This document shows positions 1-64,000 of a DNA stretch of 64,000 nt, in pieces (position 1 is the stretch's first letter; every line of letters starts with the position of its first letter). The notes beneath the pieces are model-generated. The model was not told where the DNA came from and did no database searches. It saw only the letters and a list, made by a program, of their open reading frames with translations. A program made the position numbers and the translations under genes. The stretch lies in the NCBI GenBank assembly GCA_913031125.1, contig CAJWFK010000013.1:1-64000 (forward strand), read 5' to 3'. This DNA comes from an uncultured Woeseia sp. GTDB taxonomy: Bacteria; Pseudomonadota; Gammaproteobacteria; Steroidobacterales; Woeseiaceae.

Positions 1-11
1 AGGAGAAAATA

Positions 12-989
12 ATGCTACGTGAATTAATTGAAGAAAAAGGTTATCTCCTTGCGGATGGTGCAACCGGGACCAATTTATTTTCTATGGGCCTAGAATCCGG
101 ACATGCACCAGAATTATGGAACCTAGAACAACCTGATAAGGTTTTATCAAACCACGAGAATTTCATTGCAGCGGGTTCGGATATTATTTTAACAAATACA
201 TTTGGAGCAAACCGCTGTCGGTTAGCTCTGCACAAAGCAGAAAATGAGGTCGCCAACCTTAATTATGAAGGAGCCGCAATTGCTAAAAAAGCGGCAAAAA
301 AGTGTAACCAAAGCGTGTTGGTCGCTGGATCTGTTGGTCCAACTGGTGAATTAATGGAACCGTACGGCCAACTTAACGTCGATACAGCTATTAACGTTTT
401 TTCTGACCAAATCTCTGCATTAAAGGAGGGTGGCGCAGATTTGATCTGGATTGAGACGATGTCAGCCACACTTGAAATGAAATGTGCTATCGAAGCTGCT
501 AGCGCAATAAAATTACCAATTATTTGTACATATAGTTTAGATACTCATGGTAAAACCATGATGGGCTGCGAGCCAAAAGATTTAGTGGATTTGATTGAGG
601 AAAGTTACCCGCAAGTTGAAGGATATGGAGCAAATTGTGGGATTGGAATGTCAGAGTTAATCGGGTCTATCATCTGCTTTGCTGGAGAACGAAAAAATAG
701 TTCAAGAGCAATTGTTGCCAAATCCAACTGCGGAATTCCCGAGTATAAGGATGGTCAAATAGCCTATACAGGATCCCCAAATAAAATGGCTCAATATGCC
801 CGTATCGCAAGAAACATAGGAGCTGAGATCATCGGCGGATGCTGCGGAACACAACCAGAACATATTCAAGCTATGGATGCTGCACTAAAGTCTCAGAAAA
901 CCAACAATCCGGAAAGATTAGAGGAGATTATCGGAATGTTGGGTGATATGTCGAAAGGCAATTTATCTATGGTGAAACAATATAGTTAG
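12..989 (+). CDS. Homocysteine S-methyltransferase, probably betaine-dependent
   Basis: A 325-residue cytoplasmic methyltransferase expected to move a methyl group to homocysteine to make methionine. The N-terminal DGATGTNL segment, a GANCG segment in the middle and the C-terminal GGCCGT motif are the three zinc/homocysteine-binding signatures of the S-methyl_trans family. The family also contains the N-terminal module of MetH and S-methylmethionine-dependent MmuM. The overall length and the GHAPELWNL region look most like bacterial betaine-homocysteine methyltransferases, but the methyl donor is inferred. A strong ribosome binding site (AGGAG at 1-5) supports the ATG. The operon context to the left is cut off. 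Confidence 0.85.
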   Translation: MLRELIEEKGYLLADGATGTNLFSMGLESGHAPELWNLEQPDKVLSNHENFIAAGSDIILTNTFGANRCRLALHKAENEVANLNYEGAAIAKKAAKKCNQSVLVAGSVGPTGELMEPYGQLNVDTAINVFSDQISALKEGGADLIWIETMSATLEMKCAIEAASAIKLPIICTYSLDTHGKTMMGCEPKDLVDLIEESYPQVEGYGANCGIGMSELIGSIICFAGERKNSSRAIVAKSNCGIPEYKDGQIAYTGSPNKMAQYARIARNIGAEIIGGCCGTQPEHIQAMDAALKSQKTNNPERLEEIIGMLGDMSKGNLSMVKQYS

Positions 990-1029
990 CAGAAACGTCG
1001 GGCTTTCTATTTTATCCCCCAGTAACCGA

Positions 1030-2178
1030 TCAGCTAACCATATTTACTCTGCTATAAACTCCCTCACGCATACCTGCCCTGGTCATGACAATTTGCCATA
1101 GAAGCAAGCTTTCAACATCAAACGCTGCTTTGCTGCACATTAAATAATAATTCCACATCCGGCGAAAACGCGTGTCGAAAGGCCGTTTGGTTTTGAGATT
1201 TTTTATTGTGTCCCAGTTTTTTTCAAAATTTTCCTGCCACGCTTTAAGCGTATCAGCATAGTAATAACCATAGTTTTCCCAATCTTGAACCACAAATAAA
1301 TCTTGCACAGCATCAACAAGTTGTTTCATGGATGGAATCATTGAATTACGGAAGATATATTTTTCAATCCAGGGGTCGGTAATCAATGTATTGTTACTAT
1401 TTCCAATGGTGTGTAATAGGAAAAGGCCATCATCTTTCAACATTTCTGAAACCACCTGCATTAAGCGCCGATAGTTTTTGTAACCCACATGTTCAATCAT
1501 TCCGCAAACTAGTACCTTGTCATATCGGTCCTCTTTTATGATCGGCAGGTCCCGATAGTCACTTATGATAATTTCAACAGCGAGATCCGTTGTGTATTTC
1601 TTTGCATAAGCTGCCTGTTCGGTTGATAGGGTAATTCCGGTAACTTCACAACCGCGAGTACTGGCTGCATACTTTGCGAATCCTCCCCAGCCACACCCTA
1701 TATCCAACACTTTGTCCGTAGGCTGAATCTCAAGCTTGTCGCAGATCATTTCAAGTTTAATTACTTCTGCTTGGTCGAGTTCTTCTGTATCGTTAAAAAA
1801 GCAGCATGTGTATTGGTTATATGGACCTAGGAACTGCTCATACATGCGGTGATCAAGATCATAATGCTCCTCCGCCACAGCCCGTGCACGGGATCTTGTC
1901 TGCAAATTTGACATCAGAGCGATTAAGTCATGCCTTAATCTTTGCAGCCTTGCTATAGAGCTATTGCCAACATTCGAACCGATCAGTTTTCGAAAAAACA
2001 AATCGATGGACTCGACCTCCCAATCACCGTCCATGTAGGCTTCACCAAGACCGAGCGTTCCGCGGGCAGCACGTCGATAAAATCTCTCTTTCTTAACACA
2101 AACATCCCATGGTGCATTTCCATTAATCGTTATTCCAGCATTAACAAGCGTTTTGCTGACCCAACTTTTTAATAACAT
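1030..2178 (-). CDS. cfa: Cyclopropane-fatty-acyl-phospholipid synthase
   Basis: SAM-dependent enzyme that methylenates unsaturated acyl chains of membrane phospholipids at the inner membrane surface. It has 382 residues, the length of E. coli Cfa. The SAM-binding loop VLDIGCGWGGFAKYA lies near residue 160. The YTCCFF segment just before it and the C-terminal YYLMCSKAAFD segment hold the conserved cysteines, and the tail LLLWQIVMTRAG is typical. GGGAG in the leader (complement of about 2182-2190) supports this ATG. The gene is convergent with the methyltransferase on its left and follows the cystathionine beta-synthase-like gene by 31 bases, so those two may be cotranscribed. Confidence 0.93.
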   Translation of the reverse strand: MLLKSWVSKTLVNAGITINGNAPWDVCVKKERFYRRAARGTLGLGEAYMDGDWEVESIDLFFRKLIGSNVGNSSIARLQRLRHDLIALMSNLQTRSRARAVAEEHYDLDHRMYEQFLGPYNQYTCCFFNDTEELDQAEVIKLEMICDKLEIQPTDKVLDIGCGWGGFAKYAASTRGCEVTGITLSTEQAAYAKKYTTDLAVEIIISDYRDLPIIKEDRYDKVLVCGMIEHVGYKNYRRLMQVVSEMLKDDGLFLLHTIGNSNNTLITDPWIEKYIFRNSMIPSMKQLVDAVQDLFVVQDWENYGYYYADTLKAWQENFEKNWDTIKNLKTKRPFDTRFRRMWNYYLMCSKAAFDVESLLLWQIVMTRAGMREGVYSRVNMVS

Positions 2179-2209
2179 ACAAACTCCCTCGAATACGGAT
2201 CCTCATCGA

Positions 2210-3571
2210 TTACATTTGCTTACGTAAATAGTTTAGTACATCCGAACGAGTAATGAGCCCCAAAAATTCTTCACCATTCAGCACCGCTGCAAAAGGCTGA
2301 ACAGAAAGCATTGCTACAAGGTTTTTTATCTCAGTATCTTTGGTAACCCGTATAAAATTGGTTTCCATGGCTTCGCTAACAATCGCGTGCATCAAATCTG
2401 GTTTGCCAAACGTATATTGTATAATTGTATCCTCTGTGACGATACCAACTAGTTGACTGCCATCCATCACAGGTAACTGTGAAAAACCAGCATTTCGCAA
2501 ACGATTATGGGCAGTAGTCAATACATCCCTCGGACCTACAGTAATAGTTGCCCTTTCACCATGGGGACGGCCGATAAGATCGCGGAGGTCTCCGTGTGCT
2601 TCACGGGTAATAAAACCCTGATCCTCTAGCCAAAAGTCATTGAAAAGTTTTGACAGGTATTTGTTGCCTGTATCACATGCAAACGATACGACGCTTTTTG
2701 TATGTTTTTGTTCACGGCAATACTTCAGTGCTGCACTCAACAATGTACCGCTTGATGAGCCCACTAGTAGACCTTCCTTTCTCAGCAGCATACGCGCCGC
2801 TTCGAATGATTCAGCATCTGAAATACTGTAGCCCTTTGTCGCTCCGGTAAAATCCGCAATATCGGGTATAAAATCCTCGCCGATTCCTTCTACTAACCAT
2901 GAACTACTCTTGCCAAAACTACCGGTGTTTACATAGTCTGCAACGACGGAACCCACCGGATCCGCAATGATTAATTCCGTAGCGGGAGAATGTCCCTGCA
3001 AATATTTGCTGATCCCGCTGACGGTACCACTAGAACCAACGCCAAGCACGATAGCATCAACTTTACCGCTCAACTGTTCAAAAATTTCTGGTGCTGTAGT
3101 TTTTTCGTGTGCCAACGGGTTGTCCGGGTTACCAAACTGATTTATAAAGTATGCATTCTTTTCATCTGCGATACGCCTACCTAAATCTTGATAATACTCT
3201 GGGTGACCCCTAGCAACGTCGGATCGAGTTAACACGACCTCTGCCCCCATTGCGCGGAGATTAAATATTTTTTCCTGACTCATTTTATCTGGTAGCACAA
3301 GTACCAAATGGTATCCTTTTTGTGCCGCTACCAGTGCAAGTCCAAGCCCTGTGTTGCCAGCAGTTGCTTCAACTAAAGTATCACCAGCTTTGATATCACC
3401 ACGCGTTTCTGCCTCTTCAAGCATCGATATTCCAATACGATCCTTTATAGAGCCGCCCGGATTCATCAGTTCCAACTTAAGGAATAGCTGACATTTTCCA
3501 GTGTCGATTTGGGTCACTTCCAACATCGGTGTGTGACCCACCATTTCGAGTACATTTGAGTAAACTTGCAT
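2210..3571 (-). CDS. cbs: Cystathionine beta-synthase-like PLP enzyme with CBS-domain pair
   Basis: A 453-residue protein made of a fold-type II PLP catalytic domain (about 1-320) and two tandem CBS motifs (about 335-453). NPGGSIKDRIG carries the PLP lysine, and GVGSSGTVSG binds the phosphate. The build matches cystathionine beta-synthase, which condenses serine or O-acetylserine with homocysteine (or sulfide). Cysteine-synthase activity cannot be excluded from sequence. A longer reading from 3604 exists, but the family starts at the MQVYSNVLEMVG segment, so I place the start at 3571. The C-terminal pair probably binds an adenosyl ligand as a regulator. It is divergent from prmC with only 32 bases between the chosen starts. 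Confidence 0.85.
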   Translation of the reverse strand: MQVYSNVLEMVGHTPMLEVTQIDTGKCQLFLKLELMNPGGSIKDRIGISMLEEAETRGDIKAGDTLVEATAGNTGLGLALVAAQKGYHLVLVLPDKMSQEKIFNLRAMGAEVVLTRSDVARGHPEYYQDLGRRIADEKNAYFINQFGNPDNPLAHEKTTAPEIFEQLSGKVDAIVLGVGSSGTVSGISKYLQGHSPATELIIADPVGSVVADYVNTGSFGKSSSWLVEGIGEDFIPDIADFTGATKGYSISDAESFEAARMLLRKEGLLVGSSSGTLLSAALKYCREQKHTKSVVSFACDTGNKYLSKLFNDFWLEDQGFITREAHGDLRDLIGRPHGERATITVGPRDVLTTAHNRLRNAGFSQLPVMDGSQLVGIVTEDTIIQYTFGKPDLMHAIVSEAMETNFIRVTKDTEIKNLVAMLSVQPFAAVLNGEEFLGLITRSDVLNYLRKQM

Positions 3572-3603
3572 GTCTAATATGATTAGAGTTGAAATTAACT
3601 TCA

Positions 3604-4485
3604 ATGGTACGCGATTGGTCCTTCGCTTTGAATGAGTTATTCACAATCGGCAAATTGCTTGAAGCAGCAATTAAAAAGCTCAAGTCCACTAGCGCAAGTC
3701 CTCGACTAGATGCTGAGCTTTTGCTAGCGCGTGCACTCAAGGCAGAGAGAACCTGTCTGTATGCACACCCAGAAAGCAAAGTGAACTCCGCCCAAGAAAA
3801 GACATTTTTTGCTCTACTATCAAGAAGAATTTCAGGATATCCGATGGCTTACATCATGGGAGAGAAAGAATTCTGGTCTATGAACCTAACTGTGAGTCCA
3901 CATACGTTGATCCCGAGGCCAGAAACCGAAGTTGTGGTTGAACAGGCCCTCCTGCATATTCCATTGCGCGCAACAATGGAAATCCTGGATCTGGGTACTG
4001 GAACTGGAGCCATAGCTCTTGCAATTGCCAAGGAACGGCCTTTTTGCCGCGTGATCGCAACCGATATCTCGAGTGACGCTATAGCAATCGCACAAATTAA
4101 TGCGGACAAGTTAGCTATCCCAAATATAAAATTTATTGCAGGTGACTGGGTGAACCCAGTCGCAAACTGCCAATTTGATCTCATCGTTAGCAATCCACCG
4201 TATATTGCCAGTGGTGACCCTCACCTTAGTGAACTAATACATGAACCAAAATGGGCACTGGATGCCGGACAAGATGGATTAGGTGAGATTAGAAAAATCG
4301 TTTTTGGGGCGCCTAACGTAATAAAATACGGTGGACATTTAATTTTGGAACACGGGGCATGCCAAGCGGATGATATTATCGATTTATACCGGACCAGTAA
4401 CTGGACTAATATTACGAGTATCAAGGATTACGCGGGCCTGCCACGTGTCATCATTGCAACCTATAATGGCTCCAATACTACTTAA
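3604..4485 (+). CDS. prmC: Peptide chain release factor N5-glutamine methyltransferase
   Basis: Methylates the glutamine of the GGQ motif in release factors RF1 and RF2, using SAM. The Rossmann SAM-binding motif [15 protein letters not shown] and the catalytic SNPPYIA motif (NPPY binds the target glutamine) are both present, after the usual N-terminal helical domain. An in-frame TTG at 3589 would add five residues (298 instead of 293); I prefer the ATG at 3604. The usual partner prfA is not upstream. Instead the gene diverges from the cystathionine beta-synthase-like gene. ppiB follows after 11 bases and then moeB, so these three look like one operon. Confidence 0.93.
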
Positions 4486-4496
4486 CGAGGACTAAT

Positions 4497-4982
4497 GTGA
4501 TTACTATTTCTACCAATAAGGGTGACATCGTTATTGAACTTTTTGAAAAAACTGCACCGATTAGTTGTGCAAATTTCCGCGAATATGCCACCACAGGCTT
4601 CTTCGACGATACAATCTTTCATCGCGTTATTCCCAATTTCATGATTCAAGGTGGTGGTTTCTCTGCCGATATGATGCAAAAACCAACACGCGACCCGATC
4701 GAGAATGAAGCTGCAAATGGTGAGAAGAATTTGAGGGGAACACTAGCCATGGCTCGAACGCAAATAGTCGATAGTGCTACTTCTCAATTCTTTATTAATC
4801 TATCGGACAACGACTTTCTTAACCACGGTGGACGAGATTTTGGCTATGCTGTGTTCGGGAAAGTTACTCAAGGTATGGGTGTCGTCGATACTATCGGTGC
4901 CGTTCCGACGGGTAACAACAAGGGTCACCAAGATGTTCCCAAGGAACCAATTACTATTTTATCGGTAGCTATCAACGAGTGA
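4497..4982 (+). CDS. ppiB: Cyclophilin-type peptidyl-prolyl cis-trans isomerase B
   Basis: A 161-residue single-domain cyclophilin, the size of cytoplasmic PpiB. The catalytic core [15 protein letters not shown] contains the conserved arginine, and the [17 protein letters not shown] stretch is the second signature. No signal peptide is seen, so it should act in the cytoplasm on proline peptide bonds. Translation begins at a GTG: GAGG at 4487-4490 sits six bases before it, and the overlapping ATG one frame away runs straight into TGA. The stop overlaps the start region of the next gene. Confidence 0.92.
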
Positions 4983-4984
4983 CG

Positions 4985-5728
4985 ATGAACCGCTATGCAC
5001 GACACATTGCACTTGAACAGGTCGGCGAGAAAGGGCAAAAACGCATAGTCAATTCTACCGCGCTAATCATTGGGCTCGGCGGAATCGGCTGTGCGGTTTC
5101 CAGTTACTTAGCTTGCGCCGGTGTCGGCCGACTTTTTATTTGTGATTTTGATACGGTCGATGAAACTAATCTAGGACGTCAGACCCTGTATAGCTCCTCA
5201 GACATCGGGCAATTAAAAACTATTTGTGCTGCATCTAGATTAATCGAAATGAATGCCGATATTAAAATTCGGCAAATTTCTGAACGCCTCGATAATGAGG
5301 CACTCTATACGGCCGTCACCCTATCTGACGTTGTAATAGATGGTTGTGATAATTTCGCGACACGTTTTCAAGTGAATGCAGCATCTGTACGGAATAATAG
5401 GCCCCTTATTTCTGGAGCTGCTATAAGACTCGAAGGTCAACTCGCAGTATTTGGACCAGACTACACAGAATCACCATGCTACAGGTGCCTATATCAGGAA
5501 GCTGATGAATCACTAGAGACGTGTGCCGGGAACGGCGTTCTTTCACCCGTACCTGGAGTTATTGGCACAATCATGGCTGTCGAAGCTCTTAAATGCCTAG
5601 CCGGAATCAATTCAGAGAGAGGTATTCTTAATCTTTATGATGCGGTGTCAACAGAATGGCAAAAGATAAATATAAATAAAGCTAAAAATTGTCCTGTCTG
5701 CAGCAAAACCGCTATTGGGTTTTTATAG
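4985..5728 (+). CDS. moeB: MoeB/ThiF/HesA-family sulfur-carrier adenylyltransferase
   Basis: An E1-like enzyme of 247 residues that activates the C-terminus of a small sulfur carrier (MoaD or ThiS) by adenylation. The ATP-binding loop GLGGIGC lies near residue 30. RQTLY, the DGCDNFATRFQVN segment and two zinc-binding cysteine pairs (CYRC and CPVC) follow. Length and prmC adjacency favour MoeB of molybdopterin biosynthesis, but ThiF cannot be ruled out because neither moaD nor thiS is in view. An in-frame GTG at 4979 is an alternative start; the ATG at 4985 lies three bases past the ppiB stop. Confidence 0.8.
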   Translation: MNRYARHIALEQVGEKGQKRIVNSTALIIGLGGIGCAVSSYLACAGVGRLFICDFDTVDETNLGRQTLYSSSDIGQLKTICAASRLIEMNADIKIRQISERLDNEALYTAVTLSDVVIDGCDNFATRFQVNAASVRNNRPLISGAAIRLEGQLAVFGPDYTESPCYRCLYQEADESLETCAGNGVLSPVPGVIGTIMAVEALKCLAGINSERGILNLYDAVSTEWQKININKAKNCPVCSKTAIGFL

Positions 5729-5778
5729 AATCGTCGGGAGGGGCCGGTAAATACATGTATATTCAAGAACAGAGAAAA

Positions 5779-7218
5779 TCAGGTCAATTTTTCTTTTAAA
5801 ATTTTGTTTACCTGAGTGGGGTTAGCCTTACCACTCGTTTCTTTCATCACCTGGCCAACAAAGTAGCCAAACAACTTATCCTTACCAGCTTTATAGTCTG
5901 CAACCTGCAAAGTATTTGCCTGCAGTACCCGATCAATGACGGCGGCAATCTCACTATCATCGGTAATTTGCTTTAAGCCCCTCGCTTTAATAATCTCATC
6001 GACCGAACCCTCACCGCGCCACATCGCTTCGAAAATGTCTTTACCAATCTTTCCGGAAATTGTGTTATCGGTAATACGATCGAGCAAATGTACCAATTCC
6101 TCTACCCCGATCCGAGAATTCTGGATATCGACATCTTGCTTATTAAGGAGGGCTGACAATTCACCGATTACCCAATTAGCTGCAATCTGGGCTTTAGCTG
6201 TCGTCTTAATCGCAACGGCTTCAAAATAATCGGCGACAGGCTTATTCACCGTTAGAATCTCTGCATCGACCGCTTTTAAACCATATTCATCCGCGAATCG
6301 TTGTTGTTTTGCGTCTGGTAGCTCCGGAAGTGTTTTTCGAACCGTTTCAATAAATAAGTCATCAATTTCCACCGGTAATAGATCTGGATCCGGGAAATAG
6401 CGGTAATCATTAGCTTCCTCTTTACTGCGCATTGGACGTGTTTCATCGTTATCAGAGTCGTAAAGCCTCGTTTCCTGCACGATTTGTCCGCCTTCTTCGA
6501 CAACATCGATTTGTCTTTGTGCCTCGAAGTTAATTGCTTTTTCTACAAAACGAAAGGAATTGAGATTTTTGAGCTCGGTCCGTGTACCGAGTTGTTTTTG
6601 TCCACTAGCTCGAACTGAGACATTAGCATCGCACCGGAACGATCCCTCCTGCATATTGCCATCTGAAATCTCAAGATATCGAACAATAGAATGGATTTTA
6701 CGCATATAAGCTACAGCCTCTTTAGCTGAACGCAAATCAGGCTCTGAAACTATCTCAAGCAATGGGGTACCAGCACGATTTAGATCGATGCCAGATGATT
6801 TTCCAAAGCCCTTATGTATTGACTTTCCAGCATCTTCTTCGAGGTGTGCCCGCGTAATTCCGATTCTTTTTTCTGTACCATCGTCTGTTCTTATAAACAG
6901 TTCTCCATGTTCCACGATCGGGAGTTCATACTGACTTATCTGGTAACCCTTTGGGAGATCAGGATAGAAATAGTTTTTGCGCGCAAAAACTGAAAGTGGC
7001 GAAATCGCAGCATTAACAGCAAGACCAAATTTAACTGCCATTCGCACAACTTCGGTGTTTAACACGGGCAAGATACCAGGATATCCTAGATCAATTAAGC
7101 AAGCTTGCGTGTTAGTCTCGCTGCCATATGCAGTTGCTGCTCCAGAAAAAATCTTTGACTTGGTTGAAAGTTGGGTGTGAATTTCAAGACCAATAACCAC
7201 CTCCCACCCGCTTGTCAT
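5779..7218 (-). CDS. gatB: Aspartyl/glutamyl-tRNA amidotransferase subunit B
   Basis: A 479-residue subunit that binds misacylated Glu-tRNA(Gln) or Asp-tRNA(Asn) and phosphorylates the acyl group before amidation. [10 protein letters not shown] at the N-terminus, the DANVSVR zinc/active-site region and the C-terminal YqeY-like helical tail ending in [13 protein letters not shown] are family hallmarks. I chose the ATG at 7218 because it makes an ATGA overlap with the gatA stop and begins right before the conserved [11 protein letters not shown]. An upstream in-frame start would add ten residues inside gatA. It is the last gene of gatC-gatA-gatB and convergent with moeB. Confidence 0.95.
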
Positions 7219-8687
7219 ATGGTTGCTCCCGGCTCCAATCGGTGCCAATCAGTCAGTTGCTGGTACTGGTGGGCGCAAGCTAATATCCGTTCTTCCTCGA
7301 AATGTGGACCGACAAGCTGAAGTCCTACCGGCAATCCGCCTACCAAGCCACAAGGAATGGAAATCCCCGGGAGGCCAGATAAATTAGCGCCAATCGTATA
7401 TATATCATTCAAGTACATAGTTATCGGGTCATCAGTTTTTTCACCAAGGGCGAAAGCCGTAGTTGGTGTAGTTGGCCCCGCAATTAGATCAACCTCGCAA
7501 AATGCGTTAACAAAATCCTGACTTATAAGTTTCCTGACTTTCTGAGCTTTGAGGTAATACGCGTCATAATACCCTGCTGACAAAACATAGGTTCCCGTCA
7601 TAATCCGTCGTTTGACTTCAGCCCCAAATGCTTCACCACGCGTCCGGCAATAAAGATCATGCAAATCTTGCGGTTTCTCTGCACGATGACCAAAACGTAC
7701 CCCATCAAATCGGGAAAGATTAGAAGAGCACTCTGCGGGTGCTACAACATAATAAGCAGGCACCGACAAATCTATGTGTGGTAAATCGACTTCCACAATT
7801 TTCGCTCCAGACTCACTAAGCGTATTAAGGGCCAGATTAATCGCTTCTGCACATGATTCATCTAGTCCTTCATCAAAATGCTGACGAACAATTCCCACTT
7901 TGAGGCCCTTGATACCGCGGGATAAGCCATCAACATAGCGAGGCACTGGATGATTTATGGAAGTCGAATCACGATGATCATGTCCGGAAATTACTTCTAA
8001 TACCATCGCAGCATCTTCAGCCGAACGCGCAATCACACCCCCTTGGTCAAGACTTGATGCAAATGCCACCATACCGAAACGTGACACCCTGCCATAAGTC
8101 GGCTTGATTCCAGTAGTCCCCGTCATTGCCGCGGGCTGCCGGATGGATCCCCCAGTATCAGTACCAGTTGCAACCGGCACAAGGCGTCCTGCAACCGCAG
8201 CAGCGGATCCCCCCGATGAACCCCCCGGCGACAATTTAGTGTTCCATGGATTCATCACTGGCCCAAAATGGCTGGTCTCATTCGACGATCCCATTGCAAA
8301 TTCATCCATGTTCGTTTTCCCCAGCATCACAGCACCCGCTAAGGCCATTTTCTCTACTACTGTCGCATCATAGGGTGAAACAAAATTTTGCAACATCCGT
8401 GACCCGCAGGTTGTCAGTACTCTCTTAGTGCAAAAAAGATCTTTGTGTGCGATTGGCAATCCATTGAGATATCCACCATCACCATTAGCGCGAGCTTTAT
8501 CGGCTTTATCAGCCTGCTGAAGCGCGATCTCAGCGGTTATCGTTATGAAAGCGTTGTAAGATTCTTGATGTGATTCAATCCTTCTTAGCAATATTTCAGT
8601 CAGTTCACGCGAAGTGAATTCGCCAGCTGCAAGGCCCTGTGCAAGTTCTGCGAGCGTTTGCCTATGAAGCGTTTCTCCGGAGATCAT
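7215..8687 (-). CDS. gatA: Aspartyl/glutamyl-tRNA amidotransferase subunit A
   Basis: Amidase subunit (490 residues) that releases ammonia from glutamine for GatB. The Ser-cisSer-Lys catalytic set is visible: Lys in AHKDLF (about residue 77), the serine-rich loop [13 protein letters not shown], and Ser in [11 protein letters not shown]. It sits between gatC (two bases upstream) and gatB (ATGA overlap) in a clear operon. A complete GatCAB means the cell makes Asn-tRNA and/or Gln-tRNA by transamidation. Which one depends on whether asnS and glnS exist elsewhere in the genome. Confidence 0.96.
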
Positions 8688-8689
8688 GG

Positions 8690-8977
8690 CTACTCAATCA
8701 CCTTCGGGACAACGTAATAACCATCCTGAACAGAAGGGGCATTTTCCTGTATTAAATCGCGTTCATTTGATTCAGTTACTTCATCAGAACGCAGTGTTTG
8801 AGACATGTGCAGCGGGTGCGCCATCGGCGATACGTCATCCGTTGAAGCAGTTTGCAATTGGTCAACAAAGCCAACTATTTTGGAGAGTTTATCGACAACA
8901 TCATGCAACTCGTCTTCCTCCAATTGGAGACGAGCTAAAGTTGCAATCTGTCGGACCTGCTTTTTTGTTAACGACAC
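8690..8977 (-). CDS. gatC: Aspartyl/glutamyl-tRNA amidotransferase subunit C
   Basis: A 95-residue stabilising subunit that wraps around GatA and GatB. The N-terminal pattern [22 protein letters not shown] and the central [19 protein letters not shown] match the family, as does the length. It is the first gene of gatCAB. The 133 bases to the divergent mreB start must carry promoters for both operons, but I could not identify a convincing one. Confidence 0.93.
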
Positions 8978-9002
8978 GGGAATTTCCGACGGCTCCAGAT
9001 AA

Positions 9003-10154
<1,152 letters not shown>

Positions 10155-10198
10155 CAACAACAGGCGACAGGTAACCATTATGCGAAAAATGTACGCAA

Positions 10199-11089
10199 AT
10201 GGCTGCCAGAAAATTTAACTCGCCGCACCACTCGGCTTTCATGCCTTCACTCGGCATTAGGTTGTTTTTGCTAATGATCCTGAGCATCGGCCTCCAGTAT
10301 TTAGATAACAGGGATAATTATCTTGATCCCGTAAGGCAAAGCATTGGGGCTGCAATATACCCGGCTCAAGTCGTCGTCGATGCACCTGTATCTGCATGGC
10401 GCTGGATGGGTGAAACAACCTCTAGTCGCAAAGAACTTCAGACCGAAAATAACCGGCTTAAGTCTGCAAGCCTGTTAACTCAGGCGAGATTGCAACGCTT
10501 TGCAATCCTAGAAGCGGAGAATAACCGGTTGCGAGCAATGCTGGACGCTAGAACTCGCGTAGGTCAACAAGTGCGCGTTGCCGAAGTGCTGTCTGTAAAC
10601 TCTAACCCATTTCGCCACGTAATTGTGATTGATAAAGGAAAAAATGACGGCGTCTATGATGGCCAAGCGTTGGCCGATGCCGAAGGTATAATTGGACAAA
10701 TCTTGGAAACAGGCATTGCATCTTCACAATGCTTATTAATTAGCGACCCAAGACACGACCTTCCCGTGGAAGTAAACCGAAATGGTCTCAGAACAATCGC
10801 ACGTGGAACCGGTGATTTCGACACTTTGAATTTACCTTTTATAACAAACAATGCGGATATCCAGCCAGGAGACTTGCTTGTCACATCAGGGATGGGCGGT
10901 ATATTCCCTGAGGGCTATCCTGTCGCCACAGTTAACACAGTTCAACGACTACCACAGCAACCATTCGCTAACGTTACCGCAACACCGAAAGCTAACCTCA
11001 ACCAAGTGCGGGAAATAATGTTGATTCTGACAAGTCCAGATAACACGACTAACCTCATTACAATTGAAACCAGCAATAAGGAACGTTAA
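10199..11089 (+). CDS. mreC: Rod shape-determining protein MreC
   Basis: A 296-residue bitopic inner-membrane protein that links MreB to periplasmic PBP2. There is a short cytoplasmic N-terminus, one membrane segment (about residues 20-37, LGIRLFLLMILSIGLQYL), a coiled coil around 75-115 (KELQTENNRLKSASL, LEAENNRLRAML) and the two-barrel periplasmic domain ending in a GDLLVTSGMGGIFPEGYPV motif. It lies 44 bases after mreB. A 12-codon reading frame starting at 10180 lies just before it in another frame; I see no reason to call it a gene. Confidence 0.94.
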   Translation: MAARKFNSPHHSAFMPSLGIRLFLLMILSIGLQYLDNRDNYLDPVRQSIGAAIYPAQVVVDAPVSAWRWMGETTSSRKELQTENNRLKSASLLTQARLQRFAILEAENNRLRAMLDARTRVGQQVRVAEVLSVNSNPFRHVIVIDKGKNDGVYDGQALADAEGIIGQILETGIASSQCLLISDPRHDLPVEVNRNGLRTIARGTGDFDTLNLPFITNNADIQPGDLLVTSGMGGIFPEGYPVATVNTVQRLPQQPFANVTATPKANLNQVREIMLILTSPDNTTNLITIETSNKER

Positions 11090-11094
11090 CACCG

Positions 11095-11580
11095 GTGGCC
11101 GACAGCCGAGCAACAAAACATACACCGTTCGTAATTAGCACAAGTATTGCATTGCTTCTAACGATCATGCCAATGCCAAATTGGTTCGAGTCTTTCCGGC
11201 CAGATTGGATAGTACTAACATGCGTATATTGGTCAATGACGTTTCCGCGCAGTTACAGCATCGGCTCCGCTTGGATAGTTGGACTAACGCTCGATGTAGC
11301 CCACGGAACCTTGCTAGGTCAGCACGCCCTAGCTATAAGCGCAGTGACATATTTTACCGTCCGGTTTCACCTTCTTCTTCGCCAATTTCCGATTCCACAG
11401 CTAATGGCAACAGTTTTTGGAATGCTAGTGATGTACCAATTCATATTGTTCTGGACGAACGGTGTTGCCGGAATCGATTCACCTATGATTGTCTACTGGG
11501 GCCCAGTAGTCACCGGAGCAATAATCTGGCCAATTGTCTCGGGGTTACTTGGTAGCTTGCGACGAAAAATGAGGTGTTAA
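11095..11580 (+). CDS. mreD: Rod shape-determining protein MreD
   Basis: A small (161 residues) polytopic inner-membrane component of the elongasome with about five hydrophobic segments. The family features are LLTIMPMPNWFESFRPDWIVL near the N-terminus and the WIVGLTLDVAHGTLLGQHAL segment in the middle. The start is GTG, preceded by AAGGAACG, and lies five bases after the mreC stop. No ATG is available at a suitable place. Confidence 0.92.
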   Translation: MADSRATKHTPFVISTSIALLLTIMPMPNWFESFRPDWIVLTCVYWSMTFPRSYSIGSAWIVGLTLDVAHGTLLGQHALAISAVTYFTVRFHLLLRQFPIPQLMATVFGMLVMYQFILFWTNGVAGIDSPMIVYWGPVVTGAIIWPIVSGLLGSLRRKMRC

Positions 11581-11584
11581 GACA

Positions 11585-13480
11585 TTGAGTCCGATTGCGC
11601 CAATTAAAGACCATCATTCAGAGACACGGTTATTTGTTACACGCGTCATCCTAACTAGCATAGCGAGCGTCTTTCTATTAAGCCTAGTAGCCGCGCGGCT
11701 TATCCAACTTCAAATATTTGAATACGAACTATTCGCAAAGCAATCGCAAGGGAATCAGATCAGGATCCAAGCAATACCGCCAATACGGGGCCTTATTTTT
11801 GACCGAAACGGACGAATTCTGGCGGAAAACCTACCGTCTTACCAATTGGAACTTATTCCTGAACAAGTACCGGATATTAATGACACTCTACAGCGCCTTT
11901 CCCAAATCGGCCTTATCCCAGAAGAGGAAATTAATGAATTTTTGAAACGCTCTCGTACTAGTCAACGCTTTAAACCTATTACATTGAGATCTCGTCTTAG
12001 TGATGAAGAAATTTCTCGTTTTGCTGTACAAAGTCCGCGCTTTCCCGGTGTGGACCTGCAACCCCGACTAGCCCGATACTACCCCGATGGTGAACTTTTT
12101 GCGCATGTTATTGGCTATGTCGGAGCACTCAGTGCAAGCGATCTACGGCGCCTTGAACAAAGAAGATATGCAGGAACATCGCGCATAGGAAAGACTGGTA
12201 TCGAACAATTTAACGAAGAACCTCTGCATGGCAGTGCTGGCTTCCATCAGGTTGTCACCAATGCACTTGGACGCCAGATACCGATTGAAGCAAGCAATTA
12301 TCTTGATTCAGAGCCTACAGAACAAGACCCCAAGCCAGGCTCTAATATCCATCTTAGCCTAGATATAGACCTGCAGCGTGTCGCATACGATGCGATGAAG
12401 AAACGTCGTGGTGCAGTCGTTGCCATCAACCCAAAAAATGGTGAAATACTCGCATTAGTTAGTTCCCCCTCTTTCGACCCAAACGATTTTGCTACTGGTA
12501 TGACGACCAGCGAATACTCGAGGCTAGAAAATGATCAGGACTACCCTCTGTTTAATAGGGCGGTAAGCGGCACTTATCCACCAGGCTCTACTATCAAACC
12601 TGCTCTGGCTATAGCCGCCCTTGAGATCGGGGCTACCAACTTGAAACGCCGATCCTTATGTCGTGGTTGGTATAGTTTACCTGGGAGCACACACAGATAC
12701 CGTGACTGGAAACCGGAAGGACATGGGCAAGTCAATCTAAAAGACGCTATAGAACAATCATGCGATGTCTACTTCTACGAGATCAGTCGTGATATCGGTA
12801 TCGACAACATGCACTATTACTTGAATCAATTTGGTCTTGGACAGAACACCGGATTAGATCTATCAGAAGAAGCGGATGGACTGGTGCCATCACGCCAATG
12901 GAAACGTCGAAACTTCACAGATCGTGAGAATCAGATTTGGTTTCCTGGTGAAACAGTCATTGCCTCCATAGGTCAAGGATATATGCTCGCCACACCATTA
13001 CAACTCGCTAACCTTGCAGCGACACTAGCAAACCGCGGGAAACGTTCACAACCTCATCTCGTAACGGCATTTGAAGACCCTCTAACTAATCAGCGTATTC
13101 CAGTTACATTTTCTTCGATACCCAGTGTAGAAATCAGTAACGAATCCCACTGGGAAGAAGTACTAGATGCCATGCATAACGTGTTGCAAGGTGAAACAGG
13201 TACTGCTCGCGCTGCTAGTCTAGACGCCCCATACAAAATGGCTGGCAAGAGCGGTACCGCACAGGTGTTTTCTATGGGTCAGACGGAAAGCTACAATGAA
13301 GAAGAAATAGATGCACGCCTTCGTGATCATGCTTTGTTTATCTCCTTTGCTCCGTTTGATGACCCTCAAATTGCTGTTGCCGTAGTAATAGAAAATGGAT
13401 CAAGCGGAAGTCTAGTAGCCGCGCCGGTAGCCCGTGCTGTTATGGATCAACACCTTGGGTATAAGTCCGATGCTATTTAG
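11585..13480 (+). CDS. mrdA: Penicillin-binding protein 2, elongation transpeptidase
   Basis: Class B PBP of 631 residues that crosslinks peptidoglycan during side-wall growth with RodA. It has one N-terminal membrane anchor (about 18-38), a dimerisation domain beginning with the RGLIFDRNGRILA segment, and a transpeptidase domain with STIK (Ser335, Lys338), a SCD triad in the SxN position and KSGTA (Lys555). The start is a TTG, with GAGGTG about eight bases upstream; the first ATG candidates lie within the membrane segment or beyond. The stop overlaps the start of mrdB. Confidence 0.95.
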   Translation: MSPIAPIKDHHSETRLFVTRVILTSIASVFLLSLVAARLIQLQIFEYELFAKQSQGNQIRIQAIPPIRGLIFDRNGRILAENLPSYQLELIPEQVPDINDTLQRLSQIGLIPEEEINEFLKRSRTSQRFKPITLRSRLSDEEISRFAVQSPRFPGVDLQPRLARYYPDGELFAHVIGYVGALSASDLRRLEQRRYAGTSRIGKTGIEQFNEEPLHGSAGFHQVVTNALGRQIPIEASNYLDSEPTEQDPKPGSNIHLSLDIDLQRVAYDAMKKRRGAVVAINPKNGEILALVSSPSFDPNDFATGMTTSEYSRLENDQDYPLFNRAVSGTYPPGSTIKPALAIAALEIGATNLKRRSLCRGWYSLPGSTHRYRDWKPEGHGQVNLKDAIEQSCDVYFYEISRDIGIDNMHYYLNQFGLGQNTGLDLSEEADGLVPSRQWKRRNFTDRENQIWFPGETVIASIGQGYMLATPLQLANLAATLANRGKRSQPHLVTAFEDPLTNQRIPVTFSSIPSVEISNESHWEEVLDAMHNVLQGETGTARAASLDAPYKMAGKSGTAQVFSMGQTESYNEEEIDARLRDHALFISFAPFDDPQIAVAVVIENGSSGSLVAAPVARAVMDQHLGYKSDAI

Positions 13481-14612
13481 TGATTCAACCCAAGATCTGA
13501 CACGAAAAGTATCAGCGCTTAAAGGCTTAGATATAATAAGAGTGAGGCGTTTAAATCTAGATCGTCCACTTTTGAATGGCTTGCTCGCAATCTGTGGACT
13601 CGGGTTAGTAGTCCTCTACTCTGCGGTATCACAAAATATAGAACTATGGAGCCAACAATTGATTCGCTTTTTTGTTGGACTTTCTGTAATGGTAGTCGCT
13701 GCTCAATTAACACCGGACTTTTTGCGTCGTTGGACCCCTTGGTGCTTCCTTGCAGGGCTAATACTGTTGACTATGGTGCTGTATTCTGGACAGGTTGGTC
13801 AGGGGGCACAACGCTGGCTAGAGATCGGCATTCGATTCCAGCCGTCAGAACTAATGAAACTCGCAGTACCAATGATGGCTGCCTGGTATCTTCACGATAG
13901 GCCATTACCGCCCAAATTTACTGACTTTATTGTTATCACTGTTCTTATATTGATACCAACTATAATGATTGCAAGACAACCAGACTTGGGGACTGCTCTT
14001 CTTGTTGCTGCATCAGGATTACTCGTAATCATACTTGCTGGACTCTCTATTAGAATCATGATCCTACTTGCCGTTAGCTCATTACCTAGCGCATTTATCC
14101 TATGGCAGTTCATGCAGGATTATCAGAAACAACGGGTACTCACGCTATTTAATCCCGATTCCGACCCGCTGGGGGCTGGCTACAACATTATCCAGTCAAA
14201 GATAGCTATTGGGTCGGGTGGACTATTTGGTAAAGGTTGGACCAACGGAAGTCAGGCACAGCTTGAGTTTTTACCAGAACGAGATACCGACTTTATATTT
14301 GCAGTCATAGGTGAAGAGATGGGTCTCCTTGGCGTATTAACCTTGTTAATGCTTTATCTCTTCGTTACCGGTCGTGGGCTTTATATCGCAACAGCGGCCA
14401 AGGATACTTTTTCCAGACTCCTAGCCGGTAGCATTAGTCTCACCTTTATAGTCTACGTATTTATTAATACAGCTATGGTAACCGGCCTTGTTCCAGTCGT
14501 CGGGATCCCACTACCCTTGGTAAGCTATGGCGGCACATCCATGGTGACCTTAATGGCTGGATTCGGTATTCTTATGTCAATCAATAGTCATCGTAAATTG
14601 CTACCTCGCTAA
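13470..14612 (+). CDS. mrdB: Peptidoglycan glycosyltransferase RodA (SEDS family)
   Basis: A polytopic SEDS-family enzyme (380 residues from this start, about ten membrane segments) that polymerises glycan strands with PBP2. The RWLEIGIRFQPSELMKLA and IARQPDLGTALL stretches carry the conserved Asp/Glu residues of the family. The C-terminal LVSYGGTSMVTLMAGFGILMS signature is intact. An in-frame ATG at 13434 would lengthen it by 12 residues and deepen the overlap with mrdA. The ATG at 13470 overlaps the mrdA end by 11 bases, and I prefer it. The stop shares bases with the mltB ATG. Confidence 0.95.
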   Translation: MLFSDSTQDLTRKVSALKGLDIIRVRRLNLDRPLLNGLLAICGLGLVVLYSAVSQNIELWSQQLIRFFVGLSVMVVAAQLTPDFLRRWTPWCFLAGLILLTMVLYSGQVGQGAQRWLEIGIRFQPSELMKLAVPMMAAWYLHDRPLPPKFTDFIVITVLILIPTIMIARQPDLGTALLVAASGLLVIILAGLSIRIMILLAVSSLPSAFILWQFMQDYQKQRVLTLFNPDSDPLGAGYNIIQSKIAIGSGGLFGKGWTNGSQAQLEFLPERDTDFIFAVIGEEMGLLGVLTLLMLYLFVTGRGLYIATAAKDTFSRLLAGSISLTFIVYVFINTAMVTGLVPVVGIPLPLVSYGGTSMVTLMAGFGILMSINSHRKLLPR

Positions 14613-15610
14613 TGCTCCAACTTGTGGTAAAACGGATTCTGCCAGCCAGTCTGCTACTAATGCTGTGCCCGCTCGCCCTAGCTATCGATACCAACCGACC
14701 TGAAGTGCAGCACTTTATTGAACAAATGATGGAAAAACATTCGTTCGATCGCGAAGCTCTTGAATCAGTGCTAGCCAATGCCAAATCACAACAATCAATT
14801 CTTGCGGCAATCAGCCGACCAGCTGAGCGAACGAAAGAATGGCATGAATACCGGGCTATATTTGTAACTCCAGAACGCATTCAGGCCGGGGTGAACTTTT
14901 GGCACAACAACAAAGATGATCTAAAACGTATTAGCAAAACTACAGGTGTCCCCGAGGAAATTATAATTGGAATTATTGGGGTCGAAACTTACTTTGGCAG
15001 GATCACTGGCAACTACCGGGTTATAGATGCGTTGGCCACACTCGCCTTTGATTATCCGCCAAGATCAAGTTTCTTTACCCGTGAGCTTGAAGAATTTCTG
15101 CTCCTGACGAGAGAAGAAAGTATGGAGCCAACATCCGCAACTGGATCATATGCAGGAGCGATGGGGCGACCGCAATTCATGCCATCAAGCTACCGTGCCT
15201 ATGCGGTCGACTCCACAAATGATGGAAAACGTGACATATGGACAAATTGGACTGATGTCATAGGAAGTATTGCTAACTATCTCGTCCAACATCGCTGGAT
15301 TGCCGGTAAACCTATTGTGACAAAAGCAACACTAGGTAACCGGTGGAAAGGACCAACACCAGAAAATCGTTTGACCGCGGCGGAGACTGTCGCATCTTTA
15401 GGTCATCAGGGAGTGCTTTTCTCGACTGAATTAGGTGCTGATGAAAAAAGTCAGCTGCTAACACTTTTGGGAAAGCATAATGAAGAATACTGGGTCGCCT
15501 TTCACAATTTTTTTGTCATTACGCGTTACAACCGAAGCGTTATGTATGCATTGGCTGTATACCAAGTCGGGGAGAGAGTCTCTCAGGAGATGAAACGCGG
15601 TGAATCATAG
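14612..15610 (+). CDS. mltB: Membrane-associated lytic transglycosylase B
   Basis: Cleaves the MurNAc-GlcNAc bond of peptidoglycan with formation of 1,6-anhydro-MurNAc. The 332-residue protein begins with a signal peptide ending around LALAID. The catalytic glutamate is in IIGVETYFGRITGNYRVIDAL. The SYAGAMGRPQFMPSSY motif lines the substrate groove and is family-diagnostic. I see no lipobox, so unlike E. coli MltB it may be soluble in the periplasm, as SltB-type relatives are. The TAATG junction with mrdB and the 11-base overlap with rlpA indicate translational coupling. Confidence 0.93.
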   Translation: MLQLVVKRILPASLLLMLCPLALAIDTNRPEVQHFIEQMMEKHSFDREALESVLANAKSQQSILAAISRPAERTKEWHEYRAIFVTPERIQAGVNFWHNNKDDLKRISKTTGVPEEIIIGIIGVETYFGRITGNYRVIDALATLAFDYPPRSSFFTRELEEFLLLTREESMEPTSATGSYAGAMGRPQFMPSSYRAYAVDSTNDGKRDIWTNWTDVIGSIANYLVQHRWIAGKPIVTKATLGNRWKGPTPENRLTAAETVASLGHQGVLFSTELGADEKSQLLTLLGKHNEEYWVAFHNFFVITRYNRSVMYALAVYQVGERVSQEMKRGES

Positions 15611-16427
15611 ACCGATTAGCCATATATATTATATTGCGCTTCTTTTTCTAGTGACGTCTTGTGGCAACCAGACAATGAAGGATGGAGCCCCAATATTAAG
15701 ATCCGGATCTTCAGCCCACCCCAGCGATCCTATCCCAAAAAATGAGCCGCGCAGTCGTTACGGTAATGGCCCTTACTACACAGTGTTTGGTAAGACCTAT
15801 AAAGTTTTAGAAAGCAGTTATGGTTATCAAAAAAGTGGGGTTGCCTCTTGGTACGGTACAAAATTTCATGGCCGAAGAACATCCAGCGGGGAGCCCTATG
15901 ATATGTATGCTATGACAGCAGCACACAAATCATTGCCGTTGCCAACCTACGCAAGAGTCCGAAATCTTACTAATAATAGAAGCATCATTGTGCGCGTGAA
16001 TGATCGAGGGCCATTCGTAGATAATAGGCTTATCGATCTGTCTTATGCCGCTGCCCGAAAACTGGATCTGATCCGTGATGGAACTGGCCTCGTTGAGGTC
16101 ACAGCAATAAGTTTTGACCGAGCTTCACCAGTAGACACTTATGACAAAAAAATATCGACTATAAAGAATGCTGCTAATAATCCTCCGAAAAAAGCGAAAG
16201 TTTTTGTCCAAGTAGGAGCATTTGTTGATCGAAGCAATGCCGAACGCCGCTTGCGGTTGCTGGAAAGTGAAGAAATCACGGGGGTATTCATGGACCAAGA
16301 AAAAAACACAGCTGACCATCTATATCGTGTCAGAATAGGCCCCATAGTCGATGTTATAAACTACGACAGAATCGTAACGCTGTTGCGGCGTATCGGTATT
16401 CATGAAACGCACTTGGTTACGAATTAG
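15600..16427 (+). CDS. rlpA: Septal/lytic lipoprotein RlpA with SPOR domain
   Basis: A 275-residue outer-membrane lipoprotein: a signal peptide with lipobox LVTSC (Cys21), a double-psi beta-barrel domain (about 70-165) with the conserved GVASWYGTKFHGRRTSSGE and VRVNDRGPF segments, and a C-terminal SPOR domain (about 195-275) that binds denuded septal glycan. In Pseudomonas RlpA cleaves denuded glycans. The catalytic His and Asp positions (KFHG, NDRG) are present here, so activity is plausible. The start is a GTG inside the end of mltB. Confidence 0.92.
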   Translation: MNHRPISHIYYIALLFLVTSCGNQTMKDGAPILRSGSSAHPSDPIPKNEPRSRYGNGPYYTVFGKTYKVLESSYGYQKSGVASWYGTKFHGRRTSSGEPYDMYAMTAAHKSLPLPTYARVRNLTNNRSIIVRVNDRGPFVDNRLIDLSYAAARKLDLIRDGTGLVEVTAISFDRASPVDTYDKKISTIKNAANNPPKKAKVFVQVGAFVDRSNAERRLRLLESEEITGVFMDQEKNTADHLYRVRIGPIVDVINYDRIVTLLRRIGIHETHLVTN

Positions 16428-16431
16428 GTAA

Positions 16432-17613
16432 ATGCATATTGTTAAGAACAAGAACGCAATTGAGACATTACTTGTGAAACGACAAATCTTAGTAATTTAC
16501 GTATTTTTTATGCTGTGTGGCACTTTCGCAAATGCTCAGAATGTTCTAATTCCAAAACCACCAATCATTGGCGCTAAGAGTTACTTAATAATGGATGGGA
16601 CAACTGGTGTAGAACTCGCAGCACTTAAACCCGACGAACAACTAGCGCCGGCCAGCCTTACCAAATTAATGACAGCGTACGCTATTTTTCGTGCCTTAGA
16701 CTCCAAGCAAATAAGCCTCGATGAGCTTGTGACTATAAGCGAGAAAGCTTGGCGTACTGAAGGGTCGCGAATGTTTGTCGAAGTTGGAACGCGCGTGACC
16801 ATTCAAGATCTTTTGCTCGGTATGATCGTGCAATCAGGAAACGATGCTAGTGTAGCCTTAGCTGAACATGCGGCTGGGACAGAAGCAATTTTTTCCCAGA
16901 TGATGAACCAATACGCGGCTCAACTTGGTATGTCATCAAGCAACTTCACAAATGCAGCTGGGCTACCGGATAACAATCACTACACGACAGCAAGGGACAT
17001 GGCAAAGCTCGCCCGAGCCATCATAAATGAATTTCCGGAGTACTATAAGTGGTACTCAGTTAAGGACTTTGAGTACAACAACATTAAGCAACAAAATAGA
17101 AATAAATTGCTATGGCAAGATCCCAGTGTCGACGGAATGAAGACCGGATATACCGCAAGTGCTGGATATTGTCTGGTATCCGCAGCTAACCGCAATGGCA
17201 TGCGCTTAATATCAGTGGTGCTTGGAACCTCCAGTGCCCGAGCTCGCGTTAGCGGAAGTGCGGCTCTATTAAATTACGGATTCAGGTTCTTTGAAACACG
17301 GCTTCTTTATCAGGCTGCTGAGGCCATCACGAGTTCGAGAACCTGGAAAGGACGCAATGAATCAACTGCACTTGGTTTAGCAGAAGACTTATATATAACT
17401 GTCCCACGTGGCTCGTTCGATGAAGTGGATTCTTCGCTTAGCATACCTTCCAGATTGATTGCGCCAATTCAACAGGATCAGGTAATCGGAGAATTAGTAG
17501 TCAATCTGAACGGATCAGAATTATTAAAAAAGCCGGTACTTGCACTTACAAGTAATCCAAATGGTTCACTCTGGCAAAGAACACGTGACCATGTAAGGCT
17601 TTGGTTTGATTAG
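16432..17613 (+). CDS. dacA: D-alanyl-D-alanine carboxypeptidase (PBP5/6 type)
   Basis: Trims the terminal D-alanine from peptidoglycan stem peptides in the periplasm. The protein has 393 residues with a signal peptide ending near FANAQN. The active-site set SLTK (Ser75, Lys78), SGNDAS and KTGYT (Lys237) is complete. The C-terminal beta domain and the amphipathic end (LWQRTRDHVRLWFD) fit a peripheral inner-membrane PBP5. The next gene begins on the base after the stop codon. The dacA-ybeD-lipB order is shared with many gammaproteobacteria. Confidence 0.95.
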   Translation: MHIVKNKNAIETLLVKRQILVIYVFFMLCGTFANAQNVLIPKPPIIGAKSYLIMDGTTGVELAALKPDEQLAPASLTKLMTAYAIFRALDSKQISLDELVTISEKAWRTEGSRMFVEVGTRVTIQDLLLGMIVQSGNDASVALAEHAAGTEAIFSQMMNQYAAQLGMSSSNFTNAAGLPDNNHYTTARDMAKLARAIINEFPEYYKWYSVKDFEYNNIKQQNRNKLLWQDPSVDGMKTGYTASAGYCLVSAANRNGMRLISVVLGTSSARARVSGSAALLNYGFRFFETRLLYQAAEAITSSRTWKGRNESTALGLAEDLYITVPRGSFDEVDSSLSIPSRLIAPIQQDQVIGELVVNLNGSELLKKPVLALTSNPNGSLWQRTRDHVRLWFD

Positions 17614-17886
17614 ATGGGAACTGTTTCAGAAGAGACAATTCTAAAATTTCCTTGCCAATTTCCCATAAAAATTATGGGCCGTGCAAACAATAAATTCCGC
17701 TCCTCAGCCATCGAGACGCTTGAGGCGTGCGTTGGTAAAATTGCAGAAGATGATATAACCAGTTCATTAAGTAATAAGGGGAAATTTACAGCTTTAACCG
17801 TAACCATTGAAGCTAGCAGCAAACGTCAACTGGATGACATCTATAAAGCTTTATCAGCTAATCCAGATGTGCTTTTTTTATTATGA
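17614..17886 (+). CDS. ybeD: YbeD/DUF493 family small protein
   Basis: A 90-residue ferredoxin-fold protein of the DUF493 family, conserved next to lipB. The diagnostic stretch is FPCQFPIKIMGRANNKF near the N-terminus, and the C-terminal ASSKRQLDDIYKALSANPDVLFLL completes the fold. Its biochemical role is not established; a link to lipoylation or cell-wall genes is only suggested by neighbourhood. It is packed between the dacA stop and an ATGA overlap with lipB. Confidence 0.9.
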   Translation: MGTVSEETILKFPCQFPIKIMGRANNKFRSSAIETLEACVGKIAEDDITSSLSNKGKFTALTVTIEASSKRQLDDIYKALSANPDVLFLL

Positions 17887-18515
17887 TTGTCGTACGATCA
17901 CATACGCGCGAAGACTATAAACCTGTATGGCATGCCATGCAGCATTTCACCGCCACAAGAACATCTAAAACACCAGACGAAATATGGTTCACGGAGCATT
18001 CTCCAGTGTTTACGCTTGGACTTAAGGCTAGTTCTAAACATCTAGTCAAACCCGGCACGATCCCCGTTGTACGCGTTGACAGAGGTGGCCAGGTCACATA
18101 CCACGGACCAGGGCAATTGTTGGTCTATCCCCTGATCGACTTAAAACGAGCAAATCTTACGGTGCGACAATTGATAATGGCTCTCGAACAAAGTGTAATT
18201 AACTTTTTAGAGACATTCGGTGTCGAAGGTAATACAACAGGAACCGTTCCAGGGGTTTACGTTGATAACCAGAAAATTGCCAGTATCGGCCTTAGAATAA
18301 AACACGGCGCTAGCTTTCACGGAATGGCGCTAAATATCGATGTCGAACTAGAACCCTTTACCCGGATTAATCCCTGTGGATTTAAAAATTTAGTGGTGAC
18401 ACATCTTCACTCAATCGGTATCCACAAAAAGCGCAAAGAAGTCCAAGCAAGTATACAAAAACATCTTTTACGTCATTTAAACATGCTCGATAAGCCTCTG
18501 ATTATCTGCGATTAA
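17883..18515 (+). CDS. lipB: Octanoyl-[acyl-carrier-protein]:protein octanoyltransferase
   Basis: Moves octanoate from ACP to the lipoyl domains of target proteins such as GcvH and the 2-oxoacid dehydrogenases, ahead of sulfur insertion by LipA. It has 210 residues. The RGGQVTYHGPGQLLVYPL motif and the thiolate NPCGF with a downstream conserved region give the Cys/Lys pair. lipA usually follows, but it is absent here: the gene runs 14 bases into the convergent murU. A lipoate acceptor, GcvH, is encoded at 42 kb. Confidence 0.94.
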   Translation: MIVVRSHTREDYKPVWHAMQHFTATRTSKTPDEIWFTEHSPVFTLGLKASSKHLVKPGTIPVVRVDRGGQVTYHGPGQLLVYPLIDLKRANLTVRQLIMALEQSVINFLETFGVEGNTTGTVPGVYVDNQKIASIGLRIKHGASFHGMALNIDVELEPFTRINPCGFKNLVVTHLHSIGIHKKRKEVQASIQKHLLRHLNMLDKPLIICD

Positions 18516-19155
18516 GCTGTTCTAAGCGTTCCGGCGTGCCAACATCATGCCAGACACCACTATAAATTGAACCGGCAAGTTCACCTCTTTCCGCAGCTTC
18601 ACGGAGCAAAGGCACAACAGAAAATTTCTCCTGTTCAGTTTTTGAAAAGAATTCTGGACGGTAACGGGCGATACCTCCGTACGTGTATAGAGGCTTCAGT
18701 CCATTGCGAACTTTCCCGTCAACCAGATCAAAGTCTCCTTTATCCTTATATTCGGGCGTAGCCACAAGCACTAGTTCAGCTTGTGCATCTTCAGAAATCG
18801 CATCGACAGGCAGCACAAAGTCAGTCACGACATCTGCATTTATTGTCCAGAATGTATCTCTACCTAAAATTGGAAGTGCTCTGCGGATGCCGCCACCTGT
18901 CTCGAGGATTTGTTGGTACTCAGGACTATAGACAATTTGTAATCCAAAACGACTCCCCGATCCGACGTGCTCTACTATTTTTTCTCCAAGCCAACCCAAA
19001 TTAATAACTACAGTTTCAATACCCGCAGATGCAAGCATGCGGAGATGCCGATCAATTAATTTCTCACCGCCAATTTCGACAAGTGCTTTTGGCGACCTGT
19101 CCGTAATCGGACGTAACCGCTTCCCCCTACCTGCCGCAAGAATCATGGCAACCAT
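18502..19155 (-). CDS. murU: N-acetylmuramate alpha-1-phosphate uridylyltransferase
   Basis: A 217-residue nucleotidyltransferase. The N-terminal signature AAGRGKRLRPITDRSPKALVEIGG binds the nucleotide and the C-terminal SGVWHDVGTPERLEQLN is typical. Paired with the kinase upstream, it fits MurU, which makes UDP-MurNAc from MurNAc-1-phosphate and so bypasses de novo synthesis during peptidoglycan recycling. Function rests on the pairing; single-gene homology would only say sugar-phosphate nucleotidyltransferase. Its ATG shares bases with the stop of the kinase (TAATG). A second ATG three codons later is possible. Confidence 0.85.
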   Translation of the reverse strand: MVAMILAAGRGKRLRPITDRSPKALVEIGGEKLIDRHLRMLASAGIETVVINLGWLGEKIVEHVGSGSRFGLQIVYSPEYQQILETGGGIRRALPILGRDTFWTINADVVTDFVLPVDAISEDAQAELVLVATPEYKDKGDFDLVDGKVRNGLKPLYTYGGIARYRPEFFSKTEQEKFSVVPLLREAAERGELAGSIYSGVWHDVGTPERLEQLNRR

Positions 19156-20150
19156 TACAAAGTCTCTGCGAATGCTGGCAGTAACCGCAACTCAATTACT
19201 TCACTTAAAAATTCCAACGCTGGGTAGCGAGGTGCAAGATCAATGATATAACTCAGGGTGCGTGGCACATCGTTTATATAGCTTTTTTTATTGTCGCGGT
19301 GGAGCAAGCGAGCGAATATTCCAGCAGCTTTCAAATGCCTTTGTACGCCCATTAGATCGAAATCCTGCAAAAATCGCTGTTTGGTTATATCGCTTATTTC
19401 CATTTTTTCAAAAAAATAGCGCGCGCGACTGCGCGTGACTTCCTGAGGCCACTTGACGTAACAGTCTTTTAACAGAGACACCAAATCATAAGTGTATGGA
19501 CCTTCAACAGCATCTTGGAAGTCAAGAATTCCCGGATTATTTTCAGGCATTACCATGAGATTGCGCGAATGGTAGTCACGATGCACAAACACTTTAGGCT
19601 GAGCTAACGCGCATCCAACCAATTCCTGACATACAAGTTGCCACCGATAGTCATCTTCATCTGTAAAAACCAGGCCAGCATGCCGCTCACACAACCACTC
19701 ACGAAACAGCGACAATTCTGAGTAAAGTAACTGGTCATCGTACGATGGTAACTCATTCTGTACGGACACTCCGCTTTTCTGAATGACTAACAAAGCATCG
19801 ATTGCATCGCTATATAAAGTATTTGCTTTTGACTGATTAGCTTTAATCTGCTCTAGGTATTGAATTGAGCCAAGATCCGTTAAAAGAAGAAACCCACGCT
19901 CTATATCTGCTTTGAGCACACGCGGACAGTTAAGACCCATTCCTGCTAGGTAACCAGAAATTGTGATGTATGCTTTAGTGTCTTCCAACAATGGCGGCGC
20001 ATCCATAACAATGTAATCTTGCTTCGTCTCTATACGAAAATAACGCCTGAAACTTGCATCAACAGATACGGGTACCGGACAAACACCCGAAAAACCGTCA
20101 AATTGCCTCACCCATTCGGTCAGCAAATCTAGCCGTGTATCCTTTTCCAT
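19155..20150 (-). CDS. amgK: Anomeric MurNAc/GlcNAc kinase
   Basis: A 331-residue member of the aminoglycoside phosphotransferase-like kinase fold. VFVHRDYHSRNLMVM is the catalytic loop and GILDFQDAVEGPYTYDL the metal-binding segment, as in AmgK. AmgK phosphorylates recycled N-acetylmuramate at C1, handing it to MurU. A reading from TTG at 20219 would add 23 polar residues. The ATG at 20150 has GGAA upstream and starts where the family does. It is divergent from lptD across 145 bases, an arrangement seen in Pseudomonas-like genomes. Confidence 0.85.
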   Translation of the reverse strand: MEKDTRLDLLTEWVRQFDGFSGVCPVPVSVDASFRRYFRIETKQDYIVMDAPPLLEDTKAYITISGYLAGMGLNCPRVLKADIERGFLLLTDLGSIQYLEQIKANQSKANTLYSDAIDALLVIQKSGVSVQNELPSYDDQLLYSELSLFREWLCERHAGLVFTDEDDYRWQLVCQELVGCALAQPKVFVHRDYHSRNLMVMPENNPGILDFQDAVEGPYTYDLVSLLKDCYVKWPQEVTRSRARYFFEKMEISDITKQRFLQDFDLMGVQRHLKAAGIFARLLHRDNKKSYINDVPRTLSYIIDLAPRYPALEFLSEVIELRLLPAFAETL

Positions 20151-20295
20151 ATTTTTCCGCAGGAACCTCTTATGCAATTGGTGCGTTGAAGGGTTCTTCG
20201 AACTATGCGAAGGTAACAAATTGCATGAAGTGATAACATTTTTTTATCGTAAAACCTTGTCCTAATTCTCTTTTAGTGAATTTTATAACAGTGAT

Positions 20296-22500
20296 TTGTT
20301 AAGACATTATCCCTTAATTAGTAGCTTCTTTTTTCTGTTTGCAGCGAGCATCACGGACGCCCAGAATTATAAGCGATGCCCGGCGCTACAACTGACCGAT
20401 ACAGGCCAGGGCTCGCTTCTGTCTCGCTTCGGCTCAGGAGACCCAGAAATAATTGAATTTCAAGTTGGAGAACTCGAAGCACAGCTTGGTGACTTGCCAA
20501 TCACACAAATGTCTGGTGGGGTCCTGCTTCGTCGTGGCAATCGACTGGCGGGTGCTGACCTAGCGAGTTACGATCCTGTGCAACAAAAATTGTCACTATC
20601 AGGTAACGTACGCTATGAGGATACCAATACAGCGATAATTGGTAACGCCGCTGAGTTCGAGTACGCAACAAACCGAATTCGATTTGGGGGTGCAGAGTTT
20701 TTGTTAGGGCGGAGCGGTGCTCGAGGAACAGCAAGTTCCTTTGAAATTAACGAAGATGGCGATCTGCTTCTAACCGAGGTCGGCTATAGTACTTGCGAAG
20801 TCGGATCGGAAGCCTGGATTATTCTAGCTGACGATATCACTCTCGATGTTGAAGAAGGTGTCGGCGTCGCTCACGACGTAAAACTGAGTTTCAAAGGCCT
20901 CCCGATTCTCTATACACCATATCTTTCATTTCCTATAACAGAAGCTCGAAAATCAGGCATTCTGACACCAGAGATTGGTGGCACCAGTCGCGGTGGTAAC
21001 GAATTAAGTATGCCCTATTACTGGAATATTTCGTCTAACTACGACGCAACATTAACACCCCGCTACCTTACCGAGCGCGGACTTCAGATGGGCCTGGAAG
21101 GTCGCTATCTTTTGCAGAGCGGTTCTGGAAAAGCGTTTATAGAGTATTTGCCGCATGACAACAAACTTGACGATGAACGTTATCTCTTATCATTCGAACA
21201 TAGCACTATTTTTAAAAATGGTTGGCGTACAAATATTGACTTCCGGCAAGTTTCAGACGCCCAATATTTCGAAGATCTAGGTGGCTCACTTAGTGCCTCC
21301 AGCATTACACATCTCAATCGAAGTGCAACCTTTGACTATTACAGTGACCATTGGTCCATTATGGGCCTATTTCAAGACTATCAAACAATTGACAAGGCAA
21401 TTATGCCGATCGACCAGCCGTATCAAAGATTACCGCAGCTTCTTATTTCCGGCTTCTGGCCGAACAGCGCACTAGGTCTCGATTACTCTTTGGATAGCGA
21501 GCTTGTTAATTTCTACCGCGATATTGGTACTACTGGATGGCGTTTTAACCTTGCACCAGGAATAAAATTGCCCATAGAAAAACCTGGTTGGTTTATTACT
21601 CCAGGTCTTAAAGTCGACTACACGCGATACGATCTAAAAAATCGTTTACCCGGAAAAGATACAGAACCACACAGAGCATTGCCCATCGCTAGCCTTGACA
21701 TGGGACTTAACTTCGAACGTTTAACTGCGAAAAATACACAGATTCAGACTATTGAGCCGCGGATTCTATATGTGCATGTGCCATTTCGTAATCAAGAACA
21801 TTTACCGGTATTCGACACAATCTTTCCGGATCTAAACCTTGTTCAATTGTATAGAGAAAATCGGTTTCTCGGGATAGACCGCATTAACAATACAGATCAA
21901 ATCAGCATGGGTGTCACAACACGCATTGTTGATACAAGCAGTGGTCGTGAATTAATGTCGGCAACTATTGGACAGGCGCGCTATCTAAGCGAGCAGCGCG
22001 TACATTTGCCCAACGAGCCTGTTACCCCTCGCGATTCATCTGATTACATAGCAGAATTAAGATTCTTAATTTATGACAATCTTAATTTTGATATAGGACA
22101 TCAATGGAACGACAACGGCACAACTCGATCAGAAGCACGTTTCCAATATCGCCCTGCTAGTAATAGAATTATTAACTTGGCATACCGCTTTCGGCGAGGT
22201 TCACTCGAACACGGTGATATTTCTTGGGTCTGGCCAATACGTACGAACTGGAACTTCGTTGGTCGATACAATTTTTCGCTTCGTGACAACAAAGTGCTTG
22301 AACAATTCTATGGATTGGAATATGAGAGTTGCTGCTGGGCTATGCGTCTCGTCGGGAGAAAATACATTTCTACACGCGACGGCACACGTGACTCCTCGAT
22401 CGGTATTCAACTAGTTTTAAAAGGGATGTCCAGTATTGGTACCGGCGCTGACCAACTACTCGAACGTGGAATTCTTGGCTACGGCAGAAACCTGAACTAA
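20296..22500 (+). CDS. lptD: LPS-assembly outer-membrane protein LptD
   Basis: The outer-membrane barrel that inserts lipopolysaccharide into the outer leaflet with LptE. The 734-residue precursor has a signal peptide ending near ITDAQN, an N-terminal OstA-like beta-jellyroll (about 60-170) and a large C-terminal barrel. Cysteines near the mature N-terminus (RCPALQ), at STCEVG and in the late YESCCWAMRL segment fit the disulfide network of the family. The only start upstream of the hydrophobic core is a TTG, since an in-frame stop lies at 20263-20265. I see no good ribosome binding site. Confidence 0.93.
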   Translation: MLRHYPLISSFFFLFAASITDAQNYKRCPALQLTDTGQGSLLSRFGSGDPEIIEFQVGELEAQLGDLPITQMSGGVLLRRGNRLAGADLASYDPVQQKLSLSGNVRYEDTNTAIIGNAAEFEYATNRIRFGGAEFLLGRSGARGTASSFEINEDGDLLLTEVGYSTCEVGSEAWIILADDITLDVEEGVGVAHDVKLSFKGLPILYTPYLSFPITEARKSGILTPEIGGTSRGGNELSMPYYWNISSNYDATLTPRYLTERGLQMGLEGRYLLQSGSGKAFIEYLPHDNKLDDERYLLSFEHSTIFKNGWRTNIDFRQVSDAQYFEDLGGSLSASSITHLNRSATFDYYSDHWSIMGLFQDYQTIDKAIMPIDQPYQRLPQLLISGFWPNSALGLDYSLDSELVNFYRDIGTTGWRFNLAPGIKLPIEKPGWFITPGLKVDYTRYDLKNRLPGKDTEPHRALPIASLDMGLNFERLTAKNTQIQTIEPRILYVHVPFRNQEHLPVFDTIFPDLNLVQLYRENRFLGIDRINNTDQISMGVTTRIVDTSSGRELMSATIGQARYLSEQRVHLPNEPVTPRDSSDYIAELRFLIYDNLNFDIGHQWNDNGTTRSEARFQYRPASNRIINLAYRFRRGSLEHGDISWVWPIRTNWNFVGRYNFSLRDNKVLEQFYGLEYESCCWAMRLVGRKYISTRDGTRDSSIGIQLVLKGMSSIGTGADQLLERGILGYGRNLN

Positions 22501-22532
22501 GATCTTAAATTGGACAATAATTAGGCAGAACA

Positions 22533-23846
22533 TTGAAAAAAACGGTAACCAAATTTAGAGCATTAGGGATTGCAGTTGCAATCACCACAATCGTGGAAAC
22601 ATCACTTGCACAAGAGATTGCTGAGACCGGTCAATTTCTTGATGGTATAGCGGCGATTGTTAATGAAGGCGTCGTACTAAAAAGCGAACTCAATCGGCAA
22701 CAAGACCTGATCATCGCTCGGGCCTTAGAGGCAGATATGGAACTTCCACCAGCTCACATTTTACGCGAGCAAGTCCTGGAGCGGCTAATTGTAGAAGAAA
22801 TTCAGCTGCAACGCGCATCACGCATCGGTATACAAGTTTCCGATCAGATGCTAAATGCGGCGATCGCGGAAGTTGCTAGATCAAACAATATCGCTTTTGA
22901 AGACCTTCCCCCTTTACTCGCTGAAGATGGCCTCAACTATGCAGAATATCGACGCGACATGCGCAAACAGATGATTCTTGAACAGTTAAAGCGTATTGAC
23001 GTCGTAAATCGGATTTCGGTCTCGCCGCGGGAAATTGATAACTGCGTTTCTGATCTGGAAGACAACGCTGTTGTGAATTCTAATTACAACCTGTCACACA
23101 TTTTTATTTCAGTTCCTTCCGCAGCAACCAATGAACAATTTTCGACCGCTGAGCGCGAATCCGTAGAAGTGTACGAACAGTTGGTGGCCGGCGCAGACTT
23201 TGGCTCCCTTGCTATAAGGCACTCAGATGGGGATACAGCACTAGAAGGTGGCTCATTAGGCTGGCGCCAAGGAGACCAACTGCCAACCTTATTTTTCGAT
23301 GTTGTCGGAGAAATGCAATCTGGAGATTTTTCCCAACCAATCAGGGCGGTTAGTGGTTACCATATTGTTAAGGTGAACGAAATTCGAGGTGTCGTACAAA
23401 AAAGTGAAATAGAGCAAATGCGAATTCGTCATATTTTGGTAACACCCGACCAAATCATTGATGAGGAAACCGCGAAGGGCCGCCTAGATGATGCTTTACA
23501 GGAAATCCGTGATGGTGGTGATTTTGCCGAAATTGCCAAATTATTATCTGACGATCCAGGATCCGCAAACGATGGCGGACAGATGGGTTGGACAAACCCG
23601 GGGGAATTTGTACCTGAATTCGAAGAAATTGCCAAGACCGCCGATATCGGAGTTGTCTCAGAGCCATTTCGCAGCCGTTTTGGATGGCACATACTCGAAG
23701 TTCTCGAGCGACGCACATACGACAACACAGCAGATTTAAAAAGAAGTAACTGTGTACAACGCGTTCGCAATGGAAAATTAAACAACGAAACTGAGTTATG
23801 GGTCCGACGTATTCGTGACGAAGCTTTTGTCGAAACCAGAATCTGA
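22533..23846 (+). CDS. surA: Periplasmic chaperone and parvulin isomerase SurA
   Basis: A 437-residue periplasmic chaperone for outer-membrane proteins, including LptD. It has a signal peptide (about 1-26), the SurA_N chaperone domain (about 32-170), and two parvulin domains (about 185-285 and 295-395). The second parvulin shows the canonical RHILV ... GGDFAEIAKLLSDDPGSANDGGQMGW pattern. The start is TTG with a basic MKKTVTK N-terminus. It lies 32 bases after lptD, and the last 32 bases overlap pdxA. Confidence 0.94.
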   Translation: MKKTVTKFRALGIAVAITTIVETSLAQEIAETGQFLDGIAAIVNEGVVLKSELNRQQDLIIARALEADMELPPAHILREQVLERLIVEEIQLQRASRIGIQVSDQMLNAAIAEVARSNNIAFEDLPPLLAEDGLNYAEYRRDMRKQMILEQLKRIDVVNRISVSPREIDNCVSDLEDNAVVNSNYNLSHIFISVPSAATNEQFSTAERESVEVYEQLVAGADFGSLAIRHSDGDTALEGGSLGWRQGDQLPTLFFDVVGEMQSGDFSQPIRAVSGYHIVKVNEIRGVVQKSEIEQMRIRHILVTPDQIIDEETAKGRLDDALQEIRDGGDFAEIAKLLSDDPGSANDGGQMGWTNPGEFVPEFEEIAKTADIGVVSEPFRSRFGWHILEVLERRTYDNTADLKRSNCVQRVRNGKLNNETELWVRRIRDEAFVETRI

Positions 23847-24798
23847 TCTTCTGGTTGTAACGGCCGGGGAGCCAGCCGGCACTGGACCAGAACTATGTCT
23901 CGCGTTGGCAGAATCCAAATGGGCGGAACGCATTGTCATTATTGCTGATCCTGAACTCCTGAATGAACGCGCCGCCCTTCTCAATAAGGAAGTTGCTTTC
24001 GGCGAATACGGAACAGCTTTAACCAGTAGAAAACCGCTGTTGTTGCCACAACCACTGGCAGAACCAGCGATTTGTGGCAAACCGAATCCAGCGAATGCTC
24101 AGAGTATTCTTGATGGGTTAAAACGGGCAACCGATGGATGTGTTTCGGGCGAGTTCCGGGCATTAATAACCGGGCCTATCCAGAAAAATGTTATTAATGA
24201 AGCTGGCATATCTTTTACTGGCCACACAGAATATTTGGCCAAATTAACCGGCACTGAACTACCTGTCATGCTACTCGCCGTAGGCGACTTGCGAGTCGCC
24301 CTAGTAACAACACATCTGCCAATTTCAGAAGTCCCGAGCGCTATCACTACCCAACGAATTATCGCTACGCTTAAGATTATACATTCAGATCTTGTATCAA
24401 AGTTTCAGATCGAAAAACCAAAAATCATCGTTTGCGGCCTAAATCCACATGCTGGTGAGGGAGGATATCTTGGTAGGGAGGATCAGGAGATCATAAAGCC
24501 TGCAATTGACCACTGTAATGCTATAGGACTTAAAGTTAGGGGACCACTTCCAGCCGACACTGCATTTGCCCCAGCGACAGGATCTAGCGATGTTATTCTT
24601 TCGATGTACCACGACCAAGGCCTACCGGTAATCAAATACGCTGGTTTCGGCCAAGTTGTAAATATTACTCTGGGACTACCTATTATCCGCACTTCCGTTG
24701 ATCATGGTACAGCCCTTGATATAGCAGGAAAGGGAATAGCTGACGCAGGTAGCTTCTTCGCAGCTATTGCACTCGCTGACAAGTTAACACGGTCATGA
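23815..24798 (+). CDS. pdxA: 4-hydroxythreonine-4-phosphate dehydrogenase
   Basis: NAD-dependent enzyme of pyridoxal 5'-phosphate synthesis that oxidises 4-phosphohydroxy-threonine. It has 327 residues. The three metal/substrate segments are visible: FTGHTEYLA, CGLNPHAGEGG and MYHDQGLPVIKYAGFG. The start is a GTG inside surA, giving a 32-base overlap; the N-terminal extension before SDLLVVTAGEPAGTGPE is short, so a slightly later start is possible. The ATGA overlap with rsmA matches the conserved surA-pdxA-rsmA order. Confidence 0.93.
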   Translation: MTKLLSKPESDLLVVTAGEPAGTGPELCLALAESKWAERIVIIADPELLNERAALLNKEVAFGEYGTALTSRKPLLLPQPLAEPAICGKPNPANAQSILDGLKRATDGCVSGEFRALITGPIQKNVINEAGISFTGHTEYLAKLTGTELPVMLLAVGDLRVALVTTHLPISEVPSAITTQRIIATLKIIHSDLVSKFQIEKPKIIVCGLNPHAGEGGYLGREDQEIIKPAIDHCNAIGLKVRGPLPADTAFAPATGSSDVILSMYHDQGLPVIKYAGFGQVVNITLGLPIIRTSVDHGTALDIAGKGIADAGSFFAAIALADKLTRS

Positions 24799-25565
24799 AA
24801 TACAAACGCCGGAAACGTTTCGGTCAACACTTCTTACATGAACCCGAAATTATCAACCAAATAATTTCTGCAATAGCTCCATTAGAAGGCCAAAAATTTG
24901 TCGAAATAGGCGCGGGCGATGCAGCCATCACTGAACCTCTGTCTGATTTAGCCACGACACTGCACGCCATAGAGATAGACAGGAATCTGACGAATTTACT
25001 GCGCAAAAAATTCATTGGGCGGAAAAATATAACTATTCACGAATCAGATGTACTTAATTTTGATTTTGCAGAATTAGGGTATGATTTACGACTCGTCGGC
25101 AATCTTCCTTACAACATCTCAACACCCTTACTTTTTTATCTGCTTCCTTTCTGTGACCATATTATGGATGCGCATTTTATGCTACAGAAGGAAGTTGCCG
25201 ATCGGATCTGCGCTACCCATGGCAGCAAAAATTATGGGCGCTTGACCATAATGTTGGGCTGTCGAATGGAAACTGCCAGATTATTTGACGTGTCACCAGA
25301 ATCATTTGACCCACCACCAAAAGTTATGTCGACTGTTGTGCGAATGCGCATGTATCCCAAAGGTACATTTGAAATTAGAGATGACGAAACCATGGAAGTA
25401 ATTGTGAAACAAGCATTTTCCAAACGGCGAAAGACTCTTCGGAATGCTTTGAGCAACTGCTTAACCTGTGCGGAGATAGAAGCAATTGGCATTGACTCGA
25501 GCCAAAGACCAGAACAAGTTGCAATCACAGATTGGATAGCACTCGCAAATAGCGTGTCTGGATAG
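24795..25565 (+). CDS. rsmA: 16S rRNA dimethyladenosine transferase
   Basis: Dimethylates the two adjacent adenines of the 3'-terminal hairpin of 16S rRNA late in 30S assembly. It has 256 residues, beginning with the family signature RFGQHFLHEPEIINQII. VEIGAGDAAITEPL is the SAM loop (one residue less orthodox than the usual GPG), and NLPYNIS is the catalytic NLPY motif. The ATG overlaps the pdxA stop, and apaG follows after 35 bases. Confidence 0.95.
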   Translation: MKYKRRKRFGQHFLHEPEIINQIISAIAPLEGQKFVEIGAGDAAITEPLSDLATTLHAIEIDRNLTNLLRKKFIGRKNITIHESDVLNFDFAELGYDLRLVGNLPYNISTPLLFYLLPFCDHIMDAHFMLQKEVADRICATHGSKNYGRLTIMLGCRMETARLFDVSPESFDPPPKVMSTVVRMRMYPKGTFEIRDDETMEVIVKQAFSKRRKTLRNALSNCLTCAEIEAIGIDSSQRPEQVAITDWIALANSVSG

Positions 25566-25600
25566 GTAAAATACCTGCTAACGGATTGGAATATATAAAG

Positions 25601-25981
25601 ATGGATCAGAAACGATACGAAATTAGGATTAAAGTTGCGACTAACTACGTTGATGATCATTCCGACCCAAATATCGACCGATACGTATTCGCCTATACCA
25701 TTACTATCGAAAATCTAAGTGACATCCCGGCGCAACTTATGAGTCGTCACTGGGTGATTACTGATGCAAATGGCAAGATCCAAGAAGTTACCGGGGATGG
25801 GGTAGTAGGTGAGCAGCCACTGCTAAGTCCAGGAGACGTATATCGGTACTCAAGTGGTGCAATATTAGAAACGCCCGTCGGAACAATGGAGGGAAGTTAT
25901 CGCATGCATGCCGAAAGTGGTGTTGATTTCGATGCGCCAATCCCTCCTTTTACGTTAGCCATACCAGGCATTTTGCACTAG
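25601..25981 (+). CDS. apaG: ApaG/DUF525 domain protein
   Basis: A 126-residue single-domain beta-sandwich protein. The conserved stretch DRYVFAYTITIENL, followed by LMSRHWVITDANGKIQEV and GDVYRYSSG, defines the ApaG family. A TTG start at 25586 is possible, but the ATG at 25601 matches the usual length (E. coli 125). The function is unsettled, though it is almost always linked to apaH and rsmA, as here. Confidence 0.92.
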   Translation: MDQKRYEIRIKVATNYVDDHSDPNIDRYVFAYTITIENLSDIPAQLMSRHWVITDANGKIQEVTGDGVVGEQPLLSPGDVYRYSSGAILETPVGTMEGSYRMHAESGVDFDAPIPPFTLAIPGILH

Positions 25982-26008
25982 CCGAAAAAGGTTAGTAGAG
26001 GCGTTTAA

Positions 26009-26854
26009 TTGGCTCATTACGCGATCGGCGATCTACAAGGCTGTTACGATCCATTTCGAAGACTACTCGAAAAAATTTCCTTCGATCCAACCAAAGACAA
26101 GCTATGGCTCACTGGGGATCTTGTCAATCGAGGGCCAAAATCTCGACGCACTTTACGCTTCGTGAAGAGCATCAGCCGATCAGTAATAACTGTTCTTGGA
26201 AATCACGATCTGCATTTACTCACTCTGGCTCACAATGCCAAGTTCAAAAAACGTCACTATGAGCCGCTATGGCAAATTCTAGGTAAAGATGACTGTGATG
26301 AACTTCTTAATTGGCTCCGTATGCAACCTCTTGCTCACTATAGCGAAGAACTTAATACCTTGATGATCCATGCTGGGATACCACCACAATGGACTGTAAA
26401 AAGAACACTGGAGCGAGCGGCTGAAGTAGAGAAGGTTCTGAGGAGCGACGATTATCACGAGCTTCTTGATTGTATCTACGGGAACAAACCTGATAAGTGG
26501 TCGGGAAAGCTAGTTGGCATAGAACGTCTTCGTTTTATCATTAATGCACTCACACGAATGCGTATGGTTGACGCCGAGGGTCGCATCGACTTCACGCATA
26601 CCGGGCCACCAGAAAAAGCTGCCAAGGGTCTAACAGCTTGGTTTGCTGCTCCCGCAGCAAAATGGCATGGAGCCCGTATAGTATTTGGTCACTGGAGCGC
26701 GCTCGGACTTATTGTGAATAAGGAACTTATTGCTGTTGACACAGGCTGTGTATGGGGCCGACAACTCACTGCTGTAAAGTTAACAAAACAATCCAAGGTA
26801 ACCAGCGTAAACTGTCCGAACTTACCAGAGCAAATTGTGTCAAATGACGAGTGA
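26009..26854 (+). CDS. apaH: Symmetrical bis(5'-nucleosyl)-tetraphosphatase
   Basis: Hydrolyses Ap4A to two ADP and can remove nucleoside-tetraphosphate caps from RNA. It has 281 residues. The calcineurin-like metallophosphatase motifs are GDLQGCYDPF, GDLVNRGPKSRRTL and VLGNHDLHLL, with later histidines in IHAG and FGHWS. The start is TTG, with AGAGGCG well placed upstream. The next gene begins 11 bases before this one ends, so the catabolic cluster that follows is probably cotranscribed with rsmA-apaG-apaH. Confidence 0.94.
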   Translation: MAHYAIGDLQGCYDPFRRLLEKISFDPTKDKLWLTGDLVNRGPKSRRTLRFVKSISRSVITVLGNHDLHLLTLAHNAKFKKRHYEPLWQILGKDDCDELLNWLRMQPLAHYSEELNTLMIHAGIPPQWTVKRTLERAAEVEKVLRSDDYHELLDCIYGNKPDKWSGKLVGIERLRFIINALTRMRMVDAEGRIDFTHTGPPEKAAKGLTAWFAAPAAKWHGARIVFGHWSALGLIVNKELIAVDTGCVWGRQLTAVKLTKQSKVTSVNCPNLPEQIVSNDE

Positions 26855-27269
26855 CGAGAACATAAAATGCAGTCCTGCGCCGCAGGCAATAGGCAATTAT
26901 CCCCACGCTAAGCGAGTTGGAGATCTCCTATTCTTGTCTGGTATTGGTCCACGGCCGGCTGAAGGTGACAAAATACCGGGTACCGAAATCGATTCAAATG
27001 GTCAAATCAGGACAATTAATATCGAAGCGCAATGTCACGCAGTTTTCGCAAACGTTAATACTGTATTAAAAAATGCAGGTGCAACCTGGGGTGACTTGGT
27101 CGATATTACGGTATTCCTAATAGATATTGAGAAGAACTTTGACATATATAATCGGGTTTATTCAGAATATTTCTCGGCTAATGGGCCATGCAGGACAACG
27201 GTAGAAGTAACGCGACTACCAACACCAATTGCGATCGAACTCAAATGCATTGCACAAATACGAACATAA
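26844..27269 (+). CDS. RidA-family protein, probable 2-aminomuconate deaminase
   Basis: A 141-residue member of the RidA/YjgF/YER057c family, which hydrolyses enamines and imines. The core CRTTVEVTRLPTPIAIELKCIA carries the conserved arginine and the acidic residue of the active site. Plain RidA acts on 2-aminoacrylate, but this copy is the first of four genes followed by 3-hydroxyanthranilate dioxygenase, ACMS decarboxylase and kynureninase. 2-Aminomuconate deaminases of that pathway belong to this family, so the assignment is by context. I use the ATG at 26844, not the in-frame TTG three codons earlier. Confidence 0.7.
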   Translation: MTSDENIKCSPAPQAIGNYPHAKRVGDLLFLSGIGPRPAEGDKIPGTEIDSNGQIRTINIEAQCHAVFANVNTVLKNAGATWGDLVDITVFLIDIEKNFDIYNRVYSEYFSANGPCRTTVEVTRLPTPIAIELKCIAQIRT

Positions 27270-27281
27270 GGTTAGGCAATA

Positions 27282-27797
27282 GTGAAGTCTCTTACCGCCT
27301 TTAATTTTCGACAATGGATCGAGGAACATCGGGAGCTGCTGAAACCACCAGTATGCAACCAACAGGTATTCGACGAAAATGACTTCATTGTGATGGTCAT
27401 TGGGGGACCTAACGAACGCACTGATTATCACTATGACGAAGGTCCAGAATTATTCTACCAATTAGAAGGGGACATATTGCTGCAAACAATTCAAGACGGC
27501 GAACGGGTGGATATCAAGATTTCCGAGGGTGAAATGCTTTTGCTGCCACCAAGAATTCCGCATTCACCGCAACGCCCAAGAAAATCCTTAGGCCTTGTCG
27601 TTGAACGTAAGAGGCTAGCTGACGAATTGGATGGCTTCATGTGGTACTGCGACAAGTGCTACACGCTGCTCTATGAAGAATATTTGTACGTCGATGATAT
27701 TGTCGGCCAATTGCCTCCAATATTTGATCGATTCTACAACTCAAAAGAAAACAGAACCTGTGACAATTGCGGCAACGTAATGCCTAGCCGGAAGTAG
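27282..27797 (+). CDS. nbaC: 3-hydroxyanthranilate 3,4-dioxygenase
   Basis: Iron(II) extradiol dioxygenase of 171 residues that opens 3-hydroxyanthranilate to 2-amino-3-carboxymuconate semialdehyde (ACMS). The cupin iron ligands are His50, Glu56 (HYDEGPE) and His94 (IPHSPQRP). The C-terminal rubredoxin-like iron site, found in bacterial members and lost in animal ones, is complete: CDKC at 123-126 and CDNC at 160-163. The start is GTG. It shares one base with the following gene's start region. Confidence 0.92.
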
Positions 27798-28813
27798 TGG
27801 TTGGTTTGAAAGTCGATATTCACACGCATATCCTGCCAAAAAACTGGCCAGATCTTAAAGAACGTTATGGCTATGGTGGGTTTATACAGCTTGAACATCA
27901 TGGTCCAGGCTGTTCGCGATTGATGCTTGACGACAAACTATTTCGAGAGGTTGAGTCAAACTGCTGGGACCCTGATGTAAGAATTTCCGACTGCAATCGG
28001 CATGGTGTAACGGTACAAGTCCTATCAACCGTACCGGTGATGTTTAGTTATTGGGCTAAACCTGCTGATACAGCTGATCTCGCAAAGATTCTGAATAACC
28101 ATATAGCTGAGATCGTCAGTGAATTCCCAAAACGTTTTGTTGGGCTAGGCACGTTACCTATGCAGGATGCTGACTTAGCTATTAAAGAATTAGAGCGATG
28201 TAGACAGGACCTTGATCTTGCAGGAATAGAGATAGGTACAAATGTAAATGGCTGGAATCTTGATGATGCGAGAATCTTTCCAATCTTGGAAGCTGCTGCT
28301 GACTTGGGAGCTGCTGTTTTTGTTCACCCATGGCAAATGCTCGGAAAAGAACGTATGGGACTCTATTGGCTCCCTTGGCTGGTTGGCATGCCTTCTGAGA
28401 CGGCTCTTTCCATCTGCACAATGATCTTCGGTGGGGTTTTTGAGAAATTACCAAACCTGCGGGTCGCATTCGCCCATGGCGGCGGGGCATTCCCAGGTAT
28501 TGTCGGGCGCTTAGAACACGGATTCAATGTCCGTCCCGATATCGTAGCTACAGCAAACCAACGTAACCCACGTGATTATCTCGGCCAATTTTTCGTAGAT
28601 TCATTGGTTCACGATCCAGCTATGCTTCGCTACATGATTGACCTTTTTGGTTCAAACCGTATAGCACTCGGTAGCGACTATCCCTTTGCTTTAGGGGAGC
28701 ATCATCCTGGCAAGATGATCGAAGATATGGAGCTTCCTGATAAAACCCGAATGAACCTACTGTCGGATGCCGCAATCGAGTGGCTTGCTATAAATAAACA
28801 GGACTTTGAATGA
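27797..28813 (+). CDS. nbaD: 2-amino-3-carboxymuconate-6-semialdehyde decarboxylase
   Basis: Zinc amidohydrolase-fold decarboxylase (338 residues) that removes CO2 from ACMS, diverting it from quinolinate and NAD synthesis to catabolism. The metal ligands fall at His9 and His11 (DIHTH), His177 (VFVHPWQM) and Asp294 (LGSDYPF), with the catalytic histidine at about 227 (FAHGGG). These positions agree closely with characterised Pseudomonas ACMSD. The start is a GTG whose bases overlap the dioxygenase stop. It ends in an ATGA overlap with kynU. Confidence 0.92.
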
Positions 28814-30090
28814 AAAATTTTGAAGTAAGTCGCAAATATGCCCAATCGCTGGACAACAAGGACAAACTAGCCAGTTTTAGGGAAAAATTTAACTTTCCCA
28901 AGCCACGAGACGGAAGAAATAACATCTATCTATGCGGAAATTCACTGGGGCTCCAACCAAAAATTGCCGTAAATTTCGTAAAAGACATCTTAACTGACTG
29001 GGCAGACCTTGGTGTTGAAGGACATACTAAAGGAAGGAGTCCTTGGCTTAGTTATCATAGGCTTGCAACAAAGGGGTTTGCATCCTTAGTTGGCGCGAAT
29101 GAGCGGGAAGTAGTCGCAATGAATACCTTAACCGTTAACCTCCATATACTGATGGCAAGTTTTTACCGGCCAACGAGCAAAAAGAATAAAATAGTTATTG
29201 AGTCAACGGCCTTTCCCTCAGATTATTACGCAGTTACCTCACAGCTTCAGTTACATGGATACAAGCCAAACGAGTGCTTAATTGAATGGAAGCCCCGTCT
29301 AGATAAGCTGCTTCATATCGATGATTTAGAGCAGATCCTCGAGGATCAAGGACATGAGATTGCGCTTGTCCTACTACCGGGTGTTCAGTACTACAACGGA
29401 CAAGTATTAGACATGGAGGCAGCTTGCCGTGCCGTTCAAAATGCTGGCTGTTTGATTGGACTTGATTTAGCTCATGCAATCGGCAATGTACCAATGCAAT
29501 TGCATGATTGGGGTCCCGATTTTGCTGCCTGGTGCACCTATAAATACCTGAATGCCGGACCAGGTGCAGTTGCTGGTGCATTTGTTCATTCGCGTCATCT
29601 TGATGGTGATGGAAGTCAACAATTAACAGGCTGGTGGGGTAATGAAGAAAAAACACGATTTCAAATGGCCCGCACATTCGAACCCGCCAATGGTGTAGAA
29701 CGCTGGCAATTAAGTAACCCACCAATTCTAGCCATCGCTCCAATAATCGCGTCGCTCAACATTTTTGAGGAAGCCGGTATGGAGGCATTGCGTGAGAAAT
29801 CCCTTTCCCAGACTAGCTATCTCAAATTATTACTTGACTCTTGTTTCGAAGGGCAAGTCGAAACAATTACACCAACCAGTAGGCGTGGTTGCCAATTATC
29901 GCTGGTAATCACAGATAACAAGCTTAATGGACATGACGTTTTTAAGGCGCTGGCAGAACAGCATGTCACAGCCGATTGGAGAGAACCGAATGTTATTCGC
30001 GTAGCCCCCGCGCCACTCTATAACAGCTATGAGGATATCTATGAGTTTTCTTTGCGTTTGGGCACGGCCATAAATACAAAACAAGCTTAA
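28810..30090 (+). CDS. kynU: Kynureninase
   Basis: PLP enzyme (426 residues) that cleaves kynurenine or 3-hydroxykynurenine to (3-hydroxy)anthranilate and alanine. The family features are [12 protein letters not shown] near the N-terminus, the [10 protein letters not shown] segment, the PLP lysine in [12 protein letters not shown] and GWWG downstream. It is the last gene of the four-gene cluster, and its stop codon overlaps that of the convergent folA. Tryptophan dioxygenase, formamidase and kynurenine monooxygenase are not in this window. Confidence 0.93.
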
Positions 30091-30572
30091 ATCCTCTCCA
30101 GGGTCATTATCTCGAAAAAGGGCACGTCTACACCGTAACTTTTGTATTGCTCGTTGCTGACTTCAGTCCATACACTCATGTCTATTTCAGGAAAAGTAGT
30201 ATCTCCCTGCACTTCAACTTCAACACGCGTTAAATAAATTTTGTTAGCCGTGGGTAAAAACTGACGATAGACTTCACCGCCCCCGATAATCATCACTTCC
30301 CTCGCGCCTTGGGCCATAGCCAATGCAATTTCGCTATTTTGAGCTATCGCACAACCCTCAGCTACGTATTCATGATCTCGTGTTAGCACAATATTTTTTC
30401 GTCCGGGAAGCGGGCGACCAATCGACTCATATGTGGCTCGCCCCATTATGATTGGTTTACCCATCGTCAACTCCCTGAAGCGCTTTAGATCTTCTGGGAG
30501 ATGCCAAGGTAAGCGTCCATTAACACCAATGACATTATTCGCCGATACGGCGACAATAATCGCTATCTTCAT
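30087..30572 (-). CDS. folA: Dihydrofolate reductase
   Basis: NADPH-dependent reductase of 161 residues regenerating tetrahydrofolate after thymidylate synthesis. NNVIGVNGRLPWHLPEDLKRF at the N-terminus contains the acidic active-site residue (PEDLKRF) and the Met20-type loop. GRATYESIGRPLPGRKNIVLT and MIIGGGEVY are the cofactor motifs. It follows thyA by eight bases in the order lgt-thyA-folA and ends tail-to-tail with kynU, sharing stop-codon bases. Confidence 0.95.
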   Translation of the reverse strand: MKIAIIVAVSANNVIGVNGRLPWHLPEDLKRFRELTMGKPIIMGRATYESIGRPLPGRKNIVLTRDHEYVAEGCAIAQNSEIALAMAQGAREVMIIGGGEVYRQFLPTANKIYLTRVEVEVQGDTTFPEIDMSVWTEVSNEQYKSYGVDVPFFEIMTLERI

Positions 30573-30580
30573 TGGATACC

Positions 30581-31372
30581 CTATACAGCTACTGCTGCTT
30601 TGATATGTGGATGTGATTCGTAGTTAAGAATCTCGAAATCTTCATACTCGTAGTCGAAGATATTGCTCTTTCGATTGATCGCAAGTTTGGGCAGTGATAG
30701 TGGCTTCCGAGACAGCTGCTCTTCAACTTGCTCAAGATGATTCTGATACAAGTGGCAGTCACCACCAGTCCAGATAAATTCACCTACGTTAAGATCGGTT
30801 TGCTGCGCCAACATGTGAGTAAGCAATGCGTAGGAAGCTATGTTGAAGGGCACTCCTAAGAATACATCAGCACTCCGTTGGTACAATTGACAGGATAACT
30901 TACCGTTTGCAACATAGAACTGAAATAGACAATGACAAGGGGGCAGCGCCATACCTTCTAGGTCGCTGACGTTCCAGGCACAAACAATGATCCGGCGCGA
31001 GTTTGGGTTTTCCTTAATGCTAGAGACAACATCTGAAATCTGGTCGATAGCATTACCAGCCGAATCTCGCCAACTTCGCCATTGAACCCCATAAATTGGA
31101 CCTAATTCGCCGTTTTCATCAGCCCACTCATCCCAAATTGATACCCCATGTTCTCGAAGGTAACCCACATTTGACGCCCCACTCAAAAACCACAATAGCT
31201 CGTAAATAATTGATTTAATGTGTAGTTTCTTGGTTGTTACGAGCGGAAACCCTTTCTCCAGGTCAAAGCGCATTTGATGTCCGAAAACACTTAATGTACC
31301 CGTGCCCGTTCTGTCTCCCTTCTTTTCGCCTGTATCACGAATATGGCGCATCATCTCAAGATACTGCTGCAT
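30581..31372 (-). CDS. thyA: Thymidylate synthase
   Basis: Converts dUMP to dTMP using methylene-tetrahydrofolate. It has 263 residues, very close to E. coli ThyA (264). The catalytic cysteine is in [12 protein letters not shown], and [20 protein letters not shown] and the C-terminal IKAAVAV are diagnostic. The start lies one base from the lgt stop, so the two are coupled. Confidence 0.96.
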
Positions 31373-31373
31373 A

Positions 31374-32162
31374 TCAGTCTCTCAACTCCCGAGAGCCACT
31401 CCTATTCCCGCTAAGTAACAATATAAGGCCCGCAATAATCATTAGTGCGGAAAGTATTTGCCCCATAGTTACCCAACCTAGAAAAAGATAGCCGAGATTT
31501 ATATCTGGCACTCGGTAAAATTCAACCGCAAAACGAAATATGCCATACCACAGTAAGAACATTCCTGACACAGTCATGTGACGACGCTGCTTGGACGAAT
31601 AAAGCCAGAGAATCAAAAATAATACTAAACCCTCGAGAAATGCTTCATATAGTTGTGACGGATGTAGAGACTGTCCATTCACATTAAAACTCCATGGAAC
31701 ATCCGTAGGTTTACCCCAAAGCTCATTATTAATGAAATTGCCAATGCGGCCTGTACCAAGTCCGATTGGCACTAGCGGTGCGACGAAATCGGTTACCTGC
31801 CACATGCCCAACTGGCGGCTCCGGCCAAACCACCACATTGCACTCATGACCCCTAACAACCCCCCATGAAATGACATGCCGCCCTGTGTAATCTTAAAAA
31901 CGTATAATGGATCGTCGAGCCACAGCTCCCAGCCATAAATTACGCAATAGCCCAACCTTCCCCCTACAATGACTCCTAACATACCAAGAAAAATTAAATC
32001 ATCGACCTGATGGGATTTAATGAGTGACCCGGCCATGTGTGCACGTCGGTTAGCAAGAGTCCAAGCAGCAACAAACCCAATAACGTACATTAATCCGTAC
32101 CAACGAATTGCAAACGGACCTACGGCAAAAATTATAGGATCAATTTCGGGATAAGAAATCAT
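31374..32162 (-). CDS. lgt: Prolipoprotein diacylglyceryl transferase
   Basis: Polytopic inner-membrane enzyme (262 residues from this start) that adds diacylglycerol to the lipobox cysteine of prolipoproteins. [12 protein letters not shown], the [11 protein letters not shown] motif with the catalytic histidine, and [13 protein letters not shown] are the family signatures. The open frame extends 25 codons further up, but family members begin at the [11 protein letters not shown]-like segment, so 32162 is chosen. Clear substrates in this window include RlpA and the PQQ dehydrogenase. Confidence 0.94.
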
Positions 32163-32219
32163 TACCGGTAAGTTTACATCATTCCGTATGACATCAATTC
32201 GATAAGATATAGTTCGCGT

Positions 32220-34292
32220 ATGACAGAAAAAAATCACCTATCAAAAGAATCCAGCCCATATTTGCTTCAACACGCAGATAATCCCGTCGAATGGTATCCA
32301 TGGGGTAATGAGGCCTTGAACAAAGCGCGAGAGGAAAATAAGCCAATATTGCTCTCAATAGGTTATTCAGCATGTCACTGGTGCCATGTGATGGCCCACG
32401 AATCATTTGAAGATGAAAGAACTGCTAAGCTCATGAATGAGTTATACGTCAATATCAAGGTAGACCGCGAGGAACGACCAGATATTGATCAAATATACCA
32501 AATCACCCATCAACTATTAACGAGGCGCGCTGGGGGGTGGCCTCTAACGATGTTCATAAATCCGGTCGATCAACGACCATTTTTTGGTGGAACCTATTTC
32601 CCGCCCGAGTCTAGACATGGGCTGCCTGCTTTCCCCAAACTGCTAGCGCAGGTTTCAGAATTCTTCAACAACCAAACTGAAGAGGTTAAAAAACAAGGTA
32701 AGCAGCTTGCAGAAGTGCTCCGGAAGCTAGAGCCTGAAAAAGGTGATCATCAACTTACGGATGAGCCTTTAGTTGCCGCGAGGCAGATGATTGGAAAAAA
32801 ATTCGACGGAGAATCGGGTGGTATCGGCCATGCGCCAAAATTTCCACACCCCGCCACGCTTGATCGTCTTCTGCGTCACTGGCGTGCCAATGCCCAATGT
32901 GATGAGCCCGACCTAAACGCACTCTACATGGTATCGCTTACCCTAACTAAAATGGCGGAGGGAGGTATTTATGATCAACTGGGAGGCGGATTCTGTCGAT
33001 ATTCGGTAGATCAACATTGGCAAATTCCCCATTTTGAGAAGATGCTCTATGACAATGGCCCTTTGTTAGCACTTTATGCGCATGCATTCCAAGCAACTGG
33101 TGAAGAATTGTTTTTCAATGTGGCTCACGCGACGGCTAATTGGATGTTGCGCGATATGCAGGCACCAGATGGAGGATTCTATTCAACGTTGGATGCCGAT
33201 TCGGAGGGAGCAGAGGGAACCTATTACCTTTGGACTCCAGAAGAAGTCACAGAATTGTTAAATAAAAAACAATATGCACTCGTTAGCCGGCATCTAGGCC
33301 TGACCGGAACACCAAATTTTGAAGGTAAATGGCACCTAACGATCCGAGAACCTCGTAAATTGATCGCAAAAGATCTAGAAATAGCCGAAACCTTGGTGGA
33401 CGATATCCTGGACGAAGCCAATGCAATTCTTCTAGATGCTCGATATAGGCGCATCGCGCCTGACCGAGATGATAAACAATTGACGTCCTGGAATGCGCTA
33501 GCTATTCGAGGACTAGCAATTGCCGGTTCTATCCTGAAACGTCCAGACCTAATCGACGCAGCGGAGCACGGCGTTAACTTTATTAAACAAAACCTGATCA
33601 AGGATGGACGCTTACTCGCCAGCTACAAAGATGGTAAAGCAAAGCTACCCGCCTATCTTGATGACTATGCCTTTTTGCTAGACGCTCTAATAGAACTCCT
33701 CCAAGCACGATGGGACACCAAAAATCTTGAAACTGCGATTCAATTGGCGGATACCATGCTCACACACTTTTATGACGACGCTGACGGCGGCTTTTTCTTT
33801 ACTGCTGACGATCATGAAAAACTGATGCACAGACCAAAACCACTATCAGATGATTCCATGCCTAGCGGCAATGGGATAGCGGCACTCGCTCTTCAGCGCC
33901 TTGGTTTTCTGCTGGGCGACAGTCGATTCTTAGACGCTGCAGAAAAAACTCTAAAATATGCTTGGCCACAAATGATGAGCCACCCTCACGGCCATGTATC
34001 TCTTATTTCCGCCCTGGAAGAATATATCGAGCACCCAGAAATTATTATTATTCGCACGTCCGGGGAACAATCCCATAACTGGCATTCTGAAGTTAGGAAA
34101 CTGTACGCACCGCGAAGACTTGTTTTTGACATTCCGGAAAATATAGACGGCTTACCGGGTGCATTAGCAACCAAAAAAGCACACGCCGGCAAAACTATAG
34201 CGTATCGATGTCTAGGACATCACTGTTCACAACCAATAGCAACTTGGGAAGAATTAGCAGAAAAAATTACTGATAAAAGTATAAAGACCTAG
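32220..34292 (+). CDS. DUF255 thioredoxin-domain protein (YyaL/SPATA20 family)
   Basis: A 690-residue cytoplasmic protein with an N-terminal thioredoxin-like domain (about 1-170) and a long alpha/alpha-barrel region resembling glycoside-hydrolase or epimerase folds. The DUF255 signature [20 protein letters not shown] contains a CxxC pair. [24 protein letters not shown] at the N-terminus and the [10 protein letters not shown] segment are also typical. The family is widespread from bacteria to mammals, with no firmly established biochemical role. It is divergent from lgt with 57 bases between starts. Confidence 0.88.
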
Positions 34293-34328
34293 AAACTAAA
34301 GACTATTTATATGCTCTAATATGCTCGT

Positions 34329-35570
34329 CTAGTTAACCGCTATTTCCACCGCCCGAAGTAACTCCATCGCCTCTATAGGGCCTACACCAGCGGCACCACC
34401 GTCAGCATTAGGCCAAGAAGAGAACATGGCTATAACCGTTTTAGTAGCTGGTGACACGTAAACAAATTGTCCGTGAACACCTGCTGCATAAACGGTGCCA
34501 CGTCCATCCCCAACGCCCCAAATAAATGATCGGTAATACGGGTTTCCCAACCGCCATACTGGCTTTAATCCAAATTCCTGAGGCACATCAGGATCACCAG
34601 AACGGTTAAAAATATCATCCATCCAACTTGCCGGTACCAATTGTGCCTCTCCATGCATTCCTCGATTCAGCATGAGTTGGCCGACACGGCCCATATCCCT
34701 CAGGGTTGCAAACATACCGCCACTCGCGAGTGTAAAACCCGAAACATCGACTGTAATACCAGCACTCCGCTCAGCACCCATTGGTTTCCAGATTTTTTCC
34801 GAAACAATGTCAGCAAATCTTTTACCGGTAGCTGCTTCGAGCACCCAGGCGATAACGTCGGTAGTTCCCGACTTGTACACAAATTTACCCGCTCTCGTAT
34901 CATCTCGGCCGACACTAGGCAAAAATACATAGTTACCGACAACTTCGGTGTCAGCACATAACTCGCCAGTAAGTAGGCCGTCCGCACAATCCTGACGACG
35001 AACTGTACTATCGAGCGCATCATAATCTTCGGTCCAATCTGATGTGTCACGCATATCAAGCATGTCACGCAAAGTCGTTGACGCCCAACCCGTTGCTGCT
35101 AACTCAGGTACATAGTGGGAAACCGTCTTTTCCAAATCAATCAGCCCATCGCGAAAAACGGAGCCGGCAGTCAGGCCTGTAATCATCTTGCTAACAGACC
35201 AAAGTATATGAGCCTTATCCGGCGTTAAATATCCTCCATACCGTTCAACCACTGCTGTTCCGTCATTAATGACCAAAATACCGTCTACGAAAAGACGCCC
35301 CATCACATCCGAAAGTTTCACGGATTTGCTATTTAGGTTTATTAAAAGATCATCAGATGCCTCGTCTAATCCTGGAATCACACTAACCGCACTAGGCAGG
35401 TTGGGTATATTCTTTGTTGGTAGAATTTCTCTCAGATGAACAAAAGCCCAACGATTCAGCGGGCCAAACTGCCATGTCTCACCCGTAATGTCCGGCGGAC
35501 GAGCATCGATAGGCACCGCAGAGAATGCGCTACAGGAAATCAACATTAATATAAGGCTTATCTTTCTCAT
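34329..35570 (-). CDS. Exported beta-lactamase-family serine hydrolase
   Basis: A 413-residue protein with a signal sequence (MRKISLILMLISCSAFSAV) and a class C beta-lactamase / D-Ala-D-Ala-peptidase fold. The nucleophile motif SxxK is SVSK in the segment HILWSVSKMITGL. A tyrosine motif fits the FVYKSGTTDVIAW stretch, and HGQFVYVSP near the end is the third element. The substrate is unknown; many such proteins are esterases or peptidases. LISC could act as a lipobox, so it may be a lipoprotein. The open frame reaches 35654, but the signal sequence sets the start at 35570. It lies 26 bases after the prolyl oligopeptidase. Confidence 0.82.
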   Translation of the reverse strand: MRKISLILMLISCSAFSAVPIDARPPDITGETWQFGPLNRWAFVHLREILPTKNIPNLPSAVSVIPGLDEASDDLLINLNSKSVKLSDVMGRLFVDGILVINDGTAVVERYGGYLTPDKAHILWSVSKMITGLTAGSVFRDGLIDLEKTVSHYVPELAATGWASTTLRDMLDMRDTSDWTEDYDALDSTVRRQDCADGLLTGELCADTEVVGNYVFLPSVGRDDTRAGKFVYKSGTTDVIAWVLEAATGKRFADIVSEKIWKPMGAERSAGITVDVSGFTLASGGMFATLRDMGRVGQLMLNRGMHGEAQLVPASWMDDIFNRSGDPDVPQEFGLKPVWRLGNPYYRSFIWGVGDGRGTVYAAGVHGQFVYVSPATKTVIAMFSSWPNADGGAAGVGPIEAMELLRAVEIAVN

Positions 35571-35596
35571 TAGGTAAATTCCTGCGTGTTCACACT

Positions 35597-37756
35597 TCAC
35601 TCCGCATAACCTTCGGGTAAACGCATGTCTAAATTTCTGACCAGAAAGGCCCACCGGTCTGCATAGTCTGCAATAACCTTGTCCGTTGGCACTCCTGCAC
35701 CATGTCCCGCACGAGTCTCAATCCGTATTAGTACCGGCGCATCGCCAGCCTGCGCCTCTTGTATGCGTGCCGCATATTTAAAGCTGTGTCCCGGCACAAC
35801 CCGATCATCAGTATCTGCAGTGGTGACTAATATCCCCGGATATTCAGTACCGTCCTTTACATTGTGATAAGGAGAATACGCGAGCAAGGCCTCAAATTCC
35901 TCTGAGTTTTCCGATGACCCATAATCATCCGTCCAAAAACGTCCTGCCGTAAATTTATGAAACCGCAGCATGTCCATCACTCCAACAGACGGAATTGCCG
36001 CCCCGAACAACTCAGGTCTTTGATTCACCACCGCACCAACCAACAAGCCGCCGTTGCTACCCCCAAAGATTGAAAGTTTGCGTGAATTTGTGTAACGCTT
36101 TTCAATCAAATACTCAGCGGCTGCAATAAAGTCATCAAATACGTTCTGCTTTTTCACCTTAGTGCCCGCTTTGTGCCATTCTTTTCCATACTCACCACCA
36201 CCACGTAGATTTGCGACAGCATAAATACCTCCCATTTCCATCCACGCGAGGCGTGTCACGGAAAATGAAGGCTGTAATGAAATATTAAAACCACCATATC
36301 CATACAACAGAGCAGGGTTTCGCCCATCGAGCATTACATCCTTATGATGGGTAATAAACATAGGCACTCGGGTCCCATCCTTTGAGCTATAAAAAACCTG
36401 TTCCACCACGAAGTCATCAGGAGAAAAGGCTACCTGTGGCTTCTTAAAGAGTTCTACACGGCCAGTTGAAACATCCAACCGACTGATAAAACCTGGTGTA
36501 TTAAAAGTCTCGTAAGAAAAAAATGTTTCCGGATCATTTGCCGCGCCGTTGAAACCTGATGCCGTTCCTATACCAGGCAAATCTACATTGCCCACGTGTT
36601 TTCCACCAAGGTCAAAAATTTTGACAACAGACCACGCATCCTGCATGTATTCAGCTACTATTCGTTCCCCTACAAGGGTTACACCGTCCAAAATATCAGG
36701 CGCCTCGGGAATAATCTCCCGCCAGTTTCCTCTTTGAGGATTTTTTGCATCTATTGAGATCAGACGATTTTTTGGTGCCCCATCATTGGTACGAAAATAC
36801 AAATCATCTTCAACATTGCCAATGAAGGTGTAATCGTAGTTGAAGCCTTCTATAACCGTTGTCACTTTCGAGTTAGCCTCAGTTAGATCCTGATATGCTA
36901 TCGAATAGCGTTCATCAGTTCCTACTGAGATGGTTATAATCAGATGGTTACCATCATCAGTGACCTCAGCTCTCGGACCCCAATCAGGCTCATCACTCCG
37001 AGCGTAAACAACTTTATCTTGCTCTTGACTGGTTCCAAGTTCATGAAAATAAATCGTCATATTTGTATTGAGAGATTGAAACTTTGTTTCTTGGGTCGTG
37101 GCGGGGTAACGGCTGTAGTAGAAACCAGAACTGTCTTTTGCCCACGACAAAGTTGTGAACTTTAGCCATTCAAGATGATCATCAAGAATTTCTCCGCTAT
37201 TAACATTGAGGATCTGCGCAACTCTCCAATCAGAACCACCATCCTGTATCAGGTAGGCAATAAAAAATCCATCAGGGCTCGGAAAATAAGACGCCAGTGC
37301 AACCGTGCCATCATTCGACCAAGTATTAGGATCGATTAGAAGTTGCGGGGGCTCATTTAATCCCTCTTGCATGTAGATTGCATTTTGGTTTTGCAGCCCA
37401 TCGTTATAGGAATAGAAATATTTCCCATTTCTTTTAATTGGCAATCCATAACGCTCAAAATCCCATAGCTCGGTTATGCGTTTTGTAATTAACTCTCGCT
37501 CCGGGATAGAGGATAAATAGTCAAACGTAACTTCATTTTGCGCCATTACCCATTTACTCACATCTTCACTCTCTCGCACGTCCTCTTCAAGCCAACGATA
37601 TGGATCGCTAACCTCAACCCCATGATATGTATCAACGTGTTTCATGCTGCTCGTTTCCGGATAGTTAAAGTCAACTGTGGTATGGCCTGCATCCTTAGTG
37701 CAAGAGGTACAAAAGCTTGTAAAGACAGCCATTACAAACATTATTATTTTTTTCAT
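35597..37756 (-). CDS. Prolyl oligopeptidase family serine peptidase, exported
   Basis: An S9A peptidase of 719 residues: signal sequence, seven-bladed propeller (about 70-440) and alpha/beta-hydrolase domain. The nucleophile is in FGGSNGGLLVG, the aspartate in TTADTDDRVVPGHS and the histidine in ETRAGHGAGVP. It should cut after proline in short peptides. The N-terminus MKKIIMFVMAVFTSFCTSC has cysteines at 16 and 19 near a weak lipobox, so it is probably a lipoprotein or periplasmic; ten extra codons upstream would spoil the signal. It probably shares a transcript with the serine hydrolase downstream. Confidence 0.9.
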   Translation of the reverse strand: MKKIIMFVMAVFTSFCTSCTKDAGHTTVDFNYPETSSMKHVDTYHGVEVSDPYRWLEEDVRESEDVSKWVMAQNEVTFDYLSSIPERELITKRITELWDFERYGLPIKRNGKYFYSYNDGLQNQNAIYMQEGLNEPPQLLIDPNTWSNDGTVALASYFPSPDGFFIAYLIQDGGSDWRVAQILNVNSGEILDDHLEWLKFTTLSWAKDSSGFYYSRYPATTQETKFQSLNTNMTIYFHELGTSQEQDKVVYARSDEPDWGPRAEVTDDGNHLIITISVGTDERYSIAYQDLTEANSKVTTVIEGFNYDYTFIGNVEDDLYFRTNDGAPKNRLISIDAKNPQRGNWREIIPEAPDILDGVTLVGERIVAEYMQDAWSVVKIFDLGGKHVGNVDLPGIGTASGFNGAANDPETFFSYETFNTPGFISRLDVSTGRVELFKKPQVAFSPDDFVVEQVFYSSKDGTRVPMFITHHKDVMLDGRNPALLYGYGGFNISLQPSFSVTRLAWMEMGGIYAVANLRGGGEYGKEWHKAGTKVKKQNVFDDFIAAAEYLIEKRYTNSRKLSIFGGSNGGLLVGAVVNQRPELFGAAIPSVGVMDMLRFHKFTAGRFWTDDYGSSENSEEFEALLAYSPYHNVKDGTEYPGILVTTADTDDRVVPGHSFKYAARIQEAQAGDAPVLIRIETRAGHGAGVPTDKVIADYADRWAFLVRNLDMRLPEGYAE

Positions 37757-37860
37757 TCGCTTTCCGACTGAAAAAATTCTCGACAAATCTAAATGCTACA
37801 GCATACCAAAGGCTCATCCTCGTCACCCCAACCGTATTGTGATTGTTTCGTATACTGCAC

Positions 37861-37879
37861 CTATATTTTGAAGATATAG
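37861..37879. promoter_or_regulatory. Inverted repeat, possible operator
   Basis: CTATAT and ATATAG form a perfect 6-7-6 inverted repeat in the 209-base divergent gap between the prolyl oligopeptidase and the Tat aminotransferase. Position and symmetry allow an operator, but the sequence is AT-rich and such repeats arise by chance. Confidence 0.2.
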
Positions 37880-37965
37880 CTTACATCGTCCAAAATGCTC
37901 ACTTAATCCGAGTATACCCAATCATCAGCCGCACGAGATCAGTCGATTTCCAAGGAGAAAAAAGA

Positions 37966-39111
37966 ATGTCGAACCTGACGAGACGCCAAATTCTGCTAGG
38001 TGGCAGTGCTGTTGCAGCTGCCAGTCTCATTCCGGCGGTTCCAAAAACACCATTAACACCACAAATGCGGATGATGGCGCAGGCAGTGGCAACAGATATA
38101 AGTCGCCCTGACTATATTATTCGATTAAGTTCTAATGAAAATCCGTATGGACCCTCTCGAGTCGCCTTGCAAGCAATCGATGCAAATATGCATCGAACAA
38201 ACCGATACAACATGCAAGGCGAGCGTTCGTTAGCAGAAGTCATCGCTAGAATTAATGGCCTGACTTCCGATCACTTAATGATTGGCAGTGGTTCCGGTGA
38301 GATCCTTAATATCGCGGGAATGCTTGCGGGTATGTCAGGCGGCTCGGTAGTCTGTATAGACCCAACCTTCCAGGCACTCCTTCGATACGCTCATTCAGCA
38401 GGCGCTGAAATCATCCGAGTACCCGTAAACGAAGCCATGGCAGCGGATCTTGATGGAATGAGGAGAGCGATCCGGCCAGATACCAATCTTGTTTACTTAG
38501 TAAACCCGAATAATCCAATACCCAATATTATTAATGGAAAGGAAATGCGAGATTTTGTCCTTGAAATGTCTGAGTCAAGACTCGTTTTCGTTGACGAGGC
38601 ATACCATGAGTATGTTGAAGACCCAAATTACAGTTCGATGCTGGAACTGGTAGCTAATGGCCACAAGAATATTGTTGTAGCGCGAACCGCTTCGAAAATT
38701 CACGGCCTCGCCGGCCTGAGAATCGGATTTGGTTATGCCCACCCAGATCTCATTAAAGATATGCAATGGCGAAAAACTGGTGACACCACCGTACTAAGCA
38801 TTGAAGCCGCAATGGCAAGTTATCAAGATGACGAGTTTCAAAATTTCTCAAGACGTAAAAACAGGGAATCTCGAGCAATTGTTGAAGATATGTGCGAGCG
38901 ATATAGCCTTCGCTATATAAAATCCAACACAAATTTTTCTTTAATCGAAACCGGAATAGAAAATCAACAATTTCAATCTACAATGTTGAAACATGGCATT
39001 GCAACAGGCCGAGATTTTCCACCAATAAATAAGACCTGGTCGCGTATCAGCATGTCTAAACCTGAAGAGATGGAGTACTTTGTCCAAATCTATGCGCGTT
39101 TATTTACCTGA
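37966..39111 (+). CDS. Tat-exported HisC-like PLP aminotransferase
   Basis: A 381-residue fold-type I aminotransferase close to histidinol-phosphate aminotransferase. SSNENPYGPSR and the PLP lysine in ARTASKIHGLAGLRIGFGY are diagnostic. Unlike cytoplasmic HisC, it opens with a twin-arginine signal: TRRQILL (Arg6-Arg7), then a hydrophobic stretch GGSAVAAASLIPAV. The protein is therefore predicted to fold with its cofactor in the cytoplasm and be exported to the periplasm. AAGGAG sits just upstream of the ATG; the frame is open further upstream without support. The substrate is unknown. No his genes are nearby; the neighbours are exported peptidases. Confidence 0.83.
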   Translation: MSNLTRRQILLGGSAVAAASLIPAVPKTPLTPQMRMMAQAVATDISRPDYIIRLSSNENPYGPSRVALQAIDANMHRTNRYNMQGERSLAEVIARINGLTSDHLMIGSGSGEILNIAGMLAGMSGGSVVCIDPTFQALLRYAHSAGAEIIRVPVNEAMAADLDGMRRAIRPDTNLVYLVNPNNPIPNIINGKEMRDFVLEMSESRLVFVDEAYHEYVEDPNYSSMLELVANGHKNIVVARTASKIHGLAGLRIGFGYAHPDLIKDMQWRKTGDTTVLSIEAAMASYQDDEFQNFSRRKNRESRAIVEDMCERYSLRYIKSNTNFSLIETGIENQQFQSTMLKHGIATGRDFPPINKTWSRISMSKPEEMEYFVQIYARLFT

Positions 39112-39149
39112 TTGGTTTCCTCTATTTGGAAGTATGGTGAGGGTGCTGG

Positions 39150-41948
39150 TTATCCAATAGATGTCCGAATCCACTCGCCGTCAATACGCCTGATCTCGTA
39201 GGAGGGCCAGTACTGATTATCAAGCTTCAGTGTGACAATTTCGACAGCACCGTTCCATGTAACAGTTTTTATTCGTACAGAGCTCTGGTCATCTTTTCCA
39301 CTAACCACATCAATAAAGGTTTGAAGATCAGGTATTTCTTTACCATCGACGGCAACAATGCGTCTGCCGGCCCACAAACCGTATCTACTAGCCGGTGAAC
39401 CGTAATTGAAGAAAGCAATATAAACGCCGGTCTGGTCAATCGCGCGCTGCGCTGCCATTGCCCTATGTGGATTCTGCAACAAGGTCCCGGCCCAAGAAAA
39501 AATATGGCTGATGCCGACACCGTCAAGAACGGCAGTGTCAATATCCAGCAAGAGCAACTCACTATTCCTCCAAACTGTTAGTCCTACCCCCAGTTTCTGC
39601 ACAGCTTGTTCTAATTCACGGAAAGTAGACACTAGTTTGTTGTCTACTGCCAAAATCATGTCTCCGTTCCTAAGTTGTCTCGCTGCATTCGAACCAGCAA
39701 CTAGCCGAGTTACCGTAAGCACACGGCGTCCCACAGGATTATGACTCTCGAGCTTATCCAACCATTCCTCATCCAAACCTAATTTTCTAGCCGCGAAAAG
39801 CGGTGTATAACCAAGTTCTGCCTCAAGAGAAAAAATAGGGTGCCCTGAACGAACAACACTTACAAATTCGCGTACGATTTCTGCCGATATGCCGCGATTA
39901 ACTTGCCCAGCTTCGCCACCAGATTCATAGGCAAAACTGACCCACTTCGCAACTACCTTTCCATCTTCCCCAACGATAACACCATCAATGTTTTCGGGAG
40001 CATTTACCAAAGAAATTGTTTCAAGATTAGTTTCACGGAAACGCATCGTCCGTGACAGTGGCAAAGTAATTGGATCTATTGAAGCGACCATTGTTTCCTG
40101 GTGCACAAGCTGGTGGTCACCTTTAAGTCCAACTACCCACAAATTATCGCCAACTTCTACTTTTTCTGCAGAGAACTGGGCAGCTTGCACCGGGGTATCG
40201 CCAATAAGATCCGGTTCGTAAGCAACCATCGCAAGATTATGCACCGGATGTATATACTCGACGCGTCCTGCAACCTGAAGAGAACCGGCAAACGTAATGG
40301 TAACGTCTCCAATCGCTATAGGTACCGTATTGCGATCAACTAAGACAAGACCACGCTCAACATCAACAATGAGTCCGGTCCCATAATAGTGACGATCAGC
40401 AACACCAGAAACTGTATATGGCAGATCAAACGTGACCATTACTAAACTAGGCATTACTAGGTTGACGCGAGGGTCACCATTTTTCGGAAATTTTGTACTT
40501 CCAGACCGGGATTTGGATGGCTCAGGACCAGCGGCAAGCTTTCTGCATGGCCATAAACCAGTATCATCATTGCGTCTACAATGTTGGGCTGGAAACCACG
40601 TTCGATCCATTTCGATCGAACGGACGATACTATTCCTTGAATCTTCAATCGTATGATAACGAAATGTCGCTCGATCACCGTCAGCCAGTTTACTGAGCTC
40701 CCGTTCCATTTCTCCTATATTCACTACAGGTATCCCTGCCACTTCAGAAATGATTGCAGCCCTAGGAATAGCTGCCCGGGAAAACATATATCCCGGACTA
40801 GCTATGTACACCCCTTTTTGGGGCCTGTTGTAGTGTCGTGCCTGATGATATGAAACGTTGTGGACGACAGCATCACCAAATTCGAGAAATTCATCCGGCA
40901 GGAACTCATGTAAATCAGCTACCGTTATCTCCTTAGTAAATGGGCGTCCCCCACGTTCGATTTTAATCTTAATCACCTTGCCAACTGAATCATCCATTAG
41001 TGCTGCTAAGGGTATAAATTCGGTGACCAATTCCCCATTAACACTAACTAAGATATCGCCCGGTTCAAATTCACCATGCGAAACCGAGCCCGGAATGATC
41101 TGCTGCACTGTAAGCATTCCTGTCTGATCAGGAAAACGGCGGCGGACCAAATCCTCGCTTTTGCTCGTCAATCCAAGCCGGCGAAGCTCATCAAACGGTT
41201 TGCGCTCAAATACCGTTTGTATAGTCCCTCGGGTGACCGGTTCACCGGATTGGATCAGTTTCATAGCGCGCTTAACTCGGTCTAGTGGCAGAAAAAAACT
41301 GCTTGCCGAATTGTTGTTGCCCCCAGCGTTCAATGCCACGACCTCACCTTTTATATTAATAACGGGCGAGCCAGAAGAGCCTCCGGACGTGCTCGATGCC
41401 GCTTGAAAATAAAAAGTGTTGAAATCATTGTATTTTCCGCGGCCATAATCTGGTGCCTTACGATCCAGCCGGGCTATTGTTCCAGCTAAGATAGAGAGTT
41501 GCTCACCAGCATCATTTCCGACGACCCGTACTTCAAGGCCAGTCCGTGCTGAACCGGGCACAAGTGGCAATTCCGCTGGCTCCATGTACACCAGATCTTC
41601 TGGGTCATACCTAAATAATCCAAAGTCATGCACCGGATCACGATAGATTGGAGTCAACCTGACTTCCTCTTTATTCAGGAAGATTGCCTCGGCTATAACG
41701 GGCCCCGGAGTTACCACATGCCGATTCGTTAGTATTAGCCCCCGTTCTGCATCGACAACGAATCCAGTCGCCTGACTCGATGAATTCCACTCAGTATCAA
41801 ACGCACGAGTGCTATCTACCCGAATGGAAACAACTCCGCTAGCGATGCGCTTTAAAGTACCCGCCCATTCTGGCTCTTCAGCCCAAGCGTGCAAACTCAT
41901 TAGAAATAGGCAATAAAAGGTGATACTGATCTTTTGTATAGGTCTCAT
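39150..41948 (-). CDS. Double-protease HtrA-type protein with four PDZ-like domains (Nma111-like)
   Basis: A 932-residue protein with a signal peptide ending near AWAEEP. The first trypsin-like domain (about 30-235) has an intact triad: His77 in LTNRHVV, Asp108 in VHDFGL and Ser192 in GGSSGSPV. Two PDZ-like domains follow (about 275-345 and 375-445). A second protease-like domain (about 510-705) has lost its triad: the His position reads VDRNTV (Asn540), the Asp position reads VHNLAM (Asn571) and no GxSG is present. Two more PDZ-like domains (about 735-805 and 835-910) complete it. This is the plan of yeast Nma111/Ynm3 rather than DegP. Here it should act in the periplasm on misfolded proteins. 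Confidence 0.85.
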   Translation of the reverse strand: MRPIQKISITFYCLFLMSLHAWAEEPEWAGTLKRIASGVVSIRVDSTRAFDTEWNSSSQATGFVVDAERGLILTNRHVVTPGPVIAEAIFLNKEEVRLTPIYRDPVHDFGLFRYDPEDLVYMEPAELPLVPGSARTGLEVRVVGNDAGEQLSILAGTIARLDRKAPDYGRGKYNDFNTFYFQAASSTSGGSSGSPVINIKGEVVALNAGGNNNSASSFFLPLDRVKRAMKLIQSGEPVTRGTIQTVFERKPFDELRRLGLTSKSEDLVRRRFPDQTGMLTVQQIIPGSVSHGEFEPGDILVSVNGELVTEFIPLAALMDDSVGKVIKIKIERGGRPFTKEITVADLHEFLPDEFLEFGDAVVHNVSYHQARHYNRPQKGVYIASPGYMFSRAAIPRAAIISEVAGIPVVNIGEMERELSKLADGDRATFRYHTIEDSRNSIVRSIEMDRTWFPAQHCRRNDDTGLWPCRKLAAGPEPSKSRSGSTKFPKNGDPRVNLVMPSLVMVTFDLPYTVSGVADRHYYGTGLIVDVERGLVLVDRNTVPIAIGDVTITFAGSLQVAGRVEYIHPVHNLAMVAYEPDLIGDTPVQAAQFSAEKVEVGDNLWVVGLKGDHQLVHQETMVASIDPITLPLSRTMRFRETNLETISLVNAPENIDGVIVGEDGKVVAKWVSFAYESGGEAGQVNRGISAEIVREFVSVVRSGHPIFSLEAELGYTPLFAARKLGLDEEWLDKLESHNPVGRRVLTVTRLVAGSNAARQLRNGDMILAVDNKLVSTFRELEQAVQKLGVGLTVWRNSELLLLDIDTAVLDGVGISHIFSWAGTLLQNPHRAMAAQRAIDQTGVYIAFFNYGSPASRYGLWAGRRIVAVDGKEIPDLQTFIDVVSGKDDQSSVRIKTVTWNGAVEIVTLKLDNQYWPSYEIRRIDGEWIRTSIG

Positions 41949-42071
41949 ATGGAAAGATTATGCCGGAAAAATGTGCGTTGTAGTTCGTCTTCCATTATCC
42001 CTGAAACTAAGTGATCCGCGAACCAACTCTTTACTTTTATCAATGAAATAAAATCCCAGCTTGTGACCAAG

Positions 42072-42464
42072 CTAATCAGTTATCTCTTCCAGCATTAACT
42101 GGTACTGATCGGGGGTCATCATATTTATAAGGTTTTCGGATGGCCGCACACGAGCAATCCAGCCTTCACCATAAGGATCGGAGTTTATAATTTCAGGAGA
42201 CTCACCTAATTGTTCGTTAACCTCTAGCACCTCACCAGTAACGGGCGCATATATATCTGCAGCCGCTTTTAGAGACTCGATGACAGCAAGCTCTGCTCCG
42301 TCTTCTAATTCCTGCCCTACTTCTGGGAGTTCAATGTATACGAGTTCGCCAAGCACACTTTGTGAATAATCTGTAATGCCGCAGGTGACCGTGCCATCTT
42401 CTTCTTCGCGCAACCACCCATGTTCCTGAGTATATTTCAGGTCACCGGGTAAATCGTTAATCAT
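42072..42464 (-). CDS. gcvH: Glycine cleavage system H protein
   Basis: A 130-residue lipoyl carrier that shuttles the aminomethyl group between the P, T and L proteins. The lipoylation site is the lysine in VIESLKAAADIYAPVTGEV. The N-terminal LKYTQEHGWLREEEDGTVTCGITDYSQ is typical. gcvT and gcvP are not adjacent: the gene stands alone between the Nma111-like protease (123 bases away) and the divergent DUF885 gene. It may belong to a glycine cleavage system encoded elsewhere, or serve only as a lipoyl donor. Confidence 0.93.
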   Translation of the reverse strand: MINDLPGDLKYTQEHGWLREEEDGTVTCGITDYSQSVLGELVYIELPEVGQELEDGAELAVIESLKAAADIYAPVTGEVLEVNEQLGESPEIINSDPYGEGWIARVRPSENLINMMTPDQYQLMLEEITD

Positions 42465-42585
42465 TTATACGAAGTTTTCCCTAAGTTCACTTTCAACAAT
42501 AATCGCAATAATAGCCAAGCTGTCCAATGCTTGCCAGCAAGGCTCGATACCGCAACAATATATTACTTAGAGCTGGAGGAAACTC

Positions 42586-44355
42586 ATGAATAAAGTTGCT
42601 GGTTTTTTATTTATATCTATATTTTTCAGTGTCTTGCCATCGTTTGCGGAAAATACCGATGAATTCCAAATGCTCCTTGACGACCATTGGGATTGGCAAA
42701 TGCGCGAAAACCCAGTTTGGGCTTCACGGATTGGTGACCGCCGGTGGAATGACCAGTGGACTGATAATAGTCTTGCTGCCATTAAACAACGACACGAAAA
42801 AACGCAGCTTTTTTTGCGGAGACTGCAATTAATTAATTCTCGGGAGCTGTCACGGCAGGACCAGCTAAACTACGATCTTCTGCGTCGATCACTAGAGAAT
42901 AGGATTGACGGCCATCAGTTCAAAGCATACCTAATGCCGATGAGCCAGCGCGGCGGGGTCCAGTCTCTGGAATCTACGGCTGAATCACTGCGCTTGGAGA
43001 ATCTAGACGACTACGAAGACTGGCTAACGCGTATGTCCAAAATTGAGGACGTTGTTAAGCAGACAATGCAGTTAATGGAAGAGGGTCGAAAAACAGGATT
43101 TATGGCTCCAAAAATCCTAATGGAAAGAATACCAGACCAAATTTCCAGCCAGCTTGTGGAAAATCCGGACCATAGCCCTTTTTATAAAGCATTTAAACAA
43201 ATTCCTGACACTATCGCTGTGGCCGATCAAGAACGCCTTCAGCAAATTGCCAAAACAATTATCGGTGACTCACTAGTACCGACCTACCGAGAATTCCACA
43301 ACTACTTCAACGACATATATTTACCAAACAGCCGGGAAAGCATAGGTGCATCTGGCTTACCAAATGGCGAAGCTTTCTACGAATATCGCACCCAGTTGTA
43401 CACCACAACAAAGATGACGCCCGATGAGATTCATCGTTTGGGCCTCAATGAGGTTAAGCGCATCCGGGATGAGATGCGACTCGTAATCGATGAGCTACAG
43501 TTCGATGGTTCGTTTTCAGAATTTCTGCACTTTTTACGGACTGACCCACAATTTTACTATGAAACACCTGAAGAATTGTTCTCTGGGTACCTAGCAATCT
43601 CAAAAAGTATTGACCCACATCTTGTCAAACTGTTTGGCAAGCTACCACGAATACCATATGGTCTAAGGCCTATCCCGGATAATATAGCGCCTGATACAAC
43701 AACCGCTTACTACAGCGGCCCCGCGGCTGATGGTAGCCGACCAGGCTATTACTATGTGAACCTTTATCGACCTGAGGTTCGACCGAAATATGAGATGGAG
43801 GTTTTATCCATTCATGAAGCCGTACCCGGTCACCACCTCCAAATAGCTCTGCAAATGGAACTGGAGGAAATGCCCAATTTTCGCAAGTACTCTGGCTTCA
43901 CTGCATTCACGGAAGGGTGGGGCCTATATAGCGAAAGTCTGGGTTATGAGATGGGCTTTTACGCTGATCCATACTCAAAGTTTGGTGCCCTAACCTACGA
44001 CATGTGGCGAGCAGTTCGTCTTGTAGTTGATACTGGAATGCATTACAGGGGTTGGACGAGGCAGCAAGCCATTGATTTTTTCAAGGACAATGCGGCTAAA
44101 ACAGAACAAGATATTATTAACGAAATAGACCGTTATATATCGTGGCCGGGTCAAGCCCTTGCATACAAGATAGGCCAACTCAAAATATTGGAACTACGAA
44201 AAAATGCCGCGCAGGGCCTTGGACCTGACTTTGATGTCAAAGCCTTTCATGACGCAATACTCGGTGGCGGAGCACTTCCGCTCGAAGTACTCGAGACGCG
44301 AATGAATCTTTGGCTAGCGGAACAATTTCGACTAAAAGCTAACAAAAACCACTAA
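42586..44355 (+). CDS. DUF885 family exported metallopeptidase-like protein
   Basis: A 589-residue protein with a signal peptide (MNKVAGFLFISIFFSVLPSFAEN) and the DUF885 domain covering nearly all of the mature part. The zinc-binding-like motif HEAVPGHHLQ (about residue 410) and the downstream TAFTEGWGLYSESLG, with its glutamate, resemble a gluzincin HExxH/E arrangement altered to HExxPxHH. Members are thought to be metallo-carboxypeptidase-like, but the substrate of this one is unknown. GCTGGAGG lies upstream of the ATG. It sits among other exported peptidases, consistent with peptide scavenging. Confidence 0.85.
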   Translation: MNKVAGFLFISIFFSVLPSFAENTDEFQMLLDDHWDWQMRENPVWASRIGDRRWNDQWTDNSLAAIKQRHEKTQLFLRRLQLINSRELSRQDQLNYDLLRRSLENRIDGHQFKAYLMPMSQRGGVQSLESTAESLRLENLDDYEDWLTRMSKIEDVVKQTMQLMEEGRKTGFMAPKILMERIPDQISSQLVENPDHSPFYKAFKQIPDTIAVADQERLQQIAKTIIGDSLVPTYREFHNYFNDIYLPNSRESIGASGLPNGEAFYEYRTQLYTTTKMTPDEIHRLGLNEVKRIRDEMRLVIDELQFDGSFSEFLHFLRTDPQFYYETPEELFSGYLAISKSIDPHLVKLFGKLPRIPYGLRPIPDNIAPDTTTAYYSGPAADGSRPGYYYVNLYRPEVRPKYEMEVLSIHEAVPGHHLQIALQMELEEMPNFRKYSGFTAFTEGWGLYSESLGYEMGFYADPYSKFGALTYDMWRAVRLVVDTGMHYRGWTRQQAIDFFKDNAAKTEQDIINEIDRYISWPGQALAYKIGQLKILELRKNAAQGLGPDFDVKAFHDAILGGGALPLEVLETRMNLWLAEQFRLKANKNH

Positions 44356-44402
44356 TAGTTTGAAAACTCCAATTACGTTAGCTGTCATCTAGTAAGGTAG
44401 GT

Positions 44403-46511
44403 TCACTGATTAGCGACATCTGCAATATATGCTCGAATAGCTTCGGCTTCTTCTATCGATAACACTGGAGAAAACGATGCCATGCCACTATCAAGATAAA
44501 TACCCTGTATAACAACACTTTCAAACGCTTCTCTCGTCGTTGTCATAGCTGAATAACGAAGATCAGTGAGCACGCCTCCTGATATAACGGCAAATCCATG
44601 GCACATCTGACAATGCTGCGTATATAAAACACCCCCTGCTCCAACTTGCTCTGGCGAACCAAAAGGTTCTACTCGCACGGTCGACACTGGCAGCTCCGGT
44701 ACGGGTGGCAAAATCGCCGAACCACCAATCTTATAAGCAAAAATACGGCTAATGTTCCGCCGGCTGCCATCCATATTCAATGTTATTCCATTAATATTGG
44801 CAGAGACCGCACCCCATCCGGCAACGACGGCTATATATTGTTCGCCATCTACAGAATAGGTAATCGGAGGGGCAAGAATACCGGTCTGAGTTGCTGCGGA
44901 CCAAAGCTGCTCGCCATTAGTTGCATCAAAAGCAATCAATTCTTCATCAGCCGTACCTTGAAACACTAGGTTTCCTGCTGTTGTCAGTACCCCTCCATTT
45001 TGCATGGTTGCATGAGGCGCACGCCAAACTTCTTCTTGCGTAACTGGGTCCCAAGCTAATAGAAAACCCTGATAAAAATCACCAAAATCCGGGTCAAGTG
45101 GAATCGCTTCCTCAATCGGATCCCAGTTGTTGATTGCCACATTCCAACCCGGCTGAGGCTTCATTTGAAAATTTTCGTCCAATTTGTAAGGCATCGGACT
45201 TTGTTTCGCCGGAATGTAAACGAGACCAGTATCAGGACTGTAAGACATTGGCTCCCAATTATGTGCCCCTGCAGCACCAGGCGTTATAACCTTTGCTGCA
45301 AGTGTCTCATCGTAACGTGCATCGAGGGTTTCGACCGGTCTGCCGGTTTCAGGGTCGATGTGTGTCGCCCAGTTGGTTGGTACGATGTTTTTAGCGGAAA
45401 TAAGTTCCCCATTAGCACGATCAATGACGTAGTAAAAACCATTCTTTGGTGCCTGCATAATAACTTTTTGTGTCCGTCCATCGATTTGTAAATCTGCCAG
45501 TACCATGTGTTGCACGGCAGTATAATCCCATGTATCTCCAGGGACGGTCTGATAGTGCCAAACGTATTTCCCGGTATCTGCATTCACAGCAACAATGGAG
45601 GCCAGAAATAGGTTGTCTCCACCATCAGGACTGCGAATCGATCTCGGCCAAGGTGAACCATTTCCGGTACCGATATAGACAAGATTAAGTTCGGGATCAT
45701 AGGCAAACGAATCCCATGCAGTTCCACCTCCCCCATACTTCCACCACTCTCCTGTCCAGGTTTCAGCTGCCATTGCCTGGGTTTCGTCTTCAAAACCTTC
45801 GGCTGGATTACCCGGCACAGTATAGAACCGCCAAAGCATCTCACCAGTGTCTGTATCGTAGGCAGATACATAACCACGCACACCATACTCAGCACCACCA
45901 TTACCTATGACGAGTTTATCTTTAAAAACGCGTGGAGCACCCGTAATTGTGTAGGCCTGTTCCTGATCAGTCGTGTTGACCTGCCAATTCAGTTCGCCTG
46001 TTTTTGCATCCAGCGACAACAGACGACCATCAAGGGTTGCCGCATAAACATTTCCCTTCCATATTGCTGCCCCTCGATTCTGAACACCGCAACAAGCGAG
46101 AGAATCCCAAATACCTCCCACTTCCGGATCATATTGCCAAAGAAGCTGACCGGTCCTGGCATCTACAGCCTGAACCTTACTCCAGGCACTCGTTGAATAA
46201 AGAACACCATCAACAACGATAGGCGTAGCTTCCTGGCCACGGTTTGTGTCCAGATCTAAATACCAGGCAAGCGCAAGTTCATTAATAGTTGACGCATTAA
46301 TTTGGTCCAGCGGACTAAATCTCTGCTCCGACCACGTCCGTCCATGGGCTAACCAGTTTTCTGGTTCCAAATCAGCATTCAAAATACGTCGATCATCAAC
46401 CCATGGGCCATCCGGCTTGGCAGTCTCAGCCGATTGTTCAGGTTGGCACCCAGTGATCACCAACAGAAATCCAATTAATGCAGTCAGAAAAGACCAGCTA
46501 CAACCCTTCAT
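44403..46511 (-). CDS. PQQ-dependent alcohol dehydrogenase with C-terminal cytochrome c, lipoprotein
   Basis: A 702-residue quinohemoprotein: lipoprotein signal with lipobox ITGC (Cys22), an eight-bladed PQQ propeller (about 40-600) and a C-terminal heme c domain with CQMCH. The vicinal cysteines in DSLACCGVQNRG form the disulfide ring over PQQ. WDYT at the catalytic Asp region has Thr where lanthanide-dependent enzymes carry a second Asp, which points to calcium. It oxidises alcohols or aldehydes in the periplasm and passes electrons to cytochrome or quinone; the substrate is unknown. Most relatives are soluble, so the lipid anchor is noteworthy. The frame is open to 46643, but the lipobox fixes the start at 46511. 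Confidence 0.88.
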   Translation of the reverse strand: MKGCSWSFLTALIGFLLVITGCQPEQSAETAKPDGPWVDDRRILNADLEPENWLAHGRTWSEQRFSPLDQINASTINELALAWYLDLDTNRGQEATPIVVDGVLYSTSAWSKVQAVDARTGQLLWQYDPEVGGIWDSLACCGVQNRGAAIWKGNVYAATLDGRLLSLDAKTGELNWQVNTTDQEQAYTITGAPRVFKDKLVIGNGGAEYGVRGYVSAYDTDTGEMLWRFYTVPGNPAEGFEDETQAMAAETWTGEWWKYGGGGTAWDSFAYDPELNLVYIGTGNGSPWPRSIRSPDGGDNLFLASIVAVNADTGKYVWHYQTVPGDTWDYTAVQHMVLADLQIDGRTQKVIMQAPKNGFYYVIDRANGELISAKNIVPTNWATHIDPETGRPVETLDARYDETLAAKVITPGAAGAHNWEPMSYSPDTGLVYIPAKQSPMPYKLDENFQMKPQPGWNVAINNWDPIEEAIPLDPDFGDFYQGFLLAWDPVTQEEVWRAPHATMQNGGVLTTAGNLVFQGTADEELIAFDATNGEQLWSAATQTGILAPPITYSVDGEQYIAVVAGWGAVSANINGITLNMDGSRRNISRIFAYKIGGSAILPPVPELPVSTVRVEPFGSPEQVGAGGVLYTQHCQMCHGFAVISGGVLTDLRYSAMTTTREAFESVVIQGIYLDSGMASFSPVLSIEEAEAIRAYIADVANQ

Positions 46512-46721
46512 CTGAGCCCCCTTATTATTTTTTATTCGGCTAACTCGCAACCATATTACCTTAAAAATAATTCTTATAACCGCTAACTGAAACCACTCAA
46601 TGAAAATTTTGTTGGTACCACAACGTCCGTGATGATGTCCCAAGCAAAGCTCCTACTAACAACATAGTCTTAAGCTCCTGCCAAAAAATACATTAGTACC
46701 AAAACATGGCACTATCTTCGG

Positions 46722-47726
46722 ATGGCAAAATCTCCGGACCGCCCATTTGTACCAAAAGATGAACAAATGGCACTCATGCCTGAAACATCAGGCAACACAA
46801 TAAACGGTGTAGATGAAACGGAGCACCGGCGGGCAAAACCAATTTACTGGCATAATCCGGATACACTCGCTCACGGTAAGCTACAGCAGTGGTTCTATAC
46901 ACAAAATGCTGATAATCGACACATTATTAAGGCTCGTGAAGATCGCGCAAATATTCTCGCCATCGAATTACCACCAGTGGCTCCGAAGCAAGTTCAGCAA
47001 TCGGCGAATAAATGGACTGAACAGTTGCATGCCTATAGCGAAACATTGGACATGGAACTGTTCGGTATCACAGCTTTTAAGCCTGAATGGGCTTTCGAGG
47101 GAATAAAGATTCGCCAAAAATGGGTCATCATGATTGGAGTCGCTCATGATTATGAAAAAATTAAAGAGGCACCAGCACTGACAGCCGGAGCGGAGGTGGT
47201 CCGACAGTACGGGCGCGGAACAAAAGCTGCCAAGGAGATCGCGTCCTGGATACGAGAACGCGGCTGGGAAGCTATAGTGCATGCTGGACCCATGGCTGGG
47301 CCCTTGCTATTGATACCACCAGCCATAGAGTGTGGCTTCGGAGAATTGGGCAAACACGGATCAATTATCAACAAAGAATTTGGATCCTCGTTTCGGCTCG
47401 CATCCATACTCACTGACATACCACTACTACCAACCAAGAGACAAAGTTATGGAGTGGATGATTTCTGCGCACGCTGCCAAGTATGTGCCAATGCCTGTCC
47501 ACCAGAAGCAATTTTACCCGATAAAGCTATGGTCCGGGGTGAGCTAAAATGGTATGTAGATTTCGATAAATGCCTTCCGTTTTTTAATGAAACAGCAGGA
47601 TGTGCCATCTGCATCGGTGTGTGTCCCTGGAGCATTCCAGAAAGAGGACCGCGCATCATAGAGCAATTGAAACGCCGTACTCAAAGAAGCAGCCTCAAAA
47701 TAAATAAGAATCGCGGTAGTCGCTAG
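46722..47726 (+). CDS. Reductive-dehalogenase-like iron-sulfur protein, cytoplasmic
   Basis: A 334-residue protein with two ferredoxin-type clusters at the C-terminus: CARCQVCANACP, then a cysteine in DKCLPF followed by CAICIGVCPW. The upstream region (RGWEAIVHAGPMAGPLLLIPPAIECGFGELGKHGSIINKEFGSSFRLASILTD) is the cobalamin-binding segment shared by reductive dehalogenases and epoxyqueuosine reductase. There is no Tat signal, so it is not a respiratory RdhA. It is also not QueG, which has a different C-terminus. No membrane anchor gene (rdhB) is next to it. Likely cobalamin-dependent; whether it dehalogenates is open. It converges with the ubiquinone hydroxylase, four bases away. Confidence 0.75.
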   Translation: MAKSPDRPFVPKDEQMALMPETSGNTINGVDETEHRRAKPIYWHNPDTLAHGKLQQWFYTQNADNRHIIKAREDRANILAIELPPVAPKQVQQSANKWTEQLHAYSETLDMELFGITAFKPEWAFEGIKIRQKWVIMIGVAHDYEKIKEAPALTAGAEVVRQYGRGTKAAKEIASWIRERGWEAIVHAGPMAGPLLLIPPAIECGFGELGKHGSIINKEFGSSFRLASILTDIPLLPTKRQSYGVDDFCARCQVCANACPPEAILPDKAMVRGELKWYVDFDKCLPFFNETAGCAICIGVCPWSIPERGPRIIEQLKRRTQRSSLKINKNRGSR

Positions 47727-47730
47727 ATGG

Positions 47731-48924
47731 TTAACGAATTCCTAGCGCGTGCTCAACCGCACGCCCCCTAATCAGACCACTTCGATTAAACAGGTACATA
47801 CCAAAACCACGAAAGCGGGCAACCGCCATCGATTCATTAGAAAATAGACTATTAAGGCCATGCAGGAAACCTAGCATTGCCAGGTTTTTTCCTTTTCTTG
47901 CTCTTTCGTATTTACGAAGCACCGGAAGATCTCCGGGGTTTTCGTCCAAACTCACTGCCTGGTTTATGGTGTGGGCGAGCGATGCCGCATCAGCAAAACC
48001 TAGATTGGCACCTTGCCCTGCCAAAGGATGAACTGTGTGGGCAGCGTCACCAACAAGAGCCAAGCCATCCTGCACATAATTCAACGCGTATTGCGATTTT
48101 AGTGGAAATGTTGCACGAAGACCGGCCGGCGTTAATTTACCCAATACACCATCTGTTACCTCAGTCAATCTTTTTGCTAATGCCTGATCAGATAGGGCGA
48201 GGATATCTTCCGCCATTTTTGGTGTCGTCGACCAAACAATTGAAATTCGTCCGTCAACTAATGGTAATAACCCGATTGGGCCCTCTTTCAAAAACCGCTG
48301 CCACGCAGTATTTAGATGATTGAATTCCGGCCGCAAACAAGTAACAAAAGCTTTCTGCTGGTAGGGCCATGAACGAACTTTCATCGCAGCCGCCTCACGA
48401 ACAAATGAGTCAGCACCATCCGCCCCAATTAGCAAATCAGGCGTCAGTGTCTCCCCATTTTCAAGTTCGAATACGAACCGATGACAAGATCGGGTCGCCC
48501 GCCTTATATCAGTTGAATATCGAATTGATGCTTCAATGCCGTCTAATTGATTTAACAGAGCCTGCTCAATAAGCGAATTCTCAGCAATGAATCCCAGCTC
48601 AGACAGTGCAAATTCAGCTGCATCGAAACACAGTGTCTCAGGCCCATCGACACTACCTGCAGCGTCCCACACTTTCATATTCCTATATGGACAGGCGCGT
48701 GTTTCCGCAATTTCTTGCCAGGCATTAACGCGTTTGAGAATTTCGATTGACCCTGGTGAAAGGGCCGATACACGCAATGAAATATCATCCTCAGGTCTAA
48801 ATGTTGGTCGCTCGGCACGCTCAATTAATGTAACTGACAAACGACCATTCTTCGACAGTAAAGCAGCTAATGACAATCCCACCATTCCTGCGCCTACGAT
48901 CAAGACCTCGTACTGCCGAATCAT
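47731..48924 (-). CDS. ubiI: UbiH/UbiI-family FAD-dependent hydroxylase
   Basis: A flavoprotein monooxygenase of 397 residues. The three FAD motifs are IVGAGMVGLSLAALL (GxGxxG), the DGADSFVREAA segment and LVGDAAHTVHPLAGQGANLGFAD (GD). It is the second of two paralogs translated together (ATGA overlap with ubiH). With ubiH and coq7 in the same window, the best assignment is the C5-hydroxylase UbiI/VisC of ubiquinone biosynthesis, but UbiL- or UbiM-like specificity cannot be told apart by eye. An alternative ATG at 48945 adds seven residues. Confidence 0.8.
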   Translation of the reverse strand: MIRQYEVLIVGAGMVGLSLAALLSKNGRLSVTLIERAERPTFRPEDDISLRVSALSPGSIEILKRVNAWQEIAETRACPYRNMKVWDAAGSVDGPETLCFDAAEFALSELGFIAENSLIEQALLNQLDGIEASIRYSTDIRRATRSCHRFVFELENGETLTPDLLIGADGADSFVREAAAMKVRSWPYQQKAFVTCLRPEFNHLNTAWQRFLKEGPIGLLPLVDGRISIVWSTTPKMAEDILALSDQALAKRLTEVTDGVLGKLTPAGLRATFPLKSQYALNYVQDGLALVGDAAHTVHPLAGQGANLGFADAASLAHTINQAVSLDENPGDLPVLRKYERARKGKNLAMLGFLHGLNSLFSNESMAVARFRGFGMYLFNRSGLIRGRAVEHALGIR

Positions 48925-50159
48925 GCCAACGGCACTCCCCGACATAGGCGAGGTAAACGGCCAGCCAACCCCATAGTATGTTTGGCAAATAACTTTCTTA
49001 CCCCAGGAAGCAAATCGAACCCAATCATGCTTATGTCCCGAAGCAACCGTATGGATAGACGCTTATCTCCGAACAGCTTGACAATTCCGTGGGTAAAATG
49101 AACCAATTTCGCTTGATCCTCCTTACGCCAGGCAGAATAAGCCTCAAGCATGGAGTTTGTAACAAAATCCTGTTCGCCTAGACCACGTGATTCTGCAATA
49201 CAATCGCACAGCGCTGCCACGTCGCGAAGCCCCAAATTAAAACCCTGTGCGGCTACCGGGTGCAATCCATGTGCTGCATTGCCAACGACCACACCGCGCC
49301 TGGATGTAAGACCACACGTCCGCGTATGTGAGAGCGGGTAAGCATAGCGTTTTCCAACTTTAGAGAATTGTCCCAGTCTGTTACCGAAAGCTGCCTGCAG
49401 TTCCAACTGAAAATCTTTATCCGGCAATTCCAAGAGCTCATCTGTTTTGTCGGTCGGATTTATCCAGACAAAAGCAGAGCGGTCATCAACGAGCGGCAAA
49501 ACGGCAAGAGGCCCATCTTCAGTAAAACGCTCAAATGCAAAATTATTGTGAGCCTTTGCTGTGAGTATATTCCCAATGATAGCGCTCTGCTTGTAATCGA
49601 TATGAGTCGCACTTATACCCATCATGTCCCTGACACCTGAGTTCGCACCATCAGCGGCCACAAGCAAGCTACACGTCAGCTCTTGTTCGCTTCCCTCTTT
49701 ATCAATCAGCACAGCGGCTTGGCGCTTAGAAAGCGAAAAACCTGTTACTGAAGCTGGACAAATTACGTCGATGCCTGGAAATATACGCAGATTTCTTTGT
49801 AGAACTTCACCGAGCACCCGATTAATAACGACGTAACCCAGTGCCTCTACATTCTGCTCTTCTGCTTCGATATGTGAAAAACCAAAGCGACCCTTATCCG
49901 AGATATGAATTGTCTTAATCGGTGTCGCCGTGGCAACAATCTCCGACCATAACCCCATAGCTTCAAACATCCGCTGACTGCTGCGAGACAACGCTGTACT
50001 GCGGTCGTCGAAACTCGGTTGGTCAGCCGAACTACGCGCCACTGGCTCAACAATCGCAATTCTGAGACTCAGCGGCGCTAACGCTAATCCAAGGCTAGTT
50101 CCAATCATTCCTCCGCCAGCAATAATAATGTCGTAGTCGGTATCTACTTGCTTAATCAT
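48921..50159 (-). CDS. ubiH: Ubiquinone biosynthesis hydroxylase UbiH
   Basis: A 412-residue FAD monooxygenase expected to hydroxylate the C1 position of 2-octaprenyl-6-methoxyphenol. IIAGGGMIGTSLGLAL, the VAADGANSGVRDMMG segment and VVGNAAHGLHPVAAQGFNLGLRDVA are present. Note GNAAH in place of the usual GDAAH/GNAAHT, which is normal for UbiH. It follows pepP by six bases, matching the conserved ygfB-pepP-ubiH-ubiI order. The ATG at 50159 is used instead of a TTG one codon earlier. Confidence 0.9.
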   Translation of the reverse strand: MIKQVDTDYDIIIAGGGMIGTSLGLALAPLSLRIAIVEPVARSSADQPSFDDRSTALSRSSQRMFEAMGLWSEIVATATPIKTIHISDKGRFGFSHIEAEEQNVEALGYVVINRVLGEVLQRNLRIFPGIDVICPASVTGFSLSKRQAAVLIDKEGSEQELTCSLLVAADGANSGVRDMMGISATHIDYKQSAIIGNILTAKAHNNFAFERFTEDGPLAVLPLVDDRSAFVWINPTDKTDELLELPDKDFQLELQAAFGNRLGQFSKVGKRYAYPLSHTRTCGLTSRRGVVVGNAAHGLHPVAAQGFNLGLRDVAALCDCIAESRGLGEQDFVTNSMLEAYSAWRKEDQAKLVHFTHGIVKLFGDKRLSIRLLRDISMIGFDLLPGVRKLFAKHTMGLAGRLPRLCRGVPLA

Positions 50160-50165
50160 CAAATC

Positions 50166-51467
50166 TTAGCTGGCCATCAGCTTTTCTATGTCATCTGGTT
50201 CCTTGGCTAGTCCTTTGCTTAGCACGTCGGGACCGGCAGACGTCACTGCAACATCGTCCTCTATACGAACCCCGATATTTCTCCACTTTGCCGGAACTTT
50301 TCGAGTATCCGGAATATATATTCCAGGCTCGACGGTCGTGACCATTCCCGATTCGAGTAAACGCCATTCATGGCCAACCTTGTAATCTCCAACATCATGG
50401 ACATCCATGCCTATCCAGTGCCCGGTCCTGTGCATAAAAAAATCATAATAAGCTTTATCGCGGATCAATCTGGCTGGACTGCCGTGAAGTAAACCGAGCT
50501 TCTTAAGGCCTAATGTGATAACACGCACAGCTGCATCATGTGGATCATTCCAATGGTTACCGCAAACCGTCTTTTCAATTGCGGCCAGCTGCGCTTCTAA
50601 GACAATTTCATAAATCGCACGTTGCTCAGGCGAGAACGATCCACCAACGGGCATCGTGCGCGTGATGTCAGATGCATAATAATCATACTCGCAACCGGCA
50701 TCGACCAAAATTAACTGTCCGTCTTTGAGCTCTGCCTTATTATCGACGTAATGTAGCGTGCACGCATTGGGTCCGGTACCGACAATTGGCGCATATGAAA
50801 TTGTTGCGTCATGCCGACGAAATTCATGGATATATTCTGCCTCTACTTCATATTCAAACATTCCCGGCTCTATATTAGCCATTGCACGCTTATGAGCCTT
50901 GACCGCAATCTTTGCTGCTTTTCGCATGGTGGTCAGCTCAGCTTTACTTTTGTACAAGCGCATATCGTGCAACACATGGTCGAGTGCCACAAATTCATGA
51001 GGAGTATGAATACCGGAAGTCTCCCTGTTTTTAAGCGATTTAACCCATTCAGTCAGGCGATGATCGAAAGCTGAATAAGCGCCCATGGAATAGTAGACTC
51101 GGTTCCGCGTTTCCAACATACCCGGAAGAATGTCGTCGAGATCGTCAATTGGAAATGCGTCATCTGCACCAAACTGAGAAATAGCCCCCCCTGGTCCAGC
51201 CCTATATCCATCCCATTGCTCTTTCTCTTTGTTGTGTTCTCGGCAAAACAACACATACTCACCATTTTTCCCGCCCGGTACTAAGACGGCGACAGAATCA
51301 GGTTCAGCGAATCCTGTGAGATAGTAGAAATCACTGTCTTGACGAAACCGATATTGAACGTCCCGGCTCCGCGTTCGAACCGGAGCACTAGGTAGAATGG
51401 CAATTCCATCCTCTCCAACCATGCGCATCAGCGTCTTACGACGTTTGGCGAATTCCTCTCTATCCAT
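50166..51467 (-). CDS. pepP: Xaa-Pro aminopeptidase
   Basis: M24B metallopeptidase (433 residues) that removes an N-terminal residue preceding proline. It has a creatinase-like N-terminal domain and a pita-bread catalytic domain. The five metal ligands are visible in ILVDAGCEYDYYASDITRT (two Asp), HRTGHWIGMDVHD (His), TTVEPGIYIP (Glu) and VRIEDDVAV (Glu). The ATG at 51467 makes an ATGA overlap with ygfB; a TTG one codon earlier is the alternative. Confidence 0.95.
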   Translation of the reverse strand: MDREEFAKRRKTLMRMVGEDGIAILPSAPVRTRSRDVQYRFRQDSDFYYLTGFAEPDSVAVLVPGGKNGEYVLFCREHNKEKEQWDGYRAGPGGAISQFGADDAFPIDDLDDILPGMLETRNRVYYSMGAYSAFDHRLTEWVKSLKNRETSGIHTPHEFVALDHVLHDMRLYKSKAELTTMRKAAKIAVKAHKRAMANIEPGMFEYEVEAEYIHEFRRHDATISYAPIVGTGPNACTLHYVDNKAELKDGQLILVDAGCEYDYYASDITRTMPVGGSFSPEQRAIYEIVLEAQLAAIEKTVCGNHWNDPHDAAVRVITLGLKKLGLLHGSPARLIRDKAYYDFFMHRTGHWIGMDVHDVGDYKVGHEWRLLESGMVTTVEPGIYIPDTRKVPAKWRNIGVRIEDDVAVTSAGPDVLSKGLAKEPDDIEKLMAS

Positions 51468-52063
51468 CAATGCAAGTGCTCCGGCTTTTCGAAAAGCTGA
51501 TTCTCTGTTAATGAACGAAATTCAGCCAGTTCTTCATATGCTAGTTGTGCTGCAACACGAAGATACTCTACGAGTTCTGTATAAGCATTCTCCTCTTCCT
51601 CAGCTTCTGCATCTTCATCTGTAGTTGCCCGGGCTATTTCCACAATGTCGCTGATAATATCTGCCAGTGGTTCCGCGACAAGCCGATCTTTCAGTTCTTC
51701 GCTTTTTTTATGCGAGATCAGACCATTTAGAAAACCTTCGCACCAGCGCCCCATAGCTTCTGCGCGCGCAGCAGTTGAATCCATGTCATCAGGAAGTAAT
51801 AATTGAAATTCTGACTGTCTCTCAACCAACTGTCGCCACGTTGTCGCATAAAGGTCATCAAGCATCAATTCACATTCCGCTCTGGCCGCACTATTCGGAT
51901 CGGTAGCTTCCAACACCTGCACTAACCATTCACCGGCCCCATCTATACCAGCTACCGCTAAACAACTGCATAACAAGCCGTGCACCTCGCCCGGATTCCG
52001 TCTTGATCCACAACGACTTAGCAGTATCTCAAGCTCATTGTGATTAACCGATTTTTCGCTCAT
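51467..52063 (-). CDS. ygfB: UPF0149/YgfB family protein
   Basis: A 198-residue protein of the YecA/YgfB (UPF0149) family with an all-helical fold. CGSRRNPGEVHGLLCSCLAVAG near the N-terminus and AMGRWCEGFLNGL in the middle are the conserved segments. In Pseudomonas YgfB has been connected with control of beta-lactam resistance genes; whether that holds here is unknown. The frame extends 21 codons upstream, but the family begins at MSEKSVNHNELEILL. It diverges from the zapA side over 127 bases, a conserved gammaproteobacterial arrangement. Confidence 0.88.
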   Translation of the reverse strand: MSEKSVNHNELEILLSRCGSRRNPGEVHGLLCSCLAVAGIDGAGEWLVQVLEATDPNSAARAECELMLDDLYATTWRQLVERQSEFQLLLPDDMDSTAARAEAMGRWCEGFLNGLISHKKSEELKDRLVAEPLADIISDIVEIARATTDEDAEAEEEENAYTELVEYLRVAAQLAYEELAEFRSLTENQLFEKPEHLH

Positions 52064-52190
52064 TCTAAGGTCTTGATTGGTTATATCTGGGCCAGAATGA
52101 TCCCATTTAATTGGCTGTCTCGCCATCGAATTAGGGCGATTAGGACGATTTCCGATTGATTCTGTTCGTTCGCAGTTCTATATTGCACTT

Positions 52191-52421
52191 ATGACCGATG
52201 AAACCAGTGCAATGTTCGAGCATGAACTAAAGCGACTTGAGAAGCGTGTAGATGCTTTGGTAAAGGTCTGTGACCAGCTAAAAGATGAGAATCGTTCGCT
52301 ACGTCAGCGCCAAGACACCCTGACTAACGAACGCGCGTCCTTGTTGCAGAAAAACGAGGAGGTTCGTGCTCGTGTTGAAGCAATGATCGGGCGGTTGAAG
52401 TCAATGGAACAAGGTAGCTAG
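52191..52421 (+). CDS. Small coiled-coil protein (TIGR02449 family, ZapB-like)
   Basis: A 76-residue, highly charged protein that is almost entirely one predicted coiled coil, with heptad-like spacing of Leu/Val in LKRLEKRVDALVKVCDQLKD and onward to VEAMIGRLKSMEQ. It matches the small family found just upstream of zapA in many gammaproteobacteria. A division-related role is inferred from position and from likeness in form to ZapB. No enzyme motif is present. Confidence 0.82.
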   Translation: MTDETSAMFEHELKRLEKRVDALVKVCDQLKDENRSLRQRQDTLTNERASLLQKNEEVRARVEAMIGRLKSMEQGS

Positions 52422-52460
52422 GTCCGACCACCACAATGTCGACTTTATTAATTATAAGAT

Positions 52461-52490
52461 GCCCCCTGCCTGCCGTGCCGGGGGCTTTCT
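52461..52490 (+). terminator. GC-rich hairpin with short T-run before zapA
   Basis: GCCCCC (52461-52466) pairs with GGGGGC (52480-52485) around a 13-base loop and is followed by TTTCT. It could attenuate or end the transcript of the small coiled-coil gene. The T-run is short, so read-through into zapA is likely. Confidence 0.4.
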
Positions 52491-52503
52491 AGGAGTACCC
52501 GCA

Positions 52504-52815
52504 ATGAACGATATGTATGCCCATGTCAGCGTACGAATACTTGAGAAGGAATATCAAGTTTCATGTCCCGCGAATGAACGTACCGATCTATTGGATGCCG
52601 CTGAACTATTGAATGATAAAATGCGTGAGATTCGCGATAGCGGAAAGGTCGTGGGCCTGGACAGGATTGCGGTGATGGCTGCTTTAAACATGTCGAATGA
52701 ATTGTTAAAAACCAAAGCAAAAGACGACGCAATTGAATCGTCATTGCGACCACGTTTGAAGGATCTTAATGAGCGTGTTGACTCAGTTCTGGGTAACCAA
52801 CAACTCGAGCTTTAA
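52504..52815 (+). CDS. zapA: Cell division protein ZapA
   Basis: A 103-residue Z-ring-associated protein that crosslinks FtsZ filaments. It has the N-terminal domain VSVRILEKEYQVSCPANERTDLLDAAELLNDKM and a C-terminal helix that forms the coiled-coil dimer. The open frame begins at 52459, but that part is the hairpin region; the ATG at 52504 gives the family length. 6S RNA follows 39 bases later, as in E. coli and Pseudomonas. Confidence 0.93.
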   Translation: MNDMYAHVSVRILEKEYQVSCPANERTDLLDAAELLNDKMREIRDSGKVVGLDRIAVMAALNMSNELLKTKAKDDAIESSLRPRLKDLNERVDSVLGNQQLEL

Positions 52816-52854
52816 AGGCAGCAACCATATTAAAGTTGCGGTAAGCTTTGTCCT

Positions 52855-53040
52855 GCGTCTCCTGCAGTGTTCGATACTGGCCAGGATACTTTCGACCCTA
52901 AATCTTTACCTCGGGGTCGTGTTCTGTCGGCCACTTGTGTGCAGTGCCACTGAGGTGGTGTGCCTGTTGTGGTCACGGCTGACCCCACCTGTTGCTCCGG
53001 TTCGAGAGCGACGGCCGGTAACGGCACCCGCGGGAGACGC
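52855..53040 (+). ncRNA. ssrS: 6S RNA
   Basis: A 186-base segment between zapA and ygfA, the standard genomic place for this RNA. Its ends pair perfectly as a closing stem: GCGTCTCC at 52855-52862 with GGAGACGC at 53033-53040. The TGTTCG element just inside the 5' stem and the CGACCC...GGGTCG hairpin next to the central region are as in gammaproteobacterial 6S. The RNA mimics an open promoter and sequesters sigma-70 RNA polymerase in stationary phase. Ends are judged from the stem and may be off by a few bases. Confidence 0.9.
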
Positions 53041-53062
53041 ACTATAATCGACGAACCTTAAT

Positions 53063-53629
53063 GTGAGCAATTCCCAAACAATACTTCGCCAGAATAGTCT
53101 CCGTGCTCGATCATCATTGAGCACAAAAAATAGAGAATTTGCCTCGAAAATAATCGCGGGGAAAATTGCCCGATCCCCCTGGTTTCAAAGAACTGAGTAT
53201 GTGGGATGTTATTTGTCAACGAAGACAGAAGTAGATACATGGCCAATAATCGCTCGAGCCTGGGCCATGAAGAAACGAGTTTTCGTTCCTGTGATACATC
53301 AAGGAAAACAAATGCGGTTTCAGGAAATAACCATGTCCACAAACCTTCTTGTGAAACAATATGGAATCCAAGTGCCAGAAGAAGGTGAATTTGTTAACCC
53401 TCGAATGCTTGATATTGTGCTGACTCCCGTCGTCGCTTTTGACCTTCAAAACAATCGTATTGGAATGGGAGGCGGCTACTTCGATCGCACTTTTACTTTT
53501 CTCAAACACCGCGAAAACTGGTTTAGTCCAAAACTAATTGGGCTTGCATTTGCCAAGCAAGAAGTGGCGAGCATTCCCCCAAACCCTTGGGACATACCTC
53601 TCTTTTTGACTGTTACCGAAACTCAGTGA
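53063..53629 (+). CDS. ygfA: 5-formyltetrahydrofolate cyclo-ligase
   Basis: ATP-dependent enzyme (188 residues) that returns 5-formyl-THF to the active folate pool as 5,10-methenyl-THF. The C-terminal GMGGGYFDRTFTFL motif and the VYVGCYLS-like segment WFQRTEYVGCYLSTKTEVDTW are diagnostic. The start is a GTG 22 bases after 6S RNA. In E. coli this gene is cotranscribed with 6S. A TATAAT at 53043-53048 could add a local promoter, but no matching -35 is present. Confidence 0.92.
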   Translation: MSNSQTILRQNSLRARSSLSTKNREFASKIIAGKIARSPWFQRTEYVGCYLSTKTEVDTWPIIARAWAMKKRVFVPVIHQGKQMRFQEITMSTNLLVKQYGIQVPEEGEFVNPRMLDIVLTPVVAFDLQNNRIGMGGGYFDRTFTFLKHRENWFSPKLIGLAFAKQEVASIPPNPWDIPLFLTVTETQ

Positions 53630-53694
53630 TTCCCTGTAATCTGGAGAATCGAATCACTGAAAGAAATTCACAATAAATTATGGCACCCTAAGTC

Positions 53695-54372
53695 ATGAAT
53701 CAAACACAAAAGAAGCAACTCGCAGCGAAATCCGCCTTACCCTACATACCCAGTGGCAGCACACTCGGCATTGGCACTGGTTCAACTGTGAATGAATTTA
53801 TTGACCTACTTCCATCCATTACCAATCAAATAGAGTCCATAGTGTCCAGCTCAAACGCTAGTACAAAACGTTTAGAAAAACTTGGCTTTGAGGTTTCCTC
53901 GCTCAACTCCGTGGGCGATGTTGACCTTTACGTGGACGGTGCTGATGAAGCGACAAAACACCTACATCTTGTCAAAGGCGGCGGCGGAGCTCTGACTCGT
54001 GAGAAAATTGTTGCGGGCGCTGCAAAACAATTTATATGTATCATCGATGACAGCAAACAGGTCGGCGTCCTAGGCGCTTTCCCGCTCCCAGTGGAAGTAA
54101 TCCCCATGGCTCGATCATTCGTAGCGCGTACGCTGGTCAAAATGGGCGGTCAACCTGTTTGGCGTGAGAATTTCGTAACCGACAACGGCAATCATATCCT
54201 AGACGTGCATAACCTAGAGATCCTGAATCCCATAGAAATGGAGACACAAATCAATCAGATTGCGGGCATTGTTACCGTGGGTATTTTTGCTCACCGGGCA
54301 GCGGACATCTTAATTGTATCCAGTGATAAAGGCGTTACCGTGACAACTACTAACGACATGTCTAAGCCCTAG
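53695..54372 (+). CDS. rpiA: Ribose-5-phosphate isomerase A
   Basis: Interconverts ribose 5-phosphate and ribulose 5-phosphate. It has 225 residues (E. coli 219). [15 protein letters not shown] binds the phosphate, VDGADEAT carries the catalytic aspartates, [14 protein letters not shown] the lysine and the glutamate follows. rpe, the partner enzyme acting on ribulose 5-phosphate, lies at 60 kb on the other strand. Confidence 0.95.
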
Positions 54373-54424
54373 CTTATGCACCTCCGCCTACAAGTGTCAC
54401 AAAGGATCTTTCGGGTTTGTAGAT

Positions 54425-54499
54425 TGGCTGGGGTGGTAGGATTCGAACCTACGCATGGCGGGATCAGAACCCGCTGCCTTACCACTTGGCTACACCCCA
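54425..54499 (-). tRNA. tRNA-Gln (anticodon CUG)
   Basis: On the minus strand a complete 75-base cloverleaf can be drawn: acceptor TGGGGTG/CACCCCA, D arm GCC...GGC with AAGTGGTAA, anticodon stem GCGGG/CCCGC with loop TTCTGAT (anticodon CTG, reading CAG), T arm GTAGG-TTCGAAT-CCTAC, discriminator G and an encoded CCA at 54427-54425. It lies 200 bases downstream of rpsI on the same strand, with nothing identifiable in 54500-54699. The 52 bases between rpiA and the tRNA are also empty. Confidence 0.96.
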
Positions 54500-54699
54500 A
54501 TTAATTTACTTCAGAATGGGACTTGCAGTAAATATTTGTGAGCTCAAATTTGGATTCACTGCTATGCGGAGATCCCTGCCCCCTTTTATACAAAAGCATA
54601 CAGGAGGATTTTTTGCGATATCAAAGTCTGCGGTCATATCACGAGACGACGTCCGAATATACAATCGACTTTGTTAGGGGCACTGGCTCCCGCAAACTA

Positions 54700-55092
54700 T
54701 TATCGTTTGGAGTACTGCGTGGCCCGTCTGGCTTTTCGCAAACCTACCTTCTTCCGCTCAACTTCACGTGAATCGCGAGTTACAAAACCGGCCCTACGAA
54801 GCTGTGGACGCAAAGCGTCATCATACTGCATCAATGCGCGAGTCAAGCCATGTCTAATTGCACCGGCTTGCCCGGTTGTGCCGCCACCACTAACAGTTAC
54901 ATTGATATTAAACTTATCAGACAAATTCAATAGCTCCAGAGGTTGTCGGACAATCATTCGCGCAGTCTGCCTCCCAAAGAAACGATCGAGTGGACGATTA
55001 TTGACCGTTATTTCACCGGTTCCATTAGTCAAGAAAACCCGTGCAGTTGAAGTCTTGCGTCGTCCGGTTCCGTAGTACTGGGTGTTACTCAT
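54700..55092 (-). CDS. rpsI: 30S ribosomal protein S9
   Basis: A 130-residue ribosomal protein, identical in length to E. coli S9. [16 protein letters not shown] at the N-terminus and the basic tail ending [16 protein letters not shown], which reaches the P site, are unmistakable. It follows rplM by 18 bases in the standard two-gene operon. Confidence 0.98.
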
Positions 55093-55110
55093 TAGTCTTT
55101 ATTTCCATTG

Positions 55111-55545
55111 TTACGCGTTTAATTCTAGCGGAATTGGCTGCTGAGCTTCATGCTTATGGTCTGGCCCAGCAAAAACCCGTAGCTTAGAGAACATTTTCCT
55201 ACCAAGCCGATTACGCGGCAACATGCCTTTTACTGCATATTGCAGGACACGCTCTGGAGACTGAGACATAAGTTTCTGTAGCGACATAGTCTTAAGATTG
55301 CCAATGTACCCTGTATGGTGATGATACATCTTGTCTTTCATCTTGTTGCCAGTAACCCGAATCTTATCCGCATTTATGACGACGATATAATCCCCTGTAT
55401 CGACATGAGGAGTATATTCAGGTTTGTGCTTGCCTCTAAGTCGCTTGGCAATTTCAGTAGATAAACGCCCCAATGTCTTATTTGTGGCATCTACTACGTA
55501 CCAATCGCGACGAACTTCCTCTGGCTTTGCAGAAAACGTCTTCAT
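55111..55545 (-). CDS. rplM: 50S ribosomal protein L13
   Basis: A 144-residue ribosomal protein (E. coli 142). [49 protein letters not shown] and the [21 protein letters not shown] signature are typical. In E. coli L13 represses its own operon by binding the mRNA leader. A GNRA-capped hairpin in the leader here could play that part. Confidence 0.98.
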
Positions 55546-55572
55546 AATTGTTATTCCAAGTTTTTAAAAGGC

Positions 55573-55586
55573 AACCCTTGCGGGCT
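55573..55586 (-). promoter_or_regulatory. Hairpin in the rplM leader, candidate L13 autoregulatory site
   Basis: On the minus strand AGCCC-GCAA-GGGTT forms a five-base stem (including one G-U pair) with a GNRA loop, about 28 bases upstream of the rplM start. L13 is known to repress its own operon in E. coli through a leader structure; equivalence here is inference from position. Confidence 0.3.
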
Positions 55587-55755
55587 ACTCAATCCTTCAG
55601 AAGGCGCGAAATTCTACTCGACAGGGTAAACCAATGCAAACCAATGTCGCTAGTTAGCATCAAATTATTTATAGTCATGGGATAGGTTAATTCACAATAT
55701 ATTTCAGGTAGTTAACAATAGCTGTATCTTGAGCCGTTTCATTCTTCCGTATTCC

Positions 55756-55784
55756 GTCACAGTGCTATATAAACTGGTTATAAT
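55756..55784 (+). promoter_or_regulatory. Sigma-70 promoter of coq7
   Basis: GTCACA at 55756-55761 matches the -35 consensus in four of six positions and TATAAT at 55779-55784 is a perfect -10, with a 17-base spacer. The expected transcript start is about 55791, essentially at the coq7 ATG (55792). Confidence 0.6.
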
Positions 55785-55791
55785 CGTATAA

Positions 55792-56436
55792 ATGGAAAAC
55801 CGCAATCTCAGCCCTGTGGACAGAATCTTATCTGGCATTGGCCATGCGCTTCTTACTGTAACCTCGCAACCCTTTAAGAACGCCAGACCCAATCCGGCAA
55901 GTAGTATTGAAAATCCTCCTATCACTGATGCTGAAGAAAAACATGCCGCCGGGTTAATGCGAATCAATCATGCTGGTGAGGTCGCCGCGCAGGGACTTTA
56001 TCAAGGTCATGCTTCCGTAGCGCGAAACCCCGATGTAGAGAAACAAATGAAAGCAGCAGCCGAAGAAGAGCGTGACCATCTGGCCTGGTGTGAAGAACGC
56101 CTCACCGAACTCGACTCTAACCCAAGTGTGTTGTTGCCCTTTTGGTATGCCGGATCGTTCGCGATAGGAGCAGCAAGCGGTATATTAGGGGATAAATGGT
56201 CACTTGGTTTCATTGAAGAGACGGAACACCAAGTCTCGGAGCACCTCACCACACATCTCGAAGGATTACCCGAGGATGATCTAAAAAGTAGAGCCATCGT
56301 AGAAAAAATGAGAGAAGAAGAAGAGGTTCACGGAGCAAACGCAAAAAAAGCTGGCGCCGAAAAACTACCTTATTTAATTCAAAAAATCATGCGTGTTGCT
56401 GCTCAATTCATGAAAAGTACTGCATACCATATTTGA
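55792..56436 (+). CDS. coq7: 3-demethoxyubiquinol 3-hydroxylase Coq7
   Basis: Di-iron membrane-bound hydroxylase (214 residues) for the C6 hydroxylation of demethoxyubiquinone, replacing UbiF in this lineage. The iron ligands lie in GLMRINHAGEVAAQGLYQG, AAEEERDHLAWCEERL (ExxH), FIEETEHQV and MREEEEVHGANAKKAGA (ExxH). The ATG lies only seven bases after a perfect -10 box, so the mRNA is probably leaderless or nearly so. The next in-frame Met is inside the first iron-binding helix, so a later start is not possible. Confidence 0.94.
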   Translation: MENRNLSPVDRILSGIGHALLTVTSQPFKNARPNPASSIENPPITDAEEKHAAGLMRINHAGEVAAQGLYQGHASVARNPDVEKQMKAAAEEERDHLAWCEERLTELDSNPSVLLPFWYAGSFAIGAASGILGDKWSLGFIEETEHQVSEHLTTHLEGLPEDDLKSRAIVEKMREEEEVHGANAKKAGAEKLPYLIQKIMRVAAQFMKSTAYHI

Positions 56437-56465
56437 TTCAACTGGTTTCGTTGCGTTGCTTTCAA

Positions 56466-56471
56466 TATAAT
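56466..56471 (+). promoter_or_regulatory. -10 element of a likely crp promoter
   Basis: A perfect TATAAT lies 110 bases upstream of crp, with only TGGTTT (56443-56448) at -35. A poor -35 with a good -10 is what an activator-dependent promoter looks like, and autoregulation is common for crp. I found no convincing TGTGA-N6-TCACA site beside it. Confidence 0.4.
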
Positions 56472-56581
56472 CTGGATGACTTGGACGATCGAGAATGCAG
56501 GAAAATTTGCAATCTGCACTTACGACCGCCTAGAGTCTGAGCCTAAAAATGTCAGGCTAAACTTCGTCGAGGGCAAACGAT

Positions 56582-57235
56582 ATGCAGCAAATCGCCAAGA
56601 ATTTAAGTGAAATTCCCGCTATTAACCGTTTCTTGAGCTACTGCCGCGTTCGAACCGTGCCATCAAAGACTGTGATGATTCACGCCGGCGATCTACCCGA
56701 TGTGCTTTATTACATCGTCAAAGGTTCAGTCGCAGTGATGATTGAAGATGAGGATGGCAATGAAATGGTGTTGTCATACCTGAATAAGGGACAATTTTTC
56801 GGGGAAATGGGGCTCTTTTACGAACAGCCAACACGAAGTGCTTGGGTCCGCACCAGAACAGAGTGTGAAATCGCAGAAATGACTTATCCGCGCTTTCGTC
56901 AGATAGCGAGCGAAAGTCCGGGCTTGGTATTTGAACTCGCTACCCAACTTGCCACACGCCTTCATCGCACCAATAGCAAACTGGGAGATCTAGCATTTGT
57001 TGACGTAACGGGGCGTATTGCTCATGCAATCATGGATTTATGCAACGAACCAGATGCGATGACGCATCCCGACGGAATGCAGATCAAAGTTAGCCGGCAG
57101 GAATTGAGTCGCCTGGTCGGTTGCTCGCGTGAAATGGCTGGACGAGTTCTTAAAGTATTGGAAGAACAAGGCATGGTTTCAGCAAGCGGTAAAACTATTG
57201 TTGTCTTTGGTGTCAGACCTAACAGAACTCTCTAG
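56582..57235 (+). CDS. crp: cAMP receptor protein (Crp/Vfr)
   Basis: Global transcription activator of 217 residues. It has an N-terminal cyclic-nucleotide domain with FFGEMGLF (Glu75) and PTRSAWVR (Arg85, Ser86), the phosphate-binding pair for cAMP, and Thr130-Asn131 on the C helix. The winged helix-turn-helix at about 173-193 reads QELSRLVGCSREMAGRVLKVL. The recognition SRE-AGR is close to E. coli CRP and Pseudomonas Vfr, so the same TGTGA half-site is expected. Length and lineage favour a Vfr-like protein. Confidence 0.94.
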   Translation: MQQIAKNLSEIPAINRFLSYCRVRTVPSKTVMIHAGDLPDVLYYIVKGSVAVMIEDEDGNEMVLSYLNKGQFFGEMGLFYEQPTRSAWVRTRTECEIAEMTYPRFRQIASESPGLVFELATQLATRLHRTNSKLGDLAFVDVTGRIAHAIMDLCNEPDAMTHPDGMQIKVSRQELSRLVGCSREMAGRVLKVLEEQGMVSASGKTIVVFGVRPNRTL

Positions 57236-57311
57236 TTGTCTGATAGACAACCAATACGAAAAAAATCAAATAAGCTGCCTCACGAAATAAATTTCGTTTT
57301 CGTCAGACAAC
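57235..57311 (+). other. Structured element downstream of crp
   Basis: Nested inverted repeats right after the crp stop: GTTGTCTGA (57235-57243) pairs perfectly with TCAGACAAC (57303-57311). The small palindrome TTGTCT-GAT-AGACAA spans 57236-57250, and ACGAAA-TAAA-TTTCGT (57282-57297), followed by four T's in all, lies inside. It may be the crp terminator, a 3'-UTR structure, or a binding site for a dimeric regulator of the next gene. Confidence 0.4.
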
Positions 57312-57339
57312 ACATTTATACATATTTTCCGATCAAGTC

Positions 57340-57366
57340 TTGACACATTTAAGTTGACCGTAGACT
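57340..57366 (+). promoter_or_regulatory. Possible promoter of the racemase-like gene
   Basis: A perfect TTGACA at 57340-57345 is followed 15 bases later by TAGACT (four of six to TATAAT). A start near 57373 would place the upstream GTG (57376) at the very 5' end, which favours the ATG at 57406 for the gene. Confidence 0.4.
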
Positions 57367-57405
57367 CTAGTATTTGTGCTAGAAAACTCTAACGGGAAGT
57401 TTGCG

Positions 57406-58197
57406 ATGAACTCCTTGCGTGATTCTGCTATTGAGAAAATTGTCAGCCGTAAAAATCACTCTTGTTATGGTATGGGCTTGGGCATCATGATTCTGGATGA
57501 TGTTTACCCCGGTCTACCGGGTGATGTAAGAAATGCCAGTGCATGGCCATATCCAATCCAATATGAAATTCTCGAAAATATAGATATAAAAGCCCTCTGC
57601 TATGCAAATAATATAGAACTAGCGAGTTATCTAGATACAATAATAAAAGCGGCAAAAAAATTAGAGAATATAGGGTGTCGGGCGGTTGCCGCAGAGTGTG
57701 GATTTTTCTCATTTTTTCAGGAAAAGGTAGCAGCAACGCTCTCTATTCCAACATTTATGTCCTCTTTGCTACAGGTTCCTTGGGCCCAACAACTCATTGG
57801 TCCTGAAAAAAAAGTCGCCATCATCACCTCTGATGCCGAACTAACTGATGAGCATCTGACCGCAGTTGGAATCTCACTCGATTCAAACTTTGAAGTTGTT
57901 GATCTCGACAAACGTATTGAGAATCAGGAATTTAATAAGCTATGGGAGGGGTCATATGGTCGTCCACGAAATCCTTCACTTCGTTATACCGTTGCCGAAA
58001 AACAGATTGTAGAGGCTATCACCGCTTACGTAGATGAAACTCCGGAAGTGGGCTCTTTAGTGTTAGAGTGCACAGGTTATCCACCCTTCGCACGCGCAAT
58101 TCAGCGCTCGGTTGATTTACCCATTTATAGCTGGGGAACACTTCTCGATTACGCCTGGTCAGTTGTAGTCCATCGAGACTATTACGGTCATGTATGA
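57406..58197 (+). CDS. Asp/Glu/hydantoin racemase superfamily protein
   Basis: A 263-residue protein with the two-domain aspartate/glutamate racemase fold. The two cysteines expected in the active site are in VAAECGFFSFF (about residue 108) and VLECTGYPPF (about 226), symmetric as in the cofactor-independent racemases. Long relatives of this type are usually annotated only as aspartate/glutamate racemase family, and many act on other acids such as maleate, arylmalonate or hydantoin. The substrate here is unknown. A GTG at 57376 would add ten residues. It is convergent with the tandem unknown genes. Confidence 0.72.
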   Translation: MNSLRDSAIEKIVSRKNHSCYGMGLGIMILDDVYPGLPGDVRNASAWPYPIQYEILENIDIKALCYANNIELASYLDTIIKAAKKLENIGCRAVAAECGFFSFFQEKVAATLSIPTFMSSLLQVPWAQQLIGPEKKVAIITSDAELTDEHLTAVGISLDSNFEVVDLDKRIENQEFNKLWEGSYGRPRNPSLRYTVAEKQIVEAITAYVDETPEVGSLVLECTGYPPFARAIQRSVDLPIYSWGTLLDYAWSVVVHRDYYGHV

Positions 58198-58229
58198 AAT
58201 CAGAAATTCTATGGCGTCCCTCAACGGGT

Positions 58230-59084
58230 TTAACTAACGAAAGGTATATGTCTCAAACTATCTGAAATATCTACGGGTGCAACGGAAACATAACGCGCCA
58301 TCCCGCCCATCATCGCATCACCGCCAATCCCATATTCACTGTCGTATCCATACAAATGGAAATCATCATCGCCAGTCCCCCAACCACCATGGTTACCAGC
58401 CAGGAAAATCACTCGAGTTTGGGGCTCATTTGGGTCAACCCTATTGTATGGATGCCAAACGCCCATCTTCTTTGTATTGTAGCGATCACGGTATTTATCA
58501 AGATAGGCGTTATTAGCCTCAACCCCGCCAGCCCGAACAATCATGTTCGGATCATCTTTTAAGATCTCAAATTCTTCATAACCTCTCAAAGATTGTCGTG
58601 CGAGTTCATAATCTATGATGACGCCATACCGAATCGGAGGCAGGTCACTAATACCCTGTTTGAACTCTTCATATGGGTAAACCGGAACTTCAGTCCCATC
58701 AGGCAGCTTACCTTCCAATACATCACGTGCCTCTTGCTGAGTTATCTTTCCCGCATATTGACCGGTAAACCCATCAACATTAGAACGGTCCACACTTGCT
58801 CGGTATACCCGTTCGTAACGTTCTGGAGATGCAAATATACCGCCCCCATGAATTGCTACAATGACATGATTGCCCTGGGGCGTTGTTACAACACTCTCTT
58901 CTGAGTAAGACGTAAACCACGTATTCCAGATAATATTGTCGTAGTCAGCGTGCGTTCTGGCATGCAGCAATTGCGGCATGGATGCTACAAAACCCTCTTC
59001 ACCGGCATAAGTAAGTGCACGTTCTAAAGCGCTGGACATATGGGATTCAAAGACGATTTCGCCTTCCATTTGAACGTCCTTCAT
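58230..59084 (-). CDS. Unknown-family protein, copy A of a tandem pair
   Basis: A 284-residue protein I do not recognise. It has no signal peptide, no membrane segment and no cysteines in conserved motifs. It is closely similar along its whole length to the gene just upstream (59116-59991). Shared blocks are GFVASMPQL-HAR (about 32-44), NTWF-SYSEE, TPQGNHV followed by IHGGGI-ASPER (about 68-90), LPDGTEVPVYP (about 129-139), YGVI-DYELARQS, LKDDPNMI and a closing ARYV-VAP segment. Such strict conservation of polar and glycine blocks suggests a real catalytic or binding function. AGGAAG precedes the ATG. It is the last gene in the rpe direction and convergent with the racemase-like gene. Confidence 0.75.
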   Translation of the reverse strand: MKDVQMEGEIVFESHMSSALERALTYAGEEGFVASMPQLLHARTHADYDNIIWNTWFTSYSEESVVTTPQGNHVIVAIHGGGIFASPERYERVYRASVDRSNVDGFTGQYAGKITQQEARDVLEGKLPDGTEVPVYPYEEFKQGISDLPPIRYGVIIDYELARQSLRGYEEFEILKDDPNMIVRAGGVEANNAYLDKYRDRYNTKKMGVWHPYNRVDPNEPQTRVIFLAGNHGGWGTGDDDFHLYGYDSEYGIGGDAMMGGMARYVSVAPVDISDSLRHIPFVS

Positions 59085-59115
59085 TTCATCTTCCTATGCA
59101 TATTGAAAACTCTGT

Positions 59116-59991
59116 TCAACTGCCGAACGACAAATATCGCAGGCTTGTTGATGGGTCGTAAGGTGCCACCGCAACATAGCGCGCGATTCCTCCTCCGCCG
59201 CCGCCGTCACCGCTTAGACCATAATCGCTGTTATAGCCGTATTCTCTCTGCTTACGTGAAGCGGTATCGAAATCATCGGCATCGCTTCCTTGACCGCCCC
59301 GATTGCCAGCCAACGTCAGCAGCCTCGTTTGTGGTTGCTCCGGTCCAATACGGTTGTAGGCATGCCAATGCCCCATCACTTTGGTGTTATTACGACGCTG
59401 ATACTTGTCAAGATAGGAAATAGCCGCTTCGGTACCGCCAACTCGGGCAATCATGTTCGGATCATCCTTCAGCACCTCAAAATCTACGTATCCACTGAAA
59501 GATTGCCTGGCCAGCTCATAGTCAAGAATCACGCCGTAGCGCATAGGTAAATCATTAATGCCTTGTTTGAATTCTGCAAATGGGTAAACAGGTACCTCGG
59601 TTCCATCCGGTAGCCTGCCCTCTAGAACTTCATGCGCCTCGTGTTCGCTAATCTTAGCGGCGAATTGTCCCGTGAAACCGTGTTCGCTGCGGTGATCCGT
59701 ACTGGCGTAATACATCTTCTTAAATCTTTCTGGAGAAGCGTAAATACCGCCGCCGTGAATCACCACCACAACATGATTACCTTGCGGCGTAACCACTACA
59801 TTTTCTTCAGAGTACGAGTTGAACCAAGTGTTCCATAATATGTTGTCATATGATGCATTGGTTCGTGCGTGTATTAACTGCGGCATCGATGCCACAAAAC
59901 CCTTTTGCCCAGCATGTATAATAGCTCGCTCCAATGCGACCACCCTTTGGGATTCGAAGAAAATCTTCGCTTCCATTTCAACATTGTTCAT
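59116..59991 (-). CDS. Unknown-family protein, copy B of a tandem pair
   Basis: A 291-residue paralog of the 58230-59084 gene, with more than half of aligned residues identical by eye and the same start pattern (MEMEA-I-FES-like). It differs mainly near the C-terminus, where about eight extra residues (DTASRKQRE region) and a glycine run GDGGGGGGIARY appear. It lacks a signal peptide. It begins 23 bases after the rpe stop on the same strand, and copy A begins 31 bases after it, so djlA-rpe-B-A may be one transcript. No known domain is evident to me; the HGGG motif resembles an oxyanion-hole motif of some hydrolases, but there is no matching GxSxG. Confidence 0.75.
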   Translation of the reverse strand: MNNVEMEAKIFFESQRVVALERAIIHAGQKGFVASMPQLIHARTNASYDNILWNTWFNSYSEENVVVTPQGNHVVVVIHGGGIYASPERFKKMYYASTDHRSEHGFTGQFAAKISEHEAHEVLEGRLPDGTEVPVYPFAEFKQGINDLPMRYGVILDYELARQSFSGYVDFEVLKDDPNMIARVGGTEAAISYLDKYQRRNNTKVMGHWHAYNRIGPEQPQTRLLTLAGNRGGQGSDADDFDTASRKQREYGYNSDYGLSGDGGGGGGIARYVAVAPYDPSTSLRYLSFGS

Positions 59992-60014
59992 TCTATTTCT
60001 TGCCTAAGTATTTG

Positions 60015-60692
60015 TTAGCTTCCGGTACGTGCAGCTTTAATTTCTGCTTTCATCTTTGCGATTGTAGCCGAGTAGTCTAGACTGCCAAAAATCGCCGAAC
60101 CTGCTACAAAGGTATCGGCACCTGCAGCCGCTATATTTTTAATATTGTCAACTTTTACCCCGCCATCTATCTCCAAGCGAATTTCCTTACCACTCTGATC
60201 TATGAGTTTCCGCACGGTTTCCAATTTAGAAAGAGAAGAATCGATAAACTTCTGCCCACCAAATCCGGGATTAACGGACATTAAAAGAATGATGTCGAGG
60301 TCTTCAAGCACGTGTTCCAACCAATCTAAAGGTGTAGCGGGATTGAATACCAGACCAGCCTTACATCCATTATCATGAATCATACCTATAGTACGATGTA
60401 CATGACGGCTAGCCTCTGGATGAAATGTTATGTAATTTGCACCAGCTCCTGCAAAGTCGGGAATTATGTTATCCACTGGCTCGACCATAAGGTGCACGTC
60501 AATTGGTGCCTGTATTCCAAAGTCGCGCAAAGATTTGCAGATCATCGGACCTATAGTTAAGTTGGGGACAAAATGATTATCCATCACGTCGAAGTGGATA
60601 ATGTCAGCTCCGGCATCCAAAACGGCAGAGACATCTTCACCTAGTCGAGCGAAATCAGCAGAAAGAATAGAGGGCGCGATCAAAGGTTTCAC
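60015..60692 (-). CDS. rpe: Ribulose-phosphate 3-epimerase
   Basis: Interconverts ribulose 5-phosphate and xylulose 5-phosphate in the pentose phosphate pathway. It is a TIM barrel of 225 residues. [34 protein letters not shown] (metal-binding His and catalytic Asp), [20 protein letters not shown] and LEIDGGVK are all intact. The downstream gph/trpS genes of enterics are replaced here by the two unknown paralogs. Confidence 0.95.
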
Positions 60693-60732
60693 GGGATATT
60701 CCTTTTTCTTGTAAGAACCAACTTTAACAAAT

Positions 60733-61536
60733 TTATCGAATGCTTCTCCGAGTCTTTAACAATTCATAGGCAGTGCGGACTTCTCGCGTGCGCCTCTCTG
60801 CTTCTGCTATCGCCGCTGGATCAGGATTCGCAGGCGCTAGCTTATCAGGATGGTTACGATTCATCAGACGACGGTAAGCTTTTTTTATTTCATCATTAGA
60901 CGATGATCTATTTACCCCCAGACACTTGTATGCTTCATCAACCCGCAAATTATCAGCATTACCAGCGGGTGAATGACGAAAACCGCTTTGTGCCCGCAGC
61001 ATTGCTTCGAGCTGTGCAAGTTCTAGATGGCTTATCTGCATTTCCCGGCCAATGGTCCAAACTACAGCCCTCTGATTTTCGTTCATCTTATTGTCATTTA
61101 ACACAAATTCCATCAACAGTTTAAGGAAAAGCACCCTATATTCTCGTTGCCTTCCATCTCGCTGCCGTAATTGACGAATTCTAGCTTTGAGCGGATAAGA
61201 TGAATTCTTGCCTTGTTCAAAATAATCAATTGCTGCTCGCTTTTCAGCTGCTCCTAGACCCAATTTATCCATCAATATTCGAGCTGCTTGGATTTCCTCC
61301 TCCGTTACCCTGCCATCAGCCTTCGCAATATGCCCCATAGCTTGGAAGAGGTTCTCAAAAAATTCCGGTGAAAATTGACGGATCCGATCGTTTGAAGACT
61401 CCGAGCCAACGCGATTGAATGTTTTTGCAATCCCACGATCAAACTGGTGACCGAGAATGAGGCCTAAGAGCACAATAAAAGGCTTACCCGTCGCAAGCCC
61501 AATAATTGCACCGAAAATTTTCCCCCAATGATTCAT
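60733..61536 (-). CDS. djlA: Co-chaperone DjlA (membrane-anchored J-domain protein)
   Basis: A 267-residue type III J protein. It has an N-terminal membrane segment (about 5-30, glycine-rich [22 protein letters not shown]), a TerB-like helical domain (about 60-180) beginning [28 protein letters not shown], and a C-terminal J domain with the HPD motif in [15 protein letters not shown]. It recruits DnaK to the inner membrane. I use the ATG at 61536; a TTG four codons earlier is possible. Confidence 0.9.
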
Positions 61537-61662
61537 ATTTTTATACAAAAGCTGCGCATATAGTAATGCTAACTGCAGGAGCTTATTATTCCCACCAACT
61601 TTACTTGCGTGTGTGGATCGTAACCGCCATTATTTGTCATGAGATAAGACTAAAACGTTTTC

Positions 61663-62553
61663 ATGCCAGATACTGACCCCCTCTTTAATTCAATAATCCC
61701 TGAATTGTCCAGAATTGGTCGCGGAAAAGTTCGTGACATTTATGCTGTAGATCAACACCACTTGGTTATTGTTACAACGGACCGTCTATCTGCCTATGAC
61801 GTTGTTTTGCCAAACCCTATAGAGGGCAAAGGAGAGGTACTTAACAAATTATCAAATTTTTGGTTTGAAATGATGGAGGACCTTATTCCAAATCACCTCA
61901 CCGGAATATCTTTAGGGTCGGTAATCTCGGACCAAGAACTAGCCAATACGCTTGAATTGCGAAGTACTGTTGTCCGCCGCCTAAAGCCTTTGCCGGTCGA
62001 GGCGGTAGTTCGAGGCTACCTTATAGGTTCTGGCTGGAGAGACTACCAAAGTACAGGTGAAATATGTGGAATCAGCCTGCCCAAGGGACTAAAACAAGCC
62101 TCACAACTACCTACACCTATCTTTACTCCAGCAACCAAAGCTGAAGCCGGAGATCACGATGAAAATATCAGTTATTCCGAACTCCAATTCATTATAGGAG
62201 AAAAATTAGCTTCCCTAATTCGTGACCATTCAATCCAGATTTATGAGCGAGCAGCAGCACATGCACTTGACCGGAACATAATCATAGCGGATACCAAATT
62301 TGAGTTCGGTCAGGATACGGAAGGACGCCTATATATTATCGACGAAATTTTGACACCTGATTCGTCGCGATTTTGGCCGCTATCAGATTACAAGGCAGGT
62401 ATCAGCCCTCCAAGTTATGATAAACAATTTGTTCGTGACCATCTCGATACCCTGGACTGGGACAAAACTGCTCCAGGACCTAAGCTTCCTAATGAAGTAC
62501 TGGAACTGACAAGTAAAAAGTATCGTGAGGCACTCGATATTTTAACTACCTAG
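61663..62553 (+). CDS. purC: SAICAR synthase
   Basis: Adds aspartate to CAIR in purine biosynthesis, using ATP. It has 296 residues, the longer form of the family found in many gammaproteobacteria and yeast rather than the 237-residue E. coli form. GKVRDIYAVDQHHLVIVTTDRLSAYDVVLPNPIEGKGEVLN and the later IIADTKFEFG and EILTPDSSRFWP are diagnostic. It diverges from djlA over 126 bases. Confidence 0.95.
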   Translation: MPDTDPLFNSIIPELSRIGRGKVRDIYAVDQHHLVIVTTDRLSAYDVVLPNPIEGKGEVLNKLSNFWFEMMEDLIPNHLTGISLGSVISDQELANTLELRSTVVRRLKPLPVEAVVRGYLIGSGWRDYQSTGEICGISLPKGLKQASQLPTPIFTPATKAEAGDHDENISYSELQFIIGEKLASLIRDHSIQIYERAAAHALDRNIIIADTKFEFGQDTEGRLYIIDEILTPDSSRFWPLSDYKAGISPPSYDKQFVRDHLDTLDWDKTAPGPKLPNEVLELTSKKYREALDILTT

Positions 62554-62595
62554 GACTAGGACCTAAGAGAAGCTGACCGAGATTACACTCCTATT

Positions 62596-63909
62596 GTGAC
62601 AAACACTATTCGGAAAATGCTTGATGAACTAATCTGGGAGACACGATTAGAAAGAACAGGTTTCTTTGGCAAAATCTCAACCACCACGCTTCGCTATTTC
62701 TACGCAATGACACGCGATTTTTTCTCTGGTCAGCTTACCATGCGCGCAATGAGCCTAGTCTATACGACCCTACTTTCCATAGTACCTCTACTGGCATTCA
62801 GCTTCGCTGTTTTAAAGGGTATAGGTGTATTTAGTGAACTCGAACCTTATCTTAACAACCTCTTAGCGCCACTAGGGGAGCAAGGTGAAAATATTACCAA
62901 TCAAGTATTAACGCTGGTAGATAACGTGCAAGGATCAGTACTAGGTGGACTCGGCCTCGCATTTTTCCTCTACACAGCAATAAGCACTGTTCAAAAGGTG
63001 GAAGATAGTTTTAATTACACATGGTATGTAACCAAATCCCGCAATTTCGCCAGACGTTTCACCGAATATTTAATCGTACTTTTAGTCGGCCCCCTGCTAA
63101 TGGTGACAGCTTTAGGAATACTCACCTCTATTCAAAGCACAACAGTTGTGCGATGGGTCATCACGAACGAAGCACTGGGACCAATATTCGTATTGGGCGG
63201 ACAACTAGTCCCATACATGATGATTTCTAGCGTGTTTACCTTTCTGTACATGTTTCTACCTAACTCTAAAGTGAATTTCTCTTCTGCCCTCATCGGTGGT
63301 GTTGCTGGTGGATTTATGTGGGCTACCGTAAGCGCAATTTTCGCTGCATTTGTCATCTACGCAACCCGTATCCAGCAAATCTATGCTGGATTCGCGGTAG
63401 CACTCATGTCGCTAATCTGGCTATACCTTAATTGGCTCATTTTACTAATTGGCGCGCAGCTAGCTTTCTACCATCAACGACCCGCTTTTCTGCGTACCGG
63501 ACGTCAGGAACCGCGTTTATCCAATGACGTGCGCGAACGCATCGCGCTTAATATCATGTTTTTAGCAGGAAAATCCTTTCTAACGGAAAAAAATGAAAGC
63601 ACTATCGAAAAAATAAGCACAGAATTGGGAATTCCGGCAATTGCAATTTCACCAATCGTTGAGGCCCTTGAAAAAGCAGGCCTAGTTAAGACAACTGTTA
63701 AAGAAGAAATTCTTCCCGGCAAAGATATGGCTAGTATAAAACTAAGTGATATTTTAGATATCGTGCGATCACAAGGTGAGACTGGTTCCCATCAAACACC
63801 TCAGTGGACCACAAAAATCGATGATATTTGCAACGATCTGGACGTTGCGATCAGCAACGTGATTGATAATCAATCTCTTGCCAGTTTGCTCAAGGAAACG
63901 AGTACCTAG
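62596..63909 (+). CDS. yihY: YihY/BrkB-family inner-membrane protein
   Basis: A 437-residue protein with six predicted membrane segments (about 40-275) and a C-terminal cytoplasmic domain that looks like a winged helix (about 310-380). AMSLVYTTLLSIVPLLAFSFAVLKGIGVF, YTRIQQIYAGFAVALMSLIWLYLNWLILLIGAQLAF-type signatures define the UPF0761 family, once mislabelled ribonuclease BN. Its function is not known. The start is GTG, 42 bases after purC. Confidence 0.88.
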   Translation: MTNTIRKMLDELIWETRLERTGFFGKISTTTLRYFYAMTRDFFSGQLTMRAMSLVYTTLLSIVPLLAFSFAVLKGIGVFSELEPYLNNLLAPLGEQGENITNQVLTLVDNVQGSVLGGLGLAFFLYTAISTVQKVEDSFNYTWYVTKSRNFARRFTEYLIVLLVGPLLMVTALGILTSIQSTTVVRWVITNEALGPIFVLGGQLVPYMMISSVFTFLYMFLPNSKVNFSSALIGGVAGGFMWATVSAIFAAFVIYATRIQQIYAGFAVALMSLIWLYLNWLILLIGAQLAFYHQRPAFLRTGRQEPRLSNDVRERIALNIMFLAGKSFLTEKNESTIEKISTELGIPAIAISPIVEALEKAGLVKTTVKEEILPGKDMASIKLSDILDIVRSQGETGSHQTPQWTTKIDDICNDLDVAISNVIDNQSLASLLKETST

Positions 63910-63927
63910 TAAAGTAAAAATTATTGA

Positions 63928-64000
63928 TCATGCGCCAGCAATCTTCATTTGCTCAACCAGTAATGAGCCACACTGAATTCCCCCACGAAGATCTACGTCG
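63928..64000 (-). CDS. C-terminal end of a clipped gene
   Basis: An open frame enters from the right edge on the minus strand and stops at TGA (63930-63928) after 24 codons ending in EQMKIAGA. The peptide has a protein-like composition and lies tail-to-tail with the YihY gene, 18 bases away, but it is too short to identify. A competing plus-strand frame starts at the ATG at 63930. Confidence 0.35.
   Translation of the reverse strand, partial: DVDLRGGIQCGSLLVEQMKIAGA

What the first reader, a model, noticed from the sequence alone, without database searches (positions are those of the whole stretch)
58230..59991. Tandem pair of an unrecognised protein family behind rpe
Two adjacent full-length genes (284 and 291 codons) encode close paralogs that fit no family I know. 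Seen directly: long shared blocks (GFVASMPQL-HAR, IHGGGI-ASPER, LPDGTEVPVYP, YGVI-DYELARQS, LKDDPNMI), no signal peptide, no transmembrane segment, and a difference concentrated in one C-terminal insertion with a six-glycine run. Retention of both copies after duplication suggests either a hetero-oligomer or two substrates. The spacing (23 and 31 bases) suggests cotranscription with rpe, and they converge on a racemase-superfamily gene. This is the best candidate for a new system in the window.
Basis: partly seen in the sequence, partly recalled or inferred. Interest (0 to 1): 0.75.

Follow-up and report, generated by a model that had tools for sequence, protein, structure and literature searches.

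The report
AvpA-fold lectin-like protein pair, no retroelement
Two neighbouring bacterial genes make proteins with the lectin-like shape of AvpA, an archaeal protein whose binding site is scrambled by a mutation machine; here the machine is absent, the site is fixed, and the proteins come in matched pairs, often beside genes for importing and using methylated nutrients.

Summary
The two genes are real and exactly placed: B (58230-59084, minus) and A (59116-59991, minus), 63% identical. They are not foldless orphans. Both match AvpA (PDB 5ioo), the C-type-lectin-fold variable protein of an archaeal diversity-generating retroelement (DGR). Sequence E-values are 3e-14 and 2e-11; predicted models superpose on 206 of AvpA's 209 resolved residues (Z 27 and 26). 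The 'insertion with six glycines' is the counterpart of AvpA's variable binding loop.

They are not DGR targets. The genome shows no reverse transcriptase and no template repeat. Within orthologous classes the loop is as conserved as the core (75% vs 74% identity); between classes it diverges most (35% vs 61%). The loop therefore marks fixed specificities.

The family is rare and multicopy (up to 8 per genome) in gammaproteobacterial metagenome genomes. Two thirds of the genes sit in tight tandem pairs. Many lie in a conserved cluster with solute-binding protein, permease, IclR, betaine-demethylase-type (MTTB) and homocysteine methyltransferases.

Linkage to rpe is incidental: nine of nine informative same-genus genomes lack the 2.8 kb block (pair plus racemase-like gene). 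The racemase-like gene accompanies no other copy found.

Best reading: heteromeric small-ligand-binding proteins for methylated-compound use (inferred, untested).

The parts
59116..59991 (-). Gene A: AvpA-type C-type-lectin-fold protein, 291 aa, no signal peptide
   Evidence: 5ioo Z 26.4, 206 residues, rmsd 1.7
58230..59084 (-). Gene B: AvpA-type C-type-lectin-fold protein, 284 aa, no signal peptide
   Evidence: 5ioo Z 27.3, 206 residues, rmsd 1.7; Foldseek E 2.4e-16
59185..59313 (-). A: residues 227-269, equivalent of the AvpA variable region (binding loop), with the six-glycine run
   Evidence: low pLDDT loop just before strand 270-277, which aligns to AvpA beta5
58299..58403 (-). B: residues 228-262, equivalent of the AvpA variable region (binding loop)
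   Evidence: low pLDDT loop just before strand 263-270
57236..60014 (.). Block (racemase-like gene, B, A) present here and absent between the crp-like gene and rpe of 9 same-genus genomes
57406..58197 (+). Asp/Glu-racemase-superfamily gene (PRK07475-like), convergent with B; not linked to other family members
   Evidence: a GTG start at 57376 is also possible
60015..60692 (-). rpe, ribulose-phosphate 3-epimerase; flanking core gene, not part of the system

Best explanation
[quoted passage not shown] The scaffold is conserved; one C-terminal loop, the position that AvpA's retroelement hypermutates, sets specificity. In this bacterial branch the loop is genetically fixed and each orthologous class keeps its own loop (shown). 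Members are kept as tight tandem pairs of two different classes, most simply because the two chains form a hetero-oligomer with a composite binding site (inferred). From the clusters in which most relatives lie (solute-binding protein, PotBC-type permease, IclR regulator, MTTB-type and homocysteine methyltransferases, SAM methyltransferase, aldo-keto reductases), the likeliest job is binding of small methylated-amine or sulfonium-type nutrients or intermediates: in the periplasm for the Tat-exported class, in the cytoplasm for others such as A and B (inferred). The window pair is a copy inserted downstream of rpe; rpe and the racemase are incidental.
For: Homology: phmmer to 5ioo E 2.7e-14 (B) and 1.7e-11 (A); models pLDDT 88 and 89; Foldseek E 2.4e-16, TM 0.87 by AvpA length, next hit E 0.7; Z 27.3 and 26.4 with the next chains at 6 or less. 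Published AvpA motifs (PMC5006420): GxxVVVYAH corresponds to GNHVVVxxHG, RFxGV to RYVAV. No DGR: no RT in the own genome; RTs tested in carriers are group II intron maturases; no DNA repeat of either loop except a 72% decayed gene remnant. Fixed loops: within-class loop identity 0.75 vs core 0.74, between-class 0.35 vs 0.61; the difference holds at matched core identity; dN about a tenth of dS in alignable orthologue pairs. Pairs: 32 of 49 genes in 16 tandem pairs, gaps -62 to +31. The window pair's order (A then B) is reversed in three other genomes (B then A), yet A groups with the other A copies at 100/100. Cluster; PF06253 and PF02574 are modules of marine glycine betaine demethylation (PMC12478193). 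Tat-like RR signals in the pair class beside TonB receptors.
Against: No ligand, oligomer or activity is known for any member; AvpA itself is reported monomeric (PMC5006420). The window pair itself is not in the methylated-compound cluster, and no class I copy seen here lies next to MTTB (contexts include an oligopeptide transporter plus PrpD, and a chromate transporter), so its ligand may differ. An enzymatic role is not excluded (invariant H79, E62, E63, D158, R184, H211 in B numbering). Some members are unpaired (17 of 49, several at contig edges or one gene away from a partner).
Confidence: 0.5

Rival explanations
1. They are enzymes on the CLec scaffold (as formylglycine-generating enzyme and the sulfoxide synthases use an FGE-type CLec fold), catalysing steps in methylated-compound degradation, with one catalytic and one accessory chain per pair.
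For: Embedded in catabolic gene clusters with methyltransferases, aldo-keto reductases, PhyH and a DMSP-lyase-family cupin; strictly conserved polar residues across 45 sequences; several paralogues per cluster could act on successive intermediates.
Against: The fold is the AvpA subclass, not FGE (PMC5006420); no solved homologue has a known activity; the class-specific change sits in the ligand-binding loop rather than at a recognisable catalytic site.
Confidence: 0.27
2. They are targets of a diversity-generating retroelement (DGR) whose reverse transcriptase was lost from the assembly or acts from elsewhere.
For: Homology to a DGR variable protein and loop-centred divergence between paralogues; the genome is 94% complete, so a little could be missing.
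Against: No RT in the own genome, only group II maturases among the RTs tested in carriers, no template repeat, few AAY codons in the loops (2 of 43 and 1 of 35), loops as conserved as the core among orthologues.
Confidence: 0.03
3. Cell-surface or host-interaction adhesins of symbionts, as proposed for AvpA-like proteins of nanosized archaea.
For: Several carriers appear to be sponge-associated bins (inferred from isolate names); one pair class has Tat-type signals.
Against: A, B and most others have no signal peptide; linkage is to transport and one-carbon genes, not secretion or adhesion genes.
Confidence: 0.1
4. One reading: a sugar-phosphate or amino-acid pathway with rpe and the racemase.
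For: Close spacing to rpe and convergence with the racemase.
Against: The block is an insertion unique to this genome in its genus; the racemase is linked to no other copy and no other family locus examined contains rpe among the recurrent neighbours.
Confidence: 0.05

Closest known systems
AvpA (PDB 5ioo), archaeal DGR variable protein, and AvpA-like proteins of groundwater archaea (PMC5006420)
   Same: Fold over 206 of 209 resolved residues at 1.7 A, two of three family motifs clearly kept, variable loop at the same place before the last strand
   Different: Gammaproteobacterial; 27-29% identity in the structural alignment; no RT or template; loop fixed within orthologue classes; tandem paralogue pairs; one class Tat-exported; lies in metabolic clusters
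Woesearchaeota AvpA-like proteins not tied to DGRs (KHO51710 and others, PMC5006420 Table 3)
   Same: AvpA fold predicted, no DGR
   Different: 17-34% identical to AvpA; their context and pairing are not described in that paper; not compared here
TaqVP, Mtd, TvpA (FGE-type CLec DGR proteins)
   Same: CLec superfold, variable site before the last strand
   Different: Different CLec subclass; TaqVP scores only Z 6.0 to B
Marine glycine betaine demethylation (Mtg) genes, PF06253 and PF02574 (PMC12478193)
   Same: The same enzyme families neighbour many family members
   Different: A protein of this family is not mentioned in the passages read; the window pair itself is not next to these genes

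Membership tests
AvpA-type CLec-fold family | Significant sequence similarity to AvpA | tested here: met
   E 2.7e-14 and 1.7e-11 in a search of 177,635 sequences
AvpA-type CLec-fold family | AvpA subclass of the CLec fold, including inserts 2-4 | tested here: met
   Z 27.3 and 26.4 over 206 of 209 residues; next PDB chains at Z 6 or less
AvpA-type CLec-fold family | Motif GxxVVVYAH | tested here: met
   GNHVIVAIHG / GNHVVVVIHG; G71 and H79 invariant in 45 sequences
AvpA-type CLec-fold family | Motif HPxxxPFxG | tested here: inconclusive
   Aligned segment is DPNMIVRAGG: P and G kept, H replaced by D
AvpA-type CLec-fold family | Motif RFxGV on the last strand | tested here: met
   ARYVSV / ARYVAV, R264 (B) / R271 (A) invariant
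DGR variable protein | Linked or at least encoded DGR-type reverse transcriptase | tested here: not met
   No PF00078 match in the own genome; RTs tested in carrier genomes are group II maturases
DGR variable protein | Template repeat near-identical to the variable region | tested here: not met
   DNA search of both loops in the own genome: only a 72% decayed gene copy
DGR variable protein | Adenine-derived hypervariation, AAY-rich variable codons | tested here: not met
   2 of 43 and 1 of 35 AAY codons; loop conserved among orthologues
Periplasmic or secreted binding protein | Export signal | tested here: not met
   A and B begin with the domain itself; only the TonB-linked pair class has RR signals (read by eye and pattern; no signal-peptide predictor available)
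C-type lectin with carbohydrate binding | Binding of a sugar or other ligand | not testable with these tools
   needs purified protein
Obligate hetero-oligomer | A and B bind each other | not testable with these tools

The most novel reading that the evidence does not exclude
The AvpA CLec scaffold, known mainly as a retroelement-scrambled protein of unknown function, has a stable bacterial branch of heteromeric binding or catalytic pairs for methylated osmolytes. That would give the first functional context for AvpA-type proteins and suggest that the DGR recruited an existing ligand-binding fold.
Probability: 0.3. Interest if true: 0.7.

Novelty: new variant of a known kind. Interest (0 to 1): 0.5.

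Why it matters
AvpA-type proteins have a structure but no known function. This family provides many bacterial members without a retroelement, in tandem pairs and in a conserved metabolic cluster that suggests testable ligands. It would also show the same fold and the same loop used in two ways: fixed specificity here, programmed variation in archaea.

Tried and rejected
Pfam, NCBIfam, PHROGs: no match for A or B. IMG/VR scan, phage and plasmid records, BFVD folds: no relatives. DGR target: rejected. C-terminal fragments on C55 and in G002 considered as silent recombination cassettes: both sit where an intact copy stands in the conserved cluster (upstream of the solute-binding gene; upstream of the aldo-keto reductases) and are decayed, so they are remnants. 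Recent foreign origin by composition: G+C of the inserted block (45.3%) equals the window (45.5%), uninformative. Promoter, terminator and Rfam scans of the region: nothing above chance. DMSP degradation as the specific pathway: the neighbouring cupin hits PF16867, but by eye the expected cupin histidines are missing, so it is not claimed. Circularity of the class definition: the main classes recur in a tree built without the loop, though class Ib is paraphyletic in both trees.

Full report
OBSERVATION. The two ORFs lie exactly where stated, on the minus strand, 284 (B) and 291 (A) codons, 31 bases apart and 23 bases downstream of rpe. They are 63% identical over their length. Neither matches Pfam, NCBIfam or PHROGs. 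The divergence is indeed concentrated near the C-terminus: 68% identity in the core and 47% in the loop.

IDENTITY. A sequence search of the PDB returns one significant entry for each protein: 5ioo, AvpA, E 2.7e-14 for B and 1.7e-11 for A, with matched stretches in both halves. [quoted passage not shown] Structure predictions from a 45-sequence alignment are confident (mean pLDDT 88.4 for B, 89.4 for A). B matches 5ioo by Foldseek at E 2.4e-16, TM 0.87 normalised to AvpA, with nothing else below E 0.7. VIA-align gives Z 27.3 (B) and 26.4 (A) over 206 of 209 residues at 1.7 A; the next chains are at Z 6.0 and 4.7. Two of AvpA's three published motifs are clearly present and the third is partial. 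It is thus the equivalent of AvpA's variable region (residues 181-203), and it is the low-confidence part of both models.

NOT A RETROELEMENT TARGET. The genome (94% complete) has no PF00078 reverse transcriptase. Five of 16 genomes searched with the family have RT matches; the nine RT ORFs tested, from four of them, are all group II intron maturases, and the fifth genome (G040) has only a sub-threshold hit that was not classified. Neither loop has a near-identical DNA repeat in the genome; the only match is a 72% decayed gene remnant on contig 55. The loops contain few AAY codons. Across 42 classified members, loop identity within orthologue classes is 0.75 against 0.74 for the core; between classes it is 0.35 against 0.61. 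The contrast holds at matched core identity (for example core about 0.65: 0.57 within, 0.39 between), and the main classes recur in a tree built without the loop. Class Ib (the B group) is paraphyletic with respect to Ia in both trees, so that one class is a convenience. In orthologue pairs where dS can be estimated, dN is about a tenth of dS. The loop is therefore a fixed, class-specific feature under purifying selection. That is the opposite of hypermutation.

FAMILY AND PAIRS. The own genome holds seven copies (one cut by a contig end) plus one remnant. The family is rare: 5 of 396 genomes of the order, one of them with only a remnant, and 1 of 398 in an even draw of the phylum, namely this genome itself. 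A scan of 84,980 species genomes gave 18 loci, nearly all in gammaproteobacterial MAGs; isolate names such as RHO, IRC and COS suggest sponge hosts (inference). Some handles are the same genome twice (G047 is G003; G573 is G040; G731 is G048, judged by identical coordinates). Carriers hold up to eight matches. Of 49 genes examined, 32 sit in 16 same-strand tandem pairs with gaps from -62 to +31 bases, most of them overlapping or within 9 bases. Pairs fall into three kinds: I (window type), II (long-loop class plus NTSMIN class) and III (two Tat-signal classes). In kind I the window has A upstream of B, whereas three other genomes have B upstream of A, although window A is the sister of the other A copies with full support. 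The duplication is therefore old, and the partners have stayed together through a change of order and through different genomic contexts.

CONTEXT. Kind II pairs and a further single class lie in a recurrent cluster: IclR, PotBC-like permease and a homocysteine S-methyltransferase or MTTB protein on one side; on the other, family member, solute-binding protein, SAM methyltransferase, family pair, aldo-keto reductases, PhyH and a DMSP-lyase-family cupin. Kind III pairs lie beside a TonB receptor, TPR-sulfotransferase and MTHFR genes and carry RR-type signal peptides by eye. MTTB (PF06253) and PF02574 are the substrate-binding and homocysteine modules of glycine betaine demethylation and methionine synthesis in marine bacteria (PMC12478193). 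The likeliest role is therefore recognition (or conversion) of methylated small molecules. This step is inference, and for the window pair it rests on homology alone, since kind I pairs have other neighbours.

LINK TO rpe AND RACEMASE. In nine same-genus genomes with the region assembled, the crp-like gene and rpe are adjacent tail to tail with about 5 to 150 bases between them; in the window 2.8 kb with the racemase-like gene, B and A lies there. The racemase is absent from the other 11 genus members searched and unlinked to the family elsewhere; distant homologues occur only in one other carrier. Cotranscription by read-through from rpe remains possible but would be a by-product of the insertion site.

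VERDICT. Observation confirmed; interpretation partly supported. The proteins belong to the AvpA-type CLec family but fail the tests for DGR variable proteins. I put about 0.97 on the fold and homology, about 0.97 on 'not a DGR target', about 0.6 on hetero-oligomeric pairing, and about 0.4 on ligand binding tied to methylated compounds.

Noticed in passing
L011 (own genome contig 55) about 2350-2544: Decayed C-terminal remnant of the family, with a frameshift and stops, directly upstream of a solute-binding lipoprotein gene 76% identical to the one in the contig 18 cluster.
   Followed up: yes
L095:1794-2567 (same-genus genome G002): Remnant of the last ~40 family residues at the end of an unrelated open frame, directly upstream of the aldo-keto reductase genes of the conserved cluster.
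   Followed up: partly
L087:5443-6978 (G046): One open frame holding a family domain whose middle (profile positions 163-248) is deleted, followed by a complete second domain with an RR-type signal between them.
   Followed up: no
L009:2468-3067 and relatives L093:5331-5927, L081:14578-15000: DMSP-lyase-family (PF16867) cupin in the cluster; read by eye, the expected cupin metal-ligand histidines seem missing in L009, so its chemistry may differ.
   Followed up: no
L096 (JAPPFO010000176.1, bin labelled Chloroflexota): A full-length family member in a contig binned as Chloroflexota; misbinning or horizontal transfer.
   Followed up: no
L010:12673-13998 and L080:647-2266: Tryptophan-halogenase-family genes flank the Tat-type pair region in two genomes, next to MTHFR and TPR-sulfotransferase genes.
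   Followed up: no
window 57406-58197: PRK07475-like racemase-superfamily gene found in this genome and, as distant homologues (28-30%), in only one other of 22 genomes searched.
   Followed up: partly
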